The position numbers were made by a program, and so were the translations under genes. This document shows positions 1 through 61,529 of a DNA stretch of 61,529 bases, piece by piece. The notes under the pieces were generated by a model. It made no database searches and was not told the DNA's origin. It saw only the letters and a program-made list of their open reading frames with translations. Within the stretch, counting starts at the first letter, position 1. Every line of letters begins with the position of its first letter. The stretch is from Singulisphaera sp. GP187 (GTDB lineage Bacteria; Planctomycetota; GCA-002687715): assembly GCA_945907755.1 (NCBI GenBank), contig CAMDTN010000011.1:1-61529 (forward strand). Reading direction: 5' to 3'.

Positions 1-126
1 CTTGCGAGAGGGGGGGCATGCGTGACTCCAGGGTTTCGGGTCAACCACCCAGAGGTGATTTGCAGCGCAAGCGTCGCTAGGGGCTTAGGAAGTGCGCACG
101 GGAGCTGCGAGGGCGCGGGACGGATC

Positions 127-141
127 GGTTGCGCACTAATG
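127..141 (+). repeat. 15-bp repeated motif GGTTGCGCACTAATG
   Basis: This 15-mer occurs again exactly at 36334-36348. Its core GCGCACTAAT is also at 13037-13046 and 36726-36735, always on the plus strand. Three of the four sites are intergenic or at a gene end: ahead of the exonuclease gene, between the sigma factor gene and murQ, and at the aroK stop. The function is unknown; it could be a regulator site, a chromosome-organisation motif or chance. Confidence 0.35.
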
Positions 142-173
142 GGGCAAGAAGGCGCGGATACCATCGGCGGGCC

Positions 174-911
174 GTGGCCAAGCAAGTCATCACATTTTCA
201 ATCGATATTGAAGCCAGCGGGCCGATCCCTGGACCGTGGTGGATGTGTTCGTTCGGAATCTGTCGCACGGATGATGTGCAGCGTGGCTTGCGCGTGCACT
301 TGAAGCCGTTGGTTTTCGATGGGTTGTCGCAACCGGATGACCCCAATGCAATGAGAGTGGTGGCGCAAGGATTACCTGCGGGTCTGTGGGTTGATGATGA
401 GGCTGGCGACGGTTCGCAATCTCCGCACGCAGATGCGGGAGGCAGACGGCCCAGCGACCCAGCGCCACCCGTGCGTGCGGGAGATAGGCCCGCTACTCCG
501 CAAGATCCAGTTGTGCTGGCTGCAAACATTGCGCGCGTGCGTACTTGGTTCGAAACGAACGGAACGCCGCCGCGCGCGGCGCTGGAGCAACTGGATGCGT
601 GGATCCGCGCTGAAGTCGGCACAGACCGCCCTGTCATCGTCGGCTCGCCAGTGACCTTCGATTTCATGTGGCTCTACTGGTACTGGTGGCGCCTGATGAA
701 CACGATGCCCGTGTTCGGATTCTCGGGTCTGGACCTGCGTTCTTACTTCATGGGCAGCCACGGAGTGGGTTTCCTTGGCACTGGCAAGCAGCGCTATCTG
801 CGGCACTACCCCAACGAGCACACGCACACGCACGACCCGCTGGATGATGCCCGCCAACAGGGCCAAATCTGGGCGGACATGGTGCGTGCGCGCGAATCGC
901 GCCCTTCGTAG
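174..911 (+). CDS. DEDD-type 3'-5' exonuclease-like protein
   Basis: A 245-residue protein with the three acidic motifs of the RNase T / DNA polymerase III epsilon fold: SIDIEASGP near residue 10 (D-x-E), VTFDFMWLY around residue 165, and HDPLDDARQQG near the C-terminus (H-x4-D). This layout fits a DEDDh exonuclease, which hydrolyses nucleotides from 3' ends; the substrate cannot be told. A Pro/Gly/Asp-rich insert of about 40 residues separates motifs I and II. I chose the GTG at 174 because it starts just before the first beta strand; an in-frame ATG at 129 would add 15 unlike residues. It stands alone, ahead of the M14 peptidase gene. Confidence 0.7.
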   Translation: MAKQVITFSIDIEASGPIPGPWWMCSFGICRTDDVQRGLRVHLKPLVFDGLSQPDDPNAMRVVAQGLPAGLWVDDEAGDGSQSPHADAGGRRPSDPAPPVRAGDRPATPQDPVVLAANIARVRTWFETNGTPPRAALEQLDAWIRAEVGTDRPVIVGSPVTFDFMWLYWYWWRLMNTMPVFGFSGLDLRSYFMGSHGVGFLGTGKQRYLRHYPNEHTHTHDPLDDARQQGQIWADMVRARESRPS

Positions 912-985
912 CAAGGCGTCGCAAGAAGCCACTCCTCGCCACACACACAACAACCATGCGGAGTTCCTGGGCGCACGCCGCGGTG

Positions 986-991
986 TAATCT
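986..991 (+). promoter_or_regulatory. -10-like TAATCT, leaderless start of the M14 peptidase gene
   Basis: TAATCT lies 7 nt before the ATG at 999 and no Shine-Dalgarno precedes that ATG. This spacing would put transcription start at or within 1 nt of the start codon. The same hexamer and spacing recur before kynA. Confidence 0.45.
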
Positions 992-998
992 GCCACAC

Positions 999-3647
999 AT
1001 GAAACACTACATTTGGGTGGTTGCGCACCTATTGATTTTTGTGTGCAAGGTGGCGGCGCAGGGCGTGCCGCCAACCCCTGAATCTGTGCTGGGTTTTGCG
1101 CCGGGCACTGATGGGCGCTTAGCCGACTACGAACAAATCGTGCGCGTGATGCGCGCCATCGACGCCGCCAGCGAGCGCGTCATGATCCTGCCTGCCGGCC
1201 ACAGCACTGAAGGCAGGCCGTTGTTGCTGGTGGCCATTTCCTCCCCCGCGAACTTGCAGCGCTTGGAGCAAATCCGCCAAGACAATTTGCGTCTGGCAGA
1301 CCCGCGTGGGCTGAGTCATCAAACGGAAACGGAGTTGCTTGCTCGCGGCAAGACCATCGTTTTGGTGAATGAGTCCATTCACTCTAATGAAGTTGGCCCT
1401 GCGCAAGCGGGCATGGTGCTGGCGTGGCGCTTGGCCAGTGGCGCGGAGCCGGCGTTGCTGCAAGCGCTGGACGATGTGGTGGTTCTATTGAACCCCTGCC
1501 ACAACCCCGACGGCTACGACACGGTAGTACACCACTGGGATGCGAACGCCGCCGACAAGACCACACGCGGTGCGCCGTTGCCGGTGCTGTATCACAAGTA
1601 CGTTGGCCACGACAACAATCGCGACTGGTTCATGCTGACGCAACAAGAGTCGCGTGCCACCGTGCAGCACATGCACCTGCGGTGGCGCCCGCAGATTGTG
1701 CTGGACCAACATCAGATGGGCGGCTTCGGCGCACGCATGTTCTGCCCGCCCTACATCGATCCCGTTGAACCCAATGTGCACCCGCGTTTAGTGCAAGCGC
1801 TGGATCGATTGGGGCGCAACCTCGTCGCGCACATGAATGGGCACAAATTGACGGGCGTGTGGTGCCACCGACAATTCGACGCCTGGACACCAGCGCGCGC
1901 CTTCATGCACTATCACGGTGGCGTGCGCGTGCTCACCGAGGTAGCGAGTTGCAATGGCGCAGACCCCATCGCGAACGCTGCCGCACCCCGTGGCGATGCA
2001 GCCACGCAAAACGCGGACAACCCGAGCCCGTGGCGCGGCGGGCGTTGGGCACTGAGCGACATTGTGCGCTACTGCCACACGGCAGCCGAAGGCGTCGTTC
2101 TGAACGCCGCTGCCGAACGCACGCGCTGGTTGTCCGATTTTGTGCAGATCCACCGCGATTTTTGCGATGGTCGCTTCGGCCCCGCGGCGTACGCCATTCC
2201 CGCGGACCAACCACGCCGTGCTGCGCTGGAAAAACTCTTGGACATCTTGCACTTGGGTGCCGTGGAAGTGGAAGTCAGCAGCAGCGCGCTGCAACATGCG
2301 CGGCGCACGCTGCCTGCAGGCACGCTGATCGTTCGCAACGGCCAACCGTGCTTCGGCTTTGCCGCCGCGCTGTTCGAGAAAACACCGTATCCAGAGATCC
2401 GCCTGCCCGATGGGCGCTTGCGTCCGCCCTACGACGTGACCGCGCACCATTTGCCTTCGCTGATGGACTTAGAGGTGCTCACCTTGAGCGCCGCTGAACT
2501 GCGGGCAATTCCGGCGGACAATGTGCGCGCCGCCGCTGGCAACACAGGTGCGCCCGTGCACTCTGGCACCAGTGAAAGCCCCACTGCGCGCGCGAACGCT
2601 GCTGCATCCAAGGCTGCGAACGCGCTCGCTGCACCACAACTGCCGCCTCCCGCGCGGGCGGAAGGCGCTGCGGTGCTGTTGGACCCGCGCGACGATGGTG
2701 CGCTGGTGGAGTGTTTGCGTTTGCTGCAACGCGGCGTCGCTGTGGAGCGCATGCCGCAAGCGCTGGGCGCACTGCCAGCGGGCGCGCTGCTGGTGCGCGA
2801 CGCCGCTCAGGTCGCGGCGAACATCGCCACTTTCGCTACACCGCAACACGCGCGCGGCGAAGCGCTGAAACCTGTGCGCATCGGTTTGTACAACACTTGG
2901 TCCGCTTCCATGGACGAAGGCTGGACACGCTACTTCTTCGACCAATTCGGCCTGCCCTTCACGCTGTTGCACAACGCTGAAGTGCGCGCAGGAAATCTGG
3001 CAGAAACGGTGGATGCCATCGTGCTTTGCGATGTCGGCGACCGCGTTTTGTCCGAGGGCCAGAACGACGAGCGCAGCTTGCCGCTGCACCGCGGAGGTCT
3101 TGGCCACGAGGGCGCTGAGGCCCTGCGCGCGTTCGTTGCGGCCGGCGGAACCCTCATTTCCATGGGCGCATCCACTGTGTGGAGCGTGCGCGAACTGGAC
3201 TTGCCAGTGACATTCGTGCGCGCCGCGCGCCAAGAGCGCCGCTTTGGTGAAGACGCTGCACCCGCGCAATCCTCGGAAACCCCCGCTGGCGCACGCTTCA
3301 ACATTCCTGGATCCCTCTTGAACGCAGAGCCCCAAGGCTCTCCTGCTTTCACGGGAGGGTTGCCCGCGCGCTTTGCTGTGTTCTTCGATGGCGGGCGGAG
3401 CTTTGACATGAAGTCAGGCTCCGAAGGTCTGGTTGTAGGCCGTATCGTTTGGGCCAAAAAGAACTTGCTCGCAGTGGGCTGGGCCGAAGGCGAAGAAATG
3501 ATCGCTGGCCACACTGCGGCACTCATGCTGCGCCATGGCCGCGGACGCGTCGCCCTGTTCGGCTTCAGCCCGCAGTTCCGAACACAAACTTGGGCAACAT
3601 TCCGCCCACTGTTGCAGGTGTTGCTGGCCCCACGCACGCAACTCTGA
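999..3647 (+). CDS. Secreted M14-family zinc carboxypeptidase
   Basis: An 882-residue protein with an N-terminal signal peptide (hydrophobic VVAHLLIFV, cleavage likely after KVAAQ). The M14 zinc site is visible as NESIHSNEVG (H-x-x-E) near residue 128 and a third His in VLDQHQMGG near residue 235; NPDGYD lies between. The family removes C-terminal residues from peptides or cell-wall peptides. The C-terminal half, beyond about residue 430, contains an Ala/Pro-rich linker near residues 510-550 and a domain with an amidotransferase-like GGTLISMGAS segment. It probably acts in the periplasm or outside the cell. It ends 15 nt before kynA, but kynA seems to have its own promoter. Confidence 0.85.
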   Translation: MKHYIWVVAHLLIFVCKVAAQGVPPTPESVLGFAPGTDGRLADYEQIVRVMRAIDAASERVMILPAGHSTEGRPLLLVAISSPANLQRLEQIRQDNLRLADPRGLSHQTETELLARGKTIVLVNESIHSNEVGPAQAGMVLAWRLASGAEPALLQALDDVVVLLNPCHNPDGYDTVVHHWDANAADKTTRGAPLPVLYHKYVGHDNNRDWFMLTQQESRATVQHMHLRWRPQIVLDQHQMGGFGARMFCPPYIDPVEPNVHPRLVQALDRLGRNLVAHMNGHKLTGVWCHRQFDAWTPARAFMHYHGGVRVLTEVASCNGADPIANAAAPRGDAATQNADNPSPWRGGRWALSDIVRYCHTAAEGVVLNAAAERTRWLSDFVQIHRDFCDGRFGPAAYAIPADQPRRAALEKLLDILHLGAVEVEVSSSALQHARRTLPAGTLIVRNGQPCFGFAAALFEKTPYPEIRLPDGRLRPPYDVTAHHLPSLMDLEVLTLSAAELRAIPADNVRAAAGNTGAPVHSGTSESPTARANAAASKAANALAAPQLPPPARAEGAAVLLDPRDDGALVECLRLLQRGVAVERMPQALGALPAGALLVRDAAQVAANIATFATPQHARGEALKPVRIGLYNTWSASMDEGWTRYFFDQFGLPFTLLHNAEVRAGNLAETVDAIVLCDVGDRVLSEGQNDERSLPLHRGGLGHEGAEALRAFVAAGGTLISMGASTVWSVRELDLPVTFVRAARQERRFGEDAAPAQSSETPAGARFNIPGSLLNAEPQGSPAFTGGLPARFAVFFDGGRSFDMKSGSEGLVVGRIVWAKKNLLAVGWAEGEEMIAGHTAALMLRHGRGRVALFGFSPQFRTQTWATFRPLLQVLLAPRTQL

Positions 3648-3649
3648 GC

Positions 3650-3655
3650 TAATCT
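3650..3655 (+). promoter_or_regulatory. -10-like TAATCT, leaderless start of kynA
   Basis: TAATCT begins 3 nt after the peptidase stop codon and ends 7 nt before the kynA ATG. There is no Shine-Dalgarno, so the mRNA could begin at the ATG itself. Confidence 0.45.
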
Positions 3656-3662
3656 TGGTGCC

Positions 3663-4775
3663 ATGAGCGCCGAACCCACAAAGCCTGTTCCCAGCTACAG
3701 CACTTATCTACAACTACAGCGCTTGCTGTCCGCGCAATTGCCACCGGACTACGCACAGATGACACCCGGCACGGATGCCGCCACGGCGCCGGTGCGCTCG
3801 CTGGCGCATCACGACGAGATGTTGTTCATCATTGTGCATCAGGCTTATGAATTGTGGTTCTCTTTGGTGACTCATGAACTCTCCCGCGTGCGCGACCTGC
3901 TAGGCCGACGCGGCGCGGCAGCGCGCGACACGGTGAGCGAGGATGACATCCCGCGCGCCGTGAATGGCGTGCGGCGCGTGAACGAGATCTTCCAAGTCCT
4001 GATGCAGCAGTGGCGCATTATGGAAACGATGAACCCCGCGTCGTTCCTTGAGTTCCGCGATTTGATCACGCCCGCGTCAGGGTTCCAGTCGCTGCAATTC
4101 CGTCAACTGGAAATCCTCGCGGGGCTTTCGGGCAACCTGCGTATGGATTTCGAAGGGCGCCCCTACGCTTCCAATCTTGAAGGCTGGGAGCGCAAACGCC
4201 TCTCAGCGATGGAGGGCGAGCTGACTTTGAAGGCCGCGCTGATGGACTGGCTGTCGCGCACGCCCATCGAAAAGGTGTTCCCACAATTCGCCGAAAAGTA
4301 TTGCGAGGCATTTGCTGGCTATTGCAACGAGCAAGCAGCGCTGCAACAGAACAACCCCAACCTGTCCGATGCGCAACGCCAGCGCGCCATCGATGCCGCG
4401 CGGGAGCAGGCCGCGAGCATGCACACCTATGTTTTGGGCGGCGACGCCTCGCGCAATCGCGCACACCAGGCATTCCTGTTCATCGCCAGCTACCGCCATC
4501 TGCCGCTGCTGCGTTGGCCCAGCGCGCTGCTGGACACGATCATCGAATTCGAGCAAGGTTTCCGCTTGTTCCGCTTTCGTCACGCCCGCATGGTGGAACG
4601 CATGATCGGCGCGCGCACTGGCACCGGCGGCAGCCCCGGCGTCGCGTATCTCGACAACACTTCCAGCCAGTACAAGATCTTTGGCGACTTGCTCGAAGCG
4701 CGCAATTTCACGCTGGCGACGCAGCGCGTTCCAAAATTGCCCGACGAATCGCTGCTCGGTTTCCGCTTCGCATGA
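3663..4775 (+). CDS. kynA: Tryptophan 2,3-dioxygenase
   Basis: This haem enzyme opens the indole ring of L-tryptophan with O2 to give N-formylkynurenine, the first step of kynurenine catabolism. Family signatures are clear over the 370 residues: HHDEMLFIIVHQAYELW near residue 50, ETMNPASFLEFRDLI and SGFQSLQFRQLE near residues 120-145, the haem-ligand His in FRFRHARMVERMIG near residue 310, and GTGGSPGVAYL after it. The length matches the family. No other kynurenine gene is adjacent. The gene runs convergently into the helicase gene, with only 13 nt between stop codons. Confidence 0.95.
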   Translation: MSAEPTKPVPSYSTYLQLQRLLSAQLPPDYAQMTPGTDAATAPVRSLAHHDEMLFIIVHQAYELWFSLVTHELSRVRDLLGRRGAAARDTVSEDDIPRAVNGVRRVNEIFQVLMQQWRIMETMNPASFLEFRDLITPASGFQSLQFRQLEILAGLSGNLRMDFEGRPYASNLEGWERKRLSAMEGELTLKAALMDWLSRTPIEKVFPQFAEKYCEAFAGYCNEQAALQQNNPNLSDAQRQRAIDAAREQAASMHTYVLGGDASRNRAHQAFLFIASYRHLPLLRWPSALLDTIIEFEQGFRLFRFRHARMVERMIGARTGTGGSPGVAYLDNTSSQYKIFGDLLEARNFTLATQRVPKLPDESLLGFRFA

Positions 4776-4788
4776 GTTCAGCGCTGAT

Positions 4789-7700
4789 TCAAACAGACAC
4801 AACGCGGTCCAAGTGAATGGACCACATTTCTGCACGCACGGTGCGGCCCGTGAATACTTCGCGCAGCGCCGCACAGTAGGTCAACAACTGAACACCATGC
4901 TGTCGCAGCAGTCCCGCCTCATTCACCTTGTCCGTCTTGTAATCCACAACTACAAGCCCGCCCTCGCGATCTTCGTAGATCATGTCCACCGTGCCCACCA
5001 CGGCCAGCACGGCACTCTCAACACCACGGTCCAGCAACGGACACTCGCGCGCCTTGATGCGGGGCATGATCGCGCACAAGTGCTTGCACAGTTCGCTTTG
5101 CGGAAACGCGCGAAGGATGCGTTCTGCTTCGGGGTCCACGGATCCCTCGCGGGCCACGAGTCCGAGCACGCGCTCAACCTCTGCGGCCGGGTCCTCTGAC
5201 GTCCTCCACAATTCCAAAGCGCGGTGTACCTGCGTGCCACGGATGCGCGCATTCGCGTTGCTCGTCGCAAGCCCCCACAACGTGGGGCGCTCCTCGGGGT
5301 CGTCGCACAAGTTCACATGCACCGCGCTCGCATGCCCCATCTTCGAAATGGGCTGTGAGAGCGGTCGTTGCCACAGCGCATCAGTGGATTGCCCCAACGG
5401 CAGAGCGACGCGCAGCGGCGCACAGCCCTCCTCCACAATGTCTCGCGCGGGCTGCACCACCGCACGGCGCATCACCTCCGCCAAACTTACCCAGTGCCAG
5501 CCGCCGTGATCCACATGCGCTGACCCCTGCGCGATCGAAGCTGCTAACGCAGCTCGCGCCGCAAGAGCATCAACGCCATCAGCATTGCGCAGCAGGCCAA
5601 GGAGCGAGCCTGTCAACTCTGCCGGCTCCTCGTCCTTATTGAAGGCGGTGCTCCAATCAGCCACCAGAACCAAACGCTCTTCGGCGCGCGTGGCCGCCAC
5701 ATACAGCAAGCGCACCAGTTCGTGTGTTTCGCGGTCATGCGCCTGTTCTTCCGCTTGCGCCATCTGCAGATCGCTGGCCCTCAGCAACGACAGTGCCCAG
5801 CGGCGCGGTGCCAGTGCTGCGCCCTCGCTCGCATCGAAATTGCGCCAGCGTTTCGCCACGGCGCTGGGTTGCTTGCGCTGACCATGGGTTTTCTTCCGCG
5901 CCATGTCGGCAAGGTAGACATGTTTGGCCTCAAGCCCCTTGGCTTTGTGGACTGTCATCACGCGCACCGCGTCAACCTGCGCGTCTGCGGGCATGGTGTT
6001 GTCGCGTTTTGTTTCTCCCGCGAGCTGTTCGCGCAAGCGCGCCGCACACAGCAGCGGCGCCACTCCTTCCAACAACATTGCTTGCACTGAAGTGAGCAAC
6101 TCTTCCATCGCGGCGAGCCGCAAGTCGCCGAGGAAGCGAACAGACTCTGTTTCCTCACAGTGCATTACGCGGCGAAACTCGCAATAAAACTCATCGACGG
6201 GCTTCTCGGCGAACGCGGCACGCAAGCTCTGAATGCTCGCGAGCGCATGCTTCAGCGAAACGGCTTCTTCTGCAACGAAGTTGAGATCTGAACTGACTGC
6301 CTTCCAGACTTTGGCGAGCGCCGCGTCGGGCAGGCCCACATGAGGTGAGCGGAGATAACCAAGAAGTGCCACTTTGTCCTCAGGGTCCAGCACGCACAAC
6401 AACGCGGAAATCAAATCGATGATCTCGCGGCGCTGGTGCCAATCGCGCTCGTTCTCCGCAACCACGGCCACACGCCGTTTGCGCAGCGCGCGCAAATAAA
6501 AATGTTGGTCTGTGGCGACGCGTAACAGAATCATGAACTCGCGCGGTGAAGCACCCGCAGCCACGCGCTGCACAATGTCGTGTGCAATCGCTTCTGCCTC
6601 GAGCTCGCGCGCATCTTTGGCTTTGGACTTTTCGTCCTCAGAAGTGGACGAATCCCAAAGCTCCACTGCAGCAGCGCCGGCGAAACATGCCTGTGTCTGC
6701 TTGTAAGGCTCGAGCAACTGGAAGGCCGGCTGCGAACCGCGCACTTCTCTCATGTTGGGCTGCATGAGCCGCGTCACGGCATCCAGCACAGGCCGTTCGG
6801 AACGGTAATTGACCACGAGGTTGCGCACCTGCACATCCAATGTTTTCAGTGACGCGAGAAACTCCTCCAGTGCGCCAAGGTCCGCGTTACGAAATGTGTA
6901 GATGCACTGCTTTGGGTCGCCGATGACGAACAAGCCGGGGCGCATGGGCGCATCCACTGCGAGCAGCTTCACAATCTCGTACTGGCAAGGGTCCGTGTCT
7001 TGCACTTCGTCCAAAAGGAATTGGTCGGTGTCTGAGGCGATGGACGCGGCCACCGCAGGGTTCCTTCGCAACATGCGCGCGGTGAGCGTAAGCAGATCGT
7101 CTTGGCGCAAGCAGCCCTCGGCGCGCATCCGCGCTTGCACTTGCTCCAACATTGGCGTCAACACATCGCGGGCGGTGCTGAGGAGCGCCGGGTCGAAGGT
7201 CGCGAGCGCTTTGCTGCGTTTCGTCAACTCCAACAGCAACTGATCACAATGCTCGCGCGCAGCCTCTGTCAGATGTTCAAGCTCGCGCTTGGCACTCAAC
7301 TTTTTGAAGTATTTTTCAGCGCGATCCTTGAGCTCTGCGCGCACGCAGTTGTTGAACGCCCTATCGATAGGCATGGCGGCGAGGGCGCGGAACTTTTCAG
7401 CGGCGTCGCGGACATGACCACTGCGCTTGTAGGTTCCATTCGGCGACGGCATCAGACTCGCCACCTCTTCGGCCAGCGCGGCTGTGTCACAGATGAACTC
7501 GCTCGCTGCTTCACCACCACAAATCATCTCTGCCAGCGCGGACGGTGGAACGGATTCCGTCACCAGCGCTTGCAATGCCCCATCAACATCCCAAGGAGAA
7601 AAGCCGTTCTCCCAAAACACCTGCGCGGGTGAGCCGGCTGCCATCAGTTGCGGACGTGCGTCCTGCGCAATCCGCATCACCAACTCATTGGTGCGCACAC

Positions 7701-8172
7701 CCTCCGCATCCAGCTCGAAGCCTGGGTGCACGCCCGCTGTCACGGCGTGGGCGCGCAGCACGCGCTGGCACCACGCGTGAATCGTGCTCGCTTGCAAAAG
7801 GTGCGCCTGCCGTGCCAAGGCGGGCGCTCTGGCCCGCACCAGTGCAATGTCCACATGCGGCGTCAGCCAGTCGAGGCCTTTCGCGTTCTGCGCGATCTTT
7901 TGCACGTCGGCAATGAAGCGCGCGCTCATCTCGCTTGCCGCCTTCACGGTGAATGTGAGGCAAGTGATGCGCTCGAGCACGCGAGCCGCCACCGCATCGT
8001 CGTCGCCGGCGGCATGCCGTTCCCAGCCTTGGCCGAGGCTCCACACCAAGACACGGCGAATGAGCGTGGTTGTCTTGCCCGTGCCGGCGCCCGCAATGAG
8101 CACCAAAGGCTTGCAGAACTCGGTCAACGCCAACTCGCGCGCTGCGGCATCGCCACTGAGTAGCTCAGACAT
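4789..8172 (-). CDS. addA: AddA-like UvrD/PcrA-family helicase-nuclease
   Basis: A 1127-residue superfamily 1 helicase fused to a nuclease domain, expected to work with the neighbouring AddB-like protein in resecting double-strand breaks for recombination. Walker A is LIAGAGTGKTTTL near residue 28, Walker B is FLLDEVQDTDP, followed by NYRSERPVLDAV, VMTVHKAKGLEAKHVYLADMA and LLYVAATRAEERLVLV. Near the C-terminus GLVVVDYKTDKV gives the D...D-x-K core of a PD-(D/E)XK nuclease. The ATG at 8172 overlaps the end of the addB-like gene by 8 bp, implying translational coupling. RecB-type naming is also possible, but the partner looks like AddB. Confidence 0.85.
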   Translation of the reverse strand: MSELLSGDAAARELALTEFCKPLVLIAGAGTGKTTTLIRRVLVWSLGQGWERHAAGDDDAVAARVLERITCLTFTVKAASEMSARFIADVQKIAQNAKGLDWLTPHVDIALVRARAPALARQAHLLQASTIHAWCQRVLRAHAVTAGVHPGFELDAEGVRTNELVMRIAQDARPQLMAAGSPAQVFWENGFSPWDVDGALQALVTESVPPSALAEMICGGEAASEFICDTAALAEEVASLMPSPNGTYKRSGHVRDAAEKFRALAAMPIDRAFNNCVRAELKDRAEKYFKKLSAKRELEHLTEAAREHCDQLLLELTKRSKALATFDPALLSTARDVLTPMLEQVQARMRAEGCLRQDDLLTLTARMLRRNPAVAASIASDTDQFLLDEVQDTDPCQYEIVKLLAVDAPMRPGLFVIGDPKQCIYTFRNADLGALEEFLASLKTLDVQVRNLVVNYRSERPVLDAVTRLMQPNMREVRGSQPAFQLLEPYKQTQACFAGAAAVELWDSSTSEDEKSKAKDARELEAEAIAHDIVQRVAAGASPREFMILLRVATDQHFYLRALRKRRVAVVAENERDWHQRREIIDLISALLCVLDPEDKVALLGYLRSPHVGLPDAALAKVWKAVSSDLNFVAEEAVSLKHALASIQSLRAAFAEKPVDEFYCEFRRVMHCEETESVRFLGDLRLAAMEELLTSVQAMLLEGVAPLLCAARLREQLAGETKRDNTMPADAQVDAVRVMTVHKAKGLEAKHVYLADMARKKTHGQRKQPSAVAKRWRNFDASEGAALAPRRWALSLLRASDLQMAQAEEQAHDRETHELVRLLYVAATRAEERLVLVADWSTAFNKDEEPAELTGSLLGLLRNADGVDALAARAALAASIAQGSAHVDHGGWHWVSLAEVMRRAVVQPARDIVEEGCAPLRVALPLGQSTDALWQRPLSQPISKMGHASAVHVNLCDDPEERPTLWGLATSNANARIRGTQVHRALELWRTSEDPAAEVERVLGLVAREGSVDPEAERILRAFPQSELCKHLCAIMPRIKARECPLLDRGVESAVLAVVGTVDMIYEDREGGLVVVDYKTDKVNEAGLLRQHGVQLLTYCAALREVFTGRTVRAEMWSIHLDRVVSV

Positions 8173-11062
8173 TGCTCGCCTCCGACTCCGCTTCGGAACT
8201 GCCCGCAAGCCGCCACCACGCAGCATAGGCACTTTCGTTCGGGTGGGACGCGCCTAGACGCTTCAGCACATCGCGCTGCCGCGTGTCGCCGATGACGCAG
8301 CAGCGTTTGAATTCGCAGTATTCACACGCAGCACTTTGGTTGTCGCTGGGCGTGACCACGCGCGGAGGCAAGAGTTTCGCGGTCATCAACCCCTGCAGCA
8401 CGCCCAACACTTCGTTCAAGGTTGCGCCATACTCCTCACTGCTCACCTTCACAAAGCGCTTCTCGAGCTTCAGCTCATGGTCTGGACTGATCGCCGCATA
8501 ACAACCCACGGAATTGCCTCCATTGCCTTTGTACTCGCTGTAGATGGCCGCTTGCAGTGCAGCGCCATGCTCGAGGTGGGGCTTCTTGGGGCTGCCGACA
8601 GTGGGCGGCTTTGCACTGGTCTTCCAATCGATGAACAGTCGCGCGGTCGCTGTTTCTACAAGCAGGTCCGCTTTGAACTTCACTTTAAGGCCGCCGACCA
8701 ACACCTCACGCTCGACTTCTGCCCCGATAACTTTCGTGACCTGCGCATGCCGCAGCACATCCACAGCAATTCCGAGCACATGCCGCAAGCGCGCTTCGAC
8801 ACCAGCGCGGAACCCCGGCGCCGTGTGCCACAAGCCGGGAGCATGACCATCCTGCGTGCGCTCCACTGCGATCTCGTCCACAGCGGCGCTGACCACCGAA
8901 CGCGCCGTTGGCTCCGACAAAGCTGCGGTGCCCTGCAACAGGGCATGAAGTTCTGCCTCATGCCGCTGCACCAACAACTCAATGGCCTTGTGCGCCAGCA
9001 ACCCAAAGTCCAACGCTGAAAGACCAAGCTGCGCACGCACAGGGTCGCCGCAGGGTTTCAGCTCAAGCCCCTTTTCCAGAAACGCTTTCCAACCGCAATC
9101 CGCCATGCTTTCCAAGCGCGAGGGCGACAACGGCTGCTCCGGCTTCTGGATGCTCAAGCCAACCCCATGCCACGGACTGGGGTGCTCGAATGACGGATTG
9201 TCGAACGCATCACGGGAACGCGCGCGTACCTGCGCCACCTCCGCAGGAAGCACATGCGCCGCCATGAGCGCCGTGTGCATCGCCTTGTCTTCCCGCAGTC
9301 CGGCCAGTTGCACTGCGGCCTGCGCGGGCAGTGCGCCGAAGCGCTGCAAAGCGCTCTCGTAGCGACGCTGCACATGAAGCGACAGTCGCATGCTCGCGCC
9401 CCCAGCGTGCGCCTTCAACGCCGCGACCCAAGGCGCCGGCGGCTCTTCACGACCTTTGTCATCGCTGCAAATCCAACTCAGTGTGCAATGTGGCGCCGCA
9501 CGCACGAGCTGCAAGAAAAGGTGCGCGGACTCGGCAACCGGATCCACCTGTGCCAAGTGCGGCAAGCCCACAGCCGCCGCGGCCGCACGCGCTACCAGCG
9601 GAAAAACGGCGCTCGGCCGCGCAGCTTGGGCCCAGTGCCGCGCCTCAGCTCCGAGCAGAAAAATGTGCTCGAAGCAAAGCCCGCGCGCGCGCGCTGGACT
9701 GAGCAATTGCACGCCGTGGCCTTGCGTGCCAAAGCTGCCGTCCGCGCTCGGACTGACGCCCGTAGTTCGCAGCGTCTGCGCAGAATACAAGCGCCAAGTG
9801 CGCACTGAGTGTTCGCAAGGCGGAAGTGCTTCCAGAGAATCGGCCAGCGCCTTCACGCGCGGCTCGGCGGCCCGTGTTGCGCTGTCTGAAGCCCACACCG
9901 CTGTGGCGTCATGCAACCAAGCCGCGAAATCGACAGCCGTCATACTGCCGTCGCTCAATAATGTGCGCCGCAGGATTTCAGGCAGTGTCGCGCTGCCGAG
10001 GCGCAGCAAGGGATGCTCGGTGGGGCCATGCACCAACAGGGTCGCAACCGCCGCACACGCACGGTCAGCCGCGGTGCGCACGGCATGCGGCGCTTGTCCA
10101 TGAAATGGAACGCCGACGGCACTCAGCGCCCTCGCCACTTCAATTGCGCGCGTGTCGTAGTCGGCCATGATGACAGCGACGCGCTCGGGCCGCGGCCCAT
10201 TCTGCATGCTGAGCAACTGGTGAATGCGCAACGCGATTTCATCAGCCTCTGCTGAGAGCAAAGGCGCCTCAAGAAAGTTGAGCTTCGACTCAGCAGGCGC
10301 GCCAGCCGACTCCTGCGGCAAGGCCTCACCGAGCTGCTGCGCGAATGCCAACACATGCGCTCGCGCTTGCGCTATGGGCATCAGCTCCAGCGCTGGCACA
10401 GCCTGCACGGGACTATGCGGCAGCTCGAGCCACAGCGTCGCGCCTCGTTCCAGCAACGCGCGCAAGAAAACTGCGCCAAGCCCAGTGGCACCAGCGAACC
10501 CGACGATGTGCACCCGCGCACCAGCAAGCGCATCGTCCCGTTCGCGCACAAGCGCTGCGGCACGACGCAACTTCTGATCCGCCTCACGCCCATCACCCAC
10601 ACGCTCAAACACTGTGTTGAGCGCAGGTAGAAAGCGCGCGCCGAGGGGCCACTCCGTTGCGCTCACTTGCTCCAGCGCACGCAGCACGGGCTTTGCAGTC
10701 GCGCGGGAAAACCCGGCGCTGAAGAGATCGCGCAGCGCGGCGCCAAAGCCCGAGGGAGGCGCCGCGAGGCTGCCTGCAAGCGGGTCGTTTGCGGCCACCT
10801 CGAGGTCGAAACACGAGCTCGCGGTGGGCTCACGCTCGCCGCAACTAGCCAAGATTTCCCGGGCGAACTGCCAAAGGGAAATGGCACTGACACCAAGGAG
10901 GGGCCCGTCCGCGACGAGAGCTCCGGCCAGCTGCTGCCGCAGTGGGCCGCTGGCCGTGACGACGACCACCCTGCCGAAGGGTGTGGCGTCCACAGTCTTC
11001 CGAACTTCTGAAAGGAGGCGGGTTTGTGTCGACCCGCTATCGGGGCAGTATCGAACGGGCAT
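8165..11062 (-). CDS. addB: AddB-like PD-(D/E)XK nuclease subunit
   Basis: A 965-residue partner of the AddA-like helicase. The nuclease domain starts near residue 670 with SPSRLESMADCGWKAFLE, has the catalytic FIDWKTSAKPP, and ends in the Cys cluster CEYCEFKRCC. With the Cys of MADCGW this matches the four-Cys iron-sulfur staple known from AddB. The N-terminal segment that should hold a Walker A loop reads VVTASGPLRQQLAG and lacks the GKT/GKS lysine, so ATP binding here seems lost. I chose the ATG at 11062 because GAGAGG lies 5 nt upstream; the longer in-frame start at 11113 has no such site. Confidence 0.8.
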   Translation of the reverse strand: MPVRYCPDSGSTQTRLLSEVRKTVDATPFGRVVVVTASGPLRQQLAGALVADGPLLGVSAISLWQFAREILASCGEREPTASSCFDLEVAANDPLAGSLAAPPSGFGAALRDLFSAGFSRATAKPVLRALEQVSATEWPLGARFLPALNTVFERVGDGREADQKLRRAAALVRERDDALAGARVHIVGFAGATGLGAVFLRALLERGATLWLELPHSPVQAVPALELMPIAQARAHVLAFAQQLGEALPQESAGAPAESKLNFLEAPLLSAEADEIALRIHQLLSMQNGPRPERVAVIMADYDTRAIEVARALSAVGVPFHGQAPHAVRTAADRACAAVATLLVHGPTEHPLLRLGSATLPEILRRTLLSDGSMTAVDFAAWLHDATAVWASDSATRAAEPRVKALADSLEALPPCEHSVRTWRLYSAQTLRTTGVSPSADGSFGTQGHGVQLLSPARARGLCFEHIFLLGAEARHWAQAARPSAVFPLVARAAAAAVGLPHLAQVDPVAESAHLFLQLVRAAPHCTLSWICSDDKGREEPPAPWVAALKAHAGGASMRLSLHVQRRYESALQRFGALPAQAAVQLAGLREDKAMHTALMAAHVLPAEVAQVRARSRDAFDNPSFEHPSPWHGVGLSIQKPEQPLSPSRLESMADCGWKAFLEKGLELKPCGDPVRAQLGLSALDFGLLAHKAIELLVQRHEAELHALLQGTAALSEPTARSVVSAAVDEIAVERTQDGHAPGLWHTAPGFRAGVEARLRHVLGIAVDVLRHAQVTKVIGAEVEREVLVGGLKVKFKADLLVETATARLFIDWKTSAKPPTVGSPKKPHLEHGAALQAAIYSEYKGNGGNSVGCYAAISPDHELKLEKRFVKVSSEEYGATLNEVLGVLQGLMTAKLLPPRVVTPSDNQSAACEYCEFKRCCVIGDTRQRDVLKRLGASHPNESAYAAWWRLAGSSEAESEASNV

Positions 11063-11233
11063 GAATCCTCTCTTGGTGATTCTGGCGCGGAGCTTACCCG
11101 GCCCCACCGACACTAGTGCCCATTCTGATCACGCTGAGAATGCATCTCACACTGCGCAATTCCTCGCTGATTTTTGCGAGTTTCCTGTGGTTCTCGAGAA
11201 AAAAAAGAAATCCCTATCCATCGCCAGCAGCAC

Positions 11234-11389
11234 TGGTAGGATGCCAGCGTTCGGGGGCAACTTCGGACAACGCGCCTAGGGTGCCAGACCACTGGTGCGT
11301 CACCAACTGATGCGTCCGCGGGCCAATGTTGGACGCTTCGGTCCCTTCCTCGGGCCTCGTTCCTTGTGGACGGGGCCCGTTCTTTTTTT
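11234..11389 (+). ncRNA. Candidate small RNA between addB and the sigma factor gene
   Basis: The 578-nt gap 11063-11640 has no plausible ORF. An extended -10-like TGGTAGGAT lies at 11234-11242, and a strong intrinsic terminator ends at 11389, giving a possible transcript of about 140 nt. Internal pairings are visible: GCGTCC/GGACGC (about 11312-11336), CCAA/TTGG, and CCAG/CTGG near 11284. No convincing -35 was found and I recognise no RNA family. Alternatively it is the leader of an upstream-initiated sigma transcript that is attenuated here. Confidence 0.3.
11351..11389 (+). terminator. Intrinsic terminator upstream of the sigma factor gene
   Basis: The 9-bp stem CGGGCCTCG / CGGGGCCCG (one G-U pair, 11-nt loop) is followed directly by TTCTTTTTTT at 11380-11389. 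It lies before the sigma factor promoter, so it would end a transcript begun upstream of it on the plus strand. Confidence 0.6.
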
Positions 11390-11411
11390 GCGGCCCGCAG
11401 GGCCGCAACGA

Positions 11412-11441
11412 TTGGACGAGCGGCAGATCCGGGCGTATAAT
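11412..11441 (+). promoter_or_regulatory. Sigma70-type promoter of the sigma factor gene
   Basis: TTGGAC at 11412-11417 and TATAAT at 11436-11441 are separated by 18 nt. This is the best consensus promoter in the window. Transcription would start near 11448, giving a 5' leader of about 80 or 190 nt depending on the start codon used. Confidence 0.7.
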
Positions 11442-11640
11442 TGCGCGTCGCTTCGGTGCATGGCTTTGCCCTGCCTGGCGACGGTCCCAGTTTCGGGCGT
11501 CCCGGAAAAGGGCAGTTGTTGACTGCGTCATGCGGTTCAACAGCGGTTGCTCGAACACAACATCACCAGCACAGGAGACGGTCTTAGGGACCTCAGCCGC
11601 GTATCAAGCGGCCGACCCCTGCGGTCCGTTACCCAACACC

Positions 11641-12972
11641 ATGCCAAAGGGCTCACAACTCGTGTCTCTCGACGCCAACGAAACACCAGAAGAAGGAAAC
11701 GAAGTCGAACTCGCCCAAGCGGCCGAGCGCGACTCCGGGCAGTTCACCTCCGAACTCGCCAAACGCAAAGCGAAGATGGACAGTGAGCCCAGTCCAGACG
11801 ATCCGCTTGGCATTTATCTGAAAGATGTCGGCAGCCATGAGCTGCTGGAACCCGAGCAAGAGCACATCCTGCTGGGTGACCTCATTTATTTCCGCAACCT
11901 TTGGATCAACGCGTTCTTGCTGAAAGAAGGCGCTCTGAAGGCTGTGTGGGACGACTTGGAGCTGTGGAAGAAGGGTGAAATGGCTGCGCGCTCGCTGGTT
12001 CCCGGACCACCGAAGCCGAAGCCCGGCCGCGAAGACAGCGAAGACTATGTGGCCAAGCTGCATCGCATCTTCGAACGCCATGTGAATCGCCGCCCGAAAA
12101 AGCCCTTCCAGATCACGCGCAGCAACGACATCAACGCGCGACGCTTGTTGCATGTGTTGCTGTATGTGGGTCTGCGTCCAGGCCCGCTGAAGCGTTATCG
12201 CGATGCCGCCATCGCCGAAGGCGCACGCAGCGTGCGCGAAGAAATCCGCCGCTGTCGCGACAGCTTCGTCAATGCACGACGCCCGCTGATCGAGCGCAAC
12301 TTGCGCCTCGTGCTTAGCGTGGCGCGCAAATTCGACGGCGGCCCGCTGGCCTATTCCGAGCTCATCCAAGAGGGCAATTTGGGCTTGATTCGCGCCACGG
12401 AATCGTTCTCGGCCCGCTTCGGCGTGCGCTTCAGCACCTACGCATACCTGTGGATTCGGCAAGCCATTCTGCGCGCACTGGAAGACAAGTCGCGCACCAT
12501 CCGCTTGCCTGTGAATGTCACGCAGAGCCTGCGCAAGGTCGCGAAGCAAGACCCCGAGGCGTACGACAACCCGAACTCCATCACCGACGATGCCAAGCGC
12601 TCGCGCTTGACGGAGATGCTGGCGAATCCATCGGTGGCACGCCCCGTGCTGTCGCTGGACTACGGCCCCGAAGATGAGAGTCGCTTGGGCGACCTCGTTG
12701 GTGACAAGAACGCCGCTTCGCCGGACGCCCCGATCATCGCTGACGATGTGAAGAACTTGGTGCGCCGCAGCCTGCAAGTGCTGCCGGACCGCCACCGCCT
12801 CGTGCTGCGTCTGCGCTTCGGCATCGACTGCCCTCAATCGCACACGCTCGCCGAAATCGGCAAGATGCTGGGCGTGAGCGCCGAGCGTATCCGCCAGATC
12901 GAAGCCTCTGCTTTCGAGCGCCTACGCGCCGGGCCCGAAGGCGGCTCGCTGGAAGAAATGGTTTCCGACTAG
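11641..12972 (+). CDS. RpoD-like (sigma70 group 1/2) RNA polymerase sigma factor
   Basis: It directs RNA polymerase to promoters. From the ATG at 11641 the protein has 443 residues; an in-frame ATG at 11530 would add 37 unlike residues, and neither has a clear Shine-Dalgarno. Region 1.2 is DDPLGIYLKDVGSHELLEPE, region 2 runs from LIERNLRLVLSVARKF through YSELIQEGNLGLIRA to YLWIRQAILRALEDKSRTIRLPV, and region 4 is LPDRHRLVLRLRFGI plus the helix-turn-helix HTLAEIGKMLGVSAERIRQIE. The usual TWWIRQAI of region 2.3/2.4 reads AYLWIRQAI here, and there is no region 1.1, so it may be a secondary rather than the housekeeping sigma. Confidence 0.85.
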   Translation: MPKGSQLVSLDANETPEEGNEVELAQAAERDSGQFTSELAKRKAKMDSEPSPDDPLGIYLKDVGSHELLEPEQEHILLGDLIYFRNLWINAFLLKEGALKAVWDDLELWKKGEMAARSLVPGPPKPKPGREDSEDYVAKLHRIFERHVNRRPKKPFQITRSNDINARRLLHVLLYVGLRPGPLKRYRDAAIAEGARSVREEIRRCRDSFVNARRPLIERNLRLVLSVARKFDGGPLAYSELIQEGNLGLIRATESFSARFGVRFSTYAYLWIRQAILRALEDKSRTIRLPVNVTQSLRKVAKQDPEAYDNPNSITDDAKRSRLTEMLANPSVARPVLSLDYGPEDESRLGDLVGDKNAASPDAPIIADDVKNLVRRSLQVLPDRHRLVLRLRFGIDCPQSHTLAEIGKMLGVSAERIRQIEASAFERLRAGPEGGSLEEMVSD

Positions 12973-12982
12973 TTCCATTGCG

Positions 12983-13007
12983 GCGCGCCACGCCTCGCGT
13001 GGTGCGC
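12983..13007 (+). terminator. Hairpin after the sigma factor gene, possible terminator
   Basis: An 11-bp stem, GCGCGCCACGC / GCGTGGTGCGC with one G-U pair and a CTC loop, begins 10 nt after the stop codon. No T-run follows, so it may need Rho or act in RNA stability. Confidence 0.35.
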
Positions 13008-13099
13008 ATCACTCGATAGCGAAGCGCAGAGCGGCCGCGCACTAATGTGCGCAGCGGGCGTTGACGCCACGCGCCGCGCGGGCAAGATCGCATCTGCCC

Positions 13100-14008
13100 A
13101 TGGCGGAAGACTTCGCACAGCTCGCGACCGAAGCGCAAGACGGCGGCATGCCACTGGATTTGCTGCCCACATTGGAATTGCTGCAGGCCATCAACGCGCA
13201 AGACGCGCTGGTTGCGGCAGCGGTGGCCGCGCGCCTGAGCGACATCGTTGCAGTCGTTGATGCCGCCGCCGCGCGCTTGCGTCGCGGCGGCCACCTGCAT
13301 TACTTCGGCGCGGGCACTTCCGGGCGCTTGGGCGTGCTGGATGCGAGCGAAATCCCCCCCACTTTCGGCGTCGCCGCGACGCTTGTGCAAGGACACATGG
13401 CTGGTGGCGCTGCTGCACTGCTGGAAGCGGTTGAAGGCGCCGAAGATTCGCGGCCACTAGGCCAAGCGGCGGTGCGAGATGCAGGCGTCGGCGCGCACGA
13501 TGTGGTGGTGGCGCTGTCCGCGAGCGGGCGCACGCCCTATGCGCTGGGCGTGCTGCAAGAAGCCACGCGCTGCGGCGCACTCACCGTCGCATTGGTATGC
13601 AACAGCGGATCGCCCATGGCCAGCGCCGCGCATCATTGCATCGCCGTGATCACTGGCGCCGAGATTCTGAGCGGTTCTACGCGCCTGAAAGCGGGCACAG
13701 CGCAGAAACTTGTGCTGAACATGCTCAGCACTGCGTTGATGACGCGCTTGGGCCGCACCTACGGCGATTTGATGGTGGGCGTGCAAGCCACCAACGAGAA
13801 ACTGCGCGCGAGAGCACTGCGCATCGTCATGAGCATTAGCGCTGAATCATCCCAGAGCGCTGCCGCCGCGGCCTTGGACGCCGCCGCTGGTGACGCGCGC
13901 GTCGCCACGCTGATGCTGGTGCACACGCTCACCGCCAATGCTGCCCGCACGCGCCTGGACGCCTGCGCCGGCTCGCTGCGTGCGGCGCTCGCGCAACGCA
14001 ACGCGTAA
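13100..14008 (+). CDS. murQ: N-acetylmuramic acid 6-phosphate etherase
   Basis: It cleaves the lactyl ether of MurNAc-6-phosphate to GlcNAc-6-phosphate and D-lactate in peptidoglycan recycling. The 302-residue protein carries the SIS-domain signature HYFGAGTSGRLGVLDASEIPPTF near residues 65-87, SASGRTPYALGVL, and the family-specific EILSGSTRLKAGTAQKLVLN followed by GRTYGDLMVGVQATNEKL. I chose the ATG at 13100 because MurQ proteins start shortly before the LPTLELLQAINAQD segment; the in-frame ATG at 13061 adds basic residues only. With nagZ nearby this supports a recycling route. No AnmK kinase gene is in the window. Confidence 0.93.
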   Translation: MAEDFAQLATEAQDGGMPLDLLPTLELLQAINAQDALVAAAVAARLSDIVAVVDAAAARLRRGGHLHYFGAGTSGRLGVLDASEIPPTFGVAATLVQGHMAGGAAALLEAVEGAEDSRPLGQAAVRDAGVGAHDVVVALSASGRTPYALGVLQEATRCGALTVALVCNSGSPMASAAHHCIAVITGAEILSGSTRLKAGTAQKLVLNMLSTALMTRLGRTYGDLMVGVQATNEKLRARALRIVMSISAESSQSAAAAALDAAAGDARVATLMLVHTLTANAARTRLDACAGSLRAALAQRNA

Positions 14009-14017
14009 TCCTGCACG

Positions 14018-14713
14018 CTACAGCGGCAGCACCGCGCCTGGCGCAAACTCTTCGGGCTCACGCCCGCGCCGGAACAGCCGCGCCCCTTTCACACCGCGCA
14101 ATTCCACGCGATCGCCCTCCACCCACAGTTGCGCCCCTTCGCGCAAGCCCACCACCGGCGTGGCATTCATCTCGTGGAATTCGCGAATGCGGTCTTCGCG
14201 CGTCTCGCCCATGTGCGTGCTGCTCGTATCAGCGTCGATGTAGTGCGGGTTGATCTGGAAACTCACCAGCCCGAGGGCGTCGAAGCTCGGCGGTTCAACG
14301 ATCGGCATGTCGTTGGTGGTCTTCAGCGTGGGGCACGCCATATTGCTGCCAGCACTGCTGCCCATGTAACGCATGCCGTCATCCACCACGCGCTGGTGAA
14401 TCAGCCCCACCAAGTCGTGCGCATACAACTCTGTCAGCAAGCGAAAACTGTTGCCGCCACCGATGAACAACGCTTCGGCATCGCGCAGCGCCGCAGCGGG
14501 GTCGGTGCATTCATGCAGCGACACCAATTCCAAGCCCAGCTCGGTGAAACGCGGGCGCACCTTGCTCGCGTAGCCCGCGTGATCCTGAAGCGCCCACGGC
14601 ACAAAATGCACGCGCTTCACACCCGCGAAAAACGCGCGCAAATCTGCGTCGCAGTGCTTCAAGTAGCCATAGCCGTGAATCCGCGACGACGACACTAAAA
14701 ACAAGCGTTTCAT
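14018..14713 (-). CDS. pepE: Dipeptidase E (alpha-aspartyl dipeptidase, S51)
   Basis: A cytosolic serine peptidase that hydrolyses dipeptides with N-terminal aspartate. The 231 residues match the length of E. coli PepE. The oxyanion/nucleophile elbow is MGSSAGSNMACPT near residue 120, preceded by LFIGGGNSFRLL, and followed by FQINPHYID with the likely catalytic His. The start at 14713 gives MKRLFLVSSS, the usual N-terminus. It is divergent from the aminotransferase gene, with 33 bp between start codons, and seems to be leaderless. Confidence 0.9.
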   Translation of the reverse strand: MKRLFLVSSSRIHGYGYLKHCDADLRAFFAGVKRVHFVPWALQDHAGYASKVRPRFTELGLELVSLHECTDPAAALRDAEALFIGGGNSFRLLTELYAHDLVGLIHQRVVDDGMRYMGSSAGSNMACPTLKTTNDMPIVEPPSFDALGLVSFQINPHYIDADTSSTHMGETREDRIREFHEMNATPVVGLREGAQLWVEGDRVELRGVKGARLFRRGREPEEFAPGAVLPL

Positions 14714-14719
14714 GGCGCC

Positions 14720-14740
14720 AGCATAGCCCGCGCCTATACT
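14720..14740. promoter_or_regulatory. Back-to-back leaderless -10 boxes of pepE and the aminotransferase gene
   Basis: On the minus strand TATGCT (14720-14725) is 6 nt before the pepE ATG. On the plus strand TATACT (14735-14740) is 6 nt before the aminotransferase ATG. The whole interval is 33 bp, so any -35 region of one gene lies inside the other gene's coding sequence, and the two polymerases would compete. Confidence 0.5.
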
Positions 14741-14746
14741 GCTGCC

Positions 14747-15919
14747 ATGCGCCACCACTGGACCCTCGATCCGCAGATCTGCTTCTTGAACCACGGCTCC
14801 TACGGCGCGTGCCCCAAAGTGGTGCAAGAGCGTCAAGCCGCCTTCCGCGCACAGATGGAATCTGAGCCCGTGCGCTTCATGGGCCGCGAACTGCCACCGC
14901 TGGTGGAAGCCGCGCGCCAAGCACTGGCCGCACTGGTGAAATGCGCCCCCACGGAATTAGCGCTCATTCGCAACGCCACCACGGGTGTCAATTCTGCGCT
15001 GCTCTCGTTCCCGCTGCACGCTGGTGACGAAGTGTTGGTGACCGACCACGAATACAACGCATGCCGCAACGCACTGGACCGGCGCATCGCCGACACCGGC
15101 GCCACGCTGCGCTTGATCACACTCCCCTTCCCGCTGCGCTACGAAGATGAAATCGTGAATTGCATTCTTGCGGCGGTGGGCCCTAAGACACGCTTGCTGC
15201 TGATCGATCATGTCACCAGCCCCACGGCGTTGGTGTTGCCTGTGCAACGCATTGTGCCCGCACTGCGCGCCAAAGGCGTCGAGTGCATCGTCGATGGCGC
15301 GCACGCTCCGGGCATGGTGCCGCTGGACCTCGCCGCACTTGGCGCCGCGTTTTACACCGGCAATTGCCACAAATGGCTCTGCGCGCCGAAGGGCACCGCG
15401 TTCCTGCGAGTGCGCGAAGATTTCATCGCACGCGCGCGACCTGCGGTGACAAGCCACGGGTTCAATCAGCCTGTCGGCGCGAAAAGCCGCTTTCTGATGG
15501 AGTTCGATTGGTTCGGCACAGATGACTACACCAGTTGGTGCACGCTGCCGACGGCACTGGATTTCATGAACGGGCTGATGCCTGGTGGGCTGAACGCTGT
15601 GATGGCCGCGAACCGCCTGAAGGCCTTGGCTGCGCGCGCAATGTTGAACGAGAGCCTCGGTGCAGAGCCTGTCGCGCCGGAATCGTTGATTGGCACATTT
15701 GCATCCATTCGCGTGCCCGACCAAGAGCGCGCCGCGGCCAACGGCGCCTTCGAGCCCGAAGCGTTGGGCGAGCGCTTATTCACGGAGCACAAGATTGAAG
15801 TGCCCGTTGTCGTGTTCCCACGCGCGCCGCAGCGCATGGTGCGCATCAGTGCGCAGATCTACAACACAATGTCGGAATACGAACGCCTCGCACGCGCGCT
15901 GAAGACCATTTTCAAATGA
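14747..15919 (+). CDS. Class V aminotransferase-fold PLP enzyme (isopenicillin N epimerase-like)
   Basis: A 390-residue PLP-dependent enzyme. The N-terminus FLNHGSYGACPKVVQE and the middle DGAHAPGMVPLDL match the CefD-like branch; the PLP lysine is in YTGNCHKWLCAPKGTAF near residue 210. TDHEYNACRNAL is the equivalent of the usual DHEYNA motif. Members act as epimerases, desulfurases or lyases on amino acids, and the substrate cannot be told here. The pairing with pepE may only reflect shared promoter space. It ends 40 nt before the convergent methyltransferase gene. Confidence 0.8.
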   Translation: MRHHWTLDPQICFLNHGSYGACPKVVQERQAAFRAQMESEPVRFMGRELPPLVEAARQALAALVKCAPTELALIRNATTGVNSALLSFPLHAGDEVLVTDHEYNACRNALDRRIADTGATLRLITLPFPLRYEDEIVNCILAAVGPKTRLLLIDHVTSPTALVLPVQRIVPALRAKGVECIVDGAHAPGMVPLDLAALGAAFYTGNCHKWLCAPKGTAFLRVREDFIARARPAVTSHGFNQPVGAKSRFLMEFDWFGTDDYTSWCTLPTALDFMNGLMPGGLNAVMAANRLKALAARAMLNESLGAEPVAPESLIGTFASIRVPDQERAAANGAFEPEALGERLFTEHKIEVPVVVFPRAPQRMVRISAQIYNTMSEYERLARALKTIFK

Positions 15920-15959
15920 GCGCGCGCAGGCGCTGCCCGCGCGGCGCGGTGCGGAGTCA

Positions 15960-17216
15960 TTAACCCAGAGTGAACAGCGCCACCATTTCGAGGTGGTGCG
16001 TGCCAGCGAATTGATCCACCGGAATGCAGCGTTGCATGGCGTAACCCTCGCGCATCAATGCTTGCGCTTCGTCGACGAAGTTGCGTGGGTCGCACGAAAC
16101 CAGAATCACGCGAGGCACATGCATCTTGGCCAACAGCGTTGCAGTGCGGCGTCCGAGGCCCGAGCGCGGCGGGTCTACCACCAACACTTCCGCCACACCG
16201 CGCGGGTCGTTCAAGTTGTCGATGGCTTCTTCGGCGGTCAGTTGCAGCACCGTGACATGCTTGCTGGATGCTGCGTTCGCGCGCAAGTCTGCAGCAGCCA
16301 CAGGGTCCGCCTCCACCGCCACCACATGCCCAGCCGCGCGCAGCGAAGTGAGCGCAAACAATCCCACGCCCGAGCACAAATCCAGCGCACGCGTCTTGGC
16401 ATTCATGGGCCCGGCCAGTTCGCGCACAATGTCGGCCAGCATCGTCGCACCAGCGGCATGACCTTGAAAAAATGCGCCGGAGGACACGCGCAAACGCACG
16501 CCCTGCACTTCTTCGACAACGGCGGGAATGCCTCGCAAGTAACGGTCGCCCTTCTTAGTGCGCAGCAGCACATTGGCGCCAATGCTCACCGGATCGATGC
16601 CGCGCGGAAGCGCTTCGGCTTCGAACATAATCACACATTCACCCGTGGTTGCCGACGCGCGAATGTCCACCGCTTGCACACCAGCGCAACGCCCATCCAG
16701 CGCCACGCGCAATTCTTCGACCAACGGATGCAACGCGAGGCAATGCTCTACCGGCACCAGCGTGCGCGGCCCCACACCTGCGATGTCGGCCTTGCTCACC
16801 CATGTCAGCCGCCCTGCTCTATCCGGCGTGAAACGCGCGTGATTGCGATGCCTGCTGCTGAGACCCTCTGGAATGCGCACATTTTCCACCAACGCGGTGT
16901 CGACGCCCATGCGCGCCAGCAGCGATTTCAAATGGTCCACCTTCATGGCCGCAGCACCTGCTGGAGCCATGTGCAGCAGCGAGCATCCACCACATCCCGT
17001 GGGCGTGTCGTGCGGGCAGGGCGATGCGCGCCGCAGCGGCGAGGGCGTGTGAACGCTCAGCAGCCGCGCGCGGTCGTGGCGCTTGCCGCAATCGGCGAGT
17101 TCCACTTCCACATCTTCACCCGGCAGCGCGCCCGGCACGAACACCACTTTGCCTTCGTGATGCGCAAGGCCTTCGCCTTCGGCGCCCATGGATTCGATTT
17201 GCAGACGCAGACTCAT
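15960..17216 (-). CDS. TrmA/RlmD-family RNA (uracil-5-)-methyltransferase
   Basis: A 418-residue SAM-dependent methyltransferase. An N-terminal TRAM-like domain (residues 1-55) is followed by the iron-sulfur cysteines CPHDTPTGCGGC near residue 80 and VEHCLALHP near residue 155. The SAM-binding LDLCSGVGLFAL, the VVDPPRSGLG motif and the catalytic Cys of LVSCDPRNFVDEA complete the family pattern. It makes 5-methyluridine in 23S rRNA or tRNA; which site is uncertain. It is the last gene of the symporter-nagZ operon, with an ATGA overlap to nagZ. Confidence 0.85.
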   Translation of the reverse strand: MSLRLQIESMGAEGEGLAHHEGKVVFVPGALPGEDVEVELADCGKRHDRARLLSVHTPSPLRRASPCPHDTPTGCGGCSLLHMAPAGAAAMKVDHLKSLLARMGVDTALVENVRIPEGLSSRHRNHARFTPDRAGRLTWVSKADIAGVGPRTLVPVEHCLALHPLVEELRVALDGRCAGVQAVDIRASATTGECVIMFEAEALPRGIDPVSIGANVLLRTKKGDRYLRGIPAVVEEVQGVRLRVSSGAFFQGHAAGATMLADIVRELAGPMNAKTRALDLCSGVGLFALTSLRAAGHVVAVEADPVAAADLRANAASSKHVTVLQLTAEEAIDNLNDPRGVAEVLVVDPPRSGLGRRTATLLAKMHVPRVILVSCDPRNFVDEAQALMREGYAMQRCIPVDQFAGTHHLEMVALFTLG

Positions 17217-19003
17217 GCGTAGTCACCTTCCAGGTCAATTGGTGCCCATCCAAACGGCTGCGTTTGCCCCAGCAACACTTTGGCCAACGCACTCAATTGC
17301 ATTTCGCGGAAACCGTAGCTGGCAACCAGCGTAGCTTTGGCGCACTGGCTGCGCGCCGCAGCGACGCTTGCCGCGTCACTCGCTGCCGCAACTACCGCGA
17401 GATCGAAGGGCGAACGCAGTGCCAACAGCACCACACGCTCATGCGCTGCGCACAATGATTGCGCCAAGGTTGCTTGTGCGGGAATGGTGCTCGCGGCAGT
17501 CAACGCCAGCAGCACGATGTCGTAGCGGGCTGCGGCAGCCAGCGCGTCAGCGCATTCTTGTGCATTGGGCCGCGCGGGCAGACGCAGCACTTCGCAGCGC
17601 GCCGCCAAAGCTGTGGCCAACGCGCTGCCATCGGATTCGCCGCGCAATGGATCTTCCACTGGCGTGCCCGCAGCCAGAACCGGCAACAACAGCAGCGCGC
17701 TGCCGGTGGAACGCAGCGGCACCAAACCTTGCACATCTTGCACCACAGTGATGGCGCGCCCCGCGATGGCGGCGGACAGCGCTGTGGCCGCAGTGATGCT
17801 GCGAGAGCGCACGGCGTCTGCATCTTGAGCCGCAATGTGCGCAAGAATCGCACGCGGCGCAGCGTTGACCGGTTGCGCGGGCGGGGCGCTTGCGGCGGCC
17901 CATGCGCTGCGCAAGTTCACGGCGCGTTCGATGCTGCGGCGCGCAGCGGCCGCCGCGCTTTCATCGCGTGCGATTTCCTGCACCAGCGTGTCGCGCGCTT
18001 CGCGCTGCAACGCTGCGCTGCTGCATACGGTCAACACATCGTGACCTGCGGCGAAGGCATCGCGCACCGCAGCGGCGAAACCGAAGCGCTTCACGATGGC
18101 GCCCATTTCCATGTCGTCCGTCAGCACCAACCCTGCAAAGCCCAACTGATTGCGCAGTAATTCCGTGCAAATAGCGCGGCTGAATGTTGCGGGGCGGTTT
18201 GAATCCAGCGCGGTGTAAACAACATGGCTGGTCATCACCAAGGGCACGCCCACCTGCACTGCGTCACGGAAGGGCCTCAAATGCACGCTGTGATCGCGCA
18301 GTTCCACCACCGGTAAATCCAAGTGCGAATCCACTCGCGCTGCACCCAAGCCAGGGAAATGTTTGGCGCAACTCAGCACGCCCGCGTCACTGAAGCCAGA
18401 AATCATTGCGACACCAAGACGCGCCGCGAGTTCTGGAGTGGCGCCGAAGGAGCGAATGCCCGTGGAAGGGTTTGCGCCGGTGGTGGCCAAATCCAACGCA
18501 GGGGCCAGCACCACATCCACACCCGCGTCACGCAACAGCATGCCACACAGGCGGCCCTGTTCACGCGCGAGGTGCTCGCCCAGAGTTGGTTCACGCATGG
18601 CGATTGCGCCCAGCGCCATGTTGCCGGGCCACGAGGGCAGTAATCCGGCGAAGCGTTCCACCAGGCCGCCTTCTTGATCCACCGCTACGAACAATTCGTC
18701 GCCGAGAAGTGCGCGAAGTGCTGCGCACAGATTGCGCACCTGTTCAATGCTGCTGATATTGCGGCGGAATAAAATGACGCCGCTGGGGCGCAAGTCTGCG
18801 AGGTGCGCGCTGGTGGCGGCATCCAGCGCAGTGCCCTGGCTTCCGCTCGGACTGCCGCCCGATATTGAACCGAATGCGGGAATGCCCACCCACAGCAAAG
18901 CACCGGCAAGTTCGCGTGGGTCTGAGGCCATGAGTGTTGCGATCATCCGCTGCGCAGGCCTTGCCGCCAAGCACCCCACATGCGGCGCAGCAAACAGCGT
19001 CAT
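17213..19003 (-). CDS. nagZ: NagZ-like beta-N-acetylhexosaminidase (GH3)
   Basis: A family 3 glycoside hydrolase that removes GlcNAc from muropeptides or chitin oligomers. From the ATG at 19003, which overlaps the symporter stop as ATGA, the protein has 596 residues. Motifs in order are VAVDQEGGLVERF, LAPALDL, KHFPGLGAARVDSHLDLP and VLTDDMEMGAI with the nucleophile Asp. The usual KHFPGHG is KHFPGLG here, but the DSH catalytic pair is kept. A second alpha/beta domain of about 230 residues follows, as in two-domain Bacillus-type NagZ. No export signal is clear, so a cytoplasmic recycling role with MurQ is likely. Confidence 0.87.
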   Translation of the reverse strand: MTLFAAPHVGCLAARPAQRMIATLMASDPRELAGALLWVGIPAFGSISGGSPSGSQGTALDAATSAHLADLRPSGVILFRRNISSIEQVRNLCAALRALLGDELFVAVDQEGGLVERFAGLLPSWPGNMALGAIAMREPTLGEHLAREQGRLCGMLLRDAGVDVVLAPALDLATTGANPSTGIRSFGATPELAARLGVAMISGFSDAGVLSCAKHFPGLGAARVDSHLDLPVVELRDHSVHLRPFRDAVQVGVPLVMTSHVVYTALDSNRPATFSRAICTELLRNQLGFAGLVLTDDMEMGAIVKRFGFAAAVRDAFAAGHDVLTVCSSAALQREARDTLVQEIARDESAAAAARRSIERAVNLRSAWAAASAPPAQPVNAAPRAILAHIAAQDADAVRSRSITAATALSAAIAGRAITVVQDVQGLVPLRSTGSALLLLPVLAAGTPVEDPLRGESDGSALATALAARCEVLRLPARPNAQECADALAAAARYDIVLLALTAASTIPAQATLAQSLCAAHERVVLLALRSPFDLAVVAAASDAASVAAARSQCAKATLVASYGFREMQLSALAKVLLGQTQPFGWAPIDLEGDYA

Positions 19004-20499
19004 TGTGTGCGCGCGCTGGCTCCGTCCGGCTGCGCCGCCGCGCGCGGCACCAAACAGCACACCAGCAGCGTCAGCGTCGATGAAATGGGAATGAACCACG
19101 GCCACGCGATGCGCGCTTCCGCGAGCCCGAAGATTTGCTTGTGGAAGAACAGCGTGGCGCCGACGATGATCCCAACGCACAGCGCTATCACCACGCCACC
19201 GTCTCTGCGCCGTGGCAGCATCAGCGCGCATAAAAATGTGCCCAGAATGCCGCCGTACAGAATGGTCATGGCGGAGAGCGCGATGTTCACGAGGTCTTCG
19301 CTGGATTGCGTCGCCCACCACACGAAGAACAATGCGATGCCAAGGAGTGCCACGCCGCAGCCCGCCATCAGCATGCGCACACCGCGCAGCGTCATGGCGC
19401 GCTTCGGGAACAGGTCTGTCGTCCAAGTGGCGGCCACTGCGTTGATGGTGGCGCCCAAGCTGGCGACCGCCGCAGCGAAGAGGCCGGCGAAGACCAGCCC
19501 GCGCAAACCCGACGGCATCACATGCATGATGAAGTTGGGAAAGATCCGGCGCACATCGTCTTTGCTTGCGATGCCGTAGCCATCCGCGGGCAGATGTTGG
19601 TGATAAACCCACAGCACTGTGCCCACCGACAGAAACATGCCCACAATGGGGAATGTGAATAGGCCCGATGCAATCAGGCTGCGCACTGCGCCCTTCTCGG
19701 TGCGCACATTCAGCAGGTGCTGCACATTCTCTTGGCAGGTGCCGTGAGTGGCGAGTGTGAGGAATGCGCCGCCGATGATGGCCACTATCAACGGTTTGTG
19801 CGACGCGAGCCAATCCTCCCCTGCGCCTAAATTGATGAATTGAAGTTTGCCGGCTTCGAGGGCTTCGCTGATGACGGTGCTGGTGCCGATGCCTGCGTCG
19901 TTCAGCTTCAGCATTGCGAACACCACCGCAGTCGCCGCGCCAATGAAGAAGATGCTGCCTTGGGCGACATCGGTCCACACCACGGCTTTCAAGCCGCCGA
20001 GCATGGTGTACAGCGTGGCGATGCAACAGATGCCGACGATGGCGGCGAATATGTCTACCTGTGCAACGACGGCGAAGGCTACGGCGGCAATGAATGTGCG
20101 CACGCCGCTGCCGATCAAGCGGCCGCACACAAAGGCGATGGCGGTGGCCCGCTGCGTGCGCGGGCCCACGCGGGCGGCGAGAAAGCCATACGCCGTGGGC
20201 AGATTCAGGCGCCAATAAAGCCGCACCAGCACGGTGCCCACAATGATCTTGCCGATGAGCGCGCCAATGGCGAACTGCAAGTAATTCCAGTTAGTGCTGA
20301 ACGCCGATTCCGGCACGCCGATGTAAGTGGCGGCGGACACTTCGGTGGCCAGCACCGAGAAAACCACGGCCCACGCGGGCAGATCGCGATCGGCGCGCAG
20401 ATGTGCGTCGGCGCTCTTCGCGCCGCGCCCTGCTCGCATCCCCACCCCAACGATCAGCGCCACATAAGCACTAACGACGGTCCAGTCCAACCAACCCAT
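19000..20499 (-). CDS. Sodium:solute symporter (SSS/SLC5 family)
   Basis: A 499-residue membrane protein with about 13 hydrophobic segments. The N-terminal half shows the family pattern: FSVLATEVSAATYIGVPESAF, GALIGKIIVGTVLVRLYW, PTAYGFLAARVG and LYTMLGGLKAVVWTDVAQG. The family imports sugars, sialic acid, amino acids or vitamins with Na+. As first gene of an operon with nagZ, a cell-wall or chitin sugar such as GlcNAc or anhydroMurNAc is a reasonable guess, not shown. A -10-like TAAAGT lies 7 nt before the ATG. Confidence 0.87.
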   Translation of the reverse strand: MGWLDWTVVSAYVALIVGVGMRAGRGAKSADAHLRADRDLPAWAVVFSVLATEVSAATYIGVPESAFSTNWNYLQFAIGALIGKIIVGTVLVRLYWRLNLPTAYGFLAARVGPRTQRATAIAFVCGRLIGSGVRTFIAAVAFAVVAQVDIFAAIVGICCIATLYTMLGGLKAVVWTDVAQGSIFFIGAATAVVFAMLKLNDAGIGTSTVISEALEAGKLQFINLGAGEDWLASHKPLIVAIIGGAFLTLATHGTCQENVQHLLNVRTEKGAVRSLIASGLFTFPIVGMFLSVGTVLWVYHQHLPADGYGIASKDDVRRIFPNFIMHVMPSGLRGLVFAGLFAAAVASLGATINAVAATWTTDLFPKRAMTLRGVRMLMAGCGVALLGIALFFVWWATQSSEDLVNIALSAMTILYGGILGTFLCALMLPRRRDGGVVIALCVGIIVGATLFFHKQIFGLAEARIAWPWFIPISSTLTLLVCCLVPRAAAQPDGASARTQ

Positions 20500-20506
20500 G
20501 GCGGGG

Positions 20507-20512
20507 ACTTTA
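20507..20512 (-). promoter_or_regulatory. -10-like TAAAGT, leaderless start of the symporter operon
   Basis: On the minus strand TAAAGT ends 7 nt before the symporter ATG at 20499, the same arrangement as at kynA, pepE and the dapE-like gene. No Shine-Dalgarno is present. Confidence 0.4.
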
Positions 20513-20613
20513 TCAGTCGCGTGCGGCGATCTACCTGCTCCTACTCTTCACTGTGACGATCCGTGCCCAAGAGCTCAGAGCCGCAGCGGATGCTGGCGAT
20601 GCAGCGGCAATGA

Positions 20614-20877
20614 GCAGCGTGGGCGATGCTGAGCAGGCTCGAACCGATAAAGAAGGCGGCGAGGACGGTTCGCGATCATCTGTGGGGCATCATCAACGCG
20701 GTCGTGCTGCGGGCCACGAACGCTGCGTCGGAATCCATCAACGCCGAGATCCAACGGATCAAACGGATGGCCTACGGATTTCGAAGCCGTGAGCGGTTCC
20801 GCAACGCCATGTACTTCCACCTCGGCGACCTCAATCTCTACCCCGCCTCAGCCGAGTTTACTCACACGAATAATTGA
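20614..20877 (+). pseudogene. ISL3-family transposase, C-terminal fragment
   Basis: The reading frame from 20614 gives WAMLSRLEPIKKAARTV, then INAVVLRATNAASESINAEI, RFRNAMYFHLGDLNLYPA and a stop at 20875-20877. These are the conserved last 80 or so residues of ISL3-type DDE transposases. A TGA at 20611-20613 closes the frame upstream and no other part of the transposase is present, so this is a dead remnant. It marks the left edge of the accessory island. The rest of the 452-nt gap 20500-20951 shows nothing else apart from the end-like motif after the stop. Confidence 0.8.
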
Positions 20878-20882
20878 AGCGC
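20857..20882 (+). repeat. IS-end-like motif beside the ISL3 fragment
   Basis: ACTCACACGAATAATTGAAG at the end of the transposase fragment resembles ACCCACACGAATGGGTGAAG at 25269-25288, with 16 of 20 bases shared and the same orientation. It could be part of an ISL3 terminal repeat. Confidence 0.4.
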
Positions 20883-20951
20883 CGTTTTTCTCAGTGTTTC
20901 ACCGGGCCCGATTGAGAACTTGGGTCTCCTATCGCCCGGCTCTGCAGCCGG

Positions 20952-22628
20952 TCACCAGATGATGAAGGTGGCTCCAGAGCTGAGGATCAACCCGCCGGGC
21001 AACAGCGGATCTGACAGGCCCCACTGCCCGAACACGACGCTGCCGAGCAATGCGGGATTTGCTGGGATCGGAAGCGCGATCGACGCGACGCCAAGGGCAT
21101 TTGTCTGGGTCAAACCCAGCGAGAGCGGAAGCACCAGGTTTGCAGCCGCAAGGTCCACGAGGATCGGCGAAGTACTACCGGCCGGATTCGTTGCGAGGGA
21201 CAGTGCAAGGAGCGCTGGCGTGTTCGCGGGGATGCCACCGAGAGTGATCGCAAACGCAGCATTCCCGGGCGACGGCAGGCCCGATCCAAGCAGGGGACTG
21301 AAGAGACCTGTGTTGCCGTATGGGCTTCCGAAGCGCGCGCGGTTGCGTGCGACGCCAATCTGCGCCATCTGACTGTCCACAAAGATCAGATCGGAATCGC
21401 CATCCCCATCGAAGTCACCAACCCCGGACGCGCCCATGCGATAGGGGCCCACAGGAAAGGGTGGAATCGCTGGAAGCTCGATGGACATCGGCGATAGAAA
21501 TTGCCCATTCGCCTTACCAAGGACGGAGAATATTCTTGAATAACGCGTGAGGTATACCCCTTGGGTCGGCGGACCCCATTCATTCCGTACACCCATGAGG
21601 TCGAGGTGACCATCCCTGTTCACATCCGCAGTCATGAAACTGGTCTGTCCGCTCCTTGTGAAGGTTGGCACAGGTAGCTGCCACCAACCCCCTCCGCTGG
21701 TGGGTGCGATACAGGTGGCAATGATGGGCACTAATGGCGGCGTAGCGTTTGGATCAGCGGTCAAGATGATGTCAGCAGTGCCGTTCTCGTCGAGATCGCC
21801 CAGTTGCAGATCCCTATTTAAGATACTGTAACCCCAATTTATGACCGTACTGGGCATGGGCAGCGTCCAAGACATGCCAAACGATCCGCTAGTCCCGGGA
21901 CCCTGCAGAATGAACACCTGCATTAGCGGATACCCCGGTTGGTCGATCGCAACGAGATCCACGAATCCGTCACCTGTGACATCGCCTAACCTGAGATGTC
22001 CTAAGCCCTGTCCTGTTGGATACACGATGGTCTGCGTAAGGCTCCCGCCGAAAGTGGACACAACAAGGAAAGTCGTATAGGGACAGAGAGGAATAAGTCC
22101 TGCGAGGCACTGTACAAGAAGTTCTGGGAATCCATCGCTGTCGAAGTCGACCGCATGGAGTATACTGATAGGATGTGATGAGCCCCAGATCCACTGAAGC
22201 GTGAATCCACCGGCACCATCATTGGCGAATGTCAGAATGCTGCTTGAGGATAAAACCGCGAGTGCAATATCTGGGATTCCGTCCCGGTTAAAATCACCGA
22301 TCAGCGGAGAGCCCAACTGGGTCCCGGGGCCGCCATACGAGTAAGTGACTGGTATTCCCAATTGACCATTCGGCATCGACAAGGCTACACTGAATGTATA
22401 ATTAGTTAAACTTGCCGTTGTGACGACATCGTCGCGGCCATCCTGATTGAGGTCGCCAACCGCCAACTGCGACTGCCACCAAGCAGATGAATTCGGAAAG
22501 TATGCCGGCGCCTCAAGGTAGTTCGGGACAGCCTGAGCAAGACTCATTCCTGTGACCCATAGGAGGCAAGCCATAGTTTGCAGGAATAAACTTGTGCGCG
22601 TCCTGCTGGCGACCTCAGTACTGAACAT
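20952..22628 (-). CDS. Secreted FG-GAP/VCBS repeat protein
   Basis: A 558-residue exported protein. The ATG at 22628 gives a signal peptide (LQTMACLLWVTGMSLAQA). The body has several Asp-rich FG-GAP/VCBS repeats, for example VGDLNQDGRDDVV, IGDFNRDGIPDIAL, LGDVTGDGFVDLV, LGDLDENGTADII and VGDFDGDGDSDLIF. These form calcium-binding beta-propeller blades. The last 40 residues, ending LSSGATFIIW, resemble the tail of the secreted protein at 26823. Its start overlaps the protease gene end by 14 bp, so the two are probably co-expressed. The DNA is less GC-rich than in the flanking metabolic genes. Binding partner unknown. Confidence 0.85.
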   Translation of the reverse strand: MFSTEVASRTRTSLFLQTMACLLWVTGMSLAQAVPNYLEAPAYFPNSSAWWQSQLAVGDLNQDGRDDVVTTASLTNYTFSVALSMPNGQLGIPVTYSYGGPGTQLGSPLIGDFNRDGIPDIALAVLSSSSILTFANDGAGGFTLQWIWGSSHPISILHAVDFDSDGFPELLVQCLAGLIPLCPYTTFLVVSTFGGSLTQTIVYPTGQGLGHLRLGDVTGDGFVDLVAIDQPGYPLMQVFILQGPGTSGSFGMSWTLPMPSTVINWGYSILNRDLQLGDLDENGTADIILTADPNATPPLVPIIATCIAPTSGGGWWQLPVPTFTRSGQTSFMTADVNRDGHLDLMGVRNEWGPPTQGVYLTRYSRIFSVLGKANGQFLSPMSIELPAIPPFPVGPYRMGASGVGDFDGDGDSDLIFVDSQMAQIGVARNRARFGSPYGNTGLFSPLLGSGLPSPGNAAFAITLGGIPANTPALLALSLATNPAGSTSPILVDLAAANLVLPLSLGLTQTNALGVASIALPIPANPALLGSVVFGQWGLSDPLLPGGLILSSGATFIIW

Positions 22629-25035
22629 GATTGACTCCAGCCACGAATGAGATCCCCGTCGGCGGCGGTCCGGTCTCAATCGCAGTGAAGATGAGGCGTG
22701 CGGGCGGCCCGCCTATCGGAAGAAGGGCACTGACGAGGGTGGCCGGGATTGTGAGGGTGAGGACGGGCCCAGGTCCCAACAGCGTGATCGATGGTTGCGC
22801 GAGGTTGAAGTTGGTCCCGTTAACGGTGAGGCTCATGCCAGCGATGTTCACGGGGTAGTTACTGCTTGACATGAGGGTGAGTGGTGCACCCGGGGCCGGT
22901 CGCGAGCGTTCAACGATATAGGTCAGCGGCCTTGAGGTCGCATCTGGTGCTACCGCGTTGATACCGCCCCCATGGGTCACTTTCACAACATCGATGATCG
23001 TCCCCGGTAACACGCTGAAACTCCCCACAACTGGGATTCCCGTGGGGAGCCACAGCCCGTTCAGTCCCGGAAGCCCCGTCGGAGAAGAGGTTCCGTCGTT
23101 GGACAGAAACCGGGTCTGATTGGGTTGAGAGAAAATCGCGTTCACAGACGGGTTCAGAAACCCCTCGGAATACCACTCTCCGTAAGAACCACTGGATAGC
23201 CCGCAGAAGCCCAAGTCTTCGGCGACAATGTCGTACTGTATTCCGTAGAGAGTACTGCCAAGACCACCGAAATTGAGCGCCGTGATGCCGACGATCTCAA
23301 ACGCGCCCGATGAGGTGGTGCCCGTTGAAGTGTCCAAGGCGCCGACCACATCAGTGGATGAGAGGCGAGCCGTGCCACTGATAGTTCCCACAGGCGACAT
23401 TTGAAAAGCCATATCGGGTGGAGTAGCTGGAACGGGGAGTGAGGTTCCTACTGCTCTCGCGATCGGAAAGACATTGTCGCCAAAGCGCGCTCTGCCGCTG
23501 GGAGCGGGGATGTGGAGCCGTCCTCGAATGGTGGCCGTGGTGTTGATGAGCGGGTCTTTGCCAGATGCGGGGCTCTGCACTGGATAGATGCGGGAGAGAC
23601 CAGTGGCATCGTCCCTATGGAGCAGCGGGATTCCGTTGACCATATCTGTGCCGAAGAATCGTGTCACAGCGCTCATCATGCCGGGATATTCTGCGGGCGC
23701 TCCTGTGTATGACATCCAACTCGGGCCTGCATAGACGCTTGGTGGTACCCCACCGCCGCCGGGGTGCAAGTTGGTGTGGTCGAGTCCGAAGAAGTGGCCG
23801 ATCTCATGCACAAATGCGGTGGTCTGGTTTGGTAAGCCAGCAGCAAGCCCATAGATGAAAGAGTTTGTGTCGAAGATCACATCGCATTCGATGATGGCAC
23901 CCGTCTGCGCGTTCAAGTCCATACTGCAGAAGCCGCCGTTGTTGACGACGCGATTCTGCAAGAAGATGACCTCGTTGAAGCCGTTGCCCGTGGGGCCGGT
24001 TCCGATGGGCTCCGTCCCAGTATTCGACCACGTAGGGGTCGGCGCGATGGCCGTCGCAGAGTAGTCCCAGATCAGTTGCCCGGTGCTGGCTGCAGCCAAC
24101 GGCGCGGGCGCGGGTGGTAGGACACCAGCAAGACCAGGCGGGTCGTACACGGCATAGGCCGTAGCGCTTGAATAGCCGGGAGTGGTGGTGCCGAGGACCG
24201 GAGTGTCGGCGTACACGACTGCGGTTGTCACCCAAACATCTGCGGTGGCCACATTCGCGAATTTGTTGAAGGTGGTCTGAATGTGGCTGATCCAAGTTTG
24301 CCATGTGTAAACGGTAGGCACCGATCCGCCGGGAAAAATGTTGTCCGCGGCGCTCGTGCCGTTAGGCGCCGGCGTCGCCGGGTTGTTGAACGGGCAAGAG
24401 ATCACCACCTGCACGGGATTCCCCGGCCTCATGCCAGACCAATGTCGCATCACATTTGAGTGGTAGGGCACCGGCGAGGGGTTATTGGGATTTGCGGGCT
24501 TGGTGGCCGGATCCCCGTTCAGCATGTAAGGCGGCGTGGTGAAGTTGTAGCTTGCTGCCGTACCGGCGGCGCCGGGCAGCGTTATGGCCAGATTCGGCGG
24601 AGCGAAACCACAAGTGGCGCCCGGGGGGCCGCAACTGCCGAATGCCAAAACAAACCATGGATTGTCCGGAGTCACCGAAGAAGGGTCGCATTCGGAGAAG
24701 CACTTGCGGGCTGGAATGACGAGGCGCACCCGAGATTCGCCGGAAGGCGTGGTGTAGTCGAAGGTGGTGATTTCCTGCACAGCACCCAACTCGTCCATTG
24801 TGGAGGGCACGCGTCCTGTTGAGTGTCGGGGCGTGGTCGTGGCGATTCCATGGATCGGCGTGGCGTGTGCTGTGCCCATGATTGGAGGAACGGACGGGTC
24901 ACTAGGGCAAGGAGCGGCGGGCGGCTGATCCAGCGGAGACGCGGCGAGCCACAGCGTCAGTAGTGCGATCGGCCATGACCACCGGGCTCTGGGCTCTGGG
25001 CTCTGGGCTCTGGGCTCTGGGCAAATGTACTGTGC
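22615..25035 (-). CDS. Secreted metzincin-type metalloprotease with out-of-frame start
   Basis: The frame is open from 25035 to the stop at 22615. The zinc motif HEIGHFFGLDH (HExxHxxGxxH) lies near 23774-23806, with a likely Met-turn WMSYTG after it, so it is a metzincin endopeptidase. The first in-frame ATG (24879) misses an upstream signal peptide in the same frame, WSWPIALLTLWLAASPLD, encoded at about 24925-24980. A better start, ATG 25037-25039 with GAGGG 8 nt before it, is one frame out because of the (GGGCTCT)5 tract between. Loss of one unit would join it to the signal peptide. Thus the gene may be phase-variable and OFF here, or the tract length was misread. About 300 residues after the catalytic domain are unassigned. 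Confidence 0.75.
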   Translation of the reverse strand, partial: AQYICPEPRAQSPEPRARWSWPIALLTLWLAASPLDQPPAAPCPSDPSVPPIMGTAHATPIHGIATTTPRHSTGRVPSTMDELGAVQEITTFDYTTPSGESRVRLVIPARKCFSECDPSSVTPDNPWFVLAFGSCGPPGATCGFAPPNLAITLPGAAGTAASYNFTTPPYMLNGDPATKPANPNNPSPVPYHSNVMRHWSGMRPGNPVQVVISCPFNNPATPAPNGTSAADNIFPGGSVPTVYTWQTWISHIQTTFNKFANVATADVWVTTAVVYADTPVLGTTTPGYSSATAYAVYDPPGLAGVLPPAPAPLAAASTGQLIWDYSATAIAPTPTWSNTGTEPIGTGPTGNGFNEVIFLQNRVVNNGGFCSMDLNAQTGAIIECDVIFDTNSFIYGLAAGLPNQTTAFVHEIGHFFGLDHTNLHPGGGGVPPSVYAGPSWMSYTGAPAEYPGMMSAVTRFFGTDMVNGIPLLHRDDATGLSRIYPVQSPASGKDPLINTTATIRGRLHIPAPSGRARFGDNVFPIARAVGTSLPVPATPPDMAFQMSPVGTISGTARLSSTDVVGALDTSTGTTSSGAFEIVGITALNFGGLGSTLYGIQYDIVAEDLGFCGLSSGSYGEWYSEGFLNPSVNAIFSQPNQTRFLSNDGTSSPTGLPGLNGLWLPTGIPVVGSFSVLPGTIIDVVKVTHGGGINAVAPDATSRPLTYIVERSRPAPGAPLTLMSSSNYPVNIAGMSLTVNGTNFNLAQPSITLLGPGPVLTLTIPATLVSALLPIGGPPARLIFTAIETGPPPTGISFVAGVNHVQY
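24984..25022. repeat. Heptanucleotide tandem repeat (GGGCTCT)5 plus GGGC
   Basis: There are five perfect 7-bp units and a partial sixth, between the SD-preceded ATG at 25037-25039 and the signal-peptide codons of the protease. As 7 is not a multiple of 3, each gain or loss shifts the frame. On the coding strand the unit reads AGAGCCC and encodes a repeating RAQSPEP. Confidence 0.9.
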
Positions 25036-25250
25036 TCATCGACTTACCCTCACTCTTCGTGCTCACTGATCGGCCAGTGCGGCGAATCGCTCTTGCCTAG
25101 TTGTCCAAGCGCTGTTGGCTCGGATGAAATCGACCAAGCACGGAACCACACGATCACGACCTTCTCAGCGAAGCGACAGAAGACTAAGACTACACCCGCG
25201 CGCTACGAATGCGCAACAGGAATCTGGAGCTGCGAACCACTGTTTCTGAG

Positions 25251-25289
25251 TCTTCACTTATTCGTGTGACCCACACGAATGGGTGAAGA
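25251..25289. repeat. Long perfect hairpin, possible solo IS end
   Basis: Two 18-nt arms, TCTTCACTTATTCGTGTG and CACACGAATGGGTGAAGA, flank an ACC loop and pair fully as plus-strand RNA if two G-U pairs are allowed. The right arm matches the motif beside the ISL3 remnant at 20857. It may be a terminal inverted repeat left by an ISL3 element. The rest of the 307-nt gap 25040-25346 shows no ORF. Confidence 0.55.
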
Positions 25290-25333
25290 CCCGGAAATGG
25301 AGCGTGAACTCGCACTCTGCCCAACTATGACTG

Positions 25334-25339
25334 TAGAAT
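25334..25339 (+). promoter_or_regulatory. -10-like TAGAAT, leaderless start of msrA
   Basis: TAGAAT lies 7 nt before the ATG at 25347 and overlaps the alternative ATG at 25338. This favours 25347 as the start codon of a leaderless mRNA. Confidence 0.4.
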
Positions 25340-25346
25340 GGGCCGC

Positions 25347-26165
25347 ATGCAGCGACGAACACTCATCAGCTTGGGCCTGCTATTTGCGCTGTGCGCTTGC
25401 ACGGCGGAAGCGCGGCGAGCGGATGTTGCGGCGGTCGCGCGCGAGGAGCGAATCATGACGCCACCGACTACTCCGGCGGTTGTGCCACCGAAGGCTCCGC
25501 CCTTAGACCGCAAACTTCCAGCGGAGGTGCGCAGCGCGACCTTCGCCATGGGTTGATTTTGGGGTCCTGACTCCCGGTTCGGGGGTCTGCAAGGTGTGGT
25601 GCGCACGCGCGTGGGCTATGCGGGCGGCACCAGCGCAGATGTGAACTACCGCAACATCGGCGACTGGATGGAAGCGATCCAGATCGATTACGACCCTGCG
25701 CGCGTGCGTTATGAAGACTTGCTCGCCATCTTCTTTGCCGAGCACGACGCCTGTGAAGCCGTTTGGAAACGCCAGTATGCATCTGGCATTTTCTTCCACG
25801 ATGCCGCACAGAAGCAGGCCGCGGCAAGCGCATTGGCAGCATGCGCCACAGGCGCGGCATTGAGAAGCAACACTGAATCCGGCGCGAAGCCGAGCACCGA
25901 ACTCGCGCCCGTCGTGTTTGTGGCCGCCGAGGATTACCACCAGAAATACTATTTGCGCCAAACGCGAGCGTTGGTGGGCGAACTGCTGCCATTGTTCAAC
26001 GGCAACGAGAGTGCGTTCCGTGAATCCACCGCCGTCGCACGAGTGAATGGCTACCTCGCAGGCAACGGCACGCCCGCAGACCTCGAACGCGAACTGTCAG
26101 ACCTCGGCCTCTCCGCAGACGCCCGCGATTTCCTGCGCCGCTCGCACGCCGCCAACAGCAAGTAG
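25347..26165 (+). CDS. msrA: Peptide methionine sulfoxide reductase A, probable selenoprotein
   Basis: MsrA reduces methionine-S-sulfoxide in proteins. The frame reads ATFAMG, TGA, FWGPDSRFGGLQG, RTRVGYAGGTS and later AEHDACEAVWKRQYASGIFF and EDYHQKYY, all typical MsrA segments. The TGA (25554-25556, codon 70) stands exactly where the catalytic Cys of GCFWG belongs, and the next 203 codons are open. A SECIS-like hairpin starts 12 nt after it. I therefore read a 272-residue selenoprotein; a nonsense pseudogene is the alternative. The N-terminus has a signal peptide with a possible lipobox (LFALCAC), so it is likely an envelope lipoprotein. Gene finders would split it into a 73-codon ORF (25338-25556) and a truncated one from 25596. 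Confidence 0.82.
25554..25587 (+). promoter_or_regulatory. In-frame UGA with bacterial SECIS-like hairpin
   Basis: The UGA at 25554-25556 is followed after 12 nt by an 8-bp stem, GACTCCCG (25569-25576) and CGGGGGTC (25580-25587), with one U-G pair and a GUU loop. Bacterial SECIS elements bound by SelB have a short stem about 11 nt after UGA and a G-U in the apical loop. The stem uses codons such as CGG, GGG and GGT that neighbouring genes avoid, which fits an RNA-structure constraint. Confidence 0.7.
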
Positions 26166-26168
26166 GCC

Positions 26169-26328
26169 TTATCGTCGCGCGAACCGCGGACGCACGGGCC
26201 CCGCAATAGTGCCCAATTCAAACGCGGTCTCGCCGCAAACTCGCACCGCTAGGCACTGGTGAGCCGCATTGTCGGCATAGATGGCCACCACGCCCTGTAC
26301 ATCTTTGCGCTTCGCCGCCCCGCGCTCA
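26169..26328 (-). pseudogene. Possible 3' remnant of a truncated gene
   Basis: On the minus strand a frame ends at 26169 and reads KRKDVQGVVAIYADNAAHQC then LAVRVCGETAFELGTIAGP and RPRFARR. It looks like coding sequence but has no start. Its upstream part is replaced by the CDGSH gene, at a junction near 26320. It would have been convergent with msrA, 3 nt apart. I do not recognise the family. Confidence 0.3.
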
Positions 26329-26559
26329 GATCTTGGACTTGGGTGGCGGCAGCACCCGCGCCTTCTCGTCGGACTTGAAGGCCGCCATGTTGTGAGCGCC
26401 GTCGCAGAACGGCTTGTTCGCGGAGTGCCCGCACCGGCACAGCGAGATGGTGGTGCGTCCGGCCAGGTCGAACGCCGCGCCCGTGCCGTCGCAGATGCCG
26501 AAGGTACCGGTCACGCGCAGGGGGCCGTTGACCGTGACCTGAATTGTCGTGTCGCTCAT
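26326..26559 (-). CDS. CDGSH iron-sulfur domain protein
   Basis: A 77-residue protein whose C-terminal half has the CDGSH zinc-finger-like 2Fe-2S motif CRCGHSANKPFCDGAH (C-x-C...C-x3-H), which binds a redox cluster by three Cys and one His. The N-terminal MSDTTIQVTVNGPLRVTG is a typical small beta lead-in. The exact role is unknown; electron transfer or cluster donation is usual for the family. The ATG at 26559 is preceded by GGAGA. Base and codon use differ from the core genes, and the gene sits in a block between msrA and its decayed tail copy. Confidence 0.9.
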   Translation of the reverse strand: MSDTTIQVTVNGPLRVTGTFGICDGTGAAFDLAGRTTISLCRCGHSANKPFCDGAHNMAAFKSDEKARVLPPPKSKI

Positions 26560-26749
26560 GGGGGTCTCCGTGATGCGGGGCAGCGTAGCCCTCCGGGAGC
26601 GACGGCGCCAGCCGCGCGGTAAGGTGTGATCGCGCCCCGTCACGCGGGCCCCTGGTTCTTGCTCCCATCACTGTGCACCGCGCGCGCTGGCGCCGATGGG
26701 AAGACCATCTCCTAGGAGCGTCGCGGTGGGGGACTCCGCCGGAACTGGG

Positions 26750-26779
26750 TTGACGCCCAGGCCCGCGTTGGGGTATAGA
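26750..26779 (+). promoter_or_regulatory. Sigma70-type promoter of the secreted protein gene
   Basis: TTGACG (26750-26755) and TATAGA (26774-26779) are 18 nt apart, with transcription start expected near 26786. The gene also has a Shine-Dalgarno in CCTAGGAGCG (26806-26815), a 10-mer that also occurs at 26711-26720. Confidence 0.55.
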
Positions 26780-26822
26780 AATGAACGTCACCATTTCCCC
26801 CCCATCCTAGGAGCGAAGTCTT

Positions 26823-27845
26823 ATGAAACTCATCGTTACCCTCCTCGTCCTCGTCGCGGCCGTCTTGCCGGCGCAGGTCGTCTACATCGAGAACAACGGC
26901 CTCACGACAGGAACCATCAACACTTTCCCGTGGGGGCAGGCGAATGGGTTCACGACCCTCCATGTCTACTACGCATCGCAGCTCGCTGCGGCGGGCGTGT
27001 GTGCGGGCGCACTGCTGACCGACGCCGCCGTCGTCCCGGCCTCCGGAACCTCGGGCGTCTACAACGCACCGCAGGCACGGCTCTCGATCGGACATCTGGT
27101 GACCCCGACGCCAGTCGCCGGGGCCTGGGAGAGCAATCTTCTCGCACCGACGGTCGTGCACGACCTGACCTCGGGTCCCTACACCTTCCCCTGGACCCTC
27201 GCGACCTGGACTTCACTTCCCGGCGTGCCGGCCGCTGGTTTTGTCTGGGACGGCATCACCAACATCGCGATTTTCTACACCTCATCCGCCGGCACGACCG
27301 GGACCTTCAACATCCGTCGCACCGCGACGAACCTCCGCCATGCGGTGACCGTCTTCAACGCGACGAATCAGGCGCCGACTTCGAACGGCCTCTTCGCGAT
27401 GAAGGTCCGCCTGACCTTCGCTGCCGGCAGCGCCACCTATCAGGTCAATCAACCGGGCGCGAGCTTCGATGTCGACGGCGTACAGGGCTGGCCCTGTCTC
27501 CCGGCGACTGTGACGCGGGGAGTCGGCGTCGGCGTCATGATCGGATTCCAGAGCACGAATGTCGGCTTCGGCTGGGAGCTCGCGCTGACCGCCCCTGAAG
27601 TCCTCGTGCCGGCGGGTGGTGGCGCCTTGATCCTGCCGCTGTCGGGCCAGATCCTGAACATCGATGTCACGGCACCGAGCCTGACGCTGCTCAACGCATT
27701 CACTTTTCCTCCGTTCCCTGGCAATTTCGCTCTCGGCTTCACCAGCGCGAGCCCGCTCGGGATTTCCGCTCAGATGCTAGTCATCGATCCCACCAATCCT
27801 GACAGCTTCGCCCTCAGCGGAGCAACCCGGCTGATCTTCCAATAG
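26823..27845 (+). CDS. Secreted protein of unknown function with planctomycete-type C-terminal tail
   Basis: A 340-residue exported protein with signal peptide LIVTLLVLVAAVLPAQ. The body is rich in Ala, Thr, Gly and Val with few charges, as in extracellular beta-sandwich proteins; no catalytic motif is visible. The tail, SAQMLVIDPTNPDSFALSGA then TRLIF, parallels that of the FG-GAP protein (Q...D...LSSGATFIIW). Val is often GTC and Leu CTC, unlike the GTG/CTG-rich core genes, which suggests transfer from another high-GC genome. It has its own promoter and a good Shine-Dalgarno. Confidence 0.75.
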   Translation: MKLIVTLLVLVAAVLPAQVVYIENNGLTTGTINTFPWGQANGFTTLHVYYASQLAAAGVCAGALLTDAAVVPASGTSGVYNAPQARLSIGHLVTPTPVAGAWESNLLAPTVVHDLTSGPYTFPWTLATWTSLPGVPAAGFVWDGITNIAIFYTSSAGTTGTFNIRRTATNLRHAVTVFNATNQAPTSNGLFAMKVRLTFAAGSATYQVNQPGASFDVDGVQGWPCLPATVTRGVGVGVMIGFQSTNVGFGWELALTAPEVLVPAGGGALILPLSGQILNIDVTAPSLTLLNAFTFPPFPGNFALGFTSASPLGISAQMLVIDPTNPDSFALSGATRLIFQ

Positions 27846-27968
27846 CTTGCCGGCCACCCGGAACCCGGCGAAGAGACCTTCGAAACTGACAAGTCAATCG
27901 ACACGGGCGGCATCGTCGCCCGTCTCGATTCGCCGATTCCCTGATTCCCTGAGCGGGCGATGGCTTCC

Positions 27969-28047
27969 GAATTGCTATCGCTGTTCAACGGCAACGAGAG
28001 CGCGTTCCGTGAATCCACCGCCGTCGCACGCCGCCAACAGCAAGTAG
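27969..28047 (+). pseudogene. Decayed partial copy of the msrA 3' end
   Basis: 27969-28029 matches msrA 25980-26040 at 55 of 61 positions, with most differences in third codon positions. It then jumps to the last 18 nt of msrA (26148-26165), which it matches exactly. The jump is at TCGCAC, present at both places in msrA, so a short-repeat deletion is likely. The surrounding gap 27846-28106 holds no gene; a 7-bp hairpin ACGGGCG/CGCCCGT lies near 27904-27924. Confidence 0.75.
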
Positions 28048-28106
28048 CTGGGGTTCACAAACATCCGGCGCGCCAACAGCGGTAGTGACAGCGTTGTCAT
28101 TTTGGT

Positions 28107-29552
28107 TCACTTCAAAATGCGCAGGGAACGGATCACGCCGCGGGCGAGGGCTTCGCCGTCGGGGCTCGCGACGAAGGGGAATTGGTGCACGGCGCCAATA
28201 TCGTCGAGGTAGCGCGTGGGGTGCGCTTGGCGCGTCACCAGCAATAGCCACGCTTGCTCGCCTTTGCGCAGCACCACTCCAAAGGTGGCGCGCGGCAGCG
28301 TTTCCGCGTTCTCGGTTTCCTCGAAACCCGAATAGGCCCAGCCATCACGCGCGCCGAGAAGGCGGCAGAAGTCTGCGGGCAGTTGCGTGTAGTGCTGCGA
28401 CAGCATGTTCTCGCTGCGGTTGGGCTCCATGCGCGCAAAGGCCGCATCGAGCGCTTCGTCTGCGGCCACCTTGGTCCGCGTCAACGCCACGCGCTCCGCG
28501 CCATCAGCGCTTTTCCAAACATGAGCCGCCGCGGTCTGTTCCAACACCCAGCCCTTGGGAATGTTCAGGGAGAAGTCTGGGCATGCGAAAGGTGTCAGCG
28601 TCGGCGCCGCGGGCACGCTGATCTTCGGTCGCCGCCCTAACCTCGGGTTGGCTTTGTCTTCCTCGAAGGCCAGCGTTGCGCGCGTCAGCTTCGCGTCGAT
28701 GGCAACTTTGGCTCGCAGAAACCCAGTGGGCTCTTTCACCGTGGCGCGCAGGAAGCGCGGCAGTGGGCTTTCCGTGCGCACCAATGCAATCTTGTCGATG
28801 TAGCCATCGCTCACGGCGAAGGCGAGTCGCTCGGCTGCGTAATAGATGGGCTCTTGGAATGCTTCGGGCTCTTCGATGACGCGGGTGGTCTGATTGACTC
28901 TGCCGTTTTCGAAACTGAGGCCGCTCACCGTTTTGCCCTTGTGCGCCAGCCCTACCAAGCTGCCGGTGAACGGGCCCGGTTTGCCGTATGCGGCCGTGAG
29001 CTTCGTTACGGGGTCGCCTATTTTCACGCCCTTCTTGGTGGGCGGCGCTGCGACGCCGCTCATGATGAGTGCCTGCACCACATATTCATAGCTTTCATCG
29101 TCGGTGCTTGTGCACACCGTCAGGTTCCATGAACCCTTTTCGTAGAAGTACCAGAAGAACCACGGCGCCTCCTCGCGCCCTGGCCCAAGCCGTTGCATCA
29201 CTTTCGGTAGCGCGTCGCCAACAACCACGATGCCAGGAAACCCAATGCGTTCTTCGAGCTTCTTGCCGGCTAACAGTTTCTCGTATGCATCTGTTGGCGT
29301 GCGCATCAAGAAATCCGAAGGCCCACCCAGGTCTGTTGGCTTTTCTTTCGCATCCGCGGGTTTCGGCGCTGGCGGCGTGGGCGGCGCGGGCTCTTGCGCC
29401 AACACTGTGTTGGCTGCAAATATTGTGACCAGCACTGCGGCCACCACGCCAAGCCCAACCCGCGTGTGCGCCCTGCCCCACGCCCCAGCTCCGCCGCGCG
29501 TCACCGGCGCATTGCATTCCTCATTCGCTTCCGCATTCAGTTTCTTCGTCAT
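28107..29552 (-). CDS. Exported protein of unknown function
   Basis: A 481-residue protein. The ATG at 29552 has GGAGG 7 nt upstream. A basic N-terminus of about 35 residues leads into a hydrophobic segment, VGLGVVAAVLVTIFAANTVLA, then a Pro-rich linker (QEPAPPTPPAPKP). It is thus a signal peptide with long n-region, or a single membrane anchor with the body in the periplasm. The body has segments such as GFPGIVVVGDALPKVMQRLG and FSLNIPKGWVLEQ, the latter like lipid-binding or PsbP-like stress domains, but I cannot assign a family. It is followed by no close operon partner. Confidence 0.7.
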   Translation of the reverse strand: MTKKLNAEANEECNAPVTRGGAGAWGRAHTRVGLGVVAAVLVTIFAANTVLAQEPAPPTPPAPKPADAKEKPTDLGGPSDFLMRTPTDAYEKLLAGKKLEERIGFPGIVVVGDALPKVMQRLGPGREEAPWFFWYFYEKGSWNLTVCTSTDDESYEYVVQALIMSGVAAPPTKKGVKIGDPVTKLTAAYGKPGPFTGSLVGLAHKGKTVSGLSFENGRVNQTTRVIEEPEAFQEPIYYAAERLAFAVSDGYIDKIALVRTESPLPRFLRATVKEPTGFLRAKVAIDAKLTRATLAFEEDKANPRLGRRPKISVPAAPTLTPFACPDFSLNIPKGWVLEQTAAAHVWKSADGAERVALTRTKVAADEALDAAFARMEPNRSENMLSQHYTQLPADFCRLLGARDGWAYSGFEETENAETLPRATFGVVLRKGEQAWLLLVTRQAHPTRYLDDIGAVHQFPFVASPDGEALARGVIRSLRILK

Positions 29553-29736
29553 GATCGGCCTCCGTGGCGGCTCAAGGCAGCACAAGCTTGCCGCCTGACA
29601 TCCTAATCCGGCTCGCACCTTCGGGGCACCTATTGGTCGCGGCGCGCAGTGAACTCCAAAGTGCGCATGGTCCCGGGCTTTGCTGGCTCTGCTTCACGCG
29701 GAAGGGCAGCCCGGCGAGATAGCCGCGGCTCGCGTG

Positions 29737-30168
29737 TTACTTCTGCCAGAGCAGAATCACTTCAGCCATGACGATCAGTGAAACGAGGCTGTGACCAGTG
29801 TCAATTATCCAAGCGCTCATGGGAGTTTGTGCGAATTTCGCATTGGTCAGAGTAATAGGCATGGAAAACCCGAGCCAACAAGTGAAGCCGAAGCCCAGCG
29901 CGCACATCCAGTCCGCAGGCATCTTCATTGCGCCCGCAAACATGGCCATTACCCAGCCCATCACAAAATAGGTGATCAGCGCGACGGCATAGGAACTGCC
30001 GCCGCCCTTCGCTTTCATTGCCGCCAACTGCGCCTCAGTGAAGCCGTGCGCCTTCACCCACGCATTGGCGCAAAGCACCGGCGAATACCACAGCCCACCA
30101 ATACAGTAGGCCGCCAGCGTAGACACCAGCACCGCCCATGCATTCACGCTATCGCAAAGATGTGACAT
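29737..30168 (-). CDS. DUF1761 family membrane protein
   Basis: A 143-residue integral membrane protein with four hydrophobic segments (AWAVLVSTLAAYCIGGLWY, YAVALITYFVMGWVMAMFAG, ALGFGFTCWLGFSMPITL and HSLVSLIVMAEVILL). GGLWYSPVL and the short hydrophilic stretch GFTEAQLAAMKAK are typical of DUF1761. Function unknown. The ATG at 30168 has GAGGAG 7 nt upstream, which decides the start over the in-frame ATG at 30192. Confidence 0.85.
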   Translation of the reverse strand: MSHLCDSVNAWAVLVSTLAAYCIGGLWYSPVLCANAWVKAHGFTEAQLAAMKAKGGGSSYAVALITYFVMGWVMAMFAGAMKMPADWMCALGFGFTCWLGFSMPITLTNAKFAQTPMSAWIIDTGHSLVSLIVMAEVILLWQK

Positions 30169-30289
30169 GAGATTCTCCTCAAGCTGCTGCATCGCAACGC
30201 CTCGCGCCCCCGCGAGGCCAACGCAGGAATCATGCCTGCTCGCGCCGCGCTTGGATAGAGCACGCAGCTACTCCGGTTTCTTGAGAATC

Positions 30290-31105
30290 TCAGCGCAAGG
30301 CTTGTTCGAGGGCGGTGGCTGCGTCAGTTTTGGAGTCGCGGAATTTCACAATCAACGGCACAGACTTGGACAAACCAATGCCAGCAGCGTGCTCGCTGTG
30401 GAGCGACTTGCTGCCAGGCACGACCACCGCTCCAGCGGGCACCTCGCCACACCAAGTGCGATGGTGCACAAGATCGTGCAACACGCTAGCGGCCGTCAAG
30501 ATCACGCCTGCGGCCAATACTGCCCTTTCACGCACCACGACGCCTTCAAAAACCCCAGATAGAGCGCCGATGAACGCGCCGTCTTCCACCACAACCGGAC
30601 GCGCACCCGCGGGCTCTAACACGCCACCGATCTGCGCCCCCGCACTCAAATGCACGCGCGCACCAACCTGCGCGCACGAACCAACGAGCGCATGGCTGTC
30701 GATCATGGTGCCTTCACCCACCCACGCGCCGACATTCACGAAAGCTGGCGGCATCACCACCACGCCTTTAGCCAAGTGCGCACCGCGGCGCACCGCAGAA
30801 CCACCGGGCACTAAGCGCACCTGGTCTTCAGCGCTAAAGACGCGCGGCGGATAAGCAGCCTTGTCGAAAAACGGAAATCCGGGCCCCGGCATCTGCACCA
30901 CAGCGCTATGGCGAAAGCCCGCGAGGATCGCGCGCTTCACCCAAACATGTGTGTGCCACACGCCGTCGTCGCCGCGGTTCGCTGCACGCACGAGGCCAGT
31001 TTCCAGCGCGTCCAATAGCGCCGCGTGAAAATGTGCAAAGCCCGCGTCGGCTTGAACGGTCGCGTCGTCGCGCTCGAAGAATGCGTGTAGTGCTTCTGGC
31101 ATCAT
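30290..31105 (-). CDS. dapD: Tetrahydrodipicolinate N-succinyltransferase
   Basis: It transfers succinyl from succinyl-CoA to tetrahydrodipicolinate in the succinylase route to meso-DAP and lysine. The 271 residues match the family length. The left-handed beta-helix hexapeptide repeats run from about residue 95 to 220 (RRGAHLAKGVVVMPPAFVNV, GEGTMIDSHALVGSCAQVG, HLSAGAQIGGVLEP). The ATG at 31105 overlaps the dapA stop as ATGA; a second ATG follows directly. It is the last gene of the lysine operon. Confidence 0.95.
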   Translation of the reverse strand: MMPEALHAFFERDDATVQADAGFAHFHAALLDALETGLVRAANRGDDGVWHTHVWVKRAILAGFRHSAVVQMPGPGFPFFDKAAYPPRVFSAEDQVRLVPGGSAVRRGAHLAKGVVVMPPAFVNVGAWVGEGTMIDSHALVGSCAQVGARVHLSAGAQIGGVLEPAGARPVVVEDGAFIGALSGVFEGVVVRERAVLAAGVILTAASVLHDLVHHRTWCGEVPAGAVVVPGSKSLHSEHAAGIGLSKSVPLIVKFRDSKTDAATALEQALR

Positions 31106-32094
31106 ATTTTTGAGCTCATTTTGATGGAACCGAATTCTTGCATCACTCGACGCAGACGCGCGCGCGTTGCAGTCGTAGCGGTGGTCAGTGGTAAACGAGT
31201 GTACGGCCCGCACAAGCCCATCGCGGCCAGCGCAGCCTTCACCGGAATAGGATTGCTCTCGGCGAACAACGCATCCATCAGCGGCAACAGGCGTGCCTGC
31301 GCTTGCGCCGCATCGTCACGCAACCCGGCGCGCGCCGCGCGCACCAGTGCCCACATTTCATGAGGCACCACATTGCCCGTCACAGAAACCAAACCTTCGG
31401 CGCCCACGGCAATACTGGCCACAGCGAGATTGTCATCCCCCGCCAACAAAGTCTTGCGCGCGCCCGCGCGCGCAGTTGTGCCGCGCGGCAAGCGGCGCGC
31501 GATCTCGCAAATTTGTGCCAAGTTGCCGCAAGATTCTTTCAGCGCCACCACTGCGTCGATTTTCCACAGCAAGTCGATGGTGTCCGGCGTCATGTTCAGC
31601 CCCGTGCGCCCGGGAACGTTGTAGGCAATGATGGGCAAGCCCGGCGCCGCCGCAGCGCACGCGCGATAGTGCGCAACCAAACCTGCAGGTGTGGGTTTGT
31701 TGTAATACGGAGTCACCACCAGCGCGCCGTCCGCGCCCAATTCCTGTGCGCGCTGCACCATGGCCGCTGCGCTGCGCGTGCAGTTCGAGCCAGCGCCCAC
31801 GCACACTTTCGCCGGGCCTGCGCAGTTCAGCGTGGTGAGGATCACTGCTTCGCGCTCGCTCGCATCCAATGTTGACGCCTCGCCCGTGGTGCCCAGCGGC
31901 ACCACAAACTCTGCCCCGCCTGCAACCACATGGTTGACAACGCTGCGCAGCGCCAGCAGATCCAGTGATCCATCTGCATTGAAGGGAGTCGGCAACGCCA
32001 CACCCAACCCGCGGAACGAATGCTTCTTTTGCGCAACTCTCCGTGGCCTGCGTTCGCGCGCGCGCACAATCCAGTCTGGTCCGGGGTTTTTCAT
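31102..32094 (-). CDS. dapA: 4-hydroxy-tetrahydrodipicolinate synthase
   Basis: It condenses pyruvate with aspartate semialdehyde. The TIM-barrel motifs are present: PLGTTGEASTLDASER, VTPYYNKPTPAGL with the catalytic Tyr, AYNVPGRTGLNM, and the Schiff-base Lys in VVALKESCGN. At 330 residues it is about 35 longer than usual, mainly by a basic N-terminal extension, but the start at 32094 overlaps the dapB stop as ATGA and is likely real. Confidence 0.95.
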   Translation of the reverse strand: MKNPGPDWIVRARERRPRRVAQKKHSFRGLGVALPTPFNADGSLDLLALRSVVNHVVAGGAEFVVPLGTTGEASTLDASEREAVILTTLNCAGPAKVCVGAGSNCTRSAAAMVQRAQELGADGALVVTPYYNKPTPAGLVAHYRACAAAAPGLPIIAYNVPGRTGLNMTPDTIDLLWKIDAVVALKESCGNLAQICEIARRLPRGTTARAGARKTLLAGDDNLAVASIAVGAEGLVSVTGNVVPHEMWALVRAARAGLRDDAAQAQARLLPLMDALFAESNPIPVKAALAAMGLCGPYTRLPLTTATTATRARLRRVMQEFGSIKMSSKI

Positions 32095-32780
32095 TGCAAT
32101 GCTCCCAACACGCCTTCCAGGGATTGGCGCGCTACATCGTCCATGCTGAACAAACCGCGCCGCGCAGCAACGAACGCACAGGCCACCACCGCGCCACGCC
32201 CACACGGCAACAACGAACGCGCTTCATGTTTCAATTCCAGCGCTTCGTCGGCACTGTCGATGCCCACCACATGCCAACTGTGTTGCCCCGCCCCCGCGCG
32301 CACGGAACTGACGCTCAAACTGTCAGAAGTCAGTTGCGACAACATGCGATTCACTAACATTTTCGCGGTGCCACTGGGGGCGTCCACCTTTTTCGCGTGG
32401 TGCTTTTCCATCACAAAAGGGTCGAACCCAGGCGTGATGCTGGCATAGCGCGCCAACACCGCGGCAAGGCGCGCCATGAGGGCCACACTCAGCGAGAAAT
32501 TGGGCGCGATCAGCAAACCGATGCGGCCATTGGCTTGTTGCGCCAAGGCAGCGGCATCAATGCCCGTGACACCGATCACCATCGGCGTTTCGTGAACAAG
32601 TGCCCATTCAAGATGCTGCGCCACGGAGGCCGGCATGCTGCAATCCACGCACACATCAACGCGGCCTTCAGACGGCAGTTCGGCGCGGCCCAATGTCCAC
32701 GCCACTTCATGGCCAGCGGTCAGTGCTGCCGTTTCCACCGCACGCGCCAAACGCCCTCGACCAAAGATGCCGATTCTCAT
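32091..32780 (-). CDS. dapB: 4-hydroxy-tetrahydrodipicolinate reductase
   Basis: It reduces the DapA product with NAD(P)H to tetrahydrodipicolinate. The N-terminal dinucleotide fold starts MRIGIFGRGRLARAV; the signature EKHHAKKVDAPSGTAKML lies near residue 125. At 229 residues it is shorter than the common form of about 270. Its ATG overlaps the lysC stop as ATGA. Confidence 0.93.
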   Translation of the reverse strand: MRIGIFGRGRLARAVETAALTAGHEVAWTLGRAELPSEGRVDVCVDCSMPASVAQHLEWALVHETPMVIGVTGIDAAALAQQANGRIGLLIAPNFSLSVALMARLAAVLARYASITPGFDPFVMEKHHAKKVDAPSGTAKMLVNRMLSQLTSDSLSVSSVRAGAGQHSWHVVGIDSADEALELKHEARSLLPCGRGAVVACAFVAARRGLFSMDDVARQSLEGVLGALQ

Positions 32781-34141
32781 GCGCCGCCCTCCAGCAATTC
32801 CGCGTGCAAGCGCCGCAGCGCATCCGGCGCGTCACGCTGTGCCAACACCAAACTCAAATTGATCTCGTTGGCGCCCATGCTGATCATTTCAATGTTCGTG
32901 CCGCGCAGCGCTGTGAAAGCGCGCGCCGCCACCCCCGGCGTGCGCCGCAATTGCTCGCCCACCAAAGCCACGATGGCACGCTCGCGCACCACATTGGCAC
33001 TGGCGAAAGCGCGAATCTCTTCCAGCGCTTTGTCGGTGTCCACATCATTCTCAATTGTCACCGACACCGACACTTCCGCCGTGGCCACCAAGTCAACACT
33101 GATGCTGTAGCGCCCGAAGATCTCGAACAGGCGCGCCAAAAAGCCCGACTGATCCAACATGCGGCTGGATGTGACCGTGACCACCGCCACGGGCCCGCGC
33201 GTTGCCAGCGCAGTAATCGCGCGCCCGCTTTTCACATCGCCGCGAATGGTGCTGAATCGTCCGTCGGGTTTCAGCGTATGCCGCACCGTCACTGGAATGG
33301 CCGCTTCGACTGCGGGCTGAATGGTCGCAGGATGCAGCACTTTCGCGCCGAACGCCGCCAGCTCTGCTGCTTCCGCGAACGACAGCTCTGCGATGGGCTG
33401 CGCATCGGGCACTATGCGCGGGTCGCAGGTGAGCACGCCTTCGACATCCGTCCAAATCTGCACTTCGCTCGCATGCAGCGCTGCGCCTAACAAGGCCGCG
33501 GAATAGTCGCTGCCGCCGCGCCCAAGAGTGGTCGTCATTCCATCGACTGTGGCCCCGATATAGCCCTGCGTCACCACCACTTTGCCGGGCCCAAGATGCG
33601 GGCGCACCAATTCTTCGGCCAGCTTCGCGATGGCGCGCGGCTGCGGCGTCGCGGCCCCGCTCTTCGCATCGGTGCAGATCACGCGGCGTGCATCCAGCAG
33701 CGTCACATCCAAGCCGCATGCGCGCAAATAATGGCTGAAAAGGAGCGTGCTCAATCTCTCGCCGTGGCTGGCCACAGAATCCATGCTGCGCAGGCTCAGT
33801 TCGCGCACCATGCTGAGGCCTGTCAACACGGTCAGCAATTCTTGCGAATGCGTGGCCAGTGCTGCGCGCAAGTCTTCTGGCAATGTGCCGCCGATTAGGT
33901 CGCGCGCGGCACTTTCGTGGCGCTGCATCAACGCTGCATGCGCCTCGGTGGCCTCTTCCAGTTGGCCCTGCGACGCCATGCGCGCGGCGCGGAATAGAGC
34001 ATCGGTCGTCTTGCCCATCGCCGACAAAACCACCAACGGAGAACTCGGCAGATAACGCTGCACCAACGCGGCCACCGCACGCATGCACGCAGCATCCGCC
34101 ACCGACGAACCACCAAATTTCATGATCAGCGGCGCGCTCAT
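32777..34141 (-). CDS. lysC: Aspartate kinase (monofunctional, two ACT domains)
   Basis: It phosphorylates aspartate, the committed step to lysine, threonine and methionine. The 454-residue protein has the kinase signature IMKFGGSSVADA at the N-terminus, GRGGSDYSAALLG and TDVEGVLTCDPRIV in the kinase domain, and two C-terminal ACT domains (from about VAVVTVTSSRML and ALVGEQLRRTPGVAARAF), where lysine or threonine feedback would act. The ATG overlaps the asd stop as ATGA. Confidence 0.95.
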   Translation of the reverse strand: MSAPLIMKFGGSSVADAACMRAVAALVQRYLPSSPLVVLSAMGKTTDALFRAARMASQGQLEEATEAHAALMQRHESAARDLIGGTLPEDLRAALATHSQELLTVLTGLSMVRELSLRSMDSVASHGERLSTLLFSHYLRACGLDVTLLDARRVICTDAKSGAATPQPRAIAKLAEELVRPHLGPGKVVVTQGYIGATVDGMTTTLGRGGSDYSAALLGAALHASEVQIWTDVEGVLTCDPRIVPDAQPIAELSFAEAAELAAFGAKVLHPATIQPAVEAAIPVTVRHTLKPDGRFSTIRGDVKSGRAITALATRGPVAVVTVTSSRMLDQSGFLARLFEIFGRYSISVDLVATAEVSVSVTIENDVDTDKALEEIRAFASANVVRERAIVALVGEQLRRTPGVAARAFTALRGTNIEMISMGANEINLSLVLAQRDAPDALRRLHAELLEGGA

Positions 34142-35196
34142 CCAATAAACCCGTACGCCATCGCCAATTCAGCGTTCAGCAAACTGCCGCCGGCGGCGCC
34201 GCGCTCAGTGTTGTGCCCCAGCACGCACATCTTGATTCCCAGCAGCGCGCACGGGCGAATGCGGCCCACATGCACCGACATGCCCGCGTCGGCTTCGACA
34301 TCCAAGCGTGGCTGCGGGCGGTCATCGGCGGCGTGGAGCACCAACGCGCGTGGCGGCGCCGAGGTCAAGCCCAAGCGCTGCGGCTCTGGCGTCCATTCCG
34401 CAAGAGCCATTGCCACAGCGGCGGGCGAAGGGTTTCCCTTCAAGCGCACCGACACTGCCAGCGTGTGGCCTTCCACCACCGGCACGCGGTGGCACGACGC
34501 GCTCACCGCAGCAGCCAAGGGCACCACCGCCGCGCCGCGCAATGTGCCCAACAATTTCACCGTCTCGGCTTCCACCTTCAGCTCTTCGCCGCGAATGTGC
34601 GGCACAACATTGCCCAAGATGTCCAGCGATGCCACGCCGGGATAGCCCGCGCCGGACACCGCTTGCATGCTCACCATGTGCACCGCTTCAACACCAAAGG
34701 CAACATCCAGCGGCTTCAATGCCATCACCAACACGGTCGTGGTGCAGTTGGGGTTGGTGATAATCCCGCCCTTCCAAGCACGCGCCGCGCGTTGCGCTTG
34801 CAATAGCGCAAGATGTTCGGGATTCACTTCGGGAACCAGCAGCGGCACATCAGCCTCCATGCGAAATGCCGAAGCATTGGAAAACACGATGGCACCCGCG
34901 GCGGCAAGCTGTGGTTCGATTTCCAATGCGGGGCCCGTATCCAGCGCCGAGAAAACCACTGGAGCCGTCACCGCTTGCGGCGTGCACGGCAGCAGTTGCT
35001 CTCTGCCCAATCCCGCAAACGATTCGCCATCCAAGCGCCATGCGCAAGCCTCGCCGTACATCTTTCCCGCGCTGCGCTCCGAAGCAGCAATTTGCACCAA
35101 ACGAAAATGCGGATGCCGCGCCAACCTGCGCACGAAGCGCTGCCCCACCACTCCGGTGGCACCGATCACGGCGACATCGATTCTGCGAGCGCTCAT
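34138..35196 (-). CDS. asd: Aspartate-semialdehyde dehydrogenase
   Basis: It reduces aspartyl phosphate to aspartate semialdehyde with NADPH. The 352-residue protein has the Rossmann start VAVIGATGVVGQRFVRRL, the catalytic Cys in TNPNCTTTVL, QAVSGAGYPG and ASCHRVPVVEGHT, in the fungal/archaeal-type pattern. The chosen ATG at 35196 overlaps the upstream stop as ATGA; the longer open frame upstream is unlike the family. Confidence 0.94.
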   Translation of the reverse strand: MSARRIDVAVIGATGVVGQRFVRRLARHPHFRLVQIAASERSAGKMYGEACAWRLDGESFAGLGREQLLPCTPQAVTAPVVFSALDTGPALEIEPQLAAAGAIVFSNASAFRMEADVPLLVPEVNPEHLALLQAQRAARAWKGGIITNPNCTTTVLVMALKPLDVAFGVEAVHMVSMQAVSGAGYPGVASLDILGNVVPHIRGEELKVEAETVKLLGTLRGAAVVPLAAAVSASCHRVPVVEGHTLAVSVRLKGNPSPAAVAMALAEWTPEPQRLGLTSAPPRALVLHAADDRPQPRLDVEADAGMSVHVGRIRPCALLGIKMCVLGHNTERGAAGGSLLNAELAMAYGFIG

Positions 35197-36233
35197 GCGT
35201 GCTGCTCCAAGAAATGGTCCGACAAACGCAGCAGCAGTTCTACACCGGCATCTAAATCGGCGCGCGTCAAATGCTCGTGCGCGGTGTGCGCCACTTCGAT
35301 AGCGCCAGGGCCGGCCAGCACGACAGTGCCCGATGGAACCAAGGCGCGCATGCGCGGCGCGTCGCTGCCGAAAGTCACCGAGGCGCGTGGAAAACCCGGC
35401 ACTGCGGGGAAACGCGCTGGCGGTGTGTGATTCAGTTCGCGCACATGACCGCATGCTGGCTTGTTCGCATCCACGCGCTGCACGAAATCCGACTCAGGCA
35501 ATTCGCGCAGCATCAGCACCGCAGCGGCGCGGTCTGGAATGATGTTCGCGGCGGCGCCGCCTTCGATCAGCCCCAAGTTCCACACCTCAGGCCCTAAGTC
35601 GGCATCGCTCGGCCGCGCTTCGTTGCGCAGCGCTTGCACCCAATCCAGCAGAGGCCAAATGGCGCTGCGTCCAAGTTCTGGAGTGCCACTGTGGGCCGCT
35701 TGCCCTTCGCAGGAAAGCTGCAAGATGCGCACCCCGCGCTGGCCCGTGCCCAAAACATTGTGCGTGGGCTCGCCGTTGAACACTGCGAGCAACTTCGGGA
35801 ACCGCCCGCACAGCGTGGCCTCGGCGTGTTTCGCTCCCAACGAATCGGTCTCTTCGCCCACGACGCCCAACCAGGCTACATCAGTCATGCCGCGTTCCGC
35901 CAAGGCAGCGATGGCTGCGAACTGCGCAACCATCTGACCTTTGGCGTCGCATGTGCCGCGACCGTGCAGCGTGTCGCCATCCAAACGCGGCGGGATAAAC
36001 GGCGGCACAGTGTCGCAATGGGTGCTGAACAAGAGGCGCGGTTCGCCACGCCACGCAAGCACGTTGTGGCGGCCCGGGGCCACTTCCATCAGTTCCACGC
36101 GCAAACCGAGCTGCGCCAACTGCGCGTGCAGCACCGGCAACAAGCGGTCCTCGAAACCCGTGGTCGAATCCACGCTGCACAACTCGATCAAGCTGCGAAA
36201 ACGCCCTTCGGCAGTCAAAAACGCGCTCCTCAT
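35193..36233 (-). CDS. dapE: M20-family deacylase, probable succinyl-diaminopimelate desuccinylase
   Basis: A 346-residue di-zinc hydrolase. Metal and catalytic motifs are FSTHCDTVPPF (H-x-D), GRGTCDAKGQMVAQ, and VVGEETDSLGAKHA with the catalytic Glu pair; QAAHSGTPELG marks the dimerisation domain. Family members include DapE and ArgE, which motifs alone do not separate here. Its place as first gene of an operon with asd, lysC, dapB, dapA and dapD makes the DapE role likely, since DapD needs a desuccinylase. The ATG is preceded at 6 nt by GATACT and no Shine-Dalgarno. Confidence 0.8.
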   Translation of the reverse strand: MRSAFLTAEGRFRSLIELCSVDSTTGFEDRLLPVLHAQLAQLGLRVELMEVAPGRHNVLAWRGEPRLLFSTHCDTVPPFIPPRLDGDTLHGRGTCDAKGQMVAQFAAIAALAERGMTDVAWLGVVGEETDSLGAKHAEATLCGRFPKLLAVFNGEPTHNVLGTGQRGVRILQLSCEGQAAHSGTPELGRSAIWPLLDWVQALRNEARPSDADLGPEVWNLGLIEGGAAANIIPDRAAAVLMLRELPESDFVQRVDANKPACGHVRELNHTPPARFPAVPGFPRASVTFGSDAPRMRALVPSGTVVLAGPGAIEVAHTAHEHLTRADLDAGVELLLRLSDHFLEQHA

Positions 36234-36239
36234 GGCGCC

Positions 36240-36245
36240 AGTATC
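36240..36245 (-). promoter_or_regulatory. -10-like GATACT, leaderless start of the lysine operon
   Basis: On the minus strand GATACT ends 6 nt before the ATG at 36233. The 109-bp gap to aroK otherwise shows only a copy of the GGTTGCGCACTAATG motif at its aroK edge. Confidence 0.4.
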
Positions 36246-36342
36246 GCCGCCCCTGCCGCCGTGCACCAGTGCGCACCGCGACAACTGGCCGTGCGGGGCC
36301 AGGGAAAACAGACCCGCGCGACACGGGATTTCAGGTTGCGCA

Positions 36343-36888
36343 CTAATGATGGAAAAGGGCGAGAAGGGCGGAGAAAACGGAGTCGGGGGGGCCGGATGCG
36401 TCGAGGGTGGTGGCGGCGAGGCGGCGGAACAGCGGGGTGCGTTCGGCGTGCAGTAGGCGCGCTTCTTCCTCAGCAGTGCCACCAGCCAGCAGCGGACGCT
36501 GCTCGGGGTTTGGGTCCAGCGCCGCACGCTGCGCCGCTTCGTCGGCGGAAAGTTCTAAGTGAATCACCGTGCCTAGTTGCTGCAACAACGCCGCCGAAGG
36601 CGCCCAAGTCGGCGTGCCTCCGCCGGCGGCCAAGACCAACCCGTCGCGAGGTCCAGCATCCAGCAGCGCTTGCAACGCTTCAGCCTCCAGCGTGCGGAAC
36701 GCCGCTTCGCCAGAGGCAATCGGTCGCGCACTAATCCAATCGGCGGGGGTGCGGCCGGTGCGTCGGTGCACCAATGTGTCCAGATCAATGAAGTCGTAGC
36801 GCAGTTCCTGCGCGAGTCGCAAGCCAAGGCTTGACTTGCCGCTGCGGCGCAGTCCGATCAGAACGATGGCCGTTCGCGCAGCGCCCAT
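36343..36888 (-). CDS. aroK: Shikimate kinase
   Basis: It phosphorylates shikimate with ATP. The 181-residue P-loop protein has Walker A GLRRSGKSSLG near residue 12, DLDTLVHRRTGRTPADW for shikimate binding, the conserved FRTLEAEAL, and LAAGGGTP. It overlaps aroDE by 31 bp, so the two are translated together. It is the last gene of the psd-aroK operon; the dapE operon starts 109 bp downstream. Confidence 0.93.
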   Translation of the reverse strand: MGAARTAIVLIGLRRSGKSSLGLRLAQELRYDFIDLDTLVHRRTGRTPADWISARPIASGEAAFRTLEAEALQALLDAGPRDGLVLAAGGGTPTWAPSAALLQQLGTVIHLELSADEAAQRAALDPNPEQRPLLAGGTAEEEARLLHAERTPLFRRLAATTLDASGPPDSVFSALLALFHH

Positions 36889-38336
36889 GTGACAGCCTCC
36901 TTCACATGGCGAGTGACATCAGGCAGATGACCCCACCAAATGTGCATCTGATGCGCCGCTTGCACGGCGTACATGCGTTCGCCGCCCAACAGCATGGCGC
37001 CACGCGAACGCCCGGCACGCAGCAACGCTGTTTCGCGCGGGCGATAATTCATGTCGAACAGAATCTGCCCTTGCGCCAACAATCTTTCGGGCACCGGCAG
37101 CACCCCGCTCGCGCGACTGCCACCCGCAGGTGTTGCGTTGACGATGACACGCGGCGCTGCATCGATGGCTGCCGCTGCGCGCACGCCTAAGTCTGCCGCC
37201 ACGCGCTCGGCGCGTTCCATGCTGCGGTTCGTCACCGTGACTTCAAAGCCCAACTGCAACAGCGCCAGCGCAGCGGCGCGCGCTGCCCCGCCCGCGCCCA
37301 CCACCAAGGCCGCACCGCGCGTCATGTCGTCGCCCAACGCGTCCAGCATCACTTCGCGCACGCCGTAATAGTCTGTGTTCCACGCATGCAACTTGCCATC
37401 TTGCATGTGCAGCGTGTTGGCGGCACCAATCGCTCGCGCCAACGGATGCACTGTGTCTGCAACATGCAACACCGCTTCTTTCAACGGCGAAGTCACCGAC
37501 ACACCGCGCAAATTCAAGCGCTTCAGCAATTCGCGCAAGCCACCGATGCCTTGCATGGGCAAAGGCACATAAATCGCAGGCAATTTGATGGTGCGGAACA
37601 AGCGCCCGAAAACCAGCGGGCCGATGCTCGAAGCGGGGTGTTCCGCCAACAGGCCAAACGCGGCAACAGGCTCTGGCAGCGAAGAGTCGGGGTAATAAAG
37701 CGAGCACAGGTCTGCCAAGTCGGGCAAGCCCGGTGCTTCCAACTTGTCCCGAGCCGTGCCGGCACGCATGCGCGCATAGACCCAAGGCGAACCCATGCGG
37801 CGGAACAGCAAGCGCGTGCCCAGCGCGTCGGCACCCAAACCAAAGGCCACCACTTTTCCCGGAGCGGCATCACAAGCGCGCGTCAGTGCCAACACATCTG
37901 CCGCCGAACAAACTTTAGTGGCGAGTTTCACTTTGTCGGCGTCGTGACGCAGCGCTGCGGCAACGATGGCGTCGCAATCCCGCGGCGTGCCCACGGGGTC
38001 GTGATGCGACACCAACAACTTGCGACCGCGCGGCCCGGGCCAGTGCGCGGCCACATCCAATTCGATATCCACCATCACCGCGCCGCAGCGCAGTGCGCGT
38101 TGCAACAACGCGAAGCGCGCTTCTTCGGTGCCATTCCACCAGCCGCCATCAGCTTCGCGGCGGCATGTGGCAATCACCGGCAGCGGCGCACCCAAAATGA
38201 CATCGCAGTCGGGCGCATCCATAGCGTCCAAACGCAATTCGGCCATGACCGTGCCCGCAGGATGCGCCACAGCAAGCTGCCGAAACGCATCCAGCACACC
38301 CGAAGCGGTGCGCTCTGCCACCACCGCAATAATCAT
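36858..38336 (-). CDS. aroDE: Bifunctional 3-dehydroquinate dehydratase / shikimate dehydrogenase
   Basis: A 492-residue fusion carrying out two consecutive steps of aromatic amino acid synthesis. The type I dehydratase part (about residues 1-220) has AELRLDAMD, LVSHHDPVGTP with the catalytic His, and the Schiff-base Lys in ADKVKLATKV. The dehydrogenase part (about 225-492) has GVSVTSPLKEAVL, GAANTLHMQDGKLHAWNTDY and the NADP site VVGAGGAARAAALALLQLG. The fusion is typical of plants and of some planctomycetes and chlamydiae. It starts with an ATGA overlap to the DUF2520 gene and overlaps aroK. Confidence 0.94.
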   Translation of the reverse strand: MIIAVVAERTASGVLDAFRQLAVAHPAGTVMAELRLDAMDAPDCDVILGAPLPVIATCRREADGGWWNGTEEARFALLQRALRCGAVMVDIELDVAAHWPGPRGRKLLVSHHDPVGTPRDCDAIVAAALRHDADKVKLATKVCSAADVLALTRACDAAPGKVVAFGLGADALGTRLLFRRMGSPWVYARMRAGTARDKLEAPGLPDLADLCSLYYPDSSLPEPVAAFGLLAEHPASSIGPLVFGRLFRTIKLPAIYVPLPMQGIGGLRELLKRLNLRGVSVTSPLKEAVLHVADTVHPLARAIGAANTLHMQDGKLHAWNTDYYGVREVMLDALGDDMTRGAALVVGAGGAARAAALALLQLGFEVTVTNRSMERAERVAADLGVRAAAAIDAAPRVIVNATPAGGSRASGVLPVPERLLAQGQILFDMNYRPRETALLRAGRSRGAMLLGGERMYAVQAAHQMHIWWGHLPDVTRHVKEAVTWALRERPSF

Positions 38337-39193
38337 GGGCGTTCCTCGCCCAAGAGATGCGCCATAGCCGCGGCCTTGCGCGCATCACTGCCCGCAGCGG
38401 CCACGCGCAGCAACACCGCATAAGTGGCGCGCAACAATTCGGCGTCTTCAGCATGATGCCGCTGCATGTGGGTCAAGTGGCGTTGCACGGTTCCCACATC
38501 GCCGCGTTGCACCGGGCCGGTCAATGCCGCGGGGCCATGCTTGGTTGCATTGCTCAACGCCATCAGCGCCAGCGCACTCAGTTCGCGACGCGCATCTTCG
38601 GCGTTGAAACCCGCGCGCACCCACACTTCCACGGCCAGTTCCAGCAGCGCCACAGGCCCATTGCCCGCCAACGCCGCTCCCAAGTGATACGCCGTGCGCT
38701 GCGCACCTTGCACCGCCAGCGGATGCCCGCCGAGTTCCACTGCAAGCGTCTGCATCTGTTCCGCGCATTCTGGCGCGGCGTCGATCGCCACCATGGCGCC
38801 GCCTAAATCCAAGGGCCCATCGGCCACTAATGCGCGCAGCGGATGAAATGCCGCCGTGTGCACGCCGCGCACCGCCAGCGGGCGCAACACGCTGCGGTCG
38901 TGAATGGCACTCAAATGAAAGGCCAGCACATTCTTCGGCAAAGCAACTTCTGCCAGCGCCGCTGCCGCTTGTGCCAGCGCGTCATCGGGCGGCGCCAACA
39001 ACAACCACGCGCCCTCGGGCAGATGCGGCACAGTTTTCGTCCATGCGCAACCAAGGAGCGCCGCCGCACGCGCGCCAGACACGCCACTGCCGCCGCTCAG
39101 CGACACCACTTTGGTGCCACGCGCCGCAAGCATGCGCGCCAGCGCTGTGCCAGCTTTGCCGGGGCCGTGCACATGAAGGTGCTGCGGGGTCAT
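38333..39193 (-). CDS. Rossmann-fold dehydrogenase with DUF2520 domain
   Basis: A 286-residue protein. The N-terminal NAD(P)-binding domain begins LHVHGPGKAGTALARMLAARG, and AFHLSAIHDRSVLRPLA and TAAFHPLRALVADGP follow. The helical C-terminal half (from about residue 155, with AYHLGAALAGNGPVALLELA) is DUF2520, distantly like the C-terminal domains of 6-phosphogluconate and ketopantoate dehydrogenases. The substrate is unknown. It starts with ATGA overlap to ispE and is two genes from panC, so a ketopantoate-reductase-like role is possible but unproven. Confidence 0.8.
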   Translation of the reverse strand: MTPQHLHVHGPGKAGTALARMLAARGTKVVSLSGGSGVSGARAAALLGCAWTKTVPHLPEGAWLLLAPPDDALAQAAAALAEVALPKNVLAFHLSAIHDRSVLRPLAVRGVHTAAFHPLRALVADGPLDLGGAMVAIDAAPECAEQMQTLAVELGGHPLAVQGAQRTAYHLGAALAGNGPVALLELAVEVWVRAGFNAEDARRELSALALMALSNATKHGPAALTGPVQRGDVGTVQRHLTHMQRHHAEDAELLRATYAVLLRVAAAGSDARKAAAMAHLLGEERP

Positions 39194-40044
39194 GCATTCT
39201 CCGGGGCGCGAGATTTCACCGCGTAGGCCAACCAATCTTTGCGCGTGTTCAAACGCGTGGCCACAACATCGGCGTCTTTCTTGTCTGAGGCAAGGAAAAA
39301 CAGCGCGCCACCGCTGCCCGAAAGGTGCGGCGTGCGGCCGCCCAGCAAGCGCGCTTCGGCGCGCAGCCCGCCCAACTCTGGGCTGATGGCAAATGCTGCT
39401 TGTGCAAGCCGGTTGAACAACAAACTCGCTTCGATGGCCTCGCCCTCGCGCAACGCGCCTAACAAACGCCCCGGGCCTTCGAAGTGCGTGGGCACCTGCA
39501 GCGCGGCATAAACCGCAGCGGTCGAAGTCGTGGCGTGCGAAACGAGAATCACATAGTGCCGCTCGCCCTTGGCGGCGACGGGCTGCACCACTTCGCCGCG
39601 CCCCGTGCACAAGCACACGCCACCGTGCACAAAAAATGCGGTGTCGCTGCCCACCGTGGCAACAATTTTCTGAAGGCGCGCGGGTGAGCACGACACCGCG
39701 TGCAAACGCAGCACAGCTTTGAGCGCGCACACGGCATCGCTGGACCCAGCGCCAAGCCCCGTGCCAGGCGGCAACACTTTGCGCAGGCTGATGGCAGCGG
39801 GCAGTGGCAGGCCGAACTCGGCTTCCGCCGCACGCACCGCCTTCCACACAATATTGCCTTCGCCACTGGGCACATCGGCGCGGTCTGCGCGCACCGACAA
39901 TTCCTCGGCAGATTCCACCGTGATGGTGTCGCCAAAATCCACCGCTTCCATCACCGTGACGACTTCGTGAAAGCCGCTGGCCATGCGTTCGCGCACTTCC
40001 AGAAACAAGTTCAGCTTCACCGGCGCAGCAATGGCGATTTTCAT
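39190..40044 (-). CDS. ispE: 4-diphosphocytidyl-2-C-methyl-D-erythritol kinase
   Basis: A GHMP kinase of the MEP isoprenoid pathway. The 284-residue protein starts with APVKLNLFLEV, has the ATP-binding loop LPPGTGLGAGSSDA near residue 95 and the third motif LSGSGGALFFLAS near the C-terminus. The start at 40044 overlaps the panC stop as ATGA. A longer open frame upstream is out of family. Confidence 0.93.
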   Translation of the reverse strand: MKIAIAAPVKLNLFLEVRERMASGFHEVVTVMEAVDFGDTITVESAEELSVRADRADVPSGEGNIVWKAVRAAEAEFGLPLPAAISLRKVLPPGTGLGAGSSDAVCALKAVLRLHAVSCSPARLQKIVATVGSDTAFFVHGGVCLCTGRGEVVQPVAAKGERHYVILVSHATTSTAAVYAALQVPTHFEGPGRLLGALREGEAIEASLLFNRLAQAAFAISPELGGLRAEARLLGGRTPHLSGSGGALFFLASDKKDADVVATRLNTRKDWLAYAVKSRAPENA

Positions 40045-40910
40045 GGTGCTTCCTCGGTGCCCAGCAATCCGTTGTCGATAAGCCGTGCCGAGCCAAGCTG
40101 CGCGGCAACAGCCACCAAATCGCCTTGTTTCACTGCGCCGTCGCGCTCGCTCAAGTCCTGCGGGTCGCGCAGTTCTAAGTAGTCCAGTGCGAAGCGCGGC
40201 ACGGTAGCAATGCGCGCGCGGCCCAACGCCAACAACGGCGCAGCGGCGCGCTCCCCCGCACGAAAAGCCGCATCCATCGCCAGCACCGCAGCGCGCAACG
40301 CAGGCGCAGCAACGCGCTCTTCGGCGCTCAAGTACCGATTGCGGCTGGACATGGCCAACCCATCCGCTTCTCGCAGCGTGGGGCACACTTCCACCTGCAC
40401 GGGCAAATTGAAATCGCGCACCATGCGCGCGATCAGCAGCGCCTGTTGGAAATCTTTGCGGCCAAAGCAGGCGACATCGGGCTGCACCATGTTCAACAAC
40501 TTCAACACCACCGTGAGCACGCCAGAGAAATGCCCCGGCCGTGAACGCCCGCACAGCACTTCGCTCAGGCCCGGCAATTGCACCGTGGTGCAAAACCCTT
40601 GCGGATAAACCTCGGACACTTCGGGCAAAAAGAGCACGCGGCAGCCAGCGGCTTCCAGCAAGGCCATGTCGGCTTCAGGCGTGCGCGGGTAATGCGCGAG
40701 ATCTTCCTTCGGGCCGAATTGCAGCGGGTTCACAAAAATGCTGCTCACCACAACATCACTCACTTGCGTGGCGTGCTGCACCAGCGAAGCGTGCCCCGCA
40801 TGCAGCGCGCCCATGGTGGGCACAAATCCGATGCGCTGGCCAGACAGGCGCTCGTCTTCGAGAGCTCTGCGCAGTGCGGTGACCGAACGAACAACGCGCA
40901 GCGCGGCCAT
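40041..40910 (-). CDS. panC: Pantothenate synthetase (pantoate-beta-alanine ligase)
   Basis: It joins pantoate and beta-alanine using ATP in CoA synthesis. The 289 residues carry the HIGH-type loop FVPTMGALHAGHASLV, SIFVNPLQFGPKEDLAHYPR, and the KMSKS-like region GLAMSSRNRYLS. Motif CFGRKDFQQ is also conserved. It begins 6 nt after the folK stop. Confidence 0.95.
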   Translation of the reverse strand: MAALRVVRSVTALRRALEDERLSGQRIGFVPTMGALHAGHASLVQHATQVSDVVVSSIFVNPLQFGPKEDLAHYPRTPEADMALLEAAGCRVLFLPEVSEVYPQGFCTTVQLPGLSEVLCGRSRPGHFSGVLTVVLKLLNMVQPDVACFGRKDFQQALLIARMVRDFNLPVQVEVCPTLREADGLAMSSRNRYLSAEERVAAPALRAAVLAMDAAFRAGERAAAPLLALGRARIATVPRFALDYLELRDPQDLSERDGAVKQGDLVAVAAQLGSARLIDNGLLGTEEAP

Positions 40911-40916
40911 TCGTGC

Positions 40917-41429
40917 TCAACCAACCGCTTCGGCGCCGGCCCAATCACCAAAGCGCTGCACGCCGCATTCCGTGGGCAACAGATCGCGCAGTTGCCGCAA
41001 AGTCAGCGCGCGTTGGGGGTGCACCAAGTCTGGCGCGATTTCCACGGCAGGAATCAGCACAAAACCACGCTCGCACATGCGCGGATGCGGCACCATCAAG
41101 GATGGAGTAGCCAGTGTGCGCGCGCCATGCAGCAGCAGATCCAAGTCCAAGGTGCGCGCGGCACCAGGCTGCGAGCGCGTGCGGCCGTGGCGCGCCTCCA
41201 GCCCTTGCAAATGCGCCATCACAATTTGAGGCGGCAAAGTGCACTCGAACAACGCGCACGCGTTCAGGAAATCGCCTTGGGGTACAGCGGAAACCGGCTC
41301 GGTTTCATAGAGCGACGAACGCGCCACCAAGCGGAGGCCAGGCACTTGCATCAACGAGCGCAGCGCCGCCGACAACGCCGCAGCGCGGTCTCCCAAATTC
41401 GATCCAAAACCAAGCAGTAGTGGTTCCAT
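40917..41429 (-). CDS. folK: 2-amino-4-hydroxy-6-hydroxymethyldihydropteridine pyrophosphokinase
   Basis: It transfers pyrophosphate from ATP to the pterin in folate synthesis. The 170-residue protein has GFGSNLGDR at the N-terminus, YETEPVSAVPQGDFLNAC, and the signature RTLDLDLLLHG. I chose the ATG at 41429, 8 nt after the pssA stop; the long frame upstream is a shadow of pssA. Confidence 0.93.
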   Translation of the reverse strand: MEPLLLGFGSNLGDRAAALSAALRSLMQVPGLRLVARSSLYETEPVSAVPQGDFLNACALFECTLPPQIVMAHLQGLEARHGRTRSQPGAARTLDLDLLLHGARTLATPSLMVPHPRMCERGFVLIPAVEIAPDLVHPQRALTLRQLRDLLPTECGVQRFGDWAGAEAVG

Positions 41430-41437
41430 GTTCAGTT

Positions 41438-42262
41438 CTATGGCGCCGCTGCCTGCGCACGGCGCGGCAACAGCAGCAACAACGGCCCGCTTGCGGCGAA
41501 GGCCACACAAGTGAGCGGCACCATCACTTCGAAGAATTGCGCGAACAACGCGAACACGCCCACCAGCAGCGCCATTGTGGTGAAGCTCTTGCGCTTGAAA
41601 AGCCACACCGTCAGATGCACATATTTCAGACGGCTCACCATCAGCAAACCCAAGCAGCCCACGACCCACGGCATTGCACCGCGCACCCACGATTCGCCTG
41701 TGGGGTCGAGATCGCCATTCAAGATGACCAGCGACGACACGACTGCTGCGGCGGCGGGAATCGGTAGTCCCTTGAACCAGCGGTGCGAATCTTCGTCCGG
41801 CGTGGTTTCGACATTGAAGCGCGCCAAGCGCAGCGCGCCGCCAGCGATGTACACCGCCGCCAGCACCGTGGACACGCGCGGGCTGATGAACTCTGTGCCG
41901 CTGGTCATCAACTGATGGAACAGCAACGCCGGCGCAGCCCCGAAACTGACCACATCGCAAATGGAGTCCACTTGCTCGCCGAAGCGGCTGGTCTGCCCCG
42001 TCATGCGCGCGACTTTGCCGTCCACCGCGTCAAAGACCATCGCCAAGAACAGCAGCCATGCCGCTTGCGCTTGCAATTCGGTGCGCACTTGCGCACTGGT
42101 GGCCGCAGCAGCAGCCAAGCACTTCATCATCGCCATCAACCCGGCAATGAGGTTCCCCAAGGTGACCAATGTGGGCAGCACTTGCACAGGGCGAATGCGT
42201 TTGCGCCCGCGACGCGCAAGCTCTGCAGGGTTGCCTCTCAGGCTCTCTAAGTCGGTGCTCAC
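41438..42262 (-). CDS. pssA: CDP-diacylglycerol-serine O-phosphatidyltransferase
   Basis: An integral membrane enzyme making phosphatidylserine. The 274-residue protein has the CDP-alcohol phosphotransferase motif DGKVARMTGQTSRFGEQVDS then ICD (DG-x2-AR-x8-G-x3-D-x3-D) and at least six hydrophobic segments. I chose the GTG at 42262: it forms a GTGA overlap with the psd stop, and the first residues (STDLESLRGN) lead directly to the first membrane segment. A basic segment near the N-terminus is cytosolic. Confidence 0.9.
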   Translation of the reverse strand: MSTDLESLRGNPAELARRGRKRIRPVQVLPTLVTLGNLIAGLMAMMKCLAAAAATSAQVRTELQAQAAWLLFLAMVFDAVDGKVARMTGQTSRFGEQVDSICDVVSFGAAPALLFHQLMTSGTEFISPRVSTVLAAVYIAGGALRLARFNVETTPDEDSHRWFKGLPIPAAAAVVSSLVILNGDLDPTGESWVRGAMPWVVGCLGLLMVSRLKYVHLTVWLFKRKSFTTMALLVGVFALFAQFFEVMVPLTCVAFAASGPLLLLLPRRAQAAAP

Positions 42263-42960
42263 TGTGGGCACTCCTTCAGCCGCGCGATGGCGTTCAAGCC
42301 GCCTTTCAGCATGTCGCCAGGCTGCACCAAAACTTCGGCCACCATGTCGCGCGGCAAAAACACTTCGGCGCGACTGCCAAATTTGATCATGCCGTAGCGC
42401 TCGCCGCGCTGGAATTGTTGCCCTATCAGCGCAGGGCACACGATGCGGCGCGCGATGGCACCTGCGATCTGGCGCACCAGCACTTGGCGCGGCCCGGATG
42501 GCATCTGCACTGTCAGCCCCATGTCCATGGCTTCGTTGCGGTCGCTGCCGGCGGGGTCGCGAGCATCTAAGAACGCACCGGGCCGATGTGCCAAATGGCA
42601 TACCTGCCCTTTCAAAGGCACGCGGTTCACATGCACATCGAACACGGACAAAAAGATCCCGATGCGCACGCAGGGGCCGCTGTCGCCGGAACCACCGCAG
42701 GGCGGCATGGCTGGCAGCTCCAACACATCCGTCACCTTGCCGTCCGCGGGGCTGACAACGATGTCTTCGCCTCCAGGCAGCGGCCGCTCTGGGTCCCGAA
42801 AGAAATTCAGCACAAAGGCATAGGCCCCGCAGCCGATGACGGCGCAGCCCGCCCCGAACCAACCGCCCACGAGGCCCCAGCCACACGCGGCTCCCCCAAG
42901 AAAAAGCACGGCAAAGGTGGCTAACTCCGGAATGCCATGGGGTGTGAGGGGCAGGCGCAT
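42259..42960 (-). CDS. psd: Phosphatidylserine decarboxylase, short type
   Basis: It converts phosphatidylserine to phosphatidylethanolamine. The short form of 233 residues has the N-terminal MRLPLTPHGIPELATF, two hydrophobic segments, NFFRDPERPLP, VSPADGKV, VFDVHVNRVP, and the self-cleavage site MIKFGSRAEVFLP where the Ser of the GS pair becomes the pyruvoyl group. I chose ATG 42960 over 42972 because a promoter -10 (TACGAT) overlaps the earlier ATG. First gene of the psd-pssA-folK-panC-ispE-DUF2520-aroDE-aroK operon. Confidence 0.9.
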   Translation of the reverse strand: MRLPLTPHGIPELATFAVLFLGGAACGWGLVGGWFGAGCAVIGCGAYAFVLNFFRDPERPLPGGEDIVVSPADGKVTDVLELPAMPPCGGSGDSGPCVRIGIFLSVFDVHVNRVPLKGQVCHLAHRPGAFLDARDPAGSDRNEAMDMGLTVQMPSGPRQVLVRQIAGAIARRIVCPALIGQQFQRGERYGMIKFGSRAEVFLPRDMVAEVLVQPGDMLKGGLNAIARLKECPQ

Positions 42961-42970
42961 CTGGGCTTGC

Positions 42971-44318
<1,348 letters not shown>

Positions 44319-44329
44319 AGCGAGGCCGC

Positions 44330-44350
44330 GCTCTGACACCAAGTCAGAGC
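44330..44350 (+). terminator. Hairpin after eno
   Basis: A perfect 8-bp stem, GCTCTGAC / GTCAGAGC, with an ACCAA loop lies 12 nt after the eno stop. No T-run follows. It may lower read-through into the next genes or stabilise the eno mRNA end. Confidence 0.4.
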
Positions 44351-44381
44351 ACGCCGCTGGGCTTCCGGGGAGGTAGCGCTG

Positions 44382-44696
44382 ATGGACACTGAAGACGCCA
44401 AGGCGCGCGTGCGCCACACGCTTTTTTGGGGCGGGCTCGGCCTGTTGGGGCTGATCCTGTTTTTCGGGCAGTACTTGCCCGCCGTGCGCGACTCCGCCGA
44501 CACGCGCGATTTGGTGCTGCGCCTCGAACAGCGCATCGGTGAACTGGAAGCGGAGCGCAACCGCTTAGAAGCGCGTATCGCAGCCGTGGACAAAGGCGAC
44601 CCTCACGCCATCCAACGCGGCTTGCGCGAACACGACATTGTGCCTGCCGGAATCATCCGTTTAGTGGACAACGCGCCTGTGGGCGCTGGGCGCTGA
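44382..44696 (+). CDS. FtsB/DivIC-like septum formation initiator
   Basis: A 104-residue single-span membrane protein: a short basic N-terminus, one membrane segment ([19 protein letters not shown], residues 14-32), then a coiled coil of about 40 residues ([20 protein letters not shown]) and the short C-terminal motif [14 protein letters not shown]. This is the FtsB/DivIC layout; such proteins bind FtsL and FtsQ in the divisome. GGGAGG lies 9 nt before the ATG. Position after eno supports the call. Confidence 0.8.
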
Positions 44697-44743
44697 AGCG
44701 CAGCGCGTTGGTACAGTCCCAGCTCCCAATAAGCGACATCAGC

Positions 44744-45760
44744 ATGAGCAACACAACAGGCGATCTTGCGGCAGTTCAGAAACTGAAAGAGGCCTACGCG
44801 GCCCTGAAGACCGAAGTCGGGCGCGTCATTGTGGGCCAAGACGCGGTGGTGGATCAGGTGCTCATGAGCATCTTCGCCCGCGGCCACGGGCTTCTGGTGG
44901 GCGTGCCTGGCCTCGCCAAGACACTGCTGGTGAGCACGCTGGCGAAATCGCTGTCGCTGTCGTTCAACCGCATTCAGTTCACGCCCGACTTGATGCCTTC
45001 GGACATCACCGGCACCGAAGTCATCCAAGAAGATCGCAGTAGCGGGCAGCGGCACTTCAAGTTCATCCCCGGCCCCGTGTTCGCGCATGTGGTGTTGGCT
45101 GACGAAATCAACCGCACGCCACCGAAGACACAAGCCGCGCTGCTGGAAGCCATGCAGGAACACCAAGTGACGGCCGGCGGACGCCGCCATGTGTTGCCCG
45201 AACCGTTCTTCGTGCTGGCAACGCAAAACCCCATCGAGCAAGAAGGCACATATCCGCTTCCCGAAGCGCAACTCGACCGCTTCATGTTCATGATCCGCGT
45301 CTCCTACCCCAGCGCTGAAGAGGAACTGAAAATCATTCAAGACACCACCGGCGCGCGCAGTGTTGAACTGCGTCAGGTGCTCAGCGCCGCTGAAATCTTG
45401 GAACTGCAAGACACCGTGCGCCGCGTGCCGGTGTCGGATCATGTAGTGAATTACGCTTTGGAATTCGCGCGCCGCACGCGCATCACCACGCCGGAAGCCG
45501 ATGATTTCGTGAAGCAGTGGGTGGCGTGGGGCGCTGGCCCGCGCGCCAGCCAATACTTGGTGTTAGGCGCAAAGGCCCACGCCGTGCTGCACGGCCGCAC
45601 TTGGGTGAGCGGCGAAGATGTGCGCGCTGTGGCCCATCCGGTGCTGCGCCATCGCATCATTCGCAACTTCCGCGCCGAAGCCGAAGGCATTACCACCGAC
45701 GGCGTCGTCGATCATTTGATCAAAGAAATCCCCCGCGCCGCCGCAGACCGCAGCGCGTGA
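44744..45760 (+). CDS. MoxR-family AAA+ ATPase
   Basis: A 338-residue AAA+ chaperone-like ATPase. Walker A is [13 protein letters not shown] near residue 48, Walker B is [20 protein letters not shown], and sensor 1 is [20 protein letters not shown] followed by LDRF. The C-terminal lid follows. MoxR proteins work with DUF58 and VWA proteins encoded next to them, as here, in maturation of envelope or enzyme complexes. The ATG at 44744 was chosen because the conserved part starts soon after; TGGTACAGT at 44709-44717 could be an extended -10. Confidence 0.92.
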
Positions 45761-45767
45761 GCCTGCG

Positions 45768-46667
45768 ATGAGCGAGGACTATCGCAAGTACCTCGATCCG
45801 GCCGTACTGGAAAAAGTTGCCGGACTCGAGGTGAAAGCCCGCCTTGTGGTGGAGGGCTTCATGGCCGGGCGGCATGAGTCGCCTTACAAAGGCTCTTCGG
45901 TGGAATTCGCTGAGCACCGCGAATATGCGCCTGGCGACGACTTGCGCCGCATCGACTGGAAGGTCTATGGCAAGTCCGACCGCTTCTATTTGAAAGAGTT
46001 CGAAGAAGAGACGAACTTGAAGGCCTATGTCGCGGTGGATGCTTCGGCTTCCATGGGCTACGCCGGTGGCACGCGCATCAGCAAGCTGGAATACTCGAAG
46101 TACGCCGCAGCGGCCATCTTGCATTTGGTGCAACAGCAACGCGATTCCGGTGCGCTCATCGCATTCGGTAGTGGCGTCAGCAACTTCGTGCCGCCGGGCA
46201 GCAGCAGCGCACACCATCGCAATCTCATCGAAACCCTCGCGGGCTTGGTCCCTGACGGCAAGAGCGGCATCGGCGTTGTCTTCGACGAAATCGCTTCGCG
46301 CTTGCGGCAACGCTCACTGGTGGCTGTGTTCTCTGACTTGATCGACGACACCACTGGCGTGCTGCGCGGTTTGCAACACATGGCGCACCGCGGCCACGAT
46401 GTGATCCTCTTCCATGTGATGGACTCCGACGAACTCGAATTTCCGTTCGAGAAAATGACGCGCTTCGAAGGCATGGAAGACATGGAGCGCTTGCTGCTGG
46501 ATCCGAAAGCCGTGCGCGAGGCGTACCTCGCTGAAGTTGGCGCGTTCCGCTCGCAAGTGATGGCCACCTGCCTCGCCAGCCGCATGGATTATGTGCCGCT
46601 GGACACATCTGCGCCTTTAGACAAAGCACTTTCCGCCTGGCTCGCCCGGCGCACGGGGACGCGCTGA
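45768..46667 (+). CDS. DUF58 domain protein (VWA-like)
   Basis: A 299-residue protein. The DUF58 core is GSSVEFAEHREYAPGDDLRR then IDWKVYGKSDRFYLKEFEEE, residues about 45-87. A VWA-type metal site, VAVDASASMGYAG (D-x-S-x-S), follows. No membrane segment is seen, so it is likely cytosolic and bound to the MoxR ATPase encoded 7 nt upstream. It ends 1 nt before the BatA-like gene. Exact substrate unknown. Confidence 0.88.
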   Translation: MSEDYRKYLDPAVLEKVAGLEVKARLVVEGFMAGRHESPYKGSSVEFAEHREYAPGDDLRRIDWKVYGKSDRFYLKEFEEETNLKAYVAVDASASMGYAGGTRISKLEYSKYAAAAILHLVQQQRDSGALIAFGSGVSNFVPPGSSSAHHRNLIETLAGLVPDGKSGIGVVFDEIASRLRQRSLVAVFSDLIDDTTGVLRGLQHMAHRGHDVILFHVMDSDELEFPFEKMTRFEGMEDMERLLLDPKAVREAYLAEVGAFRSQVMATCLASRMDYVPLDTSAPLDKALSAWLARRTGTR

Positions 46668-46668
46668 C

Positions 46669-48912
46669 ATGGGCTCATTCTTCGGCGCACCGGCAATGTT
46701 GTGGTGGGGGCTGGCAGCCTCCGTGCCCATCCTCATCCACCTCTTCTCGCGCCAGCGCTACCAGCGCTTGCCGTGGGCCGCGATGGAATTCTTGCGCCGC
46801 GCCTTCAAGAAGACGCGCAAGCGCGTGCGCTTGGAACATCTGCTGATTCTGCTTCTGCGCATCCTGGCATTGCTGCTGCTGGCGCTGGCGTTGGCAGCTC
46901 CGCTGCGCGATGTCACCAGTTTGTTGGGCGGTGGCCGCCGCGAATTGGTGCTGGTGCTGGACGACAGTTTTTCCATGGCGCTGGAAGAGAGCGATGGATC
47001 GACGCCGTTTGCGCGTGCAAAAGCCAAAGCTGTGGCGCTCGTGAATGACTTGCGCGGCGACCGCGGCGACACCGTGAGCGTGCTGTTGGCAGGGCGCCCC
47101 GTGCGCATGCTGCGCAAGGCCAGCACCGAATTGGATAAGACCGCCACCGAATTAGCCAAGCTGGAAGTAAGCGATCTCGCCACGGATTTAACCGGCGCGT
47201 TGTCCACCGCCGCTGGGCTGCTGGAATCGTTGCCCGAAGGCGCGGAAGTGGTGCTGCTCTCAGATGTGCAGAAAACAGCCTTTGGCGACAGCACATCTGA
47301 AGCAGTGGCCAGAGACTTGGCCCTCGCCGCCCGCGCCATCACGGCGCGCAAGGGCACGCTGCGTTTCGTGCTGCCTCGCGCAACAAACACCGACAACTTG
47401 GCGCTCACTGCCTTGGAATGCCGCGAGCACAGCGTCATCGCTGGCCGCGCCGCGCGCATGGTGGCGACGCTCACCAATTTTTCCGACAAGCCGCAATCCG
47501 GCACGGTGCGTTTCCATGCGGACGGCGCCACCGAACCGTTTGAATCGCGCGAAGTCGAATCGTTACGCCCCGGTGCCAGCGAAAGCGTGGATGCGCGCGT
47601 TGTGTTCAACGCAGCGGGCAGCCATGTGGTGGAAGCGCGCTTCGCCACCGACGCGTTAGGCCCGGACAATCGCCGCGCACTCGCCTTGGATGTGCGCAGC
47701 AGCATTCGCGTGCGCTTAGTTGATGGTGAGCCCGCAGCCGAGCCCGGCGAAGCGGAATCGTTCTTCATGGCCGCATCGTTAGATCCCGGCATCGAAGGCG
47801 TGCGTTCGCCCTTCGAAGTGCAAGTGCTGGATGAAGGGCGCTTCGAGCAGACCCCGCTGAAGGACATCGAGATCGTGGTGTTGATGAACACCGCCGCGCT
47901 GTCACCGCGCAAGGCTGAAGAGTTGCGCGCCTTTGTCAGCGCGGGTGGCGCGCTGTGGGTGCTGCCGGGCGATCGCAGCGCACCGGAGTTACTGAACACA
48001 TTGCTGTTCCAAGCGGGGCACGGCCCGCTGCCTGCGGCAATTGCTGGGCCCGTTGTGGCCGCACCCGAGAGCACCAGTTTTCGCTTGAGCGCGCCCGATC
48101 CGATGCCCACGGAATTGGCCTATTTCGCCGACAAAGATGTGGCTTCATGGTTGGGGCGTGCGCCGATTCACAAGCACTGGAAGTTAGAGCTCGCAGCAGA
48201 CGCAGCGGCGCCTGCGCCCGCAACAAACCTCGGCGATGTTGTGAACACCGCGCGCGTGTTGTTGACTCTTGCCGCGCAAGATGGCAGCGGCACACCACAA
48301 CCAGCGTTGGTCGTGAAGCGCTTCGGCGCGGGGCGCGCGGCCATCTGCGCATTCAGTGGCGACCAAGAGTGGACCGACCTGCCCGCCTTCCCCACTTTCG
48401 TTTTGCTGACGCGCGAGTTGGCGTGGTGGCTGAGCGAACAGGCTTCCAGCAGCGACAACCTGTTGGCCGGCGCTTCGTGGCGCCATCGCGTGCGCGGGCC
48501 TGTGAAAGAAGCGTTGCTGGCTTACGACGGCGGGGCCACTGCGGTGTTGCGCCCGCAAAGCAGCGACAGCGTGGCAACACTGGTCAGCGACGGCCTGTTG
48601 CGCGCGCGCCTCTGGCGCGCCGATTTCATTCCGCGCGACGGCGAAGCGCTGGAAGAAAGCACGCCGCGTTGGGTGGCGGTAAATGTAGATTGCGCTGAAT
48701 CCGATTTGCACCGCGCCGACGAAGCGTGGTTGCGCACGGTGTTCGGCCCCGAAACGCAATTCGAAAGCGAAGGGCGTGAAGCGCAACAAGGCAACGAAGC
48801 CGCGGCAGCAGAGAATGCGTGGTGGTGGCTGTTGTTGGGCGCACTCACCGCGCTGCTGGCTGAAACGGCACTTTCGCAGTGGTTTGGCGCTCGTTCCGAG
48901 GCACGCGCATGA
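46669..48912 (+). CDS. BatA-like membrane protein with VWA domain
   Basis: A 747-residue membrane protein. Residues 1-75 are the BatA N-terminal domain with two membrane segments (MLWWGLAASVPILIHLF and LLILLLRILALLLLALALA) around a basic loop. A VWA domain follows with LVLDDSFSMAL as the metal site. The large middle part is periplasmic, and the last membrane segment is WWWLLLGALTALLAETAL. It is translationally linked to the DUF58 gene and to the next gene (ATGA overlap). The Bat/MoxR systems are linked to envelope stress and cell-wall integrity in other phyla. Confidence 0.82.
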   Translation: MGSFFGAPAMLWWGLAASVPILIHLFSRQRYQRLPWAAMEFLRRAFKKTRKRVRLEHLLILLLRILALLLLALALAAPLRDVTSLLGGGRRELVLVLDDSFSMALEESDGSTPFARAKAKAVALVNDLRGDRGDTVSVLLAGRPVRMLRKASTELDKTATELAKLEVSDLATDLTGALSTAAGLLESLPEGAEVVLLSDVQKTAFGDSTSEAVARDLALAARAITARKGTLRFVLPRATNTDNLALTALECREHSVIAGRAARMVATLTNFSDKPQSGTVRFHADGATEPFESREVESLRPGASESVDARVVFNAAGSHVVEARFATDALGPDNRRALALDVRSSIRVRLVDGEPAAEPGEAESFFMAASLDPGIEGVRSPFEVQVLDEGRFEQTPLKDIEIVVLMNTAALSPRKAEELRAFVSAGGALWVLPGDRSAPELLNTLLFQAGHGPLPAAIAGPVVAAPESTSFRLSAPDPMPTELAYFADKDVASWLGRAPIHKHWKLELAADAAAPAPATNLGDVVNTARVLLTLAAQDGSGTPQPALVVKRFGAGRAAICAFSGDQEWTDLPAFPTFVLLTRELAWWLSEQASSSDNLLAGASWRHRVRGPVKEALLAYDGGATAVLRPQSSDSVATLVSDGLLRARLWRADFIPRDGEALEESTPRWVAVNVDCAESDLHRADEAWLRTVFGPETQFESEGREAQQGNEAAAAENAWWWLLLGALTALLAETALSQWFGARSEARA

Positions 48913-51290
48913 ACACTCCCGACGAAGCCAACACTGGTCTCGTGCTGTTAGGCGCGCCCGCTGCGTGGGTGATCGTGCTGGTGATCATCCCGGCACTGCT
49001 GGGGTTTACGGCGCTGTTCTATCGCATGGGCCGCACGCCTTCGCCCAAAGCGCGCTGGTTCTTGGCTGGATTGCGCGCGTTGGTGGTTGTGTTGCTGGCA
49101 GGGCTGCTGATGGACCCCGCCTTCGAAGCGCAAATTGTGGAGCGCAAACCAGTGCTGACCGTGGTGCTGGCCGACAGCAGTGCTTCGATGCGCACGCGCG
49201 ACGATTATTCACAAGCACCGGCACTGGCCGCTGCAGTGCGCGCCGCCGCAGGGCTGGACAGCGCAACCCCATTGGGCAGTGTCGAGCGCATCGAACTGGC
49301 GCGCCGCGTGCTCGATGACGGCAGCGAGAAAAGTTTCCTGCGCGAGCTTGCCAAGCAGCATCCTGTGAAGCTGCTCAGCTTTGGCGAAAAACTGTCGCCA
49401 GCCAGCAGCTTCGCCAGCGTGCAAGCCGATGAACGCGCCACCGCCATCGGCCTCGCGCTGCAACGCACACTCGACGACCCCGAAGTGAAGAGCAGCCCCG
49501 TTGGCAGCATCGTCTTGATCACCGATGGCCGCAACACGGCGGGCCCCGCAGCAATGGACTTCGCAGAGTTCGCACGCAACCGCCGCATCCCCGTGCATTG
49601 CATTGGCGTGGGCGACCCATCTGCGCTGCGCAATTTGAAGATCGTCGGGCTGCTGGCACCAGCGGTCAGCTTGCTGCACGACACGGTGGTCATTGAAACG
49701 CGCACGCGCCAGCGCGGTTTGAACGGCGCTGCCGCAACGCTGCGTTTGTTGGTGGATGGCACCGTTGTTGAACAACAAGATTTCACTTTCGGCGCTGCTG
49801 ACGAAGACCGCGTGGTGCGCTTGATGCATCGGCCCGCGCGCGTTGGTCAGCAAGAATGGGTGGTGGAATTGGTGCCGCAGCCAGGCGAGGCCGACACCAG
49901 CGACAACCGGCGTACGGTGCCCATCTTGGTGAAAGATGAGCGCATCAAGGTGCTGTACCTCGAAACCTATCCGCGCTGGGAATACGCGACACTGAAAGAT
50001 TTTTTGACGCGCGGCGAAGAAGCCTTCGACACGCACTGCTTGCTGTTGGATGCCGACCGCGGCTTCCCCCAAGAATCATCGGCGCGCTTGCCGCCGCTGC
50101 GCGAGTTGCCCGAATCGCCCGAAGATTTGTTCCACTACGACGTGATCATCTGCGGCGATGTCGACCCCGAAGGCTTAGGCCATGGCGACCCTGAACGCGC
50201 GCGCCGCTTCCAACAGAATCTGCGGCTGTTCGTCGAACAAGGTGGCGGTTTCATCATGCTCAGTGGCGAACGCTTTTCGCCCGGCGCGTGGAAGGACACG
50301 CCCATCGCTGAAATACTGCCCGTGATCATCGATTCCAGCGAAAGCGGCGGCAGCGGCGGCGATTCTGGATTCCACATGCGCCTCACAGAATTGGGCCGCG
50401 AACATCCGGTGATGCAGATTGTCGAAGACCCCGCACGTAACCGCGCCATTTGGGAAGGCGGCGAAGATCCGCTGGCGCTGGCGCCGCTGTGGTGGTTCGC
50501 GCCCGTGAAAAAGACCAAGCCAGGTGCCATGGCGTTGGCGCTGCACGCAAGCGCCAGCAACTTGCACGGCGCCCAAGTGTTGCTGGCCACCGGCACCTAC
50601 GGCGAAGGCCCAGTACTTTTCTCGGCGCTCGACGAAATGTGGCGCTGGTACCGCGATCAAGGCCCGTTCTCGCACCACCGTTTCTTCGGCAACATGGTGC
50701 GCTTCGCTGCGCGCACACGCTTGCTAGCGGGCGACAAGCGTTTCCGCTTGAATGCCGACCGCAGCGAAGTCGAACAAGGCGCGCGCGTTTCGTTGAGTGC
50801 TTCCGTGAAAGACCGCGCTTTCTTGCCTGCCACGCGCGAAACGCAAGAGGTGGTGCTGCGCGAACCTTCGGGGCGCGAACGCCGCGAACTGTTGCGCCGC
50901 GTCGAAAACGGCCGCTACGAGCGCGCGTTCAGCGTAGGCGAGCTCGGCGAATGGAGCGCGTGGCTGCCGAACGAAGATGGCGTCAGCGACGAACGCATTG
51001 CGCCTCTGACTTTCCGCGTGGTCTTGGCGGATGCCGAACAACGCGAGCCCATCATGGAAGAGGCGCAATTGCGCGCGCTAGCCGCCGCCACCGGTGGGCG
51101 CTACACGGGGCTTGAAGGCGCGCGCGAATTGCTAAGCAGCGCGGCGTCAGGCACGGTCGAGATCCCACGGCAGCGCCGCATCCTGCGCTTGCGCGATAAA
51201 GACAGCCCATGGTTGCAGTGGATCCCCGCGGTGCTGTTAGTGCTGTTGGGCGTCGAATGGATGGTGCGCAAGCGCCAACGGCTTATTTAG
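48909..51290 (+). CDS. VWA protein with glutamine-amidotransferase-like domain
   Basis: A 793-residue membrane protein. Two N-terminal membrane segments (WVIVLVIIPALLGFTALFY and LRALVVVLLAGLLM) precede a VWA domain with VVLADSSASMRTR. Around residues 340-560 there is a class I amidotransferase-like fold (VLYLETYPRWEY, VIICGDVDPEGLG, VEQGGGFIMLSGERFSPG) without an evident catalytic Cys, so it is probably a binding domain. The C-terminal anchor is WLQWIPAVLLVLLGVEWMV. The ATG at 48909 overlaps the previous stop; it likely forms a membrane complex with the BatA-like protein. Confidence 0.8.
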   Translation: MNTPDEANTGLVLLGAPAAWVIVLVIIPALLGFTALFYRMGRTPSPKARWFLAGLRALVVVLLAGLLMDPAFEAQIVERKPVLTVVLADSSASMRTRDDYSQAPALAAAVRAAAGLDSATPLGSVERIELARRVLDDGSEKSFLRELAKQHPVKLLSFGEKLSPASSFASVQADERATAIGLALQRTLDDPEVKSSPVGSIVLITDGRNTAGPAAMDFAEFARNRRIPVHCIGVGDPSALRNLKIVGLLAPAVSLLHDTVVIETRTRQRGLNGAAATLRLLVDGTVVEQQDFTFGAADEDRVVRLMHRPARVGQQEWVVELVPQPGEADTSDNRRTVPILVKDERIKVLYLETYPRWEYATLKDFLTRGEEAFDTHCLLLDADRGFPQESSARLPPLRELPESPEDLFHYDVIICGDVDPEGLGHGDPERARRFQQNLRLFVEQGGGFIMLSGERFSPGAWKDTPIAEILPVIIDSSESGGSGGDSGFHMRLTELGREHPVMQIVEDPARNRAIWEGGEDPLALAPLWWFAPVKKTKPGAMALALHASASNLHGAQVLLATGTYGEGPVLFSALDEMWRWYRDQGPFSHHRFFGNMVRFAARTRLLAGDKRFRLNADRSEVEQGARVSLSASVKDRAFLPATRETQEVVLREPSGRERRELLRRVENGRYERAFSVGELGEWSAWLPNEDGVSDERIAPLTFRVVLADAEQREPIMEEAQLRALAAATGGRYTGLEGARELLSSAASGTVEIPRQRRILRLRDKDSPWLQWIPAVLLVLLGVEWMVRKRQRLI

Positions 51291-51296
51291 AAACCT

Positions 51297-54200
51297 ATGC
51301 GTTGCGCATTCCTAATGCTGTTGTTCGCGCTGGCCCTCGCGGCCCAAGAAGGCCCTACTTCGCAGGCGACGGTGCCCGACGACCCCGTGGTGCAGCAGTT
51401 GCTGCTGAAGGCCGACGAAGCCTTGGCGCAGCAAGACCTCGCCCGCGCGCTGGGCCACTGGCAAGACATTCTCGATCGCTTCGGATCGAAAGTGATTCAG
51501 GTGGCTCAAGGCGATCGCAGCGCGCACCCCACCGACCCAACTGTGGCCGGCGACCGTTTCCGCGGCGTGCGGGCCCATGTGATGGAGCGCCTGCGCCAAC
51601 TGCCTGCTGAACAATTCGCGCAGTATGTGAAACGCATGGAGCCCTTGGCCGCAGCGCTGCTGCAACGCGGTGCGAGCACCTTCGCTGAAGCACCACTGCG
51701 CGAAGCGGCCGCGCGCTGGTTGTTAGTGCCATCGGGCCAAACCGCCGCCCTCACGCTGCTGGATTTACTGCTCGATCAAGGGCGCTTCGACGAAGCCTTG
51801 CTGCAAGCGCAGCGGTTGGAAGCGGAATTGCGCAGCATTGCGGCCGGTGCGACGGCACAAGTGCAAGCCGCCGCGCGCACGGCGTTGGCGCTGCGTGGTT
51901 TGGGACGGCGTGCGGGATTGGAAGCGATGGCAGTCGCCCACTCAGGTGCGGACGCAGGCACGCTGCGAGTTGGCGCGCAGACTTTGCCCGCGGCCACATG
52001 GTTCCGCTCCCTTGCCGAAGAGATTGCCGCGCCCAGCGCAGCGGATGCCACCACGCACTTCCCGCCGTTGGATGTGGTGCGGCGGCGCATGTGGGCCGAA
52101 CCCTTGCAACGCAACAACGAATCCCGCGAGCTGTATGTGTTCGATGAACACGAAGTGTCGGCGCGCGTGGGCTGGTTTGCGGTGATGCCGAGTGTGCAAG
52201 GCGCCGCGGTGTTTTGGAATGACGGATTGGCCTTGCGCTGCGCGTCGCTGTTCACTCGTTCAGAACTGTGGCCCGCGGTGCGTGGCCCGGTGAACCGCCA
52301 CGCCGGGCGCCGCAACCGCAATCTGCTTTTCCGCGTCATGGTGGATGGCGACCTCGCTGTCGCCGCACTGGAAGGCCCGCCGCTCGCACGGCCCCAACGC
52401 GCGTGGCAAGGCTTCGAAACCATCGAGGCCATTCCCAATCGCAAACTTGTTGCAGTAGACAGCACCAACGGCGCAGTGCGCTGGAGCCATCACACGCCCA
52501 GCGGCGACGAGCGCGATTTCCTGCGCCGCTTGAGCGTGCTGCAACCTCCAATAGCCCGCGGCGACACGCTCTATGCCACGGGCACTGTCCAGTTGGGCGT
52601 GTTCCATCACTGGGCCATGGCCATCGACCGCAGCACAGGCCGCCTGCGTTGGCGCACCTATCTCGGCGCCGGGCAATTGGAACTGAACATGTTCGGCAAC
52701 CCGGTGAAAGAAGCGGTGCCACTGCCACTCGCTGAAGCCGATGGCGTGCTGTATTGCTGCACCAACATGGGCGTGTTCTGCGCGGTGGATGCGCTCACCG
52801 GAACGCTGTTGTGGGCCAGCGCCTACGCGCAAGAGAGCATCCCCAGCACCGATTCGCCAGTCACCTATGAACGCCACCCCGGTTGGGTGAGCACCGCGCC
52901 CGTCATTGCAGGCGAGCGCGTGTACGCGGCGCCACTGGATTCGATGACGGTGGTTTCCTTCCAGCGCAACGATGGCATGGTGCAGTCGTACAGCGCCACA
53001 CGCCGCACTCTCGCGAATCCGAACACTTGGTTCTTAGGCGTGCACAAAGGCCTGATGCTGGTGGCGGGCAATGTGCTGACGGCCGTGGATGCGCAAAGCG
53101 GCGCGGTCCGCTGGCGCAGCGTAGAGATTCCCGCGCGCGCTGGCCGCGCCATCTTCGAAGGGCAGCCTGCGGTGGTTGACGGCAGTATTTGGGCCGCCAT
53201 GGCAGACCCTCGCAGCCGCGGCAGCGCTATTCAACGCTATGCGTTGGACGGCGGCGCGTTGTTAGAGCAACAAGAAGCGCGAGATCAATCGCTGCTGGGC
53301 AACATTGTGGTTGCTCCCGAAGCACTGGTGATTGCCGGCGAGGACGAACTGGCGGTGTGCTTCGACCGCGAAGAAGTAGAAGCCCGCCTGCTGCGTGAAG
53401 TGCGCAACCCCAATGCCAACGCCGCAACGCATCTGCGTTTGGGCGAATTGCTGATGCGCAAGCCGGACTACGCCGCCGCCATTCCCGCCTTCGAGCAAGC
53501 GTTGCAAGTGGCGGAGCGCAGCAGCGACACGATCGTTGTTGCCACAGCGAAGCGCGCGCTGTTCGAAGCGTGGCTGGCCGCAGCATCATCGCGGCGCGAA
53601 TTGCCCGCAGGCACCACGGTGCAAAAATGTTTCGAGCGTGCCCTCGAAAACGCCAGCGACGCACGCTCGAAGGCGCGCGTCTTACTGGCAGCATTAGATG
53701 TTGCGCTGCGCGACGACGACGCGTTGGCGGCCATGCGCCAGTGCGATGACATCTTGGCCAGCGTGGCCGGTGAACAAGTGCAAGCCGCAGGCCAACTCGC
53801 GGAATTGCTGGGCCGCAATGCACCGGATGCGCCGGTAGAGGCTGGGCTGTTGGCCGCCTTAGCCGCAGCGCGTATCAGCGAAAAGGCCGGCGACGCACGG
53901 GCCGCTGCAAAACGCTGGCAATTGGTGCGCGAACGCTACGGACGGCAGATTCTGAATGGCGAACCAGTGCGCAGCGTGGCTTCGCGCGCGCTGCAAGAAT
54001 TGCTCAACCGCGACGGCCGCGCGGTGTACGCCGAAGTCGAACAGCAAGCCACGGAACGCTTCGCCGCCGCGCGTGCAGCCCAAGACGAAGCAGGCTTGCG
54101 CGCCGTGGTGGAAAACTGGCCCGAAGCAAGTGTGGCGGCGGAAGCGCACGCGGCGTTGGTGGCCTTGTTGATCCAGCGCGGCAAAGCTGCGGAAGCGGTG

Positions 54201-55670
54201 CCTGAATTGCAGCGGAATTTTCGCGATCACGGCAGCAATGCAGCAGCGCAGGTGGCGCGCTACGCAGAGCTGCTGCGCGCTCTGAAGCTGCACGACAGCG
54301 CGCGCGAAGTGGCGCAACGACTGGCGACTTTCGGCAGCGCCGATGTCGGCGGTCGCAGCGCGGCGCAGCTCGCAGCAGAAATCATTGGCGCACATGCGCC
54401 GGTTGCGGCCCCAAGCGGCATCGTCCCCGACAATTTGCAAGTGGCGTGGCGTCACGGGCGCCCCGACAGCGAAAGCGCGGCACTGGCGCTGCAGCCCGCG
54501 GGCGCTGCGCTGCCGCCGCACATGTTGCTGGGTTTGGTGGACGAAGCCTTGGTGGCACTGCAAGCCGAAGACGGCGCGGTGCTGTGGTCTATACCAGTGC
54601 AAGAATTGCAGTCGCCGGTGCATGCCGCCGACGGGCGCCTGTTGCTGCACCACGACGGACTGCTGGCATGTGTCGATTGGTCCACTGGCCGCGAACTGTG
54701 GAGGGTCCAAGGCAACCAATTCCAATTCATCGCTGCCGCAACTCACGAAGGGTTGGTGGTGGCGTTGACGCGCACTTTGGACCGCGGTGCCGCCTTGCGC
54801 TTGATGTCGTTTGATTGGTTGAGCGGACAACTGGTGCATTCCGTCGCCGCCAGCGATGTGGACCGCGGCGGCTTGCAGTTCAACGCGGGCCTCGCGTTGG
54901 TGATCGCCGAAGGCACCGAAGGTGCGCGCGCGTTCGACGTGTTGTCGTTGGCGCAAGTTGGCCCCGCTGCCGTCGGCACTCATGAAGTGGCGCCGCCGTT
55001 CTTGAGCACCGGCGGGCTACTCGTCAGTTTCGAGTTTTCCGGCCCACGCAACACGCCGGCGATCACCATCCGCGCACGCGACGCGCGCAGCGGCGCCGAG
55101 GCTTGGAAACACGAACTGGGTGCGGGGCAATGTGTGCCCACCGGGTCCGACGGGCGCTACCTCGCCTGTCAGTTCAGCCCCGCACGCGGCGGCCCAGGGC
55201 GGCGCTTCACGGTGCTGGACCTGCAAGATGGCACCAGCCGCGTCTCGGCGGCCTTGGCTAACAACGAGATCATTTCCGGGCCCGCGATTTTCGCCGACGG
55301 CCGCGTGTATCAGCCGCAGCGGCTGGCCTTCCGCACCGGGGCCGGCTTGGCGGAACGCGTGAAGGCCTACGACCTCGCCACGGGAGCATCGCCCTGGGCC
55401 AGTGCCGATTTCACCGGGCCCAATTTGGCTTTGCGGGCCGTGCCGTTGTCATCCGTGGTGTTGCTACGGAAAAGCGTGGCAGGTGGGCGCGGATTGCGCA
55501 CGCCGGCATCAACGCTGTACGGACTGGATTTGGCCAGCGGCACCGTGATCGGTGTCACCGAACTCGGCAGCGTGGGGAACTGGGGCCAAGACGCGGGGTT
55601 GGTGGCTTGCGGGCAGACCTTGGTGGCCGCTGCAGGCCAGCAACTGGTGGGTTTGCGCGCAGCGAAGTGA
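51297..55670 (+). CDS. Large secreted PQQ-like beta-propeller protein with TPR segments
   Basis: A 1457-residue exported protein with signal peptide FLMLLFALALAAQ. Helical TPR-like parts lie near residues 25-230 and 690-1050 (for example THLRLGELLMRKPDYAAAIP). Two propeller-like regions of PQQ/BamB type repeats, with pieces such as LVAVDSTNGAVRWSHHTPSG, LTAVDAQSGAVRWRSVEI and LVDEALVALQAEDGAVLWSI, fill about 360-660 and 1060-1455. BamB-like repeats act as protein scaffolds. It starts 6 nt after the VWA gene stop with no Shine-Dalgarno, so it is coupled to the cluster. Confidence 0.82.
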   Translation: MRCAFLMLLFALALAAQEGPTSQATVPDDPVVQQLLLKADEALAQQDLARALGHWQDILDRFGSKVIQVAQGDRSAHPTDPTVAGDRFRGVRAHVMERLRQLPAEQFAQYVKRMEPLAAALLQRGASTFAEAPLREAAARWLLVPSGQTAALTLLDLLLDQGRFDEALLQAQRLEAELRSIAAGATAQVQAAARTALALRGLGRRAGLEAMAVAHSGADAGTLRVGAQTLPAATWFRSLAEEIAAPSAADATTHFPPLDVVRRRMWAEPLQRNNESRELYVFDEHEVSARVGWFAVMPSVQGAAVFWNDGLALRCASLFTRSELWPAVRGPVNRHAGRRNRNLLFRVMVDGDLAVAALEGPPLARPQRAWQGFETIEAIPNRKLVAVDSTNGAVRWSHHTPSGDERDFLRRLSVLQPPIARGDTLYATGTVQLGVFHHWAMAIDRSTGRLRWRTYLGAGQLELNMFGNPVKEAVPLPLAEADGVLYCCTNMGVFCAVDALTGTLLWASAYAQESIPSTDSPVTYERHPGWVSTAPVIAGERVYAAPLDSMTVVSFQRNDGMVQSYSATRRTLANPNTWFLGVHKGLMLVAGNVLTAVDAQSGAVRWRSVEIPARAGRAIFEGQPAVVDGSIWAAMADPRSRGSAIQRYALDGGALLEQQEARDQSLLGNIVVAPEALVIAGEDELAVCFDREEVEARLLREVRNPNANAATHLRLGELLMRKPDYAAAIPAFEQALQVAERSSDTIVVATAKRALFEAWLAAASSRRELPAGTTVQKCFERALENASDARSKARVLLAALDVALRDDDALAAMRQCDDILASVAGEQVQAAGQLAELLGRNAPDAPVEAGLLAALAAARISEKAGDARAAAKRWQLVRERYGRQILNGEPVRSVASRALQELLNRDGRAVYAEVEQQATERFAAARAAQDEAGLRAVVENWPEASVAAEAHAALVALLIQRGKAAEAVPELQRNFRDHGSNAAAQVARYAELLRALKLHDSAREVAQRLATFGSADVGGRSAAQLAAEIIGAHAPVAAPSGIVPDNLQVAWRHGRPDSESAALALQPAGAALPPHMLLGLVDEALVALQAEDGAVLWSIPVQELQSPVHAADGRLLLHHDGLLACVDWSTGRELWRVQGNQFQFIAAATHEGLVVALTRTLDRGAALRLMSFDWLSGQLVHSVAASDVDRGGLQFNAGLALVIAEGTEGARAFDVLSLAQVGPAAVGTHEVAPPFLSTGGLLVSFEFSGPRNTPAITIRARDARSGAEAWKHELGAGQCVPTGSDGRYLACQFSPARGGPGRRFTVLDLQDGTSRVSAALANNEIISGPAIFADGRVYQPQRLAFRTGAGLAERVKAYDLATGASPWASADFTGPNLALRAVPLSSVVLLRKSVAGGRGLRTPASTLYGLDLASGTVIGVTELGSVGNWGQDAGLVACGQTLVAAAGQQLVGLRAAK

Positions 55671-55775
55671 GGCGGGCGGACACGATGGGCCCACACAAGT
55701 TAATGGCGGTGTTTGTGGCAAACTACAGCGCAGCACTGCGCCGGAGCCAAGGGCAGCGGCTGTAAGTAAAACCAA

Positions 55776-56936
55776 ATGAAGACGCAACGATTCAATAATG
55801 CTGCGGCGCTCGCCCTCGCCTTCACGATAGGGGCGGGCGCGCTCGCCTTCACGCTGGTGCCGAGTTCTGTTGCCACGGTGACGCGCGACGAGAGCGCAAC
55901 AGTGCGTCCCGCATTGCGAACCGCGGACCCCGAACGCGTGCGGCGCTCGGTGGAAAAGGGGCTCGCTTGGTTGCGCCGCGCGCAGGATAAGACCACCGGC
56001 GCTTGGTCCGAAAACATTGGCTACAAACTGAACTCCGAATTCGTAGTGACCGAAGCGCAGAAGCCCCATGTCGGTGTCAGCTCACTCGCGCTGATGGCGT
56101 TTTTGTCCGGCGGGCATTTGCCCGGACGCGGGCAGTACGCCGATGTGGTGGAGCGCGGCATCGACTTCGTGTTGTCGTGCGTCGACCCCGAGACGGGGTA
56201 CATCAGCCGCGACGGCACGCGCATGTACAGCCACGCCTTTGCCACGCTGTTGTTGGCGGAGGTCTATGGCATGACCCACCGCGAAGACTTGAAAGAGAAG
56301 TTGCAGCGCGCAGTGGATGTGACGGTCAAGTCGCAGAACTCTCACGGGAGTTGGCGTTACTTGCTTTACTCCAGCGAATCGGACATGAGCATCACGGTGT
56401 GCCAGATCATGGCGCTGCGTTCGGCGCGCAACAAAGGCATCCGCGTGCCCAAGACGGTGATCGACCGCGCCTACGACTATGTGGTGCGCAGTGCTTACAA
56501 AAACCCTGCGGCGCCGGAATACGGCGGCTTCAAGTATCAAGAGAAAGATCGCTCACGCACTTCGTTCGCGTTGACCAGCGCCGGAGTGGCCACGCTGTAT
56601 CACTCGGGTGTTTATGAGCACCAGTTGATTCAAGCGGGTCTGCAATATCTGCGCAGTGAAATCGCCGATGTCAGCCGTCACTTCGGCGGACGCCAAGGGC
56701 ACTATTTCTACTGGTACGGGCACTACTACGCCTGCCAAGTGTTCTTCATGGCGGGCAACGACAACCCAGACCAATGGCAGTTCTACTGGGATCGCATGAG
56801 CCGCGAACTGCCCGACAACCAAGAAGCCGATGGTTCGTGGAGCAATCTCGTGGGCCCCGGGCCTGCGTTTTCCACCGCTGTGGCCAGCATCATTTTGCAG
56901 ATCCCCAACCAATACCTGCCCATCCTGCACCGCTAA
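55776..56936 (+). CDS. Secreted prenyltransferase/squalene-oxidase repeat protein
   Basis: A 386-residue protein of alpha/alpha-toroid type. A signal peptide or anchor (ALALAFTIGAGALAFTL) is followed by repeats such as VEKGLAWLRRAQDKTTGAWS, SSLALMAFLSGGHLPG and YGGFKYQEKDRSRTSFALTS, ending with EADGSWSNLVGPGPAFSTAV. The cyclase DxDD motif is not seen, so catalysis of a terpene cyclisation is unlikely. Such proteins are common in planctomycetes and usually sit in this cluster. Two short hairpins (GTTTG/CAAAC, GCGCAG/CTGCGC) lie in the 105-nt gap upstream. Confidence 0.8.
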   Translation: MKTQRFNNAAALALAFTIGAGALAFTLVPSSVATVTRDESATVRPALRTADPERVRRSVEKGLAWLRRAQDKTTGAWSENIGYKLNSEFVVTEAQKPHVGVSSLALMAFLSGGHLPGRGQYADVVERGIDFVLSCVDPETGYISRDGTRMYSHAFATLLLAEVYGMTHREDLKEKLQRAVDVTVKSQNSHGSWRYLLYSSESDMSITVCQIMALRSARNKGIRVPKTVIDRAYDYVVRSAYKNPAAPEYGGFKYQEKDRSRTSFALTSAGVATLYHSGVYEHQLIQAGLQYLRSEIADVSRHFGGRQGHYFYWYGHYYACQVFFMAGNDNPDQWQFYWDRMSRELPDNQEADGSWSNLVGPGPAFSTAVASIILQIPNQYLPILHR

Positions 56937-56981
56937 GGAAGTGGCGGGAACCCCGCGCTTTGCCGTACGACTAAACACTCC

Positions 56982-59294
56982 ATGAGCACACTTGCCCCAG
57001 TTATCGCGCGCTTGAACCAACTGGGGCGGCGCCGCACTCTCGCGCTGCTGCTGCGCGGTGCCGCTGCGCCCATGGCGGTGTGCGCTGGCTTCGCGGTGCT
57101 GGGTTTGCTGCTGGATTGGTGGCTGCATCTTCCGGTGGCGGTGCGCGCCATTCATTTGTGCGCAACCCTTGCAGTCGTCGGGGTCTTGAGCTGGCGGCAC
57201 CTGCTGCGGCCGCTGTTGCAGCGCCCCAGTTTGGACCAACTTGCTCTGTTGGCAGAAGCCGCAGACCCGAGCCTCAGCGACCAACTGATTTCTGCGTTGC
57301 AATTGGAACGCGATTTGCGCGAAGGCACGGCGGTGGAATCCCCCGAGCTCATCAACGCACTGGTTGAAGACACCGCGCAGCGCTGCGGGCGCATGAACTT
57401 CCGCAACGCGGTGCCGCTGGCTCCGGCTCTGGGCGCACTGTGCTTGGGGCTGCTGGCTTGCGCTATCCCTGCGGGCATCGCCGCCGCCGATACCGAGATC
57501 GGTTCCATTTGGATGCAACGCCTGTTGCTGTTGCGCGAAGTGCCTTGGCCACGCGTGAACCACTTGGTCGTGGAAATCACCGATGCCGCACAAATGAGCT
57601 GCGAGCAACGCGGCGACACACTGGTGTTTCATGTGGCCGAACGCACGCCGTTGCAAGTGAATGTCAGCGCTGCGCCGGGCTCTAAGCTGCCAGATTCTGT
57701 GACTTTGCAGATGACGCCGCTGGATGGCGACACTGGCCCGCGCGAGATTCCACTGGGCCGCTCGCCTTCAGGCGCGTTCCAACACATCTTCCCGCCGCTG
57801 ATGGCTTCGTTCTCTTTCACCGTCAGCGGGGGCGACGACGACGACGGCTTGCCGGTCCACGAGATCTTGGTGGCCCGCGCGCCGCGCGTCACCGCCTTGA
57901 GCGCCCACTACGAATACCCCGCCTACACCGGCATGCTGCCGCGCGATTTGCCCGACGCCAACATTTCGGCCCCCGAAGGCACGCGCATCCAACTGCGTTT
58001 CAGCGTGAACATGGATCTGACGGCCTTCGCTTTGCAATTCGAAAAGGCCGGCGCTGCTGCGCCAGTGCTGCAAGCCGACGGCAAATGGCTGCACGAATTC
58101 AGTGTCGCAGTATCAGATGTGTGGACTTGGAAATTGCACGGCACCAATGGCGTGGCTTCCACGGATGTCCCGCGTTATGTGGTCACTTGCGAAAGTGATC
58201 AGCCGCCGCGTCTCGCACTGGAAATGCCGGGCACCACGACGCTGTTGGTCACTCCCGATGCGGTGATCCCATTCAAAGGCAGTGCAACGGACGACTTCGG
58301 CATCACGGAATTGGGCCTGCGTTATGGCACCGACCCGAAGCTACTCACCACCAGCGTGGCCTTCGCCGCAGAAGACCTCACCCACCCGCTGGGTGAACGC
58401 CAAGTGCCGTTCTTCCGTGCGCAACCCGTAGCGGAGCTGACTTTGCCGGCGGAAGCCGCAGCAGAAGCGCTGCCCGCACGCCCCGCGCGCCCCCCAGGCG
58501 ATGGCGAGCGTTTTGCGCTGCGTTTGGCCGTGGCTGATAACCGCGTGACCGCGACGCAGAGCGAACCTCACCGCGTGCTGAGCGAACAAGAGTTCCGCGT
58601 GCAAGTCATTTCGGCGCAGGAATTGCAAAAAGAGTTTTCGCAGCGCCAAGTGCGTTTGCGGGATCGCGCTGCTGACATCGCGGGCCTGTTGGACCAACGC
58701 ATCGCCGAATGCACCGAACTGATTGCCGTGCTGCGCAGCGCAGGCGACCAGCCCCCGGGCGAGCCGCGCTTTGTAGCGCTGGAGCAAGGCGTGCTGCGCT
58801 TGCAGAGCGAACTCGGTTCTTTGGCACGCCAATTCCTGCGCATCGCCGATGGCTATCTGTGGAATCGTTTGGACAAGGGCTTCCTCACCGAGAAGTTGAT
58901 GACGGTGTTGGCGACAGGTTTTCACGCGCGCCCAGAGCAAGAGTCTGGTGCCGCTTGGGCCGCCGCGCTGAAAGAAGTGCGCCCTGCCATCGACGAAGCC
59001 ACGCTGATGGGCCGCGTGGCCACCATCTTGCAACTCGCGTTGGGCACCGCGCTGGAGCGTGCCCCCGCTGCCGTGCGCCAGTTGCAGCAAGTGAATGCGA
59101 CGCCCATGGCCGCGCGCCTCGCGCCGCTGGAAGCCGCGCTGCCACTGCTGTTGGCGCTGCGCGAAGATGTCACCGCACTCACCGAACGCTTGGAATCTTG
59201 GGAAAACTATCTGGATGTCTTGCAGGGCTTCCGCGAACTGCTGGACCTTCAGAAGGGTGTCGAACACAAACTCCGCAAAGTGACCAATAAGTGA
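56982..59294 (+). CDS. DUF4175-like membrane protein
   Basis: A 770-residue membrane protein with three membrane segments near the N-terminus (about residues 28-48, 53-73 and 144-164). A soluble part with beta-rich Ig-like segments follows (VTALSAHYEYPAYTGMLPRD, DDFGITELGLRYGTD). The C-terminal 230 residues are helical (QLQKEFSQRQ-type coiled-coil stretch). The pattern EYPAYTG...DD.G...L matches DUF4175 proteins, which accompany MoxR clusters. Function unknown; probably the envelope partner of the coiled-coil protein that follows. Confidence 0.75.
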   Translation: MSTLAPVIARLNQLGRRRTLALLLRGAAAPMAVCAGFAVLGLLLDWWLHLPVAVRAIHLCATLAVVGVLSWRHLLRPLLQRPSLDQLALLAEAADPSLSDQLISALQLERDLREGTAVESPELINALVEDTAQRCGRMNFRNAVPLAPALGALCLGLLACAIPAGIAAADTEIGSIWMQRLLLLREVPWPRVNHLVVEITDAAQMSCEQRGDTLVFHVAERTPLQVNVSAAPGSKLPDSVTLQMTPLDGDTGPREIPLGRSPSGAFQHIFPPLMASFSFTVSGGDDDDGLPVHEILVARAPRVTALSAHYEYPAYTGMLPRDLPDANISAPEGTRIQLRFSVNMDLTAFALQFEKAGAAAPVLQADGKWLHEFSVAVSDVWTWKLHGTNGVASTDVPRYVVTCESDQPPRLALEMPGTTTLLVTPDAVIPFKGSATDDFGITELGLRYGTDPKLLTTSVAFAAEDLTHPLGERQVPFFRAQPVAELTLPAEAAAEALPARPARPPGDGERFALRLAVADNRVTATQSEPHRVLSEQEFRVQVISAQELQKEFSQRQVRLRDRAADIAGLLDQRIAECTELIAVLRSAGDQPPGEPRFVALEQGVLRLQSELGSLARQFLRIADGYLWNRLDKGFLTEKLMTVLATGFHARPEQESGAAWAAALKEVRPAIDEATLMGRVATILQLALGTALERAPAAVRQLQQVNATPMAARLAPLEAALPLLLALREDVTALTERLESWENYLDVLQGFRELLDLQKGVEHKLRKVTNK

Positions 59295-59304
59295 GGAGGC
59301 TGCC

Positions 59305-61529
59305 ATGTTGCGTTGGCTGTTGATCCCGCTGCTCGCGCTGCACTGCGCTGCGGTGCTGCCTGCTCAGGAAGTGTCCACAGACAAAGACCTGCAAGTGATC
59401 GTGCGCGAGCAGGAAAACGCTGTGCGCCGCATCAAGGCGCTGCGTGGGCGCGTGCTGCGTTTGCGCGAGAGGTTGGTGCGCGACAACAACGAGCGCAGCA
59501 TCAAATTGTTAGATGCCGCTTTGGCGAAGCTCGACAGCATCGATCTTGAAACGCAACTGAGCAGTGTGGCGGAACTGGTGCGCAAAGGGCAAGCCTTTCA
59601 GGGTTTGGCCGAAGCCGCGAAGGCGGTGGCGGAAATCCAACGCATCATCGATTTGCTGATGGAAAAGCCGCCGGAACAAAGCGAGCGAGAGAAGCGCGAA
59701 GCAGAGCTGGCCGAGGCGTCGGCGCAGTTGGCCGACATTGCCGCCAAGGAAGAAGCGCTGAAGCGCAGCACCGAAGCGGTGCGCGATGGAATGTCTGCGG
59801 AAGCGCGCACTGCAGCCGCCGCGTTGGGCGAGCGCGTGAAAGCGTTGCGCGACGAACAGCGCCGTTTAGCAGCGGAAGTTGCCGCAAGTTTGAGCGAGGA
59901 ACAAGCCATCGACCGCGCGGCGCAGGCCGCCGAAGAACTGCGCGCCGCCGCTGCGGCCTTGCGCGATGCGCAAGGGAATGCGCAGCAGACCATGAAGCTC
60001 GCGAACGCTGCGAAGCAAGCGGGTGAATTGGCGAGACGCGCCGCAGCAGCAGCGAAGGCCGCGCGCGCGCAGGCGTTGTCTGGGGATGCGCTGCACGATG
60101 CCACAGAGGCCACTGCGTCGCCGAACGCCGACGCAACCAAACGCCGCGAGGCACTGGAGCGCGCCGCGCAAGCAGCCAAACGCGCCGCGGAAGCTGCGGC
60201 AGAGGCAGCAGAATCCGCTGGCAGCAGCGCCGAAGCCAGTGGGCAACAAGCGTTGGCGGAAGCCATGTCCAAGTTGGCCGCAGCGAATGCTGCCGCTGCG
60301 CGGGCAGAGACTGCTGCCGCGTTAGAGCAAGCGGGCAAAGCTGCAAGCGCCGCGTTGGAGCAAGCCAGCAAGGCTGCGGCAGCGCAAGCTGCTGCTGGGC
60401 AAGCAAACGCCGCAGCGTTGGCGCAACAAGCCAAGGATGCAGCGGCCGCAGCCAAGGACGCCGCCGCAGAAACATCATCCGCTGCTGAATCCGCCGCCGC
60501 CATGAGCGAAGGCGCCGCAGCAGCGCAAGCCGCGAAAGAAGCGTTGGAGTCTGGTTCGCCCGACAGCGCTGCGGAGCAAGATTCTCGCGCCGCCGCCGCG
60601 TTCGCTCGTGCGCAAACGGCCTTGGCTGAAGCAGCCGCCGCAGAAGCCGCTGCGCAGAACGGCCCGTTGCAAGCCAGCGACAGCGCCGCAGCAGCCGCCG
60701 AAGCCGCTGCGAAAGCGTTGCCTGCTGAGGGCGCTGCCGCCGAAGCCGCCGCAGATTTGGCCAAAGCAGCAGCCGCAGCGCGCAGCGGAGCAGAAGCCGC
60801 GCGTAATGGTGGCAAGCAAGCGCAGCGCCAGCAGGCCGAAGCCGCCGCCAAGGCCGCAGCAGATGCCATGCGCAAATTGGAAAGCGCCAAGCGCGATCTC
60901 ACGCGCCGCAAAGACGCCGCAGCCGAGCAAGCTAAGAAACAGCGCGACCTGTCGCGCAAGATCGACGAAGTGAAGAAGGCCGCGCAGGAACGCAGCGAGA
61001 AGCCTTTCGAAGAAGCGAGCAAAGCGCTGGACGACGCCGCGCGCCAACAAGACAGCGGTGCACAATCCAGTGACTCGGGCGATCAATCCAGCGCCGACCA
61101 AGCGCAGCAGAAGAGTGGCGAAGCATTGGACCGAGCGGCGCAAGCCTTGCAGCAAGCTGCCAACGCGCGCGAACGCAACGCGGAGAATGACGCGGCAGAG
61201 CAGCAAGAATTGGCGCGGCGTCAAAAGGAAGTGCAAGAGCAAACGCAGCAGTTGGCGGAGTCCATGAAAAACATTTCGCCAGAGGCGTCCGCGCAAGCGG
61301 CGTCGGCCAGCGAGAGCATGGAATCAGCGCAGCAGAGCCTGAGCCGCAAAGACGCGGGCGCGGCGGCCGAGCAAGAACAAAAAGCCATCGACCAACTGAA
61401 AGATGCGCAGAAGAAAGTGGATGAAGAGCGCGGCAAGTACGACGACTTGCAGCAAGAAGAAGCGCTGTTCCAACTGAAGGCCGAAGTGGAAAAGCTGATT
61501 GTGATGCAGAAGGAAATCGTCGATTCGTC
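59305..61529 (+). CDS. Exported Ala-rich coiled-coil protein (3' end outside window)
   Basis: The frame is open from ATG 59305, with GAGGAGG 6 nt upstream, to the window edge: over 740 codons without a stop. A signal peptide (LLIPLLALHCAAVLPAQ) is followed by heptad-rich helices (IVREQENAVRRIKALRGRVL), then about 350 residues of Ala/Glu/Gln/Lys repeats (AAAEAAA-type), and at the edge FQLKAEVEKLIVMQKEIVDS. It is likely a long periplasmic helical rod. The reverse strand of this stretch is also open for 474 codons, an artefact of GCN-rich composition. It starts 10 nt after the DUF4175 gene, so the two are co-expressed. Confidence 0.8.
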   Translation, partial: MLRWLLIPLLALHCAAVLPAQEVSTDKDLQVIVREQENAVRRIKALRGRVLRLRERLVRDNNERSIKLLDAALAKLDSIDLETQLSSVAELVRKGQAFQGLAEAAKAVAEIQRIIDLLMEKPPEQSEREKREAELAEASAQLADIAAKEEALKRSTEAVRDGMSAEARTAAAALGERVKALRDEQRRLAAEVAASLSEEQAIDRAAQAAEELRAAAAALRDAQGNAQQTMKLANAAKQAGELARRAAAAAKAARAQALSGDALHDATEATASPNADATKRREALERAAQAAKRAAEAAAEAAESAGSSAEASGQQALAEAMSKLAAANAAAARAETAAALEQAGKAASAALEQASKAAAAQAAAGQANAAALAQQAKDAAAAAKDAAAETSSAAESAAAMSEGAAAAQAAKEALESGSPDSAAEQDSRAAAAFARAQTALAEAAAAEAAAQNGPLQASDSAAAAAEAAAKALPAEGAAAEAAADLAKAAAAARSGAEAARNGGKQAQRQQAEAAAKAAADAMRKLESAKRDLTRRKDAAAEQAKKQRDLSRKIDEVKKAAQERSEKPFEEASKALDDAARQQDSGAQSSDSGDQSSADQAQQKSGEALDRAAQALQQAANARERNAENDAAEQQELARRQKEVQEQTQQLAESMKNISPEASAQAASASESMESAQQSLSRKDAGAAAEQEQKAIDQLKDAQKKVDEERGKYDDLQQEEALFQLKAEVEKLIVMQKEIVDS

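Follow-up and report, generated by a model that had tools for sequence, protein, structure and literature searches.

Does an in-frame TGA at the catalytic codon of an msrA gene mark a broken gene, or is it read as selenocysteine (Sec)? This question is raised by a locus in the window, i.e., the whole stretch of 61,529 nt analyzed here, which comes from a planctomycete MAG of 2.68 Mb that is 97% complete. An earlier note, made from the letters of this DNA, had proposed that the TGA replaces the catalytic Cys of MsrA in a G-TGA-FWG motif, and the features now assigned to the locus are listed in Table 1. Judged from its sequence, we regard it with high confidence as a real msrA selenoprotein gene.

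Table 1. Features of the msrA locus, with positions counted along the window
Feature	Position	Strand	Description or evidence
msrA selenoprotein gene	25347..26165	+	272 residues, Sec at position 70; translation with TGA=U, PF01625 match
Lipoprotein-type signal ending in lipobox LCA-Cys18	25347..25400	+	MQRRTLISLGLLFALCAC
MsrA catalytic domain, residues 62-204	25530..25958	+	Alignment to C. oremlandii MsrA
In-frame TGA, codon 70, read as selenocysteine	25554..25556	+	Catalytic position of GCFWG
Bacterial SECIS hairpin GACTCCC-GGTTC-GGGGGTC	25569..25587	+	-11.8 kcal/mol for the minimal hairpin, covariation, codon freezing
Cys136 codon (TGT), candidate resolving cysteine	25752..25754	+	Just before the active-site L2 loop
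C-terminal helical domain, residues 206-272	25962..26162	+	AlphaFold2 helices, block pLDDT above 90
Decayed partial copy of the msrA 3' end	27953..28047	+	78 nt at 85%, final 24 nt at 100%

When the TGA was translated as U, the protein matched the PMSR family of Pfam (PF01625) over residues 64 to 206 (E = 1.5e-32, 113 bits). The TGA is the sole internal one in the frame and falls within the motif FAMG-U-FWGPDSRFG, the translation around codon 70 being ATFAMG-U-FWGPDSRFGGLQGVVRTRVGYAGGT; an alternative in-frame ATG is present at 25335. Downstream of the TGA, 202 sense codons are open before a TAG is reached, and dN/dS values of 0.11 to 0.27 were obtained for this part in comparisons of the window gene with those of three family relatives. 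Both the placement of the TGA and the open, conserved state of the remaining frame were thus as the earlier note had described them, and so was the expected fate of the gene in standard annotation: a plain bacterial-code ORF caller recovers just a 189-aa piece with a GTG start at 25596. The locus is therefore a clean example of ordinary annotation losing a selenoenzyme. A genome search revealed one MsrA and one MsrB in this organism.

Relatives were then compared at the catalytic codon. Within the family, TGA occupies this position in three of the five relatives (G005, G004, and G002, with 68%, 77%, and 51% identity, respectively). The other two, G001 and G003, carry ordinary Cys-type MsrA and no intact Sec type (GCFWC MsrA is the only form in G003), while G002 has both. 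G001 also retains a decayed, N-terminally truncated Sec-MsrA fragment with a TAG, indicating that a Sec-msrA gene can be lost. In this remnant (L022, 1490-1830, minus strand), the N-terminal half is gone and the TAG replaces a conserved Glu codon. When 392 genomes of the phylum were searched, an in-frame TGA was found in 37 of the 38 strongest matches, and the matches below a clear score gap were ordinary MsrAs, mostly without a stop. The best 80 relatives in named genomes belong to Planctomycetota, Thermodesulfobacteriota and other former Deltaproteobacteria, Nitrospirota, Chloroflexota, Synergistota, Bacillota, Actinomycetota, and others; as this search retained the best matches to Sec-type queries, the share of Sec types in it is no census. 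Among the 101 loci read in detail, which span many phyla, the catalytic codon is TGA in 95 and TGC or TGT (Cys) in 6, the latter including homologues from Haloarcula and Pontibacter. On a quick tree whose backbone is poorly resolved, the Sec/Cys state changes at least five times. The alignment that the earlier note had called for therefore returns TGA at this codon, and rarely Cys. The same note had held that other stops in relatives would speak against a selenoprotein; one such stop is the TAG in the decayed G001 fragment. A TGA located exactly at the catalytic codon and kept across 95 loci is not a matter of chance.

The hairpin immediately 3' of the TGA was examined against the published constraints on bacterial SECIS elements, namely a loop of 3 to 9 nt, a stem of 4 to 16 bp, a distance of 16 to 37 nt from the UGA, a G among the first two loop bases, and a stability of -7.5 kcal/mol or lower (PMC13188914). 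With 7 bp, a 5-nt loop (GGUUC, 25576-25580), and a loop start 19 nt after the UGA, it satisfies all of these constraints, in line with the proposal that a SECIS-like hairpin lies at the right distance. As a single sequence, the 47-nt fold is not more stable than shuffled ones (z = -0.39), so the case for a SECIS element rests on comparison; a search of the locus against Rfam returned no relevant match. Over 91 distinct loci, 40 double-change cells were counted against 13.9 in shuffles (0/500), and sliding the hairpin partner by one to three columns lowered the covariation scores. An independent-pairs test of the covariation between columns 19 and 31 had too few supported pairs. The simple hairpin cut-offs are failed by 9 of the 95 relatives. 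Five of the six Cys homologues have a loop unlike those of the Sec members.

Codon choice under the hairpin adds to this comparison. Silent sites are frozen there, with Ser encoded by TCC (55/55), Arg by CGG (64/64), Gln by CAG (30/31), and Gly by GGG (93/95). In contrast, CGG accounts for 282 of 980 Arg codons farther along these genes (P = 3e-33), and the Gly located three codons 3' of the UGA, for which all four codons are used about equally, is encoded by GGG in 20 of 94 cases (P = 5e-31). Furthermore, when the Ser codon TCC gives way to the Ala codon GCC, the codon that pairs with it, four residues farther on, often changes to one that starts with C (21/38 versus 0/53; P = 1e-10, a value not corrected for phylogeny). 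Since the partner codon switches along with the Ser-to-Ala change, base pairing appears to steer the choice of amino acid. Frozen codons and pairing-driven residues 3' of the UGA together illustrate the constraint that an RNA signal places on the sequence of a protein.

The machinery for Sec insertion was searched for in the same genome, as the earlier note had suggested, and selA, selB, selC, and selD were all found. The tRNA-Sec gene (selC) scored 78.2 bits, its anticodon being TCA (UCA) according to ARAGORN, and selA adjoins it. Two of the genes are split over contigs: the C-terminal part of selB apparently lies on a separate contig, and selD is broken by a contig end. The latter has an in-frame TGA of its own within GGUASKI, so selD is itself a Sec gene. 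In the family as a whole, selA, selB, and selD are present in 6/6 genomes.

With this evidence at hand, other explanations of the TGA could be weighed. It could be a nonsense mutation truncating a former Cys-MsrA, and decay is indeed seen nearby, both in the TAG-containing fragment of G001 and in a partial msrA copy 1.8 kb downstream in the window. Nevertheless, the long open frame after the TGA, its low dN/dS, the recurrence of the same TGA in loci across phyla, and the silent sites frozen under the hairpin all argue against a pseudogene; conservation and purifying selection 3' of the TGA refute this reading, which we consider extremely improbable. Just as little credence is given to a sequencing or assembly error that turned TGC or TGT into TGA. 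Single errors are possible in principle in a draft assembly of 94 contigs, but three family members and many other species, each assembled independently, carry this TGA as well, which refutes an error, and it is accompanied by the silent-site signature of the SECIS hairpin. Least credible of all is an altered genetic code in which TGA would encode an amino acid genome-wide: an in-frame TGA within a conserved gene would agree with it, but the genome has a dedicated tRNA-Sec as well as SelB, and most of the ten neighboring genes checked, like MsrB, end in a plain TGA stop, so its decoding here is local and the codon has not been reassigned.

What remains is a selenoprotein MsrA, almost certainly of the C. 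oremlandii type. The closest solved protein is the selenoprotein MsrA of Clostridium oremlandii (strain OhILAs; PDB 4LWJ, 4U66, and 7C13), which was matched by phmmer over residues 62 to 258 (E about 1e-41) with about 39% identity over the aligned region. The two proteins share the catalytic Sec, the GUFWG motif, and a two-domain fold. In the alignment, the six published active-site residues of the C. oremlandii enzyme (Y47, E55, Q89, Y90, H137, and Y140) are all present, as Y101, E109, Q143, Y144, H198, and Y201. An AlphaFold2 model of the window protein (pLDDT 87.9; helices at 207-271) superimposes on 4LWJ with a TM-score of 0.88, normalised by target (E = 4e-17), the C-terminal helical domain included. 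This domain is essential for the activity and active site of C. oremlandii MsrA (PMC4333827), an enzyme that has been expressed and crystallised (PMC4479559, PMC4333827) and is about 20-fold more active than its Cys form (PMC4479559, PMC4333827). The product of the window gene is predicted to be an MsrA with inserted Sec that would serve in methionine repair.

Sec-MsrA, with its GUFWG/H motif and PF01625 domain, is a catalogued family of bacterial selenoproteins (PMC13188914), and the window gene shares its motif, family, and decoding route. Family, fold, chemistry, and decoding are thus already known, and no new kind of selenoprotein is presented here. The words planctomycete, lipoprotein, and periplasm are absent from that review of the family (PMC13188914), and the planctomycete envelope-type subset of Sec-MsrA may not have been described before. 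The ordinary Cys-type MsrAs of the same family (GCFWC; L023, L024, and L025) share the catalytic domain and also start with lipoprotein-type signals; they differ in having a catalytic Cys, in lacking the C-terminal helical domain, and in being 27% to 31% identical.

The N terminus sets the window protein apart from the C. oremlandii enzyme. The catalytic residue of the latter is at position 16, which leaves no room for a signal peptide, whereas the window protein has about 54 extra N-terminal residues, among them a hydrophobic stretch followed by the lipobox-like LCA-C18. A Cys is found at the alignment column of Cys18 in 42 of the 65 relatives that reach it, and a strict lipobox scan was passed by 31 of the 101 relatives. 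The only MsrB of the genome (L151, 1489-2103, minus strand) belongs to the Cys type and carries a strong lipobox, LLAAC (LLAACGG). Lipoprotein signals on MsrA and on the sole MsrB point to an envelope repair pair. The window Sec-MsrA probably has its anchor in the cell envelope, lipidation being read from its signal sequence, and the signals on both enzymes and on the ordinary MsrAs of the family suggest that methionine repair in this family is located there. This would add a probable envelope-anchored form, found in planctomycetes, to the known Sec-MsrAs.

The two enzymes also differ in their cysteines, which bears on how the oxidized selenoenzyme is recycled. C. oremlandii MsrA is devoid of Cys, and its recycling depends on glutaredoxin, partly via a dimer (PMC4479559). 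This 1-Cys trait was not found in the window protein, whose mature form has Cys136 and Cys166; about half of the relatives have other Cys residues too. Cys136 occurs in 21 of the 29 planctomycete members versus 2 of the 72 others and is invariant in the members of the window's family. From its distribution and placement, Cys136 may be a resolving Cys. Within the C. oremlandii-type explanation favored here, the somewhat likelier answer is nonetheless that the window protein is a 1-Cys (1-Sec) enzyme exactly like its solved counterpart and that Cys136 has no catalytic role. This agrees with the absence of Cys136 from 8 of the 29 planctomycete members and from nearly all other phyla, and with the fact that the C. 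oremlandii enzyme functions without any Cys (PMC4479559); the concentration of Cys136 in planctomycetes, its invariance in the family, and its location in the stretch leading into the active-site L2 loop speak against it. That planctomycete envelope Sec-MsrAs gained Cys136 as a resolving residue, giving a Sec plus loop-Cys cycle unlike that of the Cys-less C. oremlandii enzyme, is a tentative and rather unlikely proposal. If true, it would mean an exported selenoenzyme recycled by a thioredoxin-like envelope reductant via Cys136, and the enrichment of this residue in planctomycetes raises a testable question about the recycling of exported selenoenzymes. A short terminal tail with a Cys, in most cases as Cys-Pro (CPL, CPVP, and similar), was seen in some Sec-MsrAs from Nitrospirota, Chloroflexota, and other groups (L042, L047, L052, L055, L056, L059, L062, L065, L089, L101 to L103, L112, L114, and L118), and this C-terminal Cys could be an alternative resolving Cys.

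From the TGA, the hairpin, the machinery, the active-site residues, and the helical domain seen in the sequence, we infer a course of events for the selenoprotein MsrA of the window that runs from SelB binding through export and lipidation to a catalytic cycle. SelB would bind the hairpin 19 nt downstream and bring Sec-tRNA(Sec) to the UGA, and the product would be exported and lipidated at Cys18. The selenolate of Sec70 would attack the sulfoxide with Glu109 as the proton donor, Met would be released, and a Sec-selenenic acid would be left on the enzyme. This would then be resolved either by Cys136 or by an external reductant, the role that glutaredoxin has for C. oremlandii MsrA. Together with the one MsrB of the genome, a Cys-type enzyme and likewise a predicted lipoprotein, the enzyme would repair oxidised methionines in envelope proteins.

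Several further features were observed around msrA. In the decayed partial copy downstream of the gene, about 100 nt between the two parts are missing at a short shared sequence, TCGCACG. A near-perfect 60-nt hairpin at 25240-25300 (-39.6 kcal/mol, z = -9.5) precedes the start of msrA by about 45 nt. When tested as a shared regulatory element, it was not found in the other genomes of the family, and the rest of its own genome holds only a single weak, partial match to it. Farther upstream, between a 754-aa ORF and msrA, there is a perfect 7-bp tandem repeat, GGGCTCT, in 5.6 copies (24984-25022). Directly downstream of msrA and convergent with it is a gene for a CDGSH-type iron-sulfur protein (26326-26643, minus strand).
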